Shown here: positions 1 to 34,209 of the stretch, one piece after another
Numbering within the stretch: the stretch's first letter is position 1
Layout of the letters: each line of letters opens with the position of its first letter
Origin: Klebsiella pneumoniae
GTDB lineage: Bacteria > Pseudomonadota > Gammaproteobacteria > Pseudomonadales > CAMAPQ01
Length of the DNA: 34,209 nt
Direction: 5' to 3'
Assembly (NCBI GenBank): GCA_945860125.1
Contig: CAMAPQ010000025.1
Location: 1 to 34,209 of the forward strand
The notes under the pieces: model-generated
Database searches by the model: none
Seen by the model: the letters and a program-made list of their open reading frames with translations, nothing else
Told to the model about the DNA's origin: nothing
Made by a program: the position numbers and the translations under genes

Positions 1-52
1 GAATTGGCAATAACTTCGACCAAAATTCATCCGTGAGTATTGTTCGGGGCAT
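1..52 (-). CDS. IS5-like transposase, N-terminal fragment (runs off window)
   Basis: Read on the minus strand from an ATG at 52-50, the frame gives MPRTILTDEFWSKLLPI and then leaves the window. This resembles the start of IS5-family (DUF4096-type) transposases, which commonly begin M-P-R-x-I-L-T-D-E-x-W. Only 17 codons are visible, so the family call rests on this motif alone. An imperfect nested stem (arms at 58-66 and 91-99, inner arms about 72-76 and 84-88) lies just upstream of the start and may protect the transposase from read-through transcription. The end of the element must fall between here and the recN stop at 144; I could not identify its terminal repeat. Confidence 0.55.
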   Translation of the reverse strand, partial: MPRTILTDEFWSKLLPI

Positions 53-143
53 GGCAGGCTCGTGTCTTTGTGGTTTTTGGCGAAACCAATGATACGAGCT
101 TGTCTTTTTAAATCAATTACTTATCTTGAAAGTTCAACAGGCC

Positions 144-1835
144 CTAGTCTTGCTCTGCAAGATCGAGCATTTCTTTTGCTTGTGCTCTGCTTAACTCTGT
201 TACTTGTATTCCTGCTAGCAATCTAGCTATCTCATTAACCTTTTCGTTATTTTCTACTTGTTCTATTTTTGTATAAGTTAATTCATTTGCAACTTCTTTG
301 CTTAATCTAAAGTGTGTATTTGCTTGTGCTGCAACTTGTGGAAGATGAGTAACGCAAAGTACTTGGAATTGTTTCCCTAGCTTTTTTAGTAAGTGTCCTA
401 CCATTTCAGCGATTGATCCGCTGATACCTGTATCCATTTCGTCAAATACTAACGTTTTGCTTTCCATGTTTTTTCCAGATTTATTCGAAATAATTGTATA
501 AATGGCAAGGCATATTCTTGATAGTTCTCCGCCTGATGCAATTTTTTGTAGCGGTTGAATAGGTATGCCTGGATTCGTTGAAATAAGAAAATGGATATCA
601 TCTATTCCTTTTTCTGTTGGTATTCGTTGTGTATCAGTGTCCTGCTCAACGTTAAACTGTGCGTGCGGCATACCCAGTAATCGAATAGTTTCAGTGGCCG
701 CTTTTATGAATTCTGGGCAGGCATCTTGACGTTTTTGGCTTAGTATTTGAGCGGCATCGTTATAGTCTGATGTCGAATTTTTAAGCTTGTTTTCAAGCTG
801 TTCTAGTGTTTTTTGGGAGGGAGAGAGTAGTTGGTATTCTTTTTCTAAGTTGATTTTATGTTCAAACAAATTTTGTGGTTTGATCTTGTATTTTCTGGCT
901 GCGAGATAGACTAGGTTAAGTTTAGTTTCTATCTGCGAAAGCTCTTCTTGTTTTTCTTCGCTATCTGAGGATATTAAATCCAACTCTGTACAGGCTTCTT
1001 CAATTTGTATTATTGCTGATTGGATAAGTTGATTTGCATTATGTAGTTTTGGAGAGAGATGGCTTAGTGGGTTTAGTTTGACGGTATGCTTGCTGAGCAA
1101 TTGTAGGATGTTTTGGCTTGTATTTTCCTGTAAGTGATACTTAACTTCCGAGGCTGTCTGTTTTAGTTTGTGTGCTTGACTCAAGCAAGCTTGCTTATTT
1201 TCTAATGCCTCTATTTCTTCGGCGCTTATAGCGGTGTTTTTTAATTCTTCTATTTGATATGTAAGTAACGCTAGGCGATCTTGTTTTTGCTGCTGATCTG
1301 CTTTTATTGTTTTAATAGATTTCTGTAATAATTCATGCTCATGATAAAGTGTTTTGACTTTTTTGCTTAAGGTTAGTGTGTTGGCAAATTGATCAAGTAA
1401 ATTAATATGGCTTTCAGTTTTAGTGAGAGCTTGAAAAGCAAATTGACTATTGACTGATATAAGCAAAAAGCCGAGTGCTTTAAGTTCTTGTATTGAAGCA
1501 AGCTGGCCCTGAATAAAAACTTTAGATCGACCATTTCTACTAATTATTCGTCTGATATGTAGGATGTTATCTTCAGTATCCCACTCTCTTTCCTCTAGCC
1601 ATTTTTTCACTTGGAGATAATGTGCAATTTCAAACTGAGCGCTTATTTCTGCCGTATCGCAGTTTGGCCGGATATAGTTTATTTCCGCACGGCTACCTGT
1701 TAACAGCTGTAGGGACTCTAAAAGTACAGATTTTCCAGCACCTGTTTCACCTGTAATAACATTTAATGAGCCTGAGAATTGTGCCTCAAGCTTCTCAATG
1801 GTTGCGATATTGCGAATTGAGAGGAAAGTAAGCAT
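144..1835 (-). CDS. recN: DNA repair protein RecN
   Basis: RecN is an SMC-like ATPase that acts early in recombinational repair of double-strand breaks in the cytoplasm. The 563-residue length is normal. The N-terminus has a Walker A motif GETGAGKS at residues 29-36. The middle (about 150-380) is charged, glutamine- and leucine-rich coiled coil. The C-terminal half carries the ABC signature SGGELSR (434-440) and Walker B LVFDEMD with catalytic D465-E466, followed by a CVTHLPQ segment containing the switch histidine. The ATG start lies directly before the conserved LSIRNIATIEKLEAQF opening. It is divergent from grpE, a common arrangement. I saw no convincing LexA box in the 1836-2000 interval although recN is SOS-induced in many relatives. 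Confidence 0.97.
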   Translation of the reverse strand: MLTFLSIRNIATIEKLEAQFSGSLNVITGETGAGKSVLLESLQLLTGSRAEINYIRPNCDTAEISAQFEIAHYLQVKKWLEEREWDTEDNILHIRRIISRNGRSKVFIQGQLASIQELKALGFLLISVNSQFAFQALTKTESHINLLDQFANTLTLSKKVKTLYHEHELLQKSIKTIKADQQQKQDRLALLTYQIEELKNTAISAEEIEALENKQACLSQAHKLKQTASEVKYHLQENTSQNILQLLSKHTVKLNPLSHLSPKLHNANQLIQSAIIQIEEACTELDLISSDSEEKQEELSQIETKLNLVYLAARKYKIKPQNLFEHKINLEKEYQLLSPSQKTLEQLENKLKNSTSDYNDAAQILSQKRQDACPEFIKAATETIRLLGMPHAQFNVEQDTDTQRIPTEKGIDDIHFLISTNPGIPIQPLQKIASGGELSRICLAIYTIISNKSGKNMESKTLVFDEMDTGISGSIAEMVGHLLKKLGKQFQVLCVTHLPQVAAQANTHFRLSKEVANELTYTKIEQVENNEKVNEIARLLAGIQVTELSRAQAKEMLDLAEQD

Positions 1836-2000
1836 TGGTTTTCAATAATTTATTTCAGGTTAATTTAGGGACGGATGAAAATACATCAAAATTATTTTTG
1901 AGTATAGTCTTTGTTCTTGTTGTAGTTATGCTGGATGGATGATTAGAGTGGTTAATCGGTTTTTAATGGTAAAAATTATAATGAATATTTTTGATGTTGC

Positions 2001-2028
2001 CTTGAATCATACGATTTAGCCCCCATCT
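2001..2028 (+). promoter_or_regulatory. Sigma-32 (heat-shock) promoter of grpE
   Basis: CTTGAAT at 2001-2007, a 13-base spacer, then CCCCATCT at 2021-2028. This matches the RpoH consensus (CTTGAAA, 11-16 bases, CCCCATNT) at all but one specified position. The 12-mer TAGCCCTTAAGC follows at 2030-2041, about where transcription should begin, and recurs at the dnaK promoter. The grpE ATG is about 90 bases downstream. Confidence 0.88.
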
Positions 2029-2128
2029 CTAGCCCTTAAGCGTTTTGAGTCGCTTTATTTTTTTGTGTGCGTTGTTTTTGTGCGCGCCGCTAGGTGGTAA
2101 AAGTTTTTTTGTTTTAGTGAGGTATATC

Positions 2129-2737
2129 ATGTCTAAGAATGAAACAATATTGGAAGAAGGCTTTAATCAGAATTTTGCGCCAGAAGAAGTTATGGATGAT
2201 GTGAATCCCAGTGTGCTTCGCGAAGAAAATGCTTTTCTTAAGCAGGAAATTGAACGTCTTAATCTTCGTTTGAGTGAGGCTCAATCTGTAAGTGAAGATT
2301 TAAAGGCGGAAGTTCTGCGTGCGGGTGCTGAGGCACAAAATGTGAGAAGACGCGCTGATAGGGAAGTTGAGAACGCTCATAAGTATTCATTGGAAAAGTT
2401 TACGTCAGAATTAACAATAGTTGTTGATAGTCTAGAGTTGGGTATTCAGTCTGTTCCTGAAGGTGATGAGGCTCAAAAGACAAGTCGTGAGGGTATGGTT
2501 TTAACCCACCGTACATTTATCGATGCTTTACGAAAATTTGGCGTAACTGTTGTTGATCCGATTAATCAAGCATTTAATCCTCAATTTCATCAGGCTGTTG
2601 CGACGCAAGAGTCGATTAATGTGGCATCAAATATGGTTTTAGCCGTATTGCAAAAAGGTTTTTTACTGTCTGATCGTGTTATTAGGCCGGCTATGGTTTT
2701 AGTTTCTAAAGCGCCACTGTCTGATGATCAAAATTAA
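2129..2737 (+). CDS. grpE: Nucleotide exchange factor GrpE
   Basis: GrpE releases ADP from DnaK and so resets the DnaK-DnaJ chaperone cycle. The start chosen is the ATG at 2129, 202 residues, preceded by GTGAGGT; the frame is open further upstream but that extension is phenylalanine-rich and unlike GrpE. Residues about 25-75 form the long N-terminal helix (ENAFLKQEIERLNLRL), followed by the conserved RRRADREVENAHKYSLEKF segment. The C-terminal beta-wing contains FNPQFHQAVATQES and the end GFLLSDRVIRPAMVLVS, both diagnostic. It is first in the grpE-dnaK-dnaJ group and driven by the heat-shock promoter at 2001. Confidence 0.97.
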   Translation: MSKNETILEEGFNQNFAPEEVMDDVNPSVLREENAFLKQEIERLNLRLSEAQSVSEDLKAEVLRAGAEAQNVRRRADREVENAHKYSLEKFTSELTIVVDSLELGIQSVPEGDEAQKTSREGMVLTHRTFIDALRKFGVTVVDPINQAFNPQFHQAVATQESINVASNMVLAVLQKGFLLSDRVIRPAMVLVSKAPLSDDQN

Positions 2738-2749
2738 ATAGTGCCTTCT

Positions 2750-2777
2750 CTTGAAAAATGTGTAGGCGACCAAATAT
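2750..2777 (+). promoter_or_regulatory. Probable sigma-32 promoter of dnaK
   Basis: A perfect CTTGAAA at 2750-2756 is followed after 13 bases by CCAAATAT (2770-2777), a weaker match to CCCCATNT. The 12-mer TAGCCCTTAAGC at 2777-2788 is identical to the one after the grpE promoter. The spacing equals that of the grpE promoter. The promoter starts 13 bases after the grpE stop, so dnaK can be made both from here and by read-through. Confidence 0.7.
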
Positions 2778-2845
2778 AGCCCTTAAGCATTTTTAGTTTA
2801 AAAAGTAAGTGTTTTTAATGTAAGAAATTAACTGGAGATAGATAT

Positions 2846-4765
2846 ATGGCAAAAATCATTGGTATTGACTTAGGTACCACCAATTCATGTGTTGCGTTTT
2901 TAGAAGGCGATAAGGTCAAGGTTATTGAAAATGCTGAAGGTGCACGTACAACGCCTTCTATTGTTGCTTATGCGGAGGATGGAGAGATTTTGGTGGGGCA
3001 GTCGGCAAAGCGTCAGGCCGTAACCAATCCTAAAAATACCCTTTATGCAGTCAAGCGATTAATCGGTCGTAAGTATGCTGATTCCGTCGTACAAAAAGAT
3101 GTTGGAATGGTGCCTTATAAGATTGTTGCAGCAGATAATGGTGATGCATGGGTTGAGGCAAGAGGCAGCAAAATTGCGCCTCCTCAGGTGTCAGCTGAAG
3201 TTTTGAAAAAAATGAAGAAAACAGCTGAAGACTATTTAGGCGAAGAAGTGCGTGAGGCGGTTATTACTGTTCCTGCTTATTTTAATGACTCTCAAAGACA
3301 AGCAACGAAAGATGCAGGTCGTATTGCCGGTTTAGAAGTCAAAAGAATTATCAATGAGCCAACTGCCGCGGCGCTTGCTTACGGAATGGATAAAAATCGT
3401 GGAGATTCAGTGATTGCCGTTTATGACTTAGGCGGTGGAACCTTTGATGTTTCAATTATTGAAATTGCTGATGTAGATGGCGAGCATCAATTTGAAGTGT
3501 TATCGACAAATGGCGATACATTTTTAGGCGGCGAAGATTTTGATATGAGACTCATTGAGTATTTGGCGGATGAGTTTAAGAAAGAGTCTGGCATTGATTT
3601 GAAAAAAGACCCTTTGGCTTTGCAGCGTTTGAAAGAAGCGGCTGAGAAAGCAAAAATTGAGTTGTCTTCCAGTCAGCAAACAGAAGTTAACTTACCTTAC
3701 GTTACCGCTGATGCTTCAGGCCCTAAGCATTTAAATATTAAAGTGACGCGTTCTAAGCTTGAGGCTTTAGTTGAAGATTTAGTTGCAAGAACGATTGCGC
3801 CTTGCCAGATTGCGATGAAAGATGCAGGTAAGAATCCTTCTGAAATAAATGAAATTATTTTGGTGGGTGGTCAAACCCGTATGCCACTTGTGCAGCAAAA
3901 AGTGAAAGACTTCTTTGGTAAAGAGCCTAAGAAAGATGTTAATCCTGATGAGGCTGTTGCAATAGGCGCAGCCATTCAAGGTGCTGTTTTATCTGGTAAT
4001 GTTAAAGATATCTTGTTGCTTGATGTTACCCCTTTAACTTTGGGAATCGAGACGCTTGGCGGCGTTATGACCTCAATTATTGAGAAAAATACAACCATTC
4101 CAACACGGGCTTCTCAGGTGTTTTCTACAGCAGAAGATAATCAGACAGCCGTTACGGTTCATGTTTTGCAGGGCGAGCGTAAGCAGGCTACCCAAAACAA
4201 ATCTCTTGGTCGTTTTGATTTAGGTGATCTACCTGCGGCACCTCGTGGTGTTCCTCAGGTTGAAGTAACGTTTGATATCGACGCAAATGGTATTTTAAAT
4301 GTGTCGGCTAAAGATAAGGCAACCGGCAAGCAGCAATCGGTTGTTATTAAAGCTTCTAGCGGTCTTTCAGAAGAAGAGATTAAGCGAATGATGCGTGATG
4401 CTGAAGCGAATGCTGAAGCTGATCGTAAGTTTGAAGAGATTGCTAAGGCAAGAAATACGGCTGACGGCATGATTCATGCGACAAGGAAAACATTGGCTGA
4501 TTTGGGTGATAAAGTCAGTGCAGCTGATAAAGAGAAGATCAACGCCGCTATTACAGATCTAGAGCAAGCAGCAAGGGGCGATGATATTAAAGAGCTTGAA
4601 GCTAAAATTGCTGTTTTGACAGAGCATTCTGCTCAGCTAGCCCAGCAGTCTTATGCGTCAGGCCAGTCGACCAGTCCTCAGCAGGAAGCTGGTGCTACAG
4701 CGTCAAGTCAGAAAGATGATGGTGTCATTGATGCTGAGTTCGAGGAAGTCAAAGAAGACAAGTAG
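2846..4765 (+). CDS. dnaK: Chaperone DnaK (Hsp70)
   Basis: DnaK is the ATP-driven chaperone that binds exposed hydrophobic stretches in nascent or damaged proteins. Its 639 residues are the usual length. The ATPase domain opens with [17 protein letters not shown] (residues 5-21) and includes the phosphate-2 motif [15 protein letters not shown] and the adenosine motif [14 protein letters not shown]. The linker [16 protein letters not shown] precedes the substrate-binding domain, and the helical lid ends in the EFEEVKEDK tail typical of proteobacterial DnaK. The start has GGAGA at good spacing. Its partners grpE and dnaJ flank it, and a terminator-like hairpin separates it from dnaJ. Confidence 0.99.
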
Positions 4766-4807
4766 CGCTTGGGCGCGTTTGTTGGTAAGTGATTGATTTT
4801 TTTAACT

Positions 4808-4851
4808 GCCCTGCAGCGAGGACTTTCCCTCTGAGCGCTGCGGGGCTTTTT
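4808..4851 (+). terminator. Hairpin terminator/attenuator between dnaK and dnaJ
   Basis: Arms GCCCTGCAGCG (4808-4818) and CGCTGCGGGGC (4836-4846) form an 11-bp stem with one G-T pair and a 17-base loop, followed at once by TTTTT. This is the form of an intrinsic terminator. It ends 17 bases before the dnaJ start, so it probably lowers dnaJ expression relative to dnaK. Confidence 0.8.
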
Positions 4852-4868
4852 GTATTGGATGCAGTGAT

Positions 4869-5999
4869 ATGGCAAAAAAAGACTACTACGAAGTGCTGGG
4901 TATTTCAAAAACAGCAGATGATCAGGAAATAAAAAAAGCTTATCGGCGATTAGCTATGAAATACCATCCTGATCGTAATCCTGGGGACAAGGACGCAGAG
5001 TCAAGTTTTAAAGAAGCAAAAGAAGCTTATGAAATTCTATCTGATGCTCAAAAACGTCCAGCCTATGATCGTTTTGGCCATGCTGGTGTTGATCCCTCTC
5101 AAGGAGGTTTTAGTGGTGGTAATGCAGGCGATGGCGTTAGTTTTTCAGATATATTTGGCGAAGCTTTCAGCGAGTTTTTTGGTGGTGCACGTGCTGGCGG
5201 GAGCAACCGTGGGTCTGATTTACAGTACAACTTAGAGATTGATTTAGAGCAGGCAGTGCGTGGTGCTCAGGTTGAAATTAAAATTCCGACGCATGTACGT
5301 TGTGAGTTATGCGAAGGTTCGGGTGCTAAGCCTGGTTCTAAACCTGTTAGTTGTCGCACATGTAATGGTGCTGGTCAGGTTAGGATTCAACAAGGTTTTA
5401 TTGCGATACAGCAAACTTGCCCAAGTTGTCGTGGTCGGGGGCAGGTTATTAGTGATCCTTGTGGTGGTTGTCGAGGAACAGGGCAGTCAGAGAAAGTTAA
5501 AAACGTTTCCGTGAAAATTCCTGCAGGTGTTGATAACGGTGATCGCGTAAGGTTAACTGGCGAAGGTAGTGCGGGCAGAAATGGTGGTCAGACAGGCGAT
5601 TTATATGTTCAGATTATCGTTAAAGAGCACGCTATTTTTAAGCGCGAAGAGCAAGATCTTTATACTGAAGTGCCGATAAGTTTTATTGATGCAGCGTTAG
5701 GCGGCGAGATGGATGTGCCTACACTGGATGGCAAAGTAAGGCTTAAAATTCCAGCTGAAACACAAACCGGTAAGCTTTTTAGGCTTCGTGGAAAAGGTGT
5801 TCAGTCTTTGCGGGGGGGTAGTAAGGGTGACTTGCTGTGCCGGGTAGTGGTAGAAACGCCTGTGAATTTGACCAAGCCTCAGAAAGACTTGCTGAAACAG
5901 TTTCAGGATTCTCTGGAAAAAGACGGCAATAAGCAGTCTCCTAAAAAGAACTCGTGGTTTGAAGGGGTGAAAGGTTTTTTTGATGACCTTAAGCTTTAA
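4869..5999 (+). CDS. dnaJ: Co-chaperone DnaJ (Hsp40)
   Basis: DnaJ delivers substrates to DnaK and stimulates its ATPase. The 376-residue protein has the full class I layout. The J domain is at 1-70 with the HPD motif at residues 33-35, followed by a Gly/Phe-rich linker with [14 protein letters not shown]. Then come four zinc-binding CxxCxGxG repeats ([32 protein letters not shown]), and the C-terminal substrate-binding domains with [12 protein letters not shown] and [13 protein letters not shown]. No strong ribosome site is visible before the ATG. It lies 103 bases after dnaK, downstream of the hairpin at 4808. Confidence 0.98.
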
Positions 6000-6042
6000 A
6001 GGTCTTTTATTTTTATGATTAGACTGGCTAAAAGGGTTTTTT

Positions 6043-6861
6043 ATGTTGCGAATTGGTATAGCGGGTGCTGCGGGTAGGATGGGGCGCAATCTTGTGTTGG
6101 CAATTACGGAAGATGCCAGCGCAATTTGTTTAGGGGCTGCTTTTGAGCATTCGCAAAGCCCTTTTTTGGGTTTTGATGCAGGTCAGTTGGCAGGAATTAG
6201 TGAGACGCTTAATGTTTCGATTTCTTCTGACTTTGAGCTTGGTTTAGATAATGTAGATATTTTAATTGATTTTACGTCACCTGAAGCAACGGCCTATCAT
6301 GCGCAGCTTTGTGCTAAAAAAGGTGTAAAGCTTGTTGTTGGTACAACAGGCTTAAATCAAGAGCAAAAAAATATTTTGTTAGAAAGCTCTAAAAAAGTTG
6401 CGGTGTGTTTTGCGCCTAATATGAGTGTTGGCGTTAACGTACTTTTTAAGTTGGTTGAAATTGCCGCAAAAGTGCTTGCTGATGAAGTCGATATTGAAAT
6501 TATTGAGGCGCATCATCGGCATAAAGTTGATGCACCTTCTGGTACGGCCGTGCGTATCGGTGAGATTATCGCTGATACATTAAAAAGAGACCTGTCTTCA
6601 TGTGCAGTGTATGGTCGGCAAGGACAAACTGGTGCAAGAGAGAGAAAGACTATTGGGTTTGAGACAGTGAGAGCGGGCGATATTGTAGGAGACCATACGG
6701 TTTTATTTGCGTCTGATGGCGAGCGTTTAGAGCTTACACACCGCGCAACAAATCGAATGAATTTTGCTAAAGGAGCTGTTCGAGCCGCAATTTGGCTGCA
6801 AGGAAAGCAGTATGGACTATTTGATATGCAGGATATTCTGGGGTTAAAGGAGATAAATTAA
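6043..6861 (+). CDS. dapB: 4-hydroxy-tetrahydrodipicolinate reductase DapB
   Basis: DapB carries out the NAD(P)H-dependent second step of the diaminopimelate/lysine branch from aspartate semialdehyde, feeding peptidoglycan and protein synthesis. The 272-residue protein begins with the nucleotide-binding loop GIAGAAGRMGRN (residues 5-16). It keeps the catalytic HHRHKVDAPSGTA block, with H157 and K161 matching E. coli H159 and K163. FAPNMSVGVNV and the ending AAIWLQGKQYGLFDMQDILGL are also characteristic. The ATG is preceded by AAAGGG. It follows dnaJ by 43 bases, the usual order before carAB. Confidence 0.98.
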   Translation: MLRIGIAGAAGRMGRNLVLAITEDASAICLGAAFEHSQSPFLGFDAGQLAGISETLNVSISSDFELGLDNVDILIDFTSPEATAYHAQLCAKKGVKLVVGTTGLNQEQKNILLESSKKVAVCFAPNMSVGVNVLFKLVEIAAKVLADEVDIEIIEAHHRHKVDAPSGTAVRIGEIIADTLKRDLSSCAVYGRQGQTGARERKTIGFETVRAGDIVGDHTVLFASDGERLELTHRATNRMNFAKGAVRAAIWLQGKQYGLFDMQDILGLKEIN

Positions 6862-7191
6862 ATTTCGTTCTTTCCATTGATCTAATCTTTTTGTATTATT
6901 CGCCGTTAGTTTCAAGTCATTCTTCCTCTTGGAAGCCTTTCTTTTTGCGTTTTGTTTGTAACAGTTTTTATTTATTTTTCTAGTTTTATCTTTTCGTTGA
7001 GGTTTTTTACCGCAAAAAGCACAAGTGATTATGCTGTGTGCTGTTATGGTAAGCGGTACAACTGCGGCAGGCTGCGCACTTTGCGGTAGTAAAAGGGTAC
7101 GGCAGAAATTTTAGTCCATAAGTAGCACAGTTATTGTTTTGAAGACGAATTGGCCTGGATCTTATAGGTGTGTCTTATTCGGAGGTTCTCG
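6862..7191 (+). promoter_or_regulatory. 330-base carAB leader region without a gene
   Basis: No coding sequence is visible here. The first half is T-rich. A 9-bp inverted repeat, TACCGCAAA (7008-7016) and TTTGCGGTA (7080-7088), encloses a more GC-rich stretch that also holds smaller complementary pieces, so the transcript could fold into a sizeable structure ahead of carA. It should contain the carA promoter, but I cannot point to clear -35/-10 boxes and see no leader peptide or known riboswitch. Confidence 0.4.
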
Positions 7192-8349
7192 TTGTCTCAT
7201 TCGGCGGTTTTAGCATTAGCAGATGGTACTGTTTTTAGAGGGGTTTCAATAGGCGCTCCTGGTTTTGCAGTGGGCGAAATTGTTTTTAACACGTCAATGA
7301 CAGGTTATCAGGAGATCCTCACAGATCCTTCCTATTGTGAGCAGATTGTCACGCTTACGTATCCTCATATTGGTAATGTGGGCACAAATAAGCAAGATGG
7401 TGAGTCTGCAAAAGTATGGGCAAAGGGCTTGGTGATTCGTGAGCTCTCCCCTGTTGTTTCTAGTTGGCGAAGCGAGAAAAGCTTGCAGTCATTTCTTGTG
7501 GATGAAAATGTGGTTGCTATTGCTGATATTGATACGCGTGCTTTAACCCGTCATTTGCGAGAAGTAGGCGTCCAAGGTGCGTGCATTATGGTAATTGATG
7601 ATATGGCTGAGAGGGGTAATGCCGCTGAGAGGAACAGTGATGAGCGTAGAGCGGTTGAGCTTGCTAAGTCTTTTCGAGGTCTTGCTGGTCTTGATTTAGC
7701 TCAAGTTGTGACAACTTCTTCCCCTTATGCATGGCATGAAAATGTATGGCTATCCCAGCCAGCTAAAAAAGAAGATCCTATTTTCAAAGTTGTTGCTTAC
7801 GATTTTGGCGTTAAATCTAATATTTTACGAATGCTAGTTAATCGCGGTTGCAGTGTGACGGTTGTTCCTGCCAAAACTTCTGCAGAAGAAGTGTTAGCTA
7901 TGAATCCTGATGGCGTTTTTTTGTCGAATGGCCCAGGTGATCCTCAGTCTTGTTCTTATGCTATTGAGGCAGTAAAAGTCTTTTTAAATAAGGGAATTGT
8001 ACTTTTTGGTATTTGTCTGGGTCATCAGATTCTTGCCTTGGCAAGTGGTGCAAAGACAGAAAAGATGAAGTTTGGCCATCATGGTGCAAATCATCCTGTA
8101 CAGTGCTTAGAGAGTAAGAAGGTTTTTATTACAAGTCAGAATCATGGTTTTACGGTAGAAGAAAGCACTTTGCCTAGCTTTATGTCAGTAACGCATGTTT
8201 CTTTATTTGATGGCACGATTCAAGGGATCCATCATAAAACATTGCCTGCTTTTAGCTTTCAGGGTCATCCTGAGGCAAGCCCTGGCCCACAAGAGGCTGG
8301 CGTTTTATTTGATCATTTTATTGAGTTAATGAAAAAGTCTGCTCTGTGA
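7192..8349 (+). CDS. carA: Carbamoyl-phosphate synthase small subunit CarA
   Basis: CarA is the glutamine amidotransferase subunit that passes ammonia to CarB, giving carbamoyl phosphate for arginine and pyrimidine synthesis. I place the start at a TTG (7192) because GGAGG sits at 7181-7185, six bases away, and the protein then opens [20 protein letters not shown] as expected; length 385 residues. The N-terminal CPSase domain contains [16 protein letters not shown]. The C-terminal class I amidotransferase domain has the nucleophile in FGICLGHQ (C275) and the His/Glu partners in [11 protein letters not shown]. The frame extends to a GTG at 7168 that has no ribosome site. Confidence 0.97.
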
Positions 8350-8457
8350 TTATGAGGGAGCAACATTCTTATTTGTTTTGTTAAGCGTTGCAAGGGCTGT
8401 TAAAAATAGCGAAGAAATTTCATGTATTTTCAATTCAAGAGTAAGTGTTAAACCACC

Positions 8458-11400
8458 ATGCCAAAGCGTCAAGAGATAAAAAGTGTTTTGATAATCGGTG
8501 CAGGTCCTATCGTGATTGGGCAGGCTTGTGAATTTGACTATTCAGGGACGCAAGCGTGTAAGGCGTTACGCGAAGAAGGTATTCGCGTTATTCTGATTAA
8601 CTCTAATCCCGCAACGATCATGACGGATCCTTCCACTGCGGAAGCGGTTTATATTGAGCCTATTACTTGGCAAACAGTAGCAAGGATTATTGAAAAAGAA
8701 AGACCTTGTGCGTTACTGCCTACCATGGGCGGACAAACAGCACTGAATTGTGCGCTGGATCTTGATCGGGAAGGTATTTTAGAAAAATTTAATGTTGAGC
8801 TGATTGGTGCTTCTAAAGAGGCGATTAATACGGCCGAGGATCGCCAGAAGTTTGGAAAAGCTATGGCTGAAATTGGAATTGATACAGCACGTTGTGGTAT
8901 TGCTCATAGCATTGATGAAGCTTTGCAGGTTCAATCTCGGCTTGGTTTTCCGGCAATTATTCGTCCCTCTTTTACTTTGGGTGGTAGCGGGGGTGGCATT
9001 GCCTATAATCGTGAAGAATTTGTTGAAATTTGTGAGCGAGGCTTAGATTTATCACCGACGAAAGAATTGCTTATTGATGAGTCGCTGATTGGTTGGAAAG
9101 AGTATGAGATGGAAGTGGTCAGGGATCGCAATGATAACTGCATCATTATTTGTTCTATAGAAAATTTGGATCCAATGGGTATTCATACGGGCGATTCAAT
9201 TACTGTGGCACCTGCGCAAACTTTAACTGATAAAGAATATCAGCAGATGAGGCAGGCCTCGATTGCGGTATTGAGAAAAGTAGGTGTTGAAACAGGCGGA
9301 TCAAATGTCCAGTTCGCCATCAATCCTGCTGATGGGCGGATGGTAATTATTGAAATGAATCCGCGTGTTAGTAGATCTTCTGCTTTAGCTTCCAAGGCTA
9401 CTGGTTTTCCGATTGCTAAAGTCGCGGCCAAGCTTGCTATAGGCTATACGCTTGATGAGTTAAGGAATGATATTACGGGAGGGAAAACCCCCGTTTCCTT
9501 TGAGCCTTCTATTGATTATGTCGTTACAAAAATCCCGCGTTTTACGTTTGAAAAGTTTCCTTGCGCTGAACCTATTTTGACAACACAAATGAAGTCTGTG
9601 GGCGAAGTTATGGCGATGGGGAGTACTTTTCAAGAGTCATTTCAAAAAGCATTGCGCGGTCTTGAGATGGGTTATAACGGCTTAACCCCGCAGGTTGATT
9701 TATTCTCGCCAGACGTAGAACAGATTTTAACCCATCAATTAACGCACTGCGGCCCCAACCGTATTCTTATTGTTGCTGATGCAATGCGTTTTGGCTGGAG
9801 TAACGAGAAGATATTTGAGCTAACTTTTATTGATCCTTGGTTTTTAACTTATATCGAAGATCTTGTCTTGGAGGAGAAAAAACTAGCCAATCAAACTTTA
9901 GAGGATTTATCTTCTGATGATTTAACGCGATTGAAGCGTAAGGGTTTTTCTGATTCTCGTCTTGCTGAAATTTTAAGTGTTAATGAATCTAAAGTAAGAG
10001 CATATCGATTACAGCTTGGTGTTAAGCCTGCTTATAAAAGAGTTGATACTTGCGGCGGAGAGTTTTCTACCGATACTGCTTATATGTATTCGACTTACGA
10101 TGCTGAGTGTGAAGCAATGCCGACAAATCGTAAGAAAATTGTGATTTTAGGCGGTGGCCCTAATCGAATTGGCCAAGGTATTGAGTTTGATTACTGTTGT
10201 GTTCATTCTGCGCTTGCGTTACGAGAAGATGGCTATGAGACAATCATGATCAATTGCAATCCTGAAACGGTATCAACTGATTATGATACCTCTGATCGTC
10301 TTTATTTTGAGCCTGTAACAGTAGAGGATGTGCTTTCCATTATTGATAAAGAAAAGCCTGTTGGCGTTATTGTTCAGTTTGGCGGGCAGACGCCACTAAG
10401 AATTGCTCAGGCTCTTAAAAGGGAAGGCGTACCTATCATTGGTACAAGTCCTGATGCAATTGATCGTGCTGAAGATAGAGCCTTATTTAAATTAGTTTTA
10501 GAAAAGCTTGACTTAAAGCAGCCACCTAATAGAACGGTTATGAGTAAGGACGAAGCAATTGCGTCAGCAAAAGAATTAACTTTTCCTCTTGTTGTAAGGC
10601 CTTCCTTTGTTTTGGGTGGGCGCGCCATGGAGATTGTTTATGATGAAATAGAGCTTGCGCGCTATATGACTGAAGCGGTAAAAGTTTCGCCTGAAAGTCC
10701 TATTTTGCTTGATTATTTCTTAAGTAATGCGATTGAAGTTGATGTGGATGCTGTCAGCGATGGAACGCATGTTGTCATTGGTGCAATTATGCAGCATATC
10801 GAACAAGCAGGAATTCACTCGGGAGATTCTGCCTGTTCTTTGCCTCCTTATAGTTTATCGCTTGAGATTCAAACTCGAATTCGAGAGCAGATGATTCATA
10901 TGGCATTAGAGCTTGGTGTTGTAGGCTTAATGAATGCTCAGTTTGCTGTTCAGGGCGAAGATGTTTATGTTTTAGAAGTGAATCCTCGTGCATCAAGAAC
11001 GGCACCTTTTGTCTCTAAATGCATAGGACGATCTCTTGCTAAAATTGCCGCAAGATGTATGGTTGGCCAGTCTTTATCTCAACAGAATTTTGAACATGAA
11101 ATCATCCCTCATTTTTTCTCAGTAAAAGAAGCAGTTTTTCCCTTTGTTAAATTCCCGGGTGTTGATCCTATTCTTGGTCCTGAAATGCGTTCAACCGGCG
11201 AAGTCATGGGGGTAGGGTTAACTTTTGCAGAGGCGTTTTATAAAGCGAGCGTGGGCGCGGGAGAGAAATTTCCTGCTGCAGGCCGTGTTTTTATTAGCGT
11301 AAAAGAAGCTGATAAACAAGCTGTTGTGCAGGTTGCTCGTGACTTAATCGCGCTTGGTTTTACATTAGTGGCAACAAGAGGTACAGCAAAAATTATTCTG

Positions 11401-11682
11401 GATGCGGGTGTTTCTTGTGACATTGTTAATAAAGTCAAAGAGGGCAGGCCCCACATTGTTGATCGAATTAAAAATGATGAGATTAATCTTGTGATTAATA
11501 CAACAGAAGGGAAGCTTGCGATAGCTGACTCTTTTTTAATTAGGCGTTCTGCGTTACAGCATAAAGTGACTTGTACAACAACATTGGCAGGTGCCCAAGC
11601 AATTTGCTTGGCCTTGGCTTATATGAAATCAAATGATACTTCTGTTAGAAGTATTCAATCGTTACATGATGAGATTGCGTAA
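8458..11682 (+). CDS. carB: Carbamoyl-phosphate synthase large subunit CarB
   Basis: CarB makes carbamoyl phosphate from bicarbonate, two ATP and ammonia tunnelled from CarA. The 1074-residue protein shows two homologous ATP-grasp halves: the first opens [20 protein letters not shown], the second [18 protein letters not shown] near residue 560. Each half has its own ATP-grasp signatures ([65 protein letters not shown]). The C-terminal 130 or so residues form the MGS-like allosteric domain ([19 protein letters not shown]). The start agrees with the MPKRxxIKS opening of the family, though the ribosome site is weak. It lies 108 bases after carA, presumably co-transcribed. Confidence 0.99.
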
Positions 11683-11729
11683 ATTGATTTGAAATTCTCA
11701 AAAATAAGCAAGTTATATGGGTGAGTTTT

Positions 11730-12206
11730 ATGAAAAGAGTGCCAATGACGGTGGATGGATATGAGCGGCTCAAAGAAGAGTTGGTTTTTCGAAAGACAAC
11801 AGAGAGGGCTCAAATTACTCAGGCTATAGCAGAGGCGCGTGCTCATGGTGACTTAAAAGAAAATGCTGAATATCATGCGGCAAGAGAGCAGCAGAGTTTT
11901 TCAGAAGGTAGAATTAAAGAGATTGAATCAAAGCTATCTGATGCTCAAGTGATTGATGTAACGAAGATGCAAAATAGCGGAAGAGTAATATTTGGCGTAA
12001 CAGTAAAATTAGTTAATCTTGCAACGGACGAAGAAAAAATTTATAAAATTGTTGGTGAGGATGAGGCGAATATTAAACAGAATAAAATATCTGTTTCTTC
12101 TCCAATTGCGCGCGCTTTAGTTTCTAAAGAAGCTGGCGATGTTGCTAAGGTTGAGACGCCAAGCGGTGCGGTAGAGTATGAAATTGTTACCGTTGACTAT
12201 GTTTAA
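11730..12206 (+). CDS. greA: Transcription elongation factor GreA
   Basis: GreA enters the RNA polymerase secondary channel and stimulates cleavage of backtracked transcripts. Taking the ATG at 11730 (GGTGAG just upstream) gives 158 residues, equal to E. coli GreA, and the standard opening [17 protein letters not shown]; an in-frame GTG nine bases earlier is less likely. The N-terminal coiled coil carries [17 protein letters not shown] with the tip acidic residues D41 and E44 that position the catalytic metal. The C-terminal FKBP-like domain ends in [16 protein letters not shown]-like sequence (here [16 protein letters not shown]). It follows carB by 47 bases and ends before a repeat/terminator cluster. 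Confidence 0.97.
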
Positions 12207-12213
12207 ATAGCGA

Positions 12214-12245
12214 TTAGTTTAAGTAGCACTTAGTTTAAGTAGCAC
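12214..12245. repeat. Two perfect tandem copies of a 16-base unit
   Basis: TTAGTTTAAGTAGCAC occurs at 12214-12229 and again, directly abutting, at 12230-12245. It lies between the greA stop and the terminator at 12249. The duplication looks like a slippage event in non-coding DNA. No function is implied. Confidence 0.9.
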
Positions 12246-12248
12246 ATA

Positions 12249-12282
12249 AAAGACGGGCCTAAAATGATTTAGGCTCGTCTTT
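12249..12282 (+). terminator. Intrinsic terminator of greA, possibly bidirectional
   Basis: A 15-bp stem with one G-T pair: AAAGACGGGCCTAAA (12249-12263), loop ATGA, TTTAGGCTCGTCTTT (12268-12282). The A-rich left and T-rich right flanks let it work for greA on the plus strand and for the minus-strand genes converging from the right. Confidence 0.88.
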
Positions 12283-12292
12283 CCAAAATCGG

Positions 12293-12309
12293 CGCCGAGA
12301 GACTCGGCG
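12293..12309. other. Short GC-rich hairpin next to the greA terminator
   Basis: CGCCGAG (12293-12299), a three-base AGA loop, and CTCGGCG (12303-12309) form a perfect 7-bp stem. It has no T-run of its own. It lies 19 bases beyond the yhbY stop in the direction of yhbY transcription, so it could stabilise the 3' end of that transcript. Confidence 0.6.
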
Positions 12310-12327
12310 TAAGCTCATAGAATATAA

Positions 12328-12645
12328 CTAGCCTTTGATATTGAATCTCACAACATTGGATAGTTTTGTATTTTGTTCTTCTGATTTTTTGTAGACTAGC
12401 AGAACATTGCCTACACGTTGAATAAGTTCAGCAGCGAGTGTTTCGCAAATTGATTTTTCCCACTCTTTCTTTTCTTCGCGGTTTTCATTTACTAATTTTA
12501 TTTTGATAAGCTCATGATTATCTAAGGCGGTTTTCATTTCAATTAATAGGTTTTCATGTAACCCTTTAGAAGAAATAATTACGGCAGGGTTTAGTTGGTG
12601 TCCGATTGAGCGTAACTGTTTTTTAAAGCTTTGCGAAAGTATCAT
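12328..12645 (-). CDS. yhbY: CRS1/YhbY-domain RNA-binding protein
   Basis: YhbY is a small KH-like protein that associates with large-ribosomal-subunit precursors. The 105-residue product spans the whole domain, with LRSIGHQLNPAVIISSKGL in the N-terminal half and NHELIKIKLVNENREEK in the middle. The family's GxxG-type RNA-binding loop is represented by the SKGL turn. The C-terminus is slightly longer than the E. coli protein. It is transcribed opposite to greA, as in many gammaproteobacteria, with 10 bases between it and the upstream 211-residue gene. The ftsJ and ftsH genes usually found beside it are absent. Confidence 0.93.
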   Translation of the reverse strand: MILSQSFKKQLRSIGHQLNPAVIISSKGLHENLLIEMKTALDNHELIKIKLVNENREEKKEWEKSICETLAAELIQRVGNVLLVYKKSEEQNTKLSNVVRFNIKG

Positions 12646-12655
12646 TTACTGAACC

Positions 12656-13291
12656 TTATGAGAATATTTTTGGGAAAAGACGTGATCTGGCTTTTATCAC
12701 GAAAATGCCTATTATGCTTAAAATAAGTGAGACTGAAAAGCTTCCTGATTTTTCATCCTCATCTTTAGTGCTAATGACTAGATCGTCAACGGCAATTAAC
12801 CCTGTTGAACCACAATGACTAATACGGATTTCCTTAATAGGATCCTTGCCGTCAGGCACATATATTTCAACAGGCAACCATTCTGAACTGACAATTTGCT
12901 GTTCATAAATTAGATTGTTTTTGCTATCCGCTGCTTGAATAAAGCCACACGTAAATTGATTTTCAGCTCTGACGAGTGCTGAAACATAACGAGTGTTTCC
13001 TTTAGGTTTAATAAAGCCTTCCCCTGAACTTAAGCCAGCTTCAGAGTTGCCGCTTGCCGCAACTAACCAAGAGTGCGACCCTGAATAGTGGAGATTTTTG
13101 GATGAAAAGTAAATGGCACCGCCTTCGAATAAGGCAGATACGCCATTTTTTTCAATCGTGATATTTTGAATCGTGCGAAAGTAAACACTTTCAAAGTTTT
13201 CAAAGAGTGAAGCATCTTTAGCGTTAGCTGAAATTGATAGAATAGATAACAAGACCGTCGTCAATATATTGTTTTTATTAATGATAGGCAT
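12656..13291 (-). CDS. Exported protein of unknown function with C-terminal membrane anchor
   Basis: I do not recognise this family. The 211-residue product starts with a signal peptide (hydrophobic stretch to about residue 22, ending SANA before KDASLF). The body (30-175) has alternating beta-like segments: YFRTIQNITIEKNGVSALFEGGAIYF, then a LHYSGSHSWLVAASGNSEAG segment recalling carbohydrate-binding jelly-roll folds, and ending GLIAVDDLVIST. After an acidic spacer (KDEDEKSGS) comes one membrane helix (about 184-200) and a basic tail RSRLFPKIFS. This tripartite tail resembles C-terminal sorting signals such as GlyGly-CTERM, but the Gly-Gly motif itself is not clear. The start has AGGGA upstream, inside a potential hairpin. 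yhbY follows 10 bases later. Confidence 0.8.
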   Translation of the reverse strand: MPIINKNNILTTVLLSILSISANAKDASLFENFESVYFRTIQNITIEKNGVSALFEGGAIYFSSKNLHYSGSHSWLVAASGNSEAGLSSGEGFIKPKGNTRYVSALVRAENQFTCGFIQAADSKNNLIYEQQIVSSEWLPVEIYVPDGKDPIKEIRISHCGSTGLIAVDDLVISTKDEDEKSGSFSVSLILSIIGIFVIKARSRLFPKIFS

Positions 13292-13298
13292 AAAGAAT

Positions 13299-13358
13299 CC
13301 CTGTGATAAAGCGGCAAAACAAAAAGGATATTGCTGAGGCGACTAAAGTATCACAGGG
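13299..13358 (-). promoter_or_regulatory. Inverted repeat covering the ribosome site of the 211-residue gene
   Basis: CCCTGTGATA (13299-13308) is the exact reverse complement of TATCACAGGG (13349-13358). In the minus-strand transcript the second arm includes the AGGG of the probable ribosome-binding site of the gene starting at 13291. Pairing would hide it. The loop is 40 bases. It could also simply be a processing or termination structure after the M16 genes. Confidence 0.45.
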
Positions 13359-13390
13359 GAAATTTATGAATCAATTCACTTTTTGTGTAT

Positions 13391-14965
13391 TTATTCCTTT
13401 TTTACGTCTTGTTCAGGCGTAACGCCTAACGACTGATTCAGTGCTTCTGGCCCTAATGTCACAATAACCAGGCGGTTCATATCAATAATGTTTTGAAAAG
13501 CCTTTTGAATTTCCTCTTTAGTTACTTGAGTTACTTTTTCTGTAAAATCATCAACATAAGTAATAGGCAGCTCATAAAAGCCAATTATTCCTAAGTTTGA
13601 GGCAATTGAGGTGTTTGTTGCTGTTCTTAAAGCATGTCCACCGATAATATTTTCTTTTGCCTTTTGTAGTTGGGCGTCAGAGGGGCCTTTTTCAATAAAA
13701 TTCCTCAGTATATCCAAAGTAATCTGTAGAGCTTCCTTTGCTGAGGCATTTTTAGTTTGTAGATTAATATAAAAACCGCCACTGGATAGCATGGGCGCAA
13801 AGGTGCTACTGACACTGTAAGATAAGCCTCGATCCTGACGAATAACCTGATTCAAAATAGAGTTAAAGCCGCCACCACCAAGTACTTCATTACCAACTGA
13901 TAAAGCAATAAAGTCAGGATGCCCGTTAGGAATAGCAAGCGAACCTATAAAAAGATGTGTTTGTTGGCTTGGGAACTGGATGTGAATATGGTCAGCATGC
14001 GTCGGGAGTGTGGGTGGTAATTTCGTTACTTTTTGACCTCTTTTGAGAAATTGGGTTGAAGCACGAGCAATCTCTTCGGCTTGTGATTTTGTAATATTAC
14101 CCACTATTGCCATGATCAGGTTTTGAGTCACATAGTACGTATCATAAAAATTTTTCATTATGTCGATATTGATTTTCTCAATCGATTCCTTTGTGCCTTG
14201 TGGTGGGTTTTGATAGGGGTGTTGCTTAAACAACGTAGAAAAAAAACGATTTGAAATAAGCACACTGGGTTGCTGTTCTTGCTCTTTGAGTGCAACTTGC
14301 ATCAAGTTAATATTTCTTTTGAAGTTGTCCTCAGGGAAAGAAGGCTTGCCAATAACCTCTGCAAATAAATCAAGAGCAGGATTTAAATAAGCAGGGTCTG
14401 TTAATGATCTTAATTGTGCAACAGCAACATCCCTCACTGATTCGACAACAAACTTAGCACCTAAGCTTTCAAAGCCTGCCGTAATCTCATCAACATTGTG
14501 TTCCTTAGATCCTTCACCAAGCATGGCATTCGTAAGTTTTGCGGTTCCTGGAATATCTCCATCACGAGAGCTTCCCGCGTAAAAATGTAGGCGAACATCA
14601 ACCATGGGAATTTCAGGGACACGCATAAAATAAATCTGAGCGCCATTGGGTGATGTCCAGTGCTCAATAGGCAAATGAGTTTTTTTATAGCTCATTTTGT
14701 CAATATTTTTCAGCGTCTCTAGCTTAATACCCTCTTCTATTTGCGCTATTTCCTTATCAGTAGCAGTCTCCTCCGTTGATAAAGAGGTGGGTGGCTGTGT
14801 AACGGGTGCAGTGCTGTTTTGTGTTCCCTCTTCTAGATTTAATAAAAGAATGGCAAGTAAGACAACTAAAGAAAAACCAAGTAGTAAGTATTTAACGGGC
14901 AAGCTTGTTTTCCCTTTTTGGCGTGAAGCGGCGTGATATTTAAGTATGGGTTTTTTACTCTGCAT
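13391..14965 (-). CDS. M16 peptidase-like protein lacking the zinc motif, membrane-anchored
   Basis: This belongs to the M16 (pitrilysin/processing-peptidase-like) superfamily but is the non-catalytic partner type. Where active members have HxxEH it has IPGTAKLTNAMLGEGS. Two M16 lobes remain: WTSPNGAQIYFMRVPEIPMVDVRLHFYAGSS at the start and the GLSYSVSSTFAPMLSSGGFYI segment in the second lobe. I take the ATG at 14965 (524 residues), nine bases after GAGG; other in-frame ATGs lie at 14971 and 15016. A basic cytoplasmic segment is followed by one transmembrane helix (about 26-44), so the domain is probably periplasmic. It overlaps the end of the catalytic M16 gene by 11 bases, implying translational coupling and a heterodimer. 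Confidence 0.9.
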   Translation of the reverse strand: MQSKKPILKYHAASRQKGKTSLPVKYLLLGFSLVVLLAILLLNLEEGTQNSTAPVTQPPTSLSTEETATDKEIAQIEEGIKLETLKNIDKMSYKKTHLPIEHWTSPNGAQIYFMRVPEIPMVDVRLHFYAGSSRDGDIPGTAKLTNAMLGEGSKEHNVDEITAGFESLGAKFVVESVRDVAVAQLRSLTDPAYLNPALDLFAEVIGKPSFPEDNFKRNINLMQVALKEQEQQPSVLISNRFFSTLFKQHPYQNPPQGTKESIEKINIDIMKNFYDTYYVTQNLIMAIVGNITKSQAEEIARASTQFLKRGQKVTKLPPTLPTHADHIHIQFPSQQTHLFIGSLAIPNGHPDFIALSVGNEVLGGGGFNSILNQVIRQDRGLSYSVSSTFAPMLSSGGFYINLQTKNASAKEALQITLDILRNFIEKGPSDAQLQKAKENIIGGHALRTATNTSIASNLGIIGFYELPITYVDDFTEKVTQVTKEEIQKAFQNIIDMNRLVIVTLGPEALNQSLGVTPEQDVKKE

Positions 14966-16490
14966 TTTCATTGGCCTCAGCTGTAATCGGGGCAGGTGCT
15001 GTTTTATTCTCACCATTCATATTTTGTGGTACTTCCTGAATTTTAAATTCAACGGGGATGACTTCAGCAACGGTCAATCGGTCCTTGGTTAAATAAGTTT
15101 GGGCGACTTTTTGGATCTGTTCAGGTGTAATCATTTTAATCTTTTCAAGCGTTGTTTCGCTAAGTCGCCAATCTAGCCCGAGGCTTTCAAGCGAGCCAAT
15201 TTCTGTTGCTTGGCTGGCAATCGAATCCATCTGATAAATATGCTCAGAAATAAGCTGCGCTTTTACTCTCTCAATTTCTACAGCACTAATCGGGTCAGTT
15301 TTTAATTTTTCCAACATTTCCCAGATAGCATTTTCCAGTGTTGCCAGTGTATTTGGCGTATTAGGGAGCGCACTGATAAGTAGTAGGGAGTCGCCTCTTT
15401 CAAAAGCAGAGTAGCTAGTACCAATTGAGGCAGCAATTTTTTTATCACGAATTAATTCTTTTTCCATTCTGGCGCTAAAGCCACCATCTAATACCGATAC
15501 CAGCATTTCTAGTGCGTAGGGCTCCCACTCTTCTTTAGTTGTGGTAAGACTTGGGACGTTAAAACCCATGTATAGATTGCTTAAGCGTACGGGAACTTTA
15601 ATTTGAAGTCTGCGCTCGCCCAGGCTTATAACTTCTTTTAGCGGTTCACGTCTTGGTAGTACTTTTGAGGGAATCGGGCCAAAATATTTTTTAGCAAGTT
15701 CAAAGGATTCTTCAGGATCTACATCACCTATAATCACAATTGTTGCATTGTTGGGCGCATACCAAAGGTTATACCAATTCTTTGCTTCTTCAATTGTCAG
15801 TTTTTCTAGATCATGCATCCAGCCAATAACGGGATTACGTTGGGGATTAGCAGTGTTTGCAACAGCCATGAATCGTTCATAAGCAGTGCCGGTAGGATTA
15901 TCCTCTACGCGCATTCTGCGTTCTTCCATGACAACTTGCATTTCTTTTATAAATTCTTCTTTTGGAAAGATTAGGCCTCTCATCCGATCTGCTTCTAATT
16001 CAAAGCTAATAGGGAGACGGCTTGCATTCCAGTATTGGTAGTAAGCGGTATAGTCATGCGTTGTAAAGGCATTTTCCTCTCCGCCATATTCAGCGATAAT
16101 TTTAGATGAAACCCCTGGCGGAACACGGCTTGTACCCTTAAACATCATATGCTCAAGAACATGAGAAAGCCCTGTTTGGTATACGCTCTCATCAGCAGAG
16201 CCTACTTTGTACCAAATTTGAAAAATAGCAACGGGCGCGCGGTGATTCTCTCTGACAATTAACTTCAAGCCATTATCGAGCTTATATTCATGCGTAAGCG
16301 CTGAAGCTAAAGTGTTTGGGATGGCGTCACTCTCTGCTTTACTTACTATGTTATATGCTGCAAAGAAGATAAAAGCAAAGCAGAGTGTAATGCGCTTCAC
16401 GCCGCCTATGGTTTTTTTCTTTAGAATGCTCTCCCGTGCTGTCATTGTATTCTGACTCAATCGACCTCTTTTTCTAGCAAGCAATGTCAT
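14955..16490 (-). CDS. M16 family zinc metallopeptidase, catalytic subunit
   Basis: This is a zinc peptidase of the M16 family with the inverted zinc motif HVLEH (H110, E113, H114 counted from the ATG at 16490) in the family block GLSHVLEHMMFKGT. The distal glutamate region EMQVVMEERRMRVEDNP follows. A hydrophobic signal or anchor (about 34-50) after a basic N-terminus directs it to the periplasm. It should act with the inactive partner encoded just downstream. The pair lies divergently from ftsY, as in Pseudomonas. AGGAG directly abuts the ATG at 16490, which is too close; a TTG two codons later (16484) has better spacing and may be the true start. The substrate is unknown. Confidence 0.93.
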   Translation of the reverse strand: MTLLARKRGRLSQNTMTARESILKKKTIGGVKRITLCFAFIFFAAYNIVSKAESDAIPNTLASALTHEYKLDNGLKLIVRENHRAPVAIFQIWYKVGSADESVYQTGLSHVLEHMMFKGTSRVPPGVSSKIIAEYGGEENAFTTHDYTAYYQYWNASRLPISFELEADRMRGLIFPKEEFIKEMQVVMEERRMRVEDNPTGTAYERFMAVANTANPQRNPVIGWMHDLEKLTIEEAKNWYNLWYAPNNATIVIIGDVDPEESFELAKKYFGPIPSKVLPRREPLKEVISLGERRLQIKVPVRLSNLYMGFNVPSLTTTKEEWEPYALEMLVSVLDGGFSARMEKELIRDKKIAASIGTSYSAFERGDSLLLISALPNTPNTLATLENAIWEMLEKLKTDPISAVEIERVKAQLISEHIYQMDSIASQATEIGSLESLGLDWRLSETTLEKIKMITPEQIQKVAQTYLTKDRLTVAEVIPVEFKIQEVPQNMNGENKTAPAPITAEANENAE

Positions 16491-16759
16491 CTCCTTTTAA
16501 CGTAACGACTTTTACGATATTAAGAATAATTTATTTTCAAATAAATTTAACTTTTCATTTTGTTATTTTTCGCAAGATTATGACAAAATACCCATTATTT
16601 TCAAATAGATCATTTTATTCTGATTCTATTTCTTAAGCTTTGCACTTTTTTTTATGATAAGTAATCATCCTATAATGAAAAGTGCATTTATTATCTTCAT
16701 TATGTCAGGCTAGTTATTATCTTTTGCACTTAAATTTTTTACTTTGATGGAATGGCAAG
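16491..16759 (+). promoter_or_regulatory. Divergent intergenic region upstream of ftsY
   Basis: AT-rich, no gene. A perfect TATAAT lies at 16671-16676, without a good -35 at standard distance. Around it is an inverted repeat, GCACTTTT (16642-16649) and AAAAGTGC (16678-16685), enclosing a smaller one (ATGAT 16654-16658 and ATCAT 16664-16668). This might be an operator for ftsY or only an AT-rich coincidence. TTATTTTCAAATA occurs twice, near 16532 and 16594. Confidence 0.4.
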
Positions 16760-17935
16760 ATGAATGTCAATGTAGTACTTAGCGCTGAACAGGAATTATT
16801 TAATCTGTTTTGGCACAAAAAAAGTGTTTTTACATCTGCATCGTTAGAAAAGCCGACCGAAGCAGGCCTTTTTCTTATTTATTGGGAAAAGTCTTCTCTT
16901 GCGCCTGCTGAATTGAAAACAGCACAATTGAATCCTGAGGCGTTATTAGCTCACAAGGTTACACCGCTCGTTGCTAAAGATGAGGAAGCGGTTGATAAGC
17001 CAGTTGAAGCAAAATTTTTAGGGCGGATTAAAGCAGGTTTATCAAAAACACGTCAGGCCTTCATGGGTGGGGTGGGACAGTTATTTTCATCGGAAAAACT
17101 TAATCGCCAAGTATTACTTGAGGAGGTTGAGACCAAGCTACTGATGGCAGATGTGGGGGTAGAAGCAACAGATGAAATTATTAAAAATTTATCGGTAAGC
17201 TTGCAGAAAGAGACGCTAAGTAAAGCAACTTTATTTACAAGCTTGCGCACTTCCTTATCCTCTTTACTCGAACCAAGTGCCGTAGAAAATCCTTTTGAGA
17301 CACTAAAGTTTCCGCATAAGCCTTACGTTGTATTAATCGTTGGTGTTAATGGTGTAGGCAAAACAACGACGATCGGTAAATTAGCTTATCGCTTGAAGGG
17401 AAAAGGCTTGTCTGTTTTATTAGCCGCAGGTGATACCTTTCGAGCGGCAGCTGTTGAGCAGTTGGAGGTGTGGGGGGAGCGTCATAATATTCCTGTTATT
17501 TCGCAGCATGAAGGGGCAGATAGCGCTTCGGTAATTTTTGATGCGGTGAGTCATGCAAAAGCTAAAAATATCGATGTGGTTCTCGCTGATACAGCAGGAA
17601 GACTTCATAATAAAAGTCATCTTATGAATGAACTTACTAAAGTCAGGCGTGTATTGGGTAAACTTGATCCAACTTTTCCGCATGAGAGTCTTCTTATTCT
17701 AGATGCTTGCACTGGCCAGAATGCTTTGAGTCAGACGAAGGAATTTCATTCTTCAGTTACGCTATCTGGCATTGTTTTGACTAAACTAGATGGAACAGCA
17801 AAAGGCGGTATTATCTTTGCCTTATCCAAGAAGTTTGGTTTGCCTATTCGTTATATTGGTGTTGGTGAAAAAGCAGAAGATTTGCGTCCCTTTAAGGCAG
17901 ATGAGTTTATAGAGGCATTACTTGAGACGGAATAA
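16760..17935 (+). CDS. ftsY: Signal recognition particle receptor FtsY
   Basis: FtsY is the SRP receptor GTPase that docks SRP-bound ribosomes at the inner membrane. The 391-residue product has the NG domain intact: helical N domain (about 100-185), G1 GVNGVGKTTT (195-204), DTFRAAAVEQL, G3 DTAGRL (277-282), G4 TKLD (341-344) with GTAKGG following, and the closing GVGEKAEDLRPF. The N-terminal 90 residues are unlike the usual strongly acidic A domain: they are moderately hydrophobic (FLIYWEKSS) and carry only a short acidic stretch (KDEEAVDKPVE). The gene starts the ftsYEX group, and ftsE begins 48 bases later. Confidence 0.97.
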   Translation: MNVNVVLSAEQELFNLFWHKKSVFTSASLEKPTEAGLFLIYWEKSSLAPAELKTAQLNPEALLAHKVTPLVAKDEEAVDKPVEAKFLGRIKAGLSKTRQAFMGGVGQLFSSEKLNRQVLLEEVETKLLMADVGVEATDEIIKNLSVSLQKETLSKATLFTSLRTSLSSLLEPSAVENPFETLKFPHKPYVVLIVGVNGVGKTTTIGKLAYRLKGKGLSVLLAAGDTFRAAAVEQLEVWGERHNIPVISQHEGADSASVIFDAVSHAKAKNIDVVLADTAGRLHNKSHLMNELTKVRRVLGKLDPTFPHESLLILDACTGQNALSQTKEFHSSVTLSGIVLTKLDGTAKGGIIFALSKKFGLPIRYIGVGEKAEDLRPFKADEFIEALLETE

Positions 17936-17983
17936 AGTCTGGAAATAGAAAAGTCTAGAAATGGAATAGATAATGGAGTGATT

Positions 17984-18640
17984 ATGCTTGAATTCTGCGA
18001 TGTATCCAAAGTGTATACAGATGGATTTGAAGCGTTACACCGCGTCAATCTCATGATAGAAAAAGGAACAATGAATTTTGTAACCGGTCATTCTGGAGCA
18101 GGGAAGAGTACTTTGCTCAAGTTGCTAACCGCAGTTGAATTTCCCTCTGGCGGTCAAATTTATGTTGAGGGAAAAAGTTTATTGCAAATGAAGTCTCAGC
18201 AGCTGATTCAATATCGTCGAGAGGTAGGTATTGTTTTTCAGGATCACAGATTGTTATTTGATCGCTCTGTTTTTGAGAATGTTGCTTTACCTTTATATGT
18301 TAGTGGCATTTTTGGGTCTGAGGTTATTCGTCGTGTGCGTGCTGCTTTAGATCGGGTGGGGTTGCTTAAAAAAGAAAAGTGTCATCCACGTTCTTTATCT
18401 TATGGTGAGCAGCAACGTGTAGGGATCGCTCGAGCGGTTGTGAATCGCCCTAAATTATTGTTGGCTGATGAACCGACTGGGAATTTAGATCCTGGCCTTG
18501 CTGCTGAGATTATGAAGCTTTTTGAGCAGTTTACGCAGGTAGGGGTGACGGTTGTTATTGCAACGCATGATGTTCAGCTTATTCAAAGCCATCAGCAAGG
18601 CAAAGCATGGATTTTGGCAGATGGTCGCCTTGCAGCATAA
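17984..18640 (+). CDS. ftsE: Cell division ATP-binding protein FtsE
   Basis: FtsE is the ABC ATPase that, with FtsX, activates periplasmic septal peptidoglycan hydrolases and stabilises the divisome. The ATG at 17984 (GGAG five bases upstream) gives 218 residues; a GTG two codons earlier is part of the ribosome site. Walker A is GHSGAGKST (35-43), the Q-loop follows in VFQDHRLL, the signature is LSYGEQQRVGIARA, and Walker B is LLLADEPTGNLDP with the switch histidine in IATHD. ftsX starts 44 bases downstream. Confidence 0.97.
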   Translation: MLEFCDVSKVYTDGFEALHRVNLMIEKGTMNFVTGHSGAGKSTLLKLLTAVEFPSGGQIYVEGKSLLQMKSQQLIQYRREVGIVFQDHRLLFDRSVFENVALPLYVSGIFGSEVIRRVRAALDRVGLLKKEKCHPRSLSYGEQQRVGIARAVVNRPKLLLADEPTGNLDPGLAAEIMKLFEQFTQVGVTVVIATHDVQLIQSHQQGKAWILADGRLAA

Positions 18641-18684
18641 TATTTTGTCGTAAGAATACTGTTATCGTGGGAATAAAATAAGCA

Positions 18685-19803
18685 ATGAGTCAAATTAAGG
18701 GTTCGGAAGCGGCGCGTGCAAGGCTTGCTTATAAAAAAGAAAATCCTCAAGAAGTGCGTTTAGAGGCTTCAACAAAGCCTTCTCCAGGCTATCAAGCGGC
18801 GGCATCTCATTATGTTGGTGCAAAACAGGCAAAGAAAAAGCCAAGTGTTATTTTTGCGTTATTTCGCAGCTTTTTACTTTTAACCTCCAAAGAGTATTGG
18901 GCACTGCGCTGGCATGAGCATTTGTATGCTTTGCGCTTGGGTGCTAAGCATTTGCGTTCTGCTCCCCTTGCTAATTTTATTACGGTTGTTGTTCTAGGGT
19001 TAGTATTAGGGTTGCCTGGGTTTTTGAGCTTAGTGATCTCTCATGCTCAAACGCCTTTGCTTGAGTTGCGTGATTCTGCTTCCCTTACGCTCTATCTTTC
19101 GCCAGAAGTAACGCTAAATCAGGCTGAAAAAATAAAGTCTGATCTTGCTAAAATACCTAAAATAAAAGAAGTAAAATGGATTGATAAAAAAACAGCTTGG
19201 GAAGATTTTAAGCAGAAATCGGCTGTAACCAATTATGGTTCGGTTGTAAAAGATAATCCTTTACCTGAAACCGCTGTGGTGATTTTGCAAGAAAACGCTA
19301 CGCGGGATGAAATAAAACAATTAGATGAAAAGCTACGCGAGATTCAATTTGTTGATTTAGTTCAGTGGGAAACAGATTGGATTTTAAAGTTAAATAGTTT
19401 GGTCTCATTTTCTGAAAAATTATTGTGGATCGTTTCTTTAAGTTTTGGTGTAACGGTGATATTGGTTGTGTTACACACCGTGAGATGGGGTGTATTACAA
19501 AAAGCAGAAGAAATTCGTCTCATTAGATTAGTCGGTGGTGCGAATCAATTTATTCGTTTGCCTTTTCTTTACTTTGCTGGCTTATTGGGCTTATTCGCTG
19601 GTTTATTTGGTCTGTTAGTTGTGCATGGTTTGTGTGTAGAGCTGGATCGCGCTGTGGTGCAGATTAATCACGTTTTTGGCTCATCGCTAGGGAAGCTCTC
19701 TTTGATCCTAGAAAATATGGTTTTTTTAGTCTTGGCAGGGGTAATTCTAGGTTGGGTCGGCGCATGGTTGGCAGTAGAAGAGTATTTATTTAAAAACCGC
19801 TAA
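18685..19803 (+). CDS. ftsX: Cell division protein FtsX
   Basis: FtsX is the membrane partner of FtsE. The 372-residue protein has a long basic cytoplasmic N-terminus (1-95), a first membrane helix (about 96-120, ANFITVVVLGLVLGLPGFLSLVI), and a periplasmic domain with LYLSPEVTLNQAEKIKSDL and the WIDKKTAWEDFK segment. Three more helices follow toward the C-terminus, with RWGVLQKAEEIRLIRLVGGANQFIR between the second and third, as is standard for FtsX. The N-terminal extension is similar to that of Pseudomonas-type FtsX. rpoH, the usual next gene in related genomes, is not here. Confidence 0.96.
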   Translation: MSQIKGSEAARARLAYKKENPQEVRLEASTKPSPGYQAAASHYVGAKQAKKKPSVIFALFRSFLLLTSKEYWALRWHEHLYALRLGAKHLRSAPLANFITVVVLGLVLGLPGFLSLVISHAQTPLLELRDSASLTLYLSPEVTLNQAEKIKSDLAKIPKIKEVKWIDKKTAWEDFKQKSAVTNYGSVVKDNPLPETAVVILQENATRDEIKQLDEKLREIQFVDLVQWETDWILKLNSLVSFSEKLLWIVSLSFGVTVILVVLHTVRWGVLQKAEEIRLIRLVGGANQFIRLPFLYFAGLLGLFAGLFGLLVVHGLCVELDRAVVQINHVFGSSLGKLSLILENMVFLVLAGVILGWVGAWLAVEEYLFKNR

Positions 19804-19863
19804 CTTTCTAGTCATTTTTTTCAGTTTTTTCAGTTTTTTTAGATCTTTCGGATGTTTCAGATT

Positions 19864-19900
19864 GTGCCACTCTTACTTGATATCTGAGTAAGAGTGGCAC
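19864..19900. terminator. Long perfect hairpin between ftsX and rmf
   Basis: GTGCCACTCTTACT (19864-19877) and AGTAAGAGTGGCAC (19887-19900) form a 14-bp perfect stem with a 9-base loop. It lies between the convergent ftsX and rmf genes, starting 6 bases past the rmf stop. Neither side has a clean T-run directly after the stem, so it may end transcription poorly and instead protect mRNA ends, in particular that of rmf. Confidence 0.6.
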
Positions 19901-19906
19901 CGCAGA

Positions 19907-20089
19907 CTACCTCGCGTAGCTTGTATAACTAGTTGTTGTTTCAGAGCGACCATCTCTCCAGCCTGAAAGCCATGAATGGCGTGAAGGAACTTCAGAGTGC
20001 GGACATACTTCCTTCGATCTTCCCAGTTGACCGGCTAAGAAACCACGTGAATAAGCTCTTGTGGTTTTGTCTCGTTTAGCTCTTTTCAT
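19907..20089 (-). CDS. rmf: Ribosome modulation factor RMF
   Basis: RMF binds 70S ribosomes in stationary phase and pairs them into inactive 100S dimers. The ATG at 20089 (GAGG eight bases upstream) yields 60 residues. MKRAKRDKTTRAYSRGFLAG, GRSKEVCP, and HSWLSGWRDGR align with the conserved RMF pattern (MKRxKRD, RGxxAG, GRSKExCP, WLxGWR). Longer in-frame starts up to 20173 add sequence not found in the family. The C-terminal tail ETTTSYTSYAR is slightly longer than in E. coli. It stands alone on the minus strand, converging on ftsX. Confidence 0.95.
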   Translation of the reverse strand: MKRAKRDKTTRAYSRGFLAGQLGRSKEVCPHSEVPSRHSWLSGWRDGRSETTTSYTSYAR

Positions 20090-20318
20090 CGATAAAACCT
20101 CGTAAAAATTCATTTTTAGGTTGGTATTAACTGCTATAGAAAGCCGAGTGCTGAATTCATGAGTGTGATGCATCTCATCGAAAACTCAAAAGCCCTCAAT
20201 TTCATTTTTAACGAATATTGCTTTTTTAGCTAGGAATTTATTCGTATAAAAGAGTCATTTTTTTATAAGTTGTGCGTCTTTAAGCAAATTTAGAATAAAG
20301 CTTAATGTTTTTTGTTTT

Positions 20319-20346
20319 CTTGCACCAAAAAAAAATCAGCTATAAT
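20319..20346 (+). promoter_or_regulatory. Sigma-70-like promoter of the DUF2914 gene
   Basis: TTGCAC at 20320-20325 and a perfect TATAAT at 20341-20346, separated by a 15-base A-rich spacer (16 if CTTGCA at 20319 is used). The coding start is 114 bases further. The rest of the 370-base interval 20090-20459 between the divergent rmf and DUF2914 genes is AT-rich. I see no gene and no clear rmf promoter in it. Confidence 0.55.
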
Positions 20347-20459
20347 CTGCCTTTTGGCTTTTCATCATAAGTAGGAATAATTCTCTTTTTAAGATCTTTT
20401 TTAAGAATATTTTGATCTATTTTTAACCGTTTTTATTGAGTACGCTAAGGATATTTGTT

Positions 20460-21482
20460 ATGAGCCAAGATAAGCTAAAAGTAAGAGTTGTAATTAATCA
20501 AGGCGAGGCAGAAGTTGCCGCTTCGCCAGAGCTAAAAGAATCCCCTGAGTTAAAAAATACTTCACGATCAACGCCAGGTGTTGAGCAGTCTGATGTAATG
20601 ATGGCTTTAAAGTCAGGGAAAATGAATGAAACATCTGACTCTTATGATATCGAAGAGTTGTACGCTTATAATTACAGAAGAATTTTTTGGGCGATTTTTT
20701 TATTGGTTGCTTTTTTTATCGCTGTGACCAGCTTTTTTGTGCAAAAAATCAATTCTTCTCGTGAAGGCAGCGAGCAAAGTGTAACAGCCGTTAATGATTT
20801 GCAGGCTGAAAATAATCAGAAAACAACCCGCGCAGAACAAAAAATACAAACTGTTTCAGTGACAGATGAGCCAGAAATTAAAAGCGAAATACCTGCTGGA
20901 AGCGCTTTAATTAATAGTTCTGTAGCGCCTATAGAGGCGTCTCAAAAGACACCTGTAAAGCAAGCTGAGATGCTTCAGTCGCCTCTTGCCGCGAACCCTG
21001 AGAGCTTAGATGTTCCCGCATTGCAAAGTATTCAATCTGCAGCGATCACTAATCAACCTGTTTTAAGCCAAAATGGTCAGGTTGGTAAAGCGAGCAATGT
21101 AGGTGTTCGCATCTTAGAGTCGCGTAATGTTTCTAATCCCTTATTTTTAAGTTCAATGATTAAAAAAGAACCCGCAGAAGCCTTAAGAGATCAGCTAATT
21201 TTTGATGAAAATAGCTTAATTCGCGTATTTTTCTATGCAGAAGTTAAAGGTTTAAAAGGTAAATGGCTGAAGCAGAATTGGTATAGAGAGGGTAAAAAGG
21301 TAGCGACAGTGACAAGCTTTGTGAATAGTCCTGTTTTTAAAACTCATTCAAGTAAGTTTATTCGTAGCAGTTGGGCGGGTGTGTGGGAGGTAGATATTTC
21401 TGTGGTTGATGAACAAAACACCCTGCCAGAAAAAGAGAAAAAACTCGTTGAGGGACGCTTTGACTTAGTTGTAGGGCCGTAA
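20460..21482 (+). CDS. Membrane-anchored DUF2914 domain protein
   Basis: The ATG at 20460 (AAGG nine bases upstream) gives 340 residues. Residues 1-73 are a polar cytoplasmic part. One transmembrane helix (about 75-94, RIFWAIFLLVAFFIAVTSFF) follows, then a long Ser/Ala/Gln-rich periplasmic linker to about 215. The C-terminal 115 residues look like DUF2914 (Pfam PF11141): LIRVFFYAEVKGLKGKWLKQNWYREG, FKTHSSKFIRSSWAGVWEVDISVVDE. The function of the domain is not established to my knowledge; the beta-rich pattern suggests extracytoplasmic binding. It is a single-gene unit with its own promoter and terminator. Confidence 0.8.
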   Translation: MSQDKLKVRVVINQGEAEVAASPELKESPELKNTSRSTPGVEQSDVMMALKSGKMNETSDSYDIEELYAYNYRRIFWAIFLLVAFFIAVTSFFVQKINSSREGSEQSVTAVNDLQAENNQKTTRAEQKIQTVSVTDEPEIKSEIPAGSALINSSVAPIEASQKTPVKQAEMLQSPLAANPESLDVPALQSIQSAAITNQPVLSQNGQVGKASNVGVRILESRNVSNPLFLSSMIKKEPAEALRDQLIFDENSLIRVFFYAEVKGLKGKWLKQNWYREGKKVATVTSFVNSPVFKTHSSKFIRSSWAGVWEVDISVVDEQNTLPEKEKKLVEGRFDLVVGP

Positions 21483-21509
21483 TTTTTTATTGATTGTTTC
21501 TTCGCTAAA

Positions 21510-21538
21510 GGGCAGCCATTTTATGGTTGCCCTTTTTT
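21510..21538 (+). terminator. Intrinsic terminator of the DUF2914 gene
   Basis: GGGCAGCCA (21510-21518), loop TTTTA, TGGTTGCCC (21524-21532), then TTTTTT (21533-21538). It is a 9-bp stem with one G-T pair and a T-run, 27 bases past the stop codon. Confidence 0.9.
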
Positions 21539-21545
21539 ATTCTTT

Positions 21546-21648
21546 TAGGACTTACGCAAAACTGCCCAGCTTTGTTGTCGCGCTTCGTCGTACGATTTGT
21601 ACTGTCTTCATCGCGACGCCTTGCCGGAACAATTTTGCGTAAGTCCTA
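21546..21648. mobile_element. 103-base MITE-like element with 16-bp terminal inverted repeats
   Basis: TAGGACTTACGCAAAA at 21546-21561 is exactly reverse-complemented at 21633-21648. The direct repeat TCTTT flanks both sides (21541-21545 and 21649-21653), as expected for a 5-base target duplication; a TA duplication is also possible because the repeats begin with TA. The 71-base interior has no coding capacity and holds a smaller inverted repeat (TGTCGCG/CGCGACG-type arms). It would need a transposase supplied elsewhere. I do not name its family. A solitary 15-base match lies at 26474-26488. Confidence 0.85.
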
Positions 21649-21811
21649 TCTTTAATACGTACATTTTTCATGAGCATGATATGCGGCATCATTCTGTTGC
21701 ATATAAAGCATGGCATTAAGGTATATATGTGTGTCTATCGATATCAAGGTGCTTCAATAAGCAAAATATTGGCGCTAAGCTTAAAATTCCTTTGCTTCAT
21801 CAGAAAACATT

Positions 21812-21840
21812 TTGTCAAAAATTTGCCTAAAGTCTATTTT
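21812..21840 (+). promoter_or_regulatory. Candidate sigma-70 promoter of fleQ
   Basis: TTGTCA (21812-21817), a 17-base spacer, and TATTTT (21835-21840), with the fleQ ATG 63 bases downstream. This is the best match in the 254 bases between the MITE and fleQ. The rest of that stretch has no gene that I can support. Confidence 0.5.
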
Positions 21841-21902
21841 TTATCCTTTAATTAAAAGGGTGAAATAAACGATAACTAATCAAAAATAAAACAGGGAATG
21901 TT

Positions 21903-23390
21903 ATGTGGACAGCAGTCAAGGCGCTATTAATCGATGATGATATTAATCGTCGGCATGATTTAAAAATCATTCTTGATTTTGTCGGTGAAGAAACAGTTGT
22001 TTCTCATAGTTCTGCTTGGCGTGAGAAAGTTTCTGTCGCGGGTAGTAAAGAAGAAGATTTTTCATGTGTGATCTTAGGCGATGCAGCGCCCTCTTTGGCT
22101 AGTATGGTGAAGTCTATTTTTGATTGGAATAGTGAAATTCCAATTGTTTTGCTTGATCCGCGCGTAGAAGAGGATGAAAAATTAGAAGAAGAGCTGAAGA
22201 AAATCATTATAGCGCGTATTACTTTTCCGCCAAACTATACAAAACTAATGGATACGCTCCATCGCGCTCAGGTATATACAGAACATATGCGCTCTGTGCA
22301 GGGTGGAAAAGTATATAAAAGAGATCCTCAATTGTTTCGAAGTTTAGTGGGAACAAGTCGTGCCATTGCGAAGGTAAAAGAATTAATGGCTCAGGTTGCA
22401 GATAAGGATGTCAATGTATTAATAACCGGAGAGTCTGGAACAGGTAAAGAAGTGATTGCGCGCAATCTACATTATAATTCGCATCGCAGGCATAAGCCGT
22501 TTGTGCCTGTAAATTGCGGGGCAATTCCTGCAGAACTATTAGAGAGTGAATTATTTGGGCATGAAAAGGGCTCTTTTACGGGTGCTATTTCAAGTAGGCC
22601 TGGTCGTTTTGAAATGGCGCAAGGCGGCACTTTATTTTTAGATGAAATTGGCGACATGCCGCTTCATATGCAAGTGAAAATCTTAAGAGTACTACAGGAG
22701 CGTACTTTTGAACGTGTGGGTGGAACAAAAACATATCATGCTGATGTGCGCATTATCGCTGCAACTCATCGCAACCTTGAGAAAGCAATTAAAGATAATC
22801 ACTTTAGAGAAGATTTGTTTTATCGTCTAAATGTATTTCCTCTTGAGATGCCGCCTTTGCGTGAAAGAGCTGAAGATATTCCTCTGTTACTCAATGAATT
22901 AATTTCTCGAATTGAAAATGAAAAGAGGGGATCCTTAAGATTTAACTCTGCCTCAATAATGGCTATATGTAGATATGATTGGCCTGGTAATGTAAGGGAG
23001 TTAGCAAATCTGGTTGAGCGCCTCGTTATTACCCATCCTTATGGTGTTATAGGTGTTAGTGATTTGCCTAAAAAGTTTAGGCATGTTGATCTTGTTGATG
23101 AAGCAGAGCAAGCATTTATAGATACTGTCGAGGCAGGTGGTAGTAGCCCATCAAAGTCTTTTGAAGCAAAAGAACTAACCATTATTTCAAATGATACTGG
23201 GTTGTTGCCAGTTAATGGGCTTGATTTAAAAGAGTACTTAAATATGTTGGAATATAATTTTATCAAGCAGGCATTAGATGATGCAAATGGTGTTGTGGCG
23301 CGTGCTGCAGAACGTCTCAAAGTAAGAAGAACAACCCTTGTTGAAAAAATGAGAAAGTATGACTTGCTAACAAATAAGAGAGAGGCATAA
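21903..23390 (+). CDS. fleQ: Sigma-54 activator FleQ, flagellar/biofilm master regulator
   Basis: FleQ activates flagellar genes with sigma-54 and, in Pseudomonas, switches exopolysaccharide genes in response to c-di-GMP. The 495-residue protein matches FleQ throughout. A degenerate receiver-like domain (1-135, opening ALLIDDDINRRHDL) is followed by the AAA+ domain: Walker A GESGTGKE (176-183), Walker B GGTLFLDEIG (241-250). The Fis-type DNA-binding end is GVVARAAERLKVRRTTLVEKMRKY. Residues reported to bind c-di-GMP in P. aeruginosa FleQ appear kept: LFRS (144-147), R187-N188 and E332. The sigma-54 contact loop reads GSFTGA (223-228) instead of GAFTGA. The stop is only 12 bases from that of the convergent GGDEF-EAL gene. 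Confidence 0.95.
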   Translation: MWTAVKALLIDDDINRRHDLKIILDFVGEETVVSHSSAWREKVSVAGSKEEDFSCVILGDAAPSLASMVKSIFDWNSEIPIVLLDPRVEEDEKLEEELKKIIIARITFPPNYTKLMDTLHRAQVYTEHMRSVQGGKVYKRDPQLFRSLVGTSRAIAKVKELMAQVADKDVNVLITGESGTGKEVIARNLHYNSHRRHKPFVPVNCGAIPAELLESELFGHEKGSFTGAISSRPGRFEMAQGGTLFLDEIGDMPLHMQVKILRVLQERTFERVGGTKTYHADVRIIAATHRNLEKAIKDNHFREDLFYRLNVFPLEMPPLRERAEDIPLLLNELISRIENEKRGSLRFNSASIMAICRYDWPGNVRELANLVERLVITHPYGVIGVSDLPKKFRHVDLVDEAEQAFIDTVEAGGSSPSKSFEAKELTIISNDTGLLPVNGLDLKEYLNMLEYNFIKQALDDANGVVARAAERLKVRRTTLVEKMRKYDLLTNKREA

Positions 23391-23402
23391 GAAGGCTGCT
23401 TT

Positions 23403-24770
23403 TTAGCTGTGTTGATATTTTTGATCATTAAAATCAAGCATATTAGCAGGCTTTGGCTCTGAAATAAGATAGCCTTGGTAGCCATCGCATTGTAGTGTTT
23501 TCAGTATATTCAAACTTTGTAAGCTATCTACACCTTCTGCAATAACATAAATACCAATTGCTTTGGCTAGGTTGATAATTGACTCTGTAATTGCTCTGTC
23601 TATTTTGTTAGTTGAGAGTTGCTGAATAAACTGACGATCAATTTTAATCGTATCAATCGGAAATTTTTTAAGATATGAAAATGACGCATAACCTGAGCCA
23701 AAATCATCTAATGCGATATTTACACCCATATCCTTAATCGCTTTGAGTGCGATCGACGTATGTAAATTATTATCCAATAATACTGATTCAGTTAACTCTA
23801 TTGATAGCTGTTCTGGCGGGAAAGATATTTCATTGAGTAGTTTTTCAAATAGGGCAATAAAATTAGGCTGTTTCAGCTGATAGGGTGATAAATTAACACA
23901 GATATGATTTCCTTCATGAATCAAATTTTGTCTTAGCCATTCTTGGTATTGCTCACAAGCTGTCTTAAGTACCCAAAATCCATACTGTTCAATAAGATGA
24001 TTTTGTTCAAGTAAGGGAATAAAATATTCAGGTTTAATCATGCCATTTTCAGAGTGATTCCAACGAATAAGCGCCTCATAACCAATGGTTTTACCATCTA
24101 TAATACTTTTTTGTGGCTGATAAAATACTTTGATTTCTTGCCGATCTATAGCAGAAGATAGCTTACTAATTAAATTATTTTTATGCGTATGAGTTTCATG
24201 AATTTCAGTTGAATAAAATGAGTAGCTGTTTTTCCCCTGTGCTTTTGCTTTAACCGTTGCAAAGTCCACCTGCTTTAAGATCATTTCAGGCGTTATTCCA
24301 TCGTTAAAGACTAATAAAACACCAATTGCAATACACAGCAAGAGCGTATCATTTTCTGAGATGAGAATGGGTGTCAGTGTAAGTTGTGCAATTAATTTAT
24401 CTGCAAATTCAGTGGCTAAAAAATAGTCGTGTATACGTGTATGAATAAGTAGAAACTCATCGCCGCTCAGGCGAATAAGCGGAAAACTTTCATCTGTAAT
24501 AGACGCTAATCGTTGTGCGACTTCTCTTAGAATTGTATCCCCAGTTTGATAGCCATAGGTTTCATTGATACGTTTAAATTGCGCAATATCTATATGATAT
24601 ACAGCGAGTGGTGCATAAGGAGAAGCACATTGGGTTTTTTGGCTGAGCGTTTCTATCGTTCGTGAACGACACAATAAACCTGTCAGATAATCCCTTGGTT
24701 CAGAAGGGGTTATTGCGTTACAGATTGTTAGCTTATTATCTACATCAGAACTTTGATTATCACACGGCAT
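23403..24770 (-). CDS. GGDEF-EAL protein (c-di-GMP metabolism)
   Basis: The 455-residue cytoplasmic protein consists of a GGDEF domain (about 25-185) and an EAL domain (about 200-450) with no sensor domain or membrane segment. The diguanylate cyclase signature is SGDEF (102-106), a variant found in active enzymes; no RxxD inhibitory site precedes it. The phosphodiesterase domain has the EAL motif (232-234, YEALIRWNH), NLSPYQL, ELTES, DDFGSGYASFSYLKKFPIDTIKID and AEGVD, where the last residue is usually E. So EAL activity is likely and cyclase activity possible. The position beside fleQ, a c-di-GMP-binding regulator, suggests that they share a signal. Confidence 0.93.
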   Translation of the reverse strand: MPCDNQSSDVDNKLTICNAITPSEPRDYLTGLLCRSRTIETLSQKTQCASPYAPLAVYHIDIAQFKRINETYGYQTGDTILREVAQRLASITDESFPLIRLSGDEFLLIHTRIHDYFLATEFADKLIAQLTLTPILISENDTLLLCIAIGVLLVFNDGITPEMILKQVDFATVKAKAQGKNSYSFYSTEIHETHTHKNNLISKLSSAIDRQEIKVFYQPQKSIIDGKTIGYEALIRWNHSENGMIKPEYFIPLLEQNHLIEQYGFWVLKTACEQYQEWLRQNLIHEGNHICVNLSPYQLKQPNFIALFEKLLNEISFPPEQLSIELTESVLLDNNLHTSIALKAIKDMGVNIALDDFGSGYASFSYLKKFPIDTIKIDRQFIQQLSTNKIDRAITESIINLAKAIGIYVIAEGVDSLQSLNILKTLQCDGYQGYLISEPKPANMLDFNDQKYQHS

Positions 24771-24924
24771 AATATCACCAAATAATGTAGGTCTTTAGCA
24801 TACCCAATAAAGTATTTAATTGCACGTTTGATCAATAAAAGCTTTTTTTAGGCTGTTAAATCTATTGGCTAGGCAGTCGGTTAACATGTATTATCAAGTC
24901 AGCTGTATGCTGCGCAAGATACAG

Positions 24925-24952
24925 TTGCGTGTAACGGTACACGAAATATAAC
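24925..24952 (+). promoter_or_regulatory. Candidate promoter of the peroxiredoxin gene
   Basis: TTGCGT (24925-24930), 16-base spacer, TATAAC (24947-24952), with the coding start 30 bases downstream. A small inverted repeat, CGTGT (24928-24932) and ACACG (24939-24943), lies within the spacer and might be a repressor or activator site. I could not match it to OxyR. Confidence 0.4.
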
Positions 24953-24982
24953 ATAGGTTGCATTTATTGATAGGAGAATATA

Positions 24983-25585
24983 ATGGGCGTTTTAGTTGGA
25001 AAGCCGGCACCTGATTTTACTGCCTCAGCTGTGCTGGGTAATGGTGAAATTGTTGATAACTTTAACTTATCTTCCGCTTTAAAAGGTAAGTATGGTTTAG
25101 TATTTTTTTACCCTCTTGATTTTACCTTTGTTTGTCCTTCAGAATTAATTGCGTTAGATCATCGCATTGAAGCATTTCAATCAAAAAATGTAGAAGTCAT
25201 TGGTGTTTCAATTGACTCTCAATTTACACATAACGCATGGCGTAATACACCTATTGAGAAAGGCGGCATTGGCCCTGTTAAATACACCTTAGTTGCGGAT
25301 ATTAATCATACGATTTGTCAATCTTATGATGTTGAAACAGCCGGTGGCGTTGCATTCAGAGCGGCATTTTTAATCGATAAAAAAGGCCTGGTGCGCGTTG
25401 AGATTGTAAATGATCTTCCGATTGGTCGTGACATGGATGAATTACTTCGTCTTGTTGATGCCCTTCAGTTTCATGAAGAGCATGGCGATGTTTGTCCTGC
25501 TGGTTGGAGAAAAGGCGATAAAGGAATGAAGGCTTCTATAGATGGCGTTGCAAAATATCTGTCTGAGAACTCGAAAGCGCTTTAG
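24983..25585 (+). CDS. Typical 2-Cys peroxiredoxin (AhpC/TSA family)
   Basis: It reduces hydrogen peroxide and organic peroxides in the cytoplasm using thioredoxin or a similar donor. The 200-residue product has the peroxidatic cysteine C51 in FYPLDFTFVCPSEL and the resolving cysteine C171 in HGDVCPAGW. The GVSIDSQFTHNAWRN segment is also characteristic, as is the C-terminal extension of the typical 2-Cys class. The ATG is preceded by TAGGAG. The neighbourhood (peroxiredoxin, rnt, motY, argG) is the one I recall around PA3529-PA3525 in P. aeruginosa. Confidence 0.95.
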   Translation: MGVLVGKPAPDFTASAVLGNGEIVDNFNLSSALKGKYGLVFFYPLDFTFVCPSELIALDHRIEAFQSKNVEVIGVSIDSQFTHNAWRNTPIEKGGIGPVKYTLVADINHTICQSYDVETAGGVAFRAAFLIDKKGLVRVEIVNDLPIGRDMDELLRLVDALQFHEEHGDVCPAGWRKGDKGMKASIDGVAKYLSENSKAL

Positions 25586-25606
25586 TTTTTAATTTTTCGT
25601 TTTATT

Positions 25607-25653
25607 CTGAGCTTGTCGAAGGATAGACATTAAGAACCCTTCGACAGGCTCAG
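25607..25653. repeat. REP-like palindrome
   Basis: CTGAGCTTGTCGAAGG (25607-25622) pairs with CCTTCGACAGGCTCAG (25638-25653) with one G-T pair and a 15-base loop; the right side continues GGCGAACGG. This is a widely dispersed REP-type motif of proteobacterial genomes. Here it lies between the convergent peroxiredoxin and rnt genes and may also act as a transcription end. A smaller palindrome (CGCTCA-GGA-TGAGCG) follows near 25710-25725. Confidence 0.85.
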
Positions 25654-25745
25654 GGCGAACGGGGAAACTAAAAGTAAAACATAGTAGCCTTATAAGGGGC
25701 CTGACCTTTTACGCTCAGGATGAGCGCGGCAATTCCTGTTAGCGA

Positions 25746-26351
25746 CTAATCAATAGGCCAGCCACCGAGATGCTGCCATCTGTTCACAATATAACAAAAT
25801 AGCTCCGCTGTTTTTTGTGCATCATACAATGCGGTGTGTGCTGTTGAGCTATCAAAACTAATATTGGCAATTTCACATGCTTTAGCAAGCACTGTGTGGC
25901 CACAGGCGAGCGCGCTGAGCGTTACGGTATCCAGGCATGAAAAAGGATGAAGTGGGTTACGTTTCACTTTTTGTCTTTCTGCTGCTGCAAAAATAAATTG
26001 ATGGTCAAAAAAAGCATTATGTCCCACTAAAACGGCGCGGCTACAATCATGCTCTTTCATCGATTCTCGCACTTCTTTAAATAAAGTGGTAATCACAACG
26101 TCTTCTTTAAAGCTAGTTCGGTTGGGATCTTTTGGATTAATTTTATTCACATTAAGGGAGGCGGCATGCAGATTTAAACCTGGCTCTGCTGTTACAGGCA
26201 AAGAGAGCGTTCTCTCTTTTACAATCTGGCCATTATGATCGGTTGTCAGAAAAATAACGCCGACATCAAGTAGGGCGTCTTCGGTAGGATTAAAGCCACC
26301 GGTTTCAACGTCTATTACTACAGGGTAAAAGCCGCGAAATCTTTTTGACAT
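25746..26351 (-). CDS. rnt: Ribonuclease T
   Basis: RNase T is the DEDDh-type 3'-5' exoribonuclease that trims tRNA and 5S and 23S rRNA ends. From the ATG at 26351 the protein has 201 residues and opens RFRGFYPVVIDVETGGF with catalytic D14 and E16. VGHNAFFDHQF supplies the next aspartate and STAHTALYDAQKTAELF the histidine and last aspartate; it ends NRWQHLGGWPID as RNase T does. A TTG at 26378 would add nine residues; neither start has a good ribosome site. Divergent from motY. pyrC, which lies between them in Pseudomonas, is missing. Confidence 0.95.
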   Translation of the reverse strand: MSKRFRGFYPVVIDVETGGFNPTEDALLDVGVIFLTTDHNGQIVKERTLSLPVTAEPGLNLHAASLNVNKINPKDPNRTSFKEDVVITTLFKEVRESMKEHDCSRAVLVGHNAFFDHQFIFAAAERQKVKRNPLHPFSCLDTVTLSALACGHTVLAKACEIANISFDSSTAHTALYDAQKTAELFCYIVNRWQHLGGWPID

Positions 26352-26379
26352 GGTTTGTTTGGATGAAGGGTGTGACAAG

Positions 26380-26470
26380 TTGTATTAATATCCTTCTTTT
26401 GTTTTTCGCTGGCATATGTTTTGTATTAACAATTTATAATTGATCACTTGTATTAATCATTTGTATTAAT
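26380..26470. repeat. Four direct copies of TTGTATTAA(T/C) between rnt and motY
   Basis: TTGTATTAAT or TTGTATTAAC occurs at 26380-26389, 26421-26430, 26448-26457 and 26461-26470, all in the same orientation, with start-to-start distances of 41, 27 and 13. The cluster fills the divergent promoter region of rnt and motY. It may be a regulator binding array or the relic of small duplications. Confidence 0.75.
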
Positions 26471-26473
26471 ACA

Positions 26474-26488
26474 TAGGACTTACGCAAA
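26474..26488. mobile_element. Solitary copy of the MITE terminal repeat
   Basis: TAGGACTTACGCAAA matches 15 of 16 bases of the terminal repeat of the element at 21546-21648. No inverted partner is nearby. It ends one base before the apparent motY start at 26490, so an element or its footprint appears to have reshaped the motY 5' end. Confidence 0.7.
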
Positions 26489-26489
26489 T

Positions 26490-27611
26490 ATGAATATAGA
26501 TAACATGCATCCTACTATTTTTAGGGCTTCCAAATATAGCAAACCTCGTGCTAATGCGGCGATTTTTTTCCGCTTCTTTTTTGTCAGACTTTTCCGATTT
26601 TTCGGATTTTCCAGAGTAGCCGTATGTTTTTTATGGTCACTCTTTTTTTTCGTATCACCTCTTTATGCGCACCCTTTCGATGAACATCCTTTTGTCGCTA
26701 AAATAGATGTATCCCGTTGGCAGGCAGATGGTAATCCTTTTGAATGCAAGTTATGGCAAAACGTACCTAATTTTGGTCAGGCCCTCTTTAAGGCGCGTGC
26801 TGGTGAAAATCTGCGTTTTTATTTGGTGAGTGAGCGCCGCTTCACGCAGTCCGGCGTTGGGAAATTAGATTTATCCTCGCCAGATTGGCGTTACGATGAG
26901 CCTGAAAGTTCTTTAGGTAATATTTCGGTTGAAAAAGGGCTAAAACCAGTTGTGCTCAGTGCAGATTTGGCCTCGCATTTTATTACTGCATTGCAGCATG
27001 GCCAATTCCCAAGGTTTACTTTGCCTGGTTGGTATAAAAATGAACAAATAGTTGTTGAAGTGTCTGCCGTTAATTTCCCTCAGGGTTACAAAGAATATAT
27101 AAAGTGTCTCACTGAGCTACTGCCTGCAAATTTTCAGCAGATGGAGCACTCTCTTGTTTTATTTGATACGGATAAAACAGAAATTAAGCCTGAGTTTGAA
27201 GAAAGATTAGAGTGGGTTTGGCAGTATATGAAAGCTGATCCGCTCGTGCTCGTGCGTGTGAATGGTCATACTGATGATATGGGTAAAAATTTATATAACT
27301 GGCATTTATCACGTCGGCGAGCTGAATCAATTAAGGATTATTTAGTATTGCATGGTGTTGAGGCTGAAAGAATTACCACGGATTATTTTGGGGAGTCTAA
27401 ACCTGCTGCGAGTAATCGTAATCAAAAGGGGCGATATAAAAATAGAAGAACTTTAATGCGTCTTGAAAAAGTAAAAGCAAAAGAAGATTTTGCCCGTATT
27501 CAAGATGAAATTGCCAAGGCAAGGAAAATTGAAGTGCCTGAAGAGCTTAAAGGCTTTTTAAAAAAAGCACCGCTAGAAAAAGAAAAAATTCCTATTGAAA
27601 CAGCGCAATAA
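26490..27611 (+). CDS. motY: Flagellar motor protein MotY (OmpA-family)
   Basis: MotY is the T-ring component around the basal body of polar, often sodium-driven, flagella that holds stator units. The 373-residue product has a MotY-type N-terminal domain (NPFECKLWQNVPNFGQALFK, HGQFPRFTLPGWYKNEQIVVEVSAVNF, YIKCLTELLPANFQQMEHS). A C-terminal OmpA-like peptidoglycan-binding domain follows (about 230-345: VLFDTDKTEIKPEF, VNGHTDDMGKNLYNWHLSRRRAESIKDYL, ENRR-equivalent KNRRTLMRLEK). The signal peptide is near residues 40-60, ending SPLYA. The residues before it are oddly long and Phe-rich (IFFRFFFVRLFRFFGF), and no ribosome site is visible, so the true start is uncertain (ATG 26490 or 26505). argG follows, as in Pseudomonas. 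Confidence 0.87.
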   Translation: MNIDNMHPTIFRASKYSKPRANAAIFFRFFFVRLFRFFGFSRVAVCFLWSLFFFVSPLYAHPFDEHPFVAKIDVSRWQADGNPFECKLWQNVPNFGQALFKARAGENLRFYLVSERRFTQSGVGKLDLSSPDWRYDEPESSLGNISVEKGLKPVVLSADLASHFITALQHGQFPRFTLPGWYKNEQIVVEVSAVNFPQGYKEYIKCLTELLPANFQQMEHSLVLFDTDKTEIKPEFEERLEWVWQYMKADPLVLVRVNGHTDDMGKNLYNWHLSRRRAESIKDYLVLHGVEAERITTDYFGESKPAASNRNQKGRYKNRRTLMRLEKVKAKEDFARIQDEIAKARKIEVPEELKGFLKKAPLEKEKIPIETAQ

Positions 27612-27640
27612 AAGAGATCCTCTCGTTATATTGATAAGCA

Positions 27641-27668
27641 TTGTGTAAACTCCGCTTTATTTTACAAT
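27641..27668 (+). promoter_or_regulatory. Candidate promoter of argG
   Basis: TTGTGT (27641-27646), 16-base spacer, TACAAT (27663-27668), 43 bases before the argG start. I found no clear ArgR box. The call rests only on the two hexamers. Confidence 0.35.
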
Positions 27669-27711
27669 TATCTTTTTTTAAATAGAACATTAATGTAGTG
27701 AGGTGGTAAGT

Positions 27712-28947
27712 ATGATCCATGCTGAAAAAATGAGCGGTGTAAAAAAAGTAGCCCTTGCCTATTCTGGTGGGTTAGATACTTCGATTATTGTAAAGTGGTT
27801 ACAGCTCACTTATGGCTGTGAGGTCGTTACTTTTACGGCAGATATTGGCCAAGGGGAAGAGATTGAACCGGCTCGTGCTAAAGCGAAAAATATGGGTGTG
27901 AAAGAGATCTTTATTGAAGATCTTCGCGAGCAATTTGTTGCTGAGTATGTTTATCCTATGTTTCGCGCTAACACGGTATATGAAGGCGAATACTTGTTAG
28001 GCACTTCTATTGCGCGTCCTTTAATTGCTAAACGTCTAGTTGAAATTGCAACCCTGACAGGATGTGATGCAATCGCTCACGGCGCGACAGGAAAAGGGAA
28101 TGATCAGGTGCGTTTTGAGTTGGGTGCTTATGCGTTATCGCCTGATATTCGTGTGATTGCCCCTTGGCGCGAGTGGGATCTTGCTTCAAGAGAAGCGCTG
28201 CTTAATTTTGCAGAACAACATGCAATTCCTATTGAGAAAAAACCGGGGCAAAAATCCCCGTATTCAATGGATGCTAATTTGCTGCATATTTCTTATGAAG
28301 GTGGCGTGCTAGAAGATCCTTGGTTTGAACCTGAAGAAGAGATGTGGCGATTAACCGCTTCTCTAGATAAAACACCCAATCAGCCAGAATATATTGAGCT
28401 TGAGTTTAGTTGTGGTGATGTGGTGAAAATTAATGGTGTGTCATTAAGCCCTGCCCAGAGTTTAACTTTATTAAATGAGTTGGGTGGTAAGCACGGCATT
28501 GGCCGCATTGATTTAGTTGAAAATCGTTATGTAGGCATGAAGTCTCGCGGTTGTTATGAAACGCCGGGCGGCACTATTTTACTCAAAGCACATCGTGCAA
28601 TTGAATCTTTAACGTTGGATAAAGAGCTGACACATTTAAAAGATGAGCTAATGCCGCGTTATGCGAAGCTTATTTATAATGGTTATTGGTGGTCTCCTGA
28701 GCGCTTGGCGTTACAGTCTTTGATTGATTATTCTCAGCAATATGTCAATGGTTTGGTGAGGCTTAAACTTTATAAGGGGCAGGTTTTGGTTGTGGGTAGA
28801 AAATCAGACCAGAGCTTGTTTGATTCAAAAATCGTTACTTTTGAAGATGATGCAGGGGCTTACGATCAAAAAGATGCGGGGGGCTTTATTAAGCTTAATG
28901 CGCTTCGTTTAAGATTGGGTGCTAAAAAAGGGCGGGCGCTAGTTTAG
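27712..28947 (+). CDS. argG: Argininosuccinate synthase ArgG
   Basis: ArgG joins citrulline and aspartate using ATP in the penultimate step of arginine synthesis. The ATG at 27712 has AGGTGG five bases upstream and gives 411 residues; an in-frame GTG at 27703 lies inside that ribosome site. The PP-loop is AYSGGLDTS (16-24). [17 protein letters not shown] and [22 protein letters not shown] are typical type I ArgG motifs, and [14 protein letters not shown] supplies further substrate contacts. It follows motY by about 100 bases and has its own promoter candidate. CarAB elsewhere in the window supplies the carbamoyl phosphate for citrulline. Confidence 0.98.
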
Positions 28948-28967
28948 TTTTTTCAGTGAGATAAGGC

Positions 28968-29069
28968 ATGATTGATTATAGTAAATTTCAAAAGTCGCTC
29001 ACAAATCTCATCTTGCAGTTTGAGAATGAGCAGCGTGCTCGGCAACGGCACGCTTTGAAATTTGCTTGA
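28968..29069 (+). CDS. Possible 33-residue ORF or gene remnant
   Basis: An ATG at 28968 with GTGAG seven bases upstream opens MIDYSKFQKSLTNLILQFEN and stops after 33 codons. The opening resembles the first residues of nucleotidyltransferase substrate-binding (HI0074-like) proteins as I remember them, so it may be the stump of such a gene. A hairpin inside it (AGCGTGC 29032-29038, GCACGCT 29048-29054), followed by T-rich sequence, may instead be the argG terminator. With the promoter and ops site downstream, it is part of the 308-base interval before the exporter gene. Confidence 0.3.
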   Translation: MIDYSKFQKSLTNLILQFENEQRARQRHALKFA

Positions 29070-29102
29070 TTTTTCATCAGTTTAGATTTTTTTTGCTTTG
29101 GC

Positions 29103-29130
29103 TTTACAACGCCCTATATTGTTCTATATT
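29103..29130 (+). promoter_or_regulatory. Sigma-70-like promoter of the polysaccharide export gene
   Basis: TTTACA (29103-29108), 16-base spacer, TATATT (29125-29130). The -10 region lies in a tandem pair of the 10-mer CTATATTGTT (29114-29133). Transcription would start near 29137, about 60 bases before the ops element. Confidence 0.55.
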
Positions 29131-29196
29131 GTTCCCAATCGTTTCTTTTCTCTTTATTTTGCAACCCCGTATCTGGCCAAAAAATAACCAATACTT

Positions 29197-29208
29197 GGCG
29201 GTAGCGTG
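29197..29208 (+). promoter_or_regulatory. ops element (RfaH recruitment site, JUMPStart core)
   Basis: GGCGGTAGCGTG at 29197-29208 is identical to the 12-base ops sequence at which RNA polymerase pauses and recruits RfaH in enterobacterial capsule, LPS and conjugation operons. It is on the coding strand in the 5' leader, 47 bases before the exporter start. It is followed by a T-rich stretch, as in known ops sites. This predicts RfaH-dependent antitermination through the downstream genes. Confidence 0.85.
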
Positions 29209-29255
29209 TCTTTTTCTGCTTATCTAGCACCATTATCACTAGCTGAAACTTTTTT

Positions 29256-32120
29256 ATGATTAAATTTAAACACGCCCTATTCGCTGGTCTTATTTATATT
29301 GTGTTAGGTCAGGCTTCTGCCTTAACGCCAACACCTGAGCAGATTGCCCAATTTAAAAAATTGAGCCCTGAAGAGCAGCAGCGGCTTGCGCAGTCAATGG
29401 GTGTGGATGTCAATCAGGCGAGAAAAAGCGCAGCCCCTCCTGCCGCTACCTCGATACCTAATCCTGAAGTGGTGACGCCGCGCGAAGTGAAAGCGGCTTC
29501 TAGCGCTGAAGAGGGCGGTAAAGAGTCAATTGAAAAAAACGTGAGTAAGTCAACCAAAGCAGATAAAAAAAAACTAGAAGATACGCCTCAAAAGAAAGTG
29601 ATTGGAAAAGCCCTTAAGCAATTTGGTTATGATCTTTTTGCCGGTGCCCCTAGTACGTTTGCTCCTGCTACACATATTCCTGTGCCAGTAGATTACGTGG
29701 TAGGCCCTGGCGATACTTTAGTTATTCAGTTATATGGCAAAGAAAACAGCACCAGTGAAGTGGAAATTGATCGCGAAGGCATGCTGGATTTCCCGGGTGT
29801 AGGCCCTATGTCTGTTAATGGGCTTAATTTTAATGAGCTAAAAGCGAATATTCAGCAAACTGTGCAGGAAAAAATGATTGGTGTGCAGGCGAGTGTGACG
29901 CTGGGCGCGCTTCGTTCCATTCAGGTTTTTGTATTAGGTGAAGCTTATCGCCCGGGTGCTTATACGGTAAGTGCGCTATCGACGATGATGAATACTCTTT
30001 TTGTGAGTGGCGGTGTCACGACCGTTGGCTCTTTACGCAATATTCAGCTTAAAAGAAAAGGTGAAGTGGTTTCTAATTTAGATTTATATGATCTGTTGCT
30101 TCGGGGGGATACTTCTCAGGATATTCGTGTGCAGCCGGGTGATGTGTTATTTATTCCACCTATTGGCCAAACAGCAGGTATTTCAGGTGAAGTCAGGCGG
30201 CCTGCAATATATGAATTAAAAAATGAAAAAACAACTAACGAGCTTATCGCTTTAGCGGGCGGCATGTTGCCAACGGCTTATCCTAAAGCTTCACGTATTG
30301 ATCGCATTAATGAAAAAGGCGACCGTACCTTTGTTGATGTGAATCTTATTGAGGCAAAAGGAAAAGCAAGCTTATTGCGTGATGGCGATGTTTTACAGAT
30401 TTATTCAGTGCTAGATAAAGTAGAAGATGCCGTGCTGCTTGCAGGGCATGTTAATCGCCCAGGCGGTTTTAGTTGGAAGCCGGGTCTTCGTGTGAGTGAT
30501 GTGGTGCCTAATGTGGCGGATTTATTGCCTAATCCTGATCTTGGTTTTGCTGTAATTAAAAGAGAGCTGGGTGCTAAAAGACTCATTCAAACGATAAAGG
30601 TTGATCTTGGTTCGGCGTTAACCAATAAAAAAGGAAAAGCAGATTTAGAGCTGCGCGCGCGTGATGAATTAATTATTTTTGGGTTGGATGAAAATCGTGC
30701 TGGGTCTTTAAAAGAATTAGTGAGTATTATTAAATCACAAACAGCGGTGGGCGAATATTCCAGTATTGTCCGTGTAACGGGTAACGTTAAGTTTGCAGGT
30801 GAGTATCCGCTTGTGACGGGGATGACTGTGCGTGATTTAATTGCCCTTGCGGCAGGGTTAAAGCCTGAAACTGAATTAGATTATGCTGTATTAGCGTATC
30901 GTAAAGATCGTAGTGGTGCCTTAGATATTGCCAATTTAAACTTAAATACTGCGCGTGATTTAAATAAGCTATTAAAAGCGGATGATGATTTAATTGTTTT
31001 AAGCCAGAATGAAGATCGCCAAGCGCTGTTGCAAAACATTACGGCGCATTTAGTTGAGCAGACTTCTAAAAAGCAAGATCAAGTCATTGTGCGCATTTCA
31101 GGCGCGGTAAGGTTTCCTGGTGATTATCCTGCTATTTCAGGTTTAAAAGCTTCACAGCTTATTAAAATGGCGGGCGGATTAAAAGATAATGCTTTTTCTT
31201 TAGAGGCGGAAGTCACGCGCCCTAAAATTCTTTTTAATAAAGAAAAAAAGAAAGAGGAATATGCCATTGATCACTTTGTTGTTAATCTTGCTGCGCTTTC
31301 AAGTAACGATGTAACGCTTAAAGCGCGAGATGAATTGGTGATTAAGCGTATTCCTAACTGGAAGTCTGATGCAAAAGTGGAAATTACCGGTGAGGTTTTG
31401 TTCCCTGGTACTTATCCTGTGAGAAATGGCGAGCGACTTTCTGAAGTAATTAAGCGCAGTGGCGGTTTTACTCGTTTTGCTGATGTAAAAGCAGCTGTCT
31501 TTTTAAGAAAATCTTTGCGTGAACGTGAAGAAGAAATGCTTAAAAACTTTCGGGCGCGTTTAAAGAGTGATGTGGCAAGGTTGGAGGCGAAAAGTGCAGC
31601 GAATGCAAGCACAGATCAAATTTCAAAAGCGCAAGCCGCAGGGGCGCAAATTTTAGAAAAAATGGACACGGTGCAGTCAAGCGGGCGGCTTGTTATTTCA
31701 CTAGAAGATATTTTAGATAAGAAAAAAAATGTTGAAGATATTGTTCTAAAAGAAGGTGATAAGTTAGTTGTTCCGCCGCTTCAACAAGAAGTCTCTATTT
31801 TAGGGGAGGTGAATCATCCCACAAGCTACATGTATTCTAAAAAATATAGCGGGCTTGAATATCTTAAAAAGAGTGGGGGTGCAACACGTTTTGGTGATAA
31901 AAAGCAGAGCTATGTTGTAAGAAGAGATGGCAGTGTTGATCCTTTATCTCGCCGAATTTTTATTTTTAGAGTGAGTGCCAAGATTCAGCCTGGAGATACG
32001 ATTATTGTGCCAATTGATTCGGATATTATTAGCCCGTTAACTTATTGGACAAGTATCAGCCAAGTGTTATTTCAGTTAGCAACAACCGCCGCTGCTTTGA
32101 AAACGGTGGGTGGGATATAG
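29256..32120 (+). CDS. Polysaccharide export protein with seven SLBB-like repeats (WbfF/Wza-like)
   Basis: This is probably an outer-membrane or periplasmic translocon component for surface polysaccharide. The 954-residue protein has a signal peptide ending near QASA (residue 22-23) but no lipobox cysteine. A charged Lys-rich linker leads to the poly-export domain (about 147-220, VDYVVGPGDTLVIQLYGKEN). Seven SLBB-type beta-grasp repeats follow, each opening with a G-x-V-x-x-P-G-x-Y-like strand (VLGEAYRPGAYTV, ISGEVRRPAIYEL, LAGHVNRPGGFSW, VTGNVKFAGEYPL, ISGAVRFPGDYPA, ITGEVLFPGTYPV, ILGEVNHPTSYMY). A coiled segment interrupts repeat six. The hydrophobic end ISQVLFQLATTAAAL is typical of the long Vibrio-type members that head polysaccharide loci. 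Here it is followed 5 bases later by a DUF4160 gene. Confidence 0.9.
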   Translation: MIKFKHALFAGLIYIVLGQASALTPTPEQIAQFKKLSPEEQQRLAQSMGVDVNQARKSAAPPAATSIPNPEVVTPREVKAASSAEEGGKESIEKNVSKSTKADKKKLEDTPQKKVIGKALKQFGYDLFAGAPSTFAPATHIPVPVDYVVGPGDTLVIQLYGKENSTSEVEIDREGMLDFPGVGPMSVNGLNFNELKANIQQTVQEKMIGVQASVTLGALRSIQVFVLGEAYRPGAYTVSALSTMMNTLFVSGGVTTVGSLRNIQLKRKGEVVSNLDLYDLLLRGDTSQDIRVQPGDVLFIPPIGQTAGISGEVRRPAIYELKNEKTTNELIALAGGMLPTAYPKASRIDRINEKGDRTFVDVNLIEAKGKASLLRDGDVLQIYSVLDKVEDAVLLAGHVNRPGGFSWKPGLRVSDVVPNVADLLPNPDLGFAVIKRELGAKRLIQTIKVDLGSALTNKKGKADLELRARDELIIFGLDENRAGSLKELVSIIKSQTAVGEYSSIVRVTGNVKFAGEYPLVTGMTVRDLIALAAGLKPETELDYAVLAYRKDRSGALDIANLNLNTARDLNKLLKADDDLIVLSQNEDRQALLQNITAHLVEQTSKKQDQVIVRISGAVRFPGDYPAISGLKASQLIKMAGGLKDNAFSLEAEVTRPKILFNKEKKKEEYAIDHFVVNLAALSSNDVTLKARDELVIKRIPNWKSDAKVEITGEVLFPGTYPVRNGERLSEVIKRSGGFTRFADVKAAVFLRKSLREREEEMLKNFRARLKSDVARLEAKSAANASTDQISKAQAAGAQILEKMDTVQSSGRLVISLEDILDKKKNVEDIVLKEGDKLVVPPLQQEVSILGEVNHPTSYMYSKKYSGLEYLKKSGGATRFGDKKQSYVVRRDGSVDPLSRRIFIFRVSAKIQPGDTIIVPIDSDIISPLTYWTSISQVLFQLATTAAALKTVGGI

Positions 32121-32125
32121 TATAG

Positions 32126-32362
32126 GTGCCAACTATTTTAAATATTGAAGGATACAGATTTTATTTCTATAGCAATGAGGGGCAGGAGCCTGCCCATATT
32201 CATGTGCAAAGAGAACGGGCAATTGCTAAATTTTGGCTAAAACCGGTTTTTTTGGCAAGTTCCGTTAGGTTTTCACCAAAAGAAATTCGTGATATACAGA
32301 GATTAGTAGAGAAAAATAACAGTCGATTTATTGAGGCTTGGAATGAACACTTTAAAAGTTGA
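32126..32362 (+). CDS. DUF4160 protein, first copy
   Basis: 78 residues from a GTG five bases after the exporter stop, so it is probably co-transcribed with it. The sequence has the DUF4160 pattern: opening PTILNIEGYRFYFYSNEG, the histidine motif AHIHVQRERAIAKFWLKP, and a C-terminal helix pair ending EAWNEHFKS. DUF4160 genes are regularly followed by DUF2442 genes, as here, with a 20-base overlap. That pairing resembles a toxin-antitoxin module. To my knowledge the biochemical role is unproven. Confidence 0.85.
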   Translation: MPTILNIEGYRFYFYSNEGQEPAHIHVQRERAIAKFWLKPVFLASSVRFSPKEIRDIQRLVEKNNSRFIEAWNEHFKS

Positions 32363-32588
32363 AATGCGTCCTTTGGTCAATACAGTTGATTTTTCTGATA
32401 GTGAACTTATTGTGAGGCTATTGGATGGGCGAACAATTTCAGCTCCTATCGTATGGTTTCCTAAATTGGCTAATGCATCGCAAAGTCAATTGGCTTCATG
32501 GGAAGTTTTAGGTGATGGCGAAGGCATCCACTGGCCTGATCTTGATGAAGATTTGAGTGTAAAAGGGCTATTGTTAGGGTCTCACTAG
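32343..32588 (+). CDS. DUF2442 protein, first copy
   Basis: The ATG at 32343 (GAGG six bases upstream) gives 81 residues, overlapping the DUF4160 gene. Typical DUF2442 features are a short beta-rich N-terminus (VEMRPLVNTVDFSDSELIVRLLDGRTISAPIVWFPKL) and the C-terminal IHWPDLDEDLSVKGLL motif. Similar proteins have an NE0471-type N-terminal fold. It is the presumed partner of the upstream DUF4160 protein; which of the two would be toxic is not known from sequence. Confidence 0.88.
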   Translation: MNTLKVEMRPLVNTVDFSDSELIVRLLDGRTISAPIVWFPKLANASQSQLASWEVLGDGEGIHWPDLDEDLSVKGLLLGSH

Positions 32589-32590
32589 TT

Positions 32591-32677
32591 TATGAAAATG
32601 ACAACCTATGTACCGATATTATCGCATGGGCAAAAGAACAGGCGCAGTTGCTACGTTCAGGGCGCTTTAAAGTATAA
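32591..32677 (+). pseudogene. Fragment of a DUF29 gene
   Basis: The frame starting at 32591 reads YENDNLCTDIIAWAKEQAQL, then LRSGRFKV and a stop at 32675. This matches the beginning of DUF29 proteins (Y-x-x-D-x-x-x-W-x-x-x-Q-A-x-L-L-R-x-G-R-F), normally about 150 residues. No start codon is in frame and the gene stops after about 28 codons, so it is a remnant between the DUF2442 and brnT genes. Confidence 0.65.
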
Positions 32678-32678
32678 T
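32673..32678 (+). promoter_or_regulatory. Candidate -10 box of brnTA
   Basis: A perfect TATAAT overlaps the stop of the DUF29 fragment. A weak -35 (TTGCTA, 32648-32653) lies 19 bases upstream. The expected start point is only about 5 bases before the brnT ATG at 32689, so the transcript would be nearly leaderless. Confidence 0.45.
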
Positions 32679-32688
32679 TCATATATCA

Positions 32689-32952
32689 ATGTATTTATTT
32701 GAATTCGATGATAAGAAAAGTCATGCAAATCTCGATAAGCATGGTATTGACTTTGTTGACGCCCAGCGGCTCTGGGCTGATCCTGATTTAATTGAGGTTA
32801 GGACTCGATCGACCGATGAAAAGCGTTCGCTAGTAATTGGATCAATTGAGGGCCGAGTTTGGTCGGCTATTATCACATATCGTGGCGAGGTGATCAGAAT
32901 CATCTCAGTCAGACGATCGCGTAAGGCGGAGATTGTAATTTATGAAGGCTAA
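32689..32952 (+). CDS. brnT: BrnT family type II toxin
   Basis: BrnT is a RelE-fold ribonuclease toxin neutralised by BrnA. The 87-residue product matches the family along its length: FEFDDKKSHANLDKHGIDF with the K-H-G motif at 17-19, the middle EKRSLVIGSIEGRVWSAIITYR, and the C-terminal RIISVRRSRKAEIVIYE that carries the conserved arginine pair. No ribosome site is evident. The gene overlaps brnA by 11 bases in the usual toxin-first order of BrnTA. Confidence 0.93.
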   Translation: MYLFEFDDKKSHANLDKHGIDFVDAQRLWADPDLIEVRTRSTDEKRSLVIGSIEGRVWSAIITYRGEVIRIISVRRSRKAEIVIYEG

Positions 32953-33202
32953 AGCATTAGATAAAAAGTTTGATGAAGGTGAAGTTGATATTATCGATGA
33001 CCTTGACTTATCGACACTTAAACGCCCAAATCATTTACAGCGGCGAGTGAATATGGATTTCCCCACTTGGATGATAGAATCGCTTGATCAAGAGGCGAGC
33101 CGGGTTGGTGTTACACGGCAGTCAATTATTAAAGTTTGGTTAGCCCAGCGGTTAGAGGAAGTGGCTGCTAATAAGGCGCTACAGCGAACAGCCGGCAGGT
33201 AA
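32942..33202 (+). CDS. brnA: BrnA family antitoxin (ribbon-helix-helix)
   Basis: BrnA binds BrnT and represses the brnTA promoter. The 86-residue protein has an acidic N-terminal part (EVDIIDDLDLSTLKRPN) and a ribbon-helix-helix domain: RRVNMDFPTWMIESLDQEAS, then VGVTRQSIIKVWLAQRLEE. The last residues NKALQRTAGR look like an addition encoded by a dispersed repeat running over the natural stop, a tail I have seen on unrelated small proteins. It starts inside the end of brnT. Confidence 0.92.
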   Translation: MKAKALDKKFDEGEVDIIDDLDLSTLKRPNHLQRRVNMDFPTWMIESLDQEASRVGVTRQSIIKVWLAQRLEEVAANKALQRTAGR

Positions 33203-33238
33203 TCGGTTAAAAGTGTTTGGCACCTGCTGTATTGATGA

Positions 33239-33436
33239 ATTGTTAATGGGTCAAATTTAGCCGCTGACCTTTTAAATCACTTAAAGCATCATCCTTCGGC
33301 AGATTATCAAACCTTGGCTAAATTTTTAGGTGTAAGTGAATCAACTATTAAACGCATGATTCAAAAGTTAAAACAGCAGCAAAAATTGCAACGTGTTGGT
33401 TCTAGAAAGTCAGGTCGTTGGGAAGTGTTAGGATAG
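33239..33436 (+). pseudogene. C-terminal winged-helix fragment without a start
   Basis: The frame 33239-33436 encodes SADYQTLAKFLGVSESTIKR followed by MIQKLKQQQKLQRVGSRK and SGRWEVLG, then a stop. This is a winged helix-turn-helix of the type at the C-terminus of AlbA_2/AAA_4 or Fic-type regulators. No start codon precedes the domain in frame; the first ATG falls inside the recognition helix. It is therefore a truncated gene, ending 3 bases before the second DUF4160 gene. Confidence 0.7.
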
Positions 33437-33439
33437 ATT

Positions 33440-33679
33440 ATGGCTCCTACAGTTTTCCGTGAAAGTGGCTTCCGCTTCTTTTTCTTCTCTCGTGAAGAAG
33501 CTAAAATGCATGTTCATGTGAGTCATGCTGATGGGGAAGCAAAGTTTTGGCTTGAGCCAGAAATAAGTCTTGCTCGCAGTGTCGGTCTTGATGAGCAGCA
33601 GCTTCGCCAAATACGTAAACTGATTGAGGTGCGTGAAGATGAAATCCGTAACGCTTGGCAACAACACTTTGGCAGTTGA
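33440..33679 (+). CDS. DUF4160 protein, second copy
   Basis: 79 residues from the ATG at 33440. The layout is that of the copy at 32126: APTVFRESGFRFFFFSREE, the histidine motif MHVHVSHADGEAKFWLEP, LDEQQLRQIRKLIEVREDEI, and the ending AWQQHFGS. The two copies are clearly related but diverged over most positions, so they are not a recent duplication and probably arrived separately. The DUF2442 partner overlaps by 41 bases. Confidence 0.87.
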   Translation: MAPTVFRESGFRFFFFSREEAKMHVHVSHADGEAKFWLEPEISLARSVGLDEQQLRQIRKLIEVREDEIRNAWQQHFGS

Positions 33680-33905
33680 AGTCACTCATATTTCAATGCA
33701 TGGCTTTTGGTTGCTTCTTAATAATGAAGAACTATTTCTTCCTTTTACTGAATTTCCGTGGTTTAAAAAAGCGCCTGTTGAAAAAATTATGGACGTTGAA
33801 TGGCCTCAGCCTAATCACCTGTATTGGCCAGAGCTTGATATTGATTTAACAGTTGAATCTATTCGAGACCCTGCGTCATATCCGTTGCGTGCTCGCATAG
33901 AATAG
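33639..33905 (+). CDS. DUF2442 protein, second copy
   Basis: The ATG at 33639 (GAGG nine bases upstream) gives 88 residues. The sequence includes LAVEVTHISMHGFWLLLNNEELFLPFTEFPWFKKAP and the DUF2442 end motif LYWPELDIDLTVESIRDP. It begins MKSVTLGNNTLAVE within the last codons of the DUF4160 gene, the same overlapping order as the first pair. It ends the coding part of the window. Confidence 0.87.
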   Translation: MKSVTLGNNTLAVEVTHISMHGFWLLLNNEELFLPFTEFPWFKKAPVEKIMDVEWPQPNHLYWPELDIDLTVESIRDPASYPLRARIE

Positions 33906-33930
33906 TAAATGGTGTGGTGATTAAAAGCTG

Positions 33931-33978
33931 CCCTCCTTTTCAAGGAGGGGTACCCCGAAGGGGGTGGGGTGGTGCATA
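33931..33978. repeat. GC-rich REP-like palindromes
   Basis: CCCTCCTT (33931-33938) and AAGGAGGG (33942-33949) form a hairpin, directly followed by a second one (ACCCC around 33952 with GGGGT around 33961). Their composition contrasts with the AT-rich surroundings. Similar stretches are scattered repeats in many proteobacterial genomes. They lie just past the last DUF2442 gene. Confidence 0.7.
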
Positions 33979-33981
33979 AGT

Positions 33982-34126
33982 ATCCGTCATTCCCGCGAAG
34001 GCGGGAATCCAGAAAAAAATTCAATATTTGATTCAGCCATTGGATATATAAAGTAAAAAAATACATTAAATCCACCTAACTTTTAAGACTAAAGACTGGA
34101 TTCCCGCCTTCGCGGGAATGACGGAT
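33982..34126. mobile_element. 145-base MITE-like unit with perfect 31-bp inverted ends
   Basis: The 31 bases at 33982-34012 (starting ATCCGTCATTCCCGCG) are the exact reverse complement of 34096-34126. Each arm is itself palindromic (CCCGCGAAGGCGGG). The 83-base interior is AT-rich and non-coding. The arm sequence is a well-known dispersed repeat in proteobacteria. A partial extra copy, GCGGGAATCCAG, lies at 34169-34180. No gene is present from 33906 to the window end at 34209. Confidence 0.85.
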
Positions 34127-34209
34127 GCTGGCTCATTTTCGTCGAATTTATTTTATGTTATCGCTTATGCGGGAATCCAGTTTCTTGGGATTTTATTTTT
34201 TAATTTTTT

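Follow-up and report, generated by a model that had tools for sequence, protein, structure and literature searches.

Two comparisons with relatives support a new 5' end for the flagellar motor gene motY in the genome analyzed here. Its N-terminus is longer than that of any of the 63 relatives in which the gene could be anchored, and the sigma-28 (FliA)-type box that 47 of 62 relatives carry before motY is gone. A preliminary description of this DNA had proposed that motY gained a new 5' end through an insertion or deletion; the new end stands on these two points, whereas the cause is one that we infer. The candidate is a MITE, an element about 103 bp long with a strongly palindromic sequence, one end of which lies directly before the motY start codon. 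The MITE as cause is plausible, and the fuller proposal, that the 5' end was rebuilt in this lineage by MITE insertion and deletion, has in our judgment an even chance of being correct. The underlying observation on the motY start region is confirmed, and the parts that make up the region are of known kinds.

The window, by which we mean the whole stretch of DNA that was analyzed, is 34,209 nucleotides long and constitutes all of contig 25 of a 2.58-Mb genome (125 contigs, 96.8% complete). Its motY gene is placed between rnt and argG and is assigned to the family by a MotY_N domain (Pfam, 3.5e-38) followed by an OmpA-like domain (1.6e-21). The start of rnt was set at ATG 26351, as the rnt alignments of relatives begin at residue 1. 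The relevant features are as follows:

21546-21648, + strand: complete 103-bp copy of the MITE, listed for comparison
21903-23390: FleQ-like gene (Pfam)
25746-26351, - strand: rnt (RNase T; Pfam RNase_T), the divergent neighbor of motY
26380-26388, + strand: outlying copy of TTGTATTAA, exact match
26410-26425, + strand: weak sigma-54-like site TGGCATATGTTTTGTA, with GT, not GC, at -12; recognized post hoc
26420-26470, + strand: decayed 13-bp tandem repeat, unit TTTGTATTAATCA (Tandem Repeats Finder), containing the TTGTATTAA copies at 26421, 26448, and 26461
26462-26473, no strand assigned: 12-bp palindrome TGTATTAATACA, present at two exact places in the genome
26474-26488, + strand: lone MITE end TAGGACTTACGCAAA, 15 bases identical to the MITE end, with AGGA at 26475-26478
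26490-27611, + strand: motY, 373 amino acids; MotY_N at residues 68-212 and OmpA at residues 224-319 (Pfam)
26490-26618, + strand: motY N-terminal extension, residues 1-43, counted from ATG 26490; the next ATG is at 26505
26619-26654, + strand: hydrophobic core of the signal peptide, AVCFLWSLFFFV, residues 44-55

Two other repeats were seen in the window: an inverted repeat, GAGCTTGTCGAAGG / CCTTCGACAGGCTC, at 25605-25665 between a peroxiredoxin gene and rnt, and palindromic repeats with CCCGCGAAGGCGGGAATCCAG at 33979-34181, close to the contig end. An Rfam search of the entire window returned zero matches.

The 55 comparison genomes belong to the same order as the window's genome but to other families. 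A search of species genomes with ArgG gave 80 loci, mainly from Pseudomonas and other gammaproteobacteria, at 71-77% identity (best 77%); none of these was a close relative, and the search of species genomes found no close relative of MotY either. The motY relatives used here are distant (about 26-42% identical) and non-independent, many being Pseudomonas and three (L044, L045, and L096) sharing the same N-terminal translation.

Starts were compared by their distance from an anchor, the residue aligned to MotY position 77. All 63 relatives have an ATG, GTG, or TTG 26-50 codons before this residue; in the window, starts are available 76 and 71 codons before it and none is closer than 71. Measured from the start nearest the hydrophobic core, the stretch preceding the core spans 0-19 residues in the 63 relatives versus 43 or 38 here, and when starts up to 60 codons from the anchor are allowed, the relatives still reach at most 32. 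Compared with its relatives, motY here has its first usable start some 20-40 codons more distant from the signal-peptide core, and the window's gene departs from the MotY signal peptide with a short pre-core stretch. The preliminary description had drawn attention to an unusually long, Phe-rich N-terminus before the signal peptide, and both properties hold. It had also stated that a new 5' end would be refuted if distant relatives shared this N-terminus and this upstream sequence; the alignment with relatives came out in favor of the claim. Within the Phe-rich part of motY, TTTTCCGAT is repeated 2.3 times at 26590-26610.

The long N-terminus would be an artefact if the real start lay downstream, at a conventional length, and the MITE end were neutral leader DNA. 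We consider this unlikely. It is nevertheless a live rival, because the annotated frame shows no sign of coding across 26556-26630 (-0.45 bits per codon), a result that also counts against a rebuilt 5' end. Translation could then begin at the rare codon ATT (residue 25), from which the pre-core stretch would be 19 residues and within the range of the relatives, none of which has as long a stretch as the annotated one. Alternatively, it could begin at the out-of-frame ATG 26554, with slippage (or an assembly error) in the T7 run at 26563-26569. Neither route is preceded by a visible Shine-Dalgarno-like sequence. Moreover, 26490-26555 does carry a coding signal in the annotated frame; it is weak (0.10 bits per codon over these first 66 bases), but only 1.07% of off-frame gene pieces equal it. 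The sigma-28 box is absent whichever start holds. The earlier statement that motY has no ribosome site is half right: the MITE end contains AGGA, a possible site 11 nt ahead of ATG 26490, and of 20 further starts of the window that were checked, 15 also have no Shine-Dalgarno-like tetramer. A start entered at 2126, whose coordinate was wrong, is not counted among the 20. Since only 5 of those 20 have one, the lack of a strong Shine-Dalgarno sequence at motY says little.

Promoters were sought with generally known sigma-28 and sigma-54 consensus sequences. Within the 225 bases upstream of motY, a sigma-28 box scoring at least 17 was counted in 47 of 62 relatives (L039 was dropped for having too little upstream sequence), compared with 1 of 62 in the reversed-sequence control. 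For four Marinomonas-like loci (L054, L094, L107, and L133), the box that entered the count is some 210 bases upstream, within rnt or close to it, and could be a chance match; excluding these four gives 43 of 58. The motY of the window reaches 12.5, and the best score in 26000-26700 is 13.5, equal to the median of random 340-bp stretches of the window. FliA is present in the genome above the curated cut-off, and a sigma-28-like TAAAGAAA-N12-GTCGATAA lies upstream of flagellin. Because both are still there, the box was most likely lost at motY itself. Such a loss is not unique or special to this site. Scores fall below 17 in 15 of the 62 relatives, and this, together with the remoteness of the relatives, weighs against a rebuilt 5' end. 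Genome-wide, the exact sigma-28 pattern was found in one place only, inside a gene, and the pattern with one mismatch, at 112 places versus 70 for the reversed pattern, was too loose to use. A scan for sigma-70 promoters found none, with 1.6 expected by chance.

The predicted sigma-54-like site at 26410-26425 may replace the lost promoter. A score as high was seen in 0.3% of random stretches, for a site that was picked out after the fact, and its core reads GG-N10-GT in place of GG-N10-GC. Elsewhere in the genome, a canonical sigma-54 site lies upstream of a flgB-like gene. Two relatives (L042 and L111) have no strong sigma-28 box, yet they have sigma-54-like sites before motY, and these predicted sites hint at repeated promoter swaps at this gene.

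The single MITE end one base before the motY ATG, as first described, was confirmed by identity at 26474-26488; one T follows, and then ATG 26490. The sequence CATAGGACTTACGCA matches at 26472-26486 with zero mismatches. A 13-mer from the MITE end, TAGGACTTACGCA, occurs at 176 places in the genome (91 + 85), often paired about 90 bp apart, and the reversed 13-mer has zero matches there; 42 matches to the MITE body were reported. The motY site bears the terminal sequence of a multi-copy element, as a single end with neither a body nor an inverted partner. Reduction to one end is an established, if uncommon, fate of this MITE in this genome. Among 100 places listed of the 176, 32 unpaired ends were read. 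Almost only the MITE end is kept in L024 and L158, about five others (L004, L007, L027, L164, and L165) break off after roughly 20-50 bases, L013 is a short form with an internal deletion, and the remainder appear to be full-length copies in which point changes affect the opposite end. Bodiless ends such as L024 and L158 favor a rebuilt 5' end. No MITE body was found hidden in the motY coding extension, as alignments of the body with 26490-26700 scored only at the level of shuffles; this counts against a rebuilt 5' end and makes the MITE as cause an inference.

L013 and L025, at about position 1501, are much shortened by internal deletion, to about 40 bases that retain the two ends. At L207 (same genome, contig 10, about 48249-48351), a full MITE precedes the sigma-28-like box of flagellin by about 40 bases, making this a second flagellar promoter in the genome that the MITE adjoins. 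A literature search gave no relevant-looking title on MITE insertions in flagellar promoters.

Upstream of the MITE end, the four TTGTATTAA repeats described beside the motY start were found as exact matches at 26380, 26421, 26448, and 26461, all on the + strand. The genome has 65 copies in total (42 forward, 23 reverse), and the search for further clusters that had been proposed identified the motY cluster as the only one in 2.58 Mb; no other site has two copies 2-30 bases apart. When the 138-bp spacer (26352-26489) was shuffled with dinucleotides preserved, some 9-mer reached four copies in 28 of 20,000 shuffles. Tandem Repeats Finder describes 26420-26470, which is AT-rich, as a repeat of 13-bp period (3.8 copies, 74% matches, score 58). 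We read the array as a local, decayed tandem repeat, for which an operator role is possible with support confined to this spot. An operator array proper, in which a regulator would bind TGTATTAATACA-like sites and control rnt and/or motY, seems improbable to us. A cluster of four exact copies within 90 bases, seen nowhere else in the genome, would suit it, as would the inclusion of the last copy in the perfect palindrome TGTATTAATACA. However, the one further exact copy of the palindrome in the genome lies inside an open frame and so offers no second target, and three of the copies are explained as a tandem repeat. The 15 direct rnt-motY spacers of relatives contain no exact copy of TTGTATTAA and one single-mismatch match; the same site was found neither at other promoters nor in these relatives. 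A literature search for GGACTTACGCA led to a paper on Vibrio parahaemolyticus VmeL.

The absence of pyrC from this spot had been offered as a further argument for an altered 5' end. The absence is real, but the argument does not follow, because the same rnt-motY junction is seen in 15 of the 56 relatives in which both genes are readable; pyrC lies between them in the other 41. Loss of pyrC as the mark of a local deletion was therefore rejected. Judged by these junctions, both arrangements are ordinary, and the absence of pyrC here does not point to a recent deletion. Dimeric PyrC was also searched for in the genome and gave no match; having no positive control, this search proves little.

In the rebuilding that we propose, a TA in the spacer between rnt and motY would have received a MITE. 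A deletion running from within the element to the motY leader would then have removed the MITE body and the old promoter, joining the MITE end to leader DNA that would now be read as protein. Transcription of motY would start from another promoter, either the weak sigma-54-like site or an unrecognized one, and the AGGA of the MITE end may help ribosome binding. The signal peptide should still direct export, and MotY should still reach the flagellar T ring. The MITE's part in this is plausible only, because nothing ties its end in time to either change. The MITE end, the N-terminal extension, and the promoter loss may be unrelated events, the relatives, all from other families, giving no order for them. 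Coincidence would then suffice: drift in the spacer, a 13-bp repeat born by slippage beside a decayed MITE end, and a sigma-28 box lost to point mutation, with the MITE uninvolved. We hold this to be possible but somewhat doubtful. Coincidence would accommodate the abundance of MITE ends in the genome, the truncated ends at other places, the weak or absent sigma-28 boxes of some relatives, and the lack of a MITE body at motY. It fits less well with a MITE end that sits directly between the repeat array and the ATG, and with an unusual extension that begins where the MITE end lies. Very improbable, in our view, is outright co-option, in which AGGA would be the ribosome site for the new ATG, the leader would have become an N-terminal addition of 20-40 residues, and motY would have exchanged a FliA promoter for a sigma-54 promoter with a -12 element derived from the local 13-bp repeat.

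The site matters as a flagellar motor gene without the promoter kept by most of its order and with transposon debris at the joint. If confirmed, a rebuilt 5' end would illustrate how a stator-ring gene can drop out of the FliA regulon and keep its product. For now the case is a local curiosity that makes one clear prediction: motY should be independent of FliA here.

Compared with the genome's own MITE, about 103 bp long (full copy at 21546-21648), the motY site shares 15 bases of the terminal repeat and has one end only, with no body or second end found. A study of Shewanella oneidensis reports, from sequence analysis, a sigma-28 site upstream of motY (PMC3120886). The window's gene is orthologous to this sigma-28 type of motY, also represented by the 47 relatives, by its domains and its rnt-argG placement; it differs in having no sigma-28-like box and a longer N-terminus. 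In Vibrio cholerae, motY is described as a sigma-54 class III gene (PMC6504787). The window's motY resembles it in having a sigma-54-like site upstream, and differs in that the predicted site has GT instead of GC at -12.

Follow-up and report, generated by a model that had tools for sequence, protein, structure and literature searches.

Organization of the locus

The window, meaning the whole stretch of DNA analysed, is the complete contig C25 of 34,209 nucleotides, and towards its end it carries a large gene for a predicted polysaccharide exporter, preceded by a short leader region. The gene upstream of the exporter is argG, as named from its translation. Between argG and the leader, at 28969–29070, there is a 33-codon open frame (MIDYSKFQKSLTNLILQFENEQRARQRHALKFA) that looks like a gene remnant and has no match in Pfam or NCBIfam. 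Further along on the + strand, a sigma-70-like promoter is predicted at 29103–29130 from its consensus match alone (TTTACA and TATATT separated by 16 bases, 10 of 12 matches), from which transcription would start near 29137–29140. A motif search of the window found an exact copy of the 12-base element ops, GGCGGTAGCGTG, at 29197–29208 on the + strand; this is the predicted pause site of RNA polymerase and recruitment site of RfaH, and it is recognised by its exact sequence and by its conservation in relatives. The next two bases, TC at 29209–29210, lengthen it to GGCGGTAGCGTGYC. The element thus lies in the sense orientation between promoter and first gene, about 60 nt from the promoter-like pair, within a leader RNA of about 119 nt (29137–29255, + strand, start predicted). 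No terminator-like hairpin was found in this leader, and its fold is not unusually stable compared to shuffled sequences (z = 0.42).

The exporter gene itself (29256–32120, + strand) begins with an ATG at 29256, 47 bases 3′ of ops, and has a reading frame of 954 residues that is intact over its full length. It matches the Pfam family Poly_export (PF02563, 56 bits, residues 143–216) together with SLBB and SLBB_2 repeats (PF10531 and PF22461), and its profile matches solved Wza structures over the ring region with an E-value of about 4e-19. An orthologue in the related genome G021 is 50% identical. By its Poly_export and SLBB domains we classify the product as a Wza-type polysaccharide exporter with a predicted role in export. 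A preliminary description of this DNA had claimed a perfect ops at 29197, a plausible promoter about 60 bases before it and a large polysaccharide export gene 47 bases after it, all of which are borne out. We also considered whether a missing Shine-Dalgarno sequence might point to translation assisted by RfaH; the exporter in the window lacks one, but most relatives with a nearby ops have one, and the idea was dropped.

Downstream of the exporter, all on the + strand, a BrnT/CopG-type toxin–antitoxin pair sits between two DUF4160–DUF2442 pairs (32126–33905). The first DUF4160 gene (32126–32362) follows the exporter directly, and is succeeded by genes for a DUF2442 protein (32344–32588), a BrnT-family toxin (32689–32952), a CopG-type antitoxin that is BrnA-like by position (32942–33202; E-value 3e-4, below the Pfam cut-off), a second DUF4160 protein (33440–33679) and a second DUF2442 protein (33642–33905); all but the antitoxin are assigned by Pfam. 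The contig ends 2,089 bases past the exporter stop codon, in a dispersed inverted repeat (ATTCCCGC...GCGGGAAT, 33979–34171) recognised by its matches elsewhere in the genome: the last 310 bases have 84 genomic matches, the best other copy being 91% identical over 190 bases. This repeat could not be used to join C25 to another contig, as there are dozens of copies, and the stretches read on contigs with a copy near one end (C71, C106, C90, C2, C42, C119 and C67) show no match to the rfaH, wzz or glycan-operon genes of the relatives. The further claim that no glycan synthesis genes follow the exporter holds for the 2.1 kb present. It does not establish the gene as an orphan, since the contig stops in the repeat about 2 kb downstream and orthologues normally have wzz and glycan genes next.

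The element and the search for its regulator in the genome

To judge how often such an element would arise by chance, we used a second-order Markov model of the window's composition. An exact GGCGGTAGCGTG is expected 0.14 times per genome and about 7e-6 times in the 250 bp of sense strand that precede any one gene; the corresponding values are 0.010 and 5e-7 for the extended motif GGCGGTAGCGTGYC, which the site in the window fits at 14 of 14 positions. The element is present as a single exact copy in the assembly (2.58 Mb in 125 contigs, 96.8% complete), and when one mismatch is allowed the five genomic sites compare with six for the reversed control pattern, which is background. Other exact sites before glycan operons, to which the preliminary description had looked for support, were sought in the assembly and not found: glycan genes elsewhere, namely the rml genes (C31), an rfbF/rfbG-like set (C3) and a cluster of wza, gumC and a kinase (C26), have no exact ops. 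The set on C3 belongs to a sugar-nucleotide cluster (L208, 1935–10555) with an epimerase and methyltransferases, adjoining a pilin-like gene and a gene for a 659-residue membrane protein.

The same assembly contains one NusG-family gene, and the gene order tuf–secE–nusG–rplK–rplA together with its NCBIfam score identify it as the real nusG. No rfaH was found in the 125 contigs by a NusG-family search, by an RfaH model or with the RfaH protein of a relative at E-values up to 10. The preliminary description had itself named the lack of an rfaH homologue as a refutation of RfaH control, and the 96.8%-complete assembly yields none; since the assembly is in 125 pieces, however, this negative result does not show that the organism lacks the gene. 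Exporter-type Wzz proteins are likewise missing from the 125 contigs by the Pfam Wzz model, its one hit being a sub-threshold GumC-like protein from the separate cluster on C26, and as a control the same model recognises the Wzz of a relative well.

Conservation in related genomes

Six exporter orthologues were aligned and the alignment was used to scan public genomes, which gave 80 loci. Of these, 33 have an exact ops 5′ of the exporter, on the sense strand in every case and within 1 kb of the estimated exporter start in 31. Aligned on the element, 32 of the 33 have a pyrimidine followed by C, the form in which TC lengthens the element in the window. In 31 of the loci with an exact site, rfaH is encoded in the same orientation at a distance of 0.1–3.4 kb upstream; in the remaining two, the contig edge leaves fewer than 300 bp of upstream sequence. 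A wzz gene is found 3′ of the exporter, again in 31 of 33. For instance, the gene order in G021 is rfaH, ops, a capD-like gene, the exporter, wzz and then glycan genes.

Co-occurrence with RfaH was tested in the 49 genomes that could be searched whole, counting ops with up to one mismatch. Of the 27 genomes in which ops lies close to the exporter, 26 encode RfaH, compared to three of the 22 without, an association (Fisher p 1.5e-9) whose independence is overstated because many of the genomes are Shewanella and relatedness was not corrected for. The same pattern is also seen in loci from Rheinheimera, Kangiellaceae and Pseudomonadales. The lone exception, G070, has no NusG-family match whatsoever and is evidently incomplete or unread. 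An apparent ops in one RfaH-less relative (G014) was rejected, as it falls within an antisense ORF and has the look of a chance match. In G033, where the exporter has a one-mismatch ops, rfaH is on another contig, so an unlinked rfaH has precedent. At the level of sequence, then, ops recurs before multi-SLBB exporters in the survey, and its presence there predicts RfaH.

Accessory genes between exporter and wzz are also seen in Shewanella, which speaks for a wzz beyond the small genes of the window. Among them is a conserved gene for a protein of about 125 residues (MRFEQLDVWKRA...), found in L113, L116, L119, L120 and other Shewanella loci and probably of the four-helix-bundle/S23 type; at the same position L127 has an apparent HepT/MntA-type pair.

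Across the order, the 14-mer GGCGGTAGCGTGYC is carried by 93 of 391 genomes. Among 30 loci that were read, the window's own included, 20 have it in an intergenic position 9–168 bp before the next ORF on the same strand, and these next ORFs, named from their translations, include sugar-nucleotide dehydrogenase, heptosyltransferase-like and capD-like genes. The sample also holds sites inside ORFs and before non-glycan genes, and because of these the 14-mer alone is no proof of an RfaH target. Some genomes of the order (G007, G402 and G246) have 9–16 copies each, which suggests large RfaH regulons. In L219, L225 and L228 the 14-mer, near position 1501, directly precedes a small HTH gene (about 110 residues, MarR-like), and a gene of the same kind follows rfaH in L095 (5394–5738).

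Discussion

The exact 12-mer, the 14 of 14 positions of the extended motif, the correct strand and spacing, and the intact exporter gene all speak for a working element. Judged by its sequence and its counterparts, the site is a genuine ops, heading a putative RfaH-type operon of a kind typical of Shewanella and other Gammaproteobacteria. In the reading that we favour, and consider probable, a functional ops heads a long surface-polysaccharide operon, and rfaH and the wzz and glycan genes are most likely unassembled or unbinned. RNA polymerase would start at about 29138 and pause at ops; RfaH would bind the hairpin formed by the non-template strand, remain on the polymerase and exclude NusG and Rho, so that transcription could continue through the exporter and the later genes of the operon. 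The pause, the hairpin, the loading of RfaH and the antitermination are steps carried over from established knowledge of RfaH and ops (PMC7593976), and we infer that rfaH and the downstream wzz and glycan genes exist in the organism beyond the assembly.

Against this reading stand the lack of both rfaH and an exporter-type Wzz in the assembly, the lack of any other exact ops in it, and argG at the place where nearly all other exporter loci with ops have rfaH. The proposal of an RfaH-controlled operon therefore stands in part: it has a real ops at the expected place and the tie between ops and RfaH in relatives, but as three assembly searches returned no rfaH, such control cannot be called demonstrated. 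That rfaH and wzz, which belong together in loci of this kind, are both missing where the contig breaks makes an incomplete assembly the likelier cause.

The main rival, which we regard as fairly unlikely, is a true loss: rfaH and the downstream genes would have been lost or displaced, with the exporter and ops left behind as a relic and ops serving at most as a plain pause site. That an assembly 96.8% complete has just one NusG-family gene fits this account, as do the toxin–antitoxin-type genes directly behind the exporter, and about 60% of Pseudomonadaceae lack RfaH in a loss described as ongoing (PMC7593976). The loss would have to be recent, however, since all 14 positions of the element still match and the 954-residue gene is intact. 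Among the other genomes surveyed, those with a nusG hit but no RfaH never retain an exact ops at the exporter.

It is much more doubtful that the bacterium has lost rfaH and keeps a perfect, working ops whose pause is read by the housekeeping NusG or another factor, which would give the exporter ops-dependent control in a cell without RfaH. The failure to find RfaH in the assembly would agree with such use, but NusG has no known requirement for ops. Among the relatives ops without RfaH occurs solely in G070, where nusG was not found either, and the chance-like site in G014 offers no second case. A functionless chance 12-mer is hardly credible: one-mismatch sites are indeed at background in the genome, but the tiny number expected upstream of a given gene and, strongly, the conservation of ops at orthologues of the exporter speak against it.

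Similar loci are known. Shewanella RfaH proteins of the CL7 group are encoded within putative exopolysaccharide operons, and toxin–antitoxin genes have been described next to rfaH, as has its repeated loss in Pseudomonadaceae (Wang et al. 2020, PMC7593976); we infer that the Shewanella loci surveyed here are these CL7 loci. Like the window, they have an exact sense-strand ops before an orthologous multi-SLBB exporter, but with rfaH just upstream and wzz next, whereas the window has argG upstream and toxin–antitoxin-type genes next, with neither rfaH nor an exporter-type wzz in the assembly. A similar picture emerges for the group 1 capsule operon of Vibrio vulnificus, where a promoter, ops and the export gene wza likewise stand at the operon head and RfaH is needed for expression of the distal genes, as established by knock-out (PMC7247339, a review), whereas for the window such dependence is predicted. 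The RfaH/ops operons of E. coli carry the same 12-base element in the leader, and their rfaH is unlinked and known to act in trans, whereas for the window none was found in the assembly (PMC7593976).

The combination of ops and exporter is thus already known, and the window is notable only for the missing regulator; it is most likely an ordinary, cut-off example of this arrangement. A perfect ops for which no rfaH is found would be of consequence only if the organism has really lost rfaH. What the locus adds to the predicted ops/RfaH regulon is a lineage of Pseudomonadales that has no close relatives among the genomes searched.
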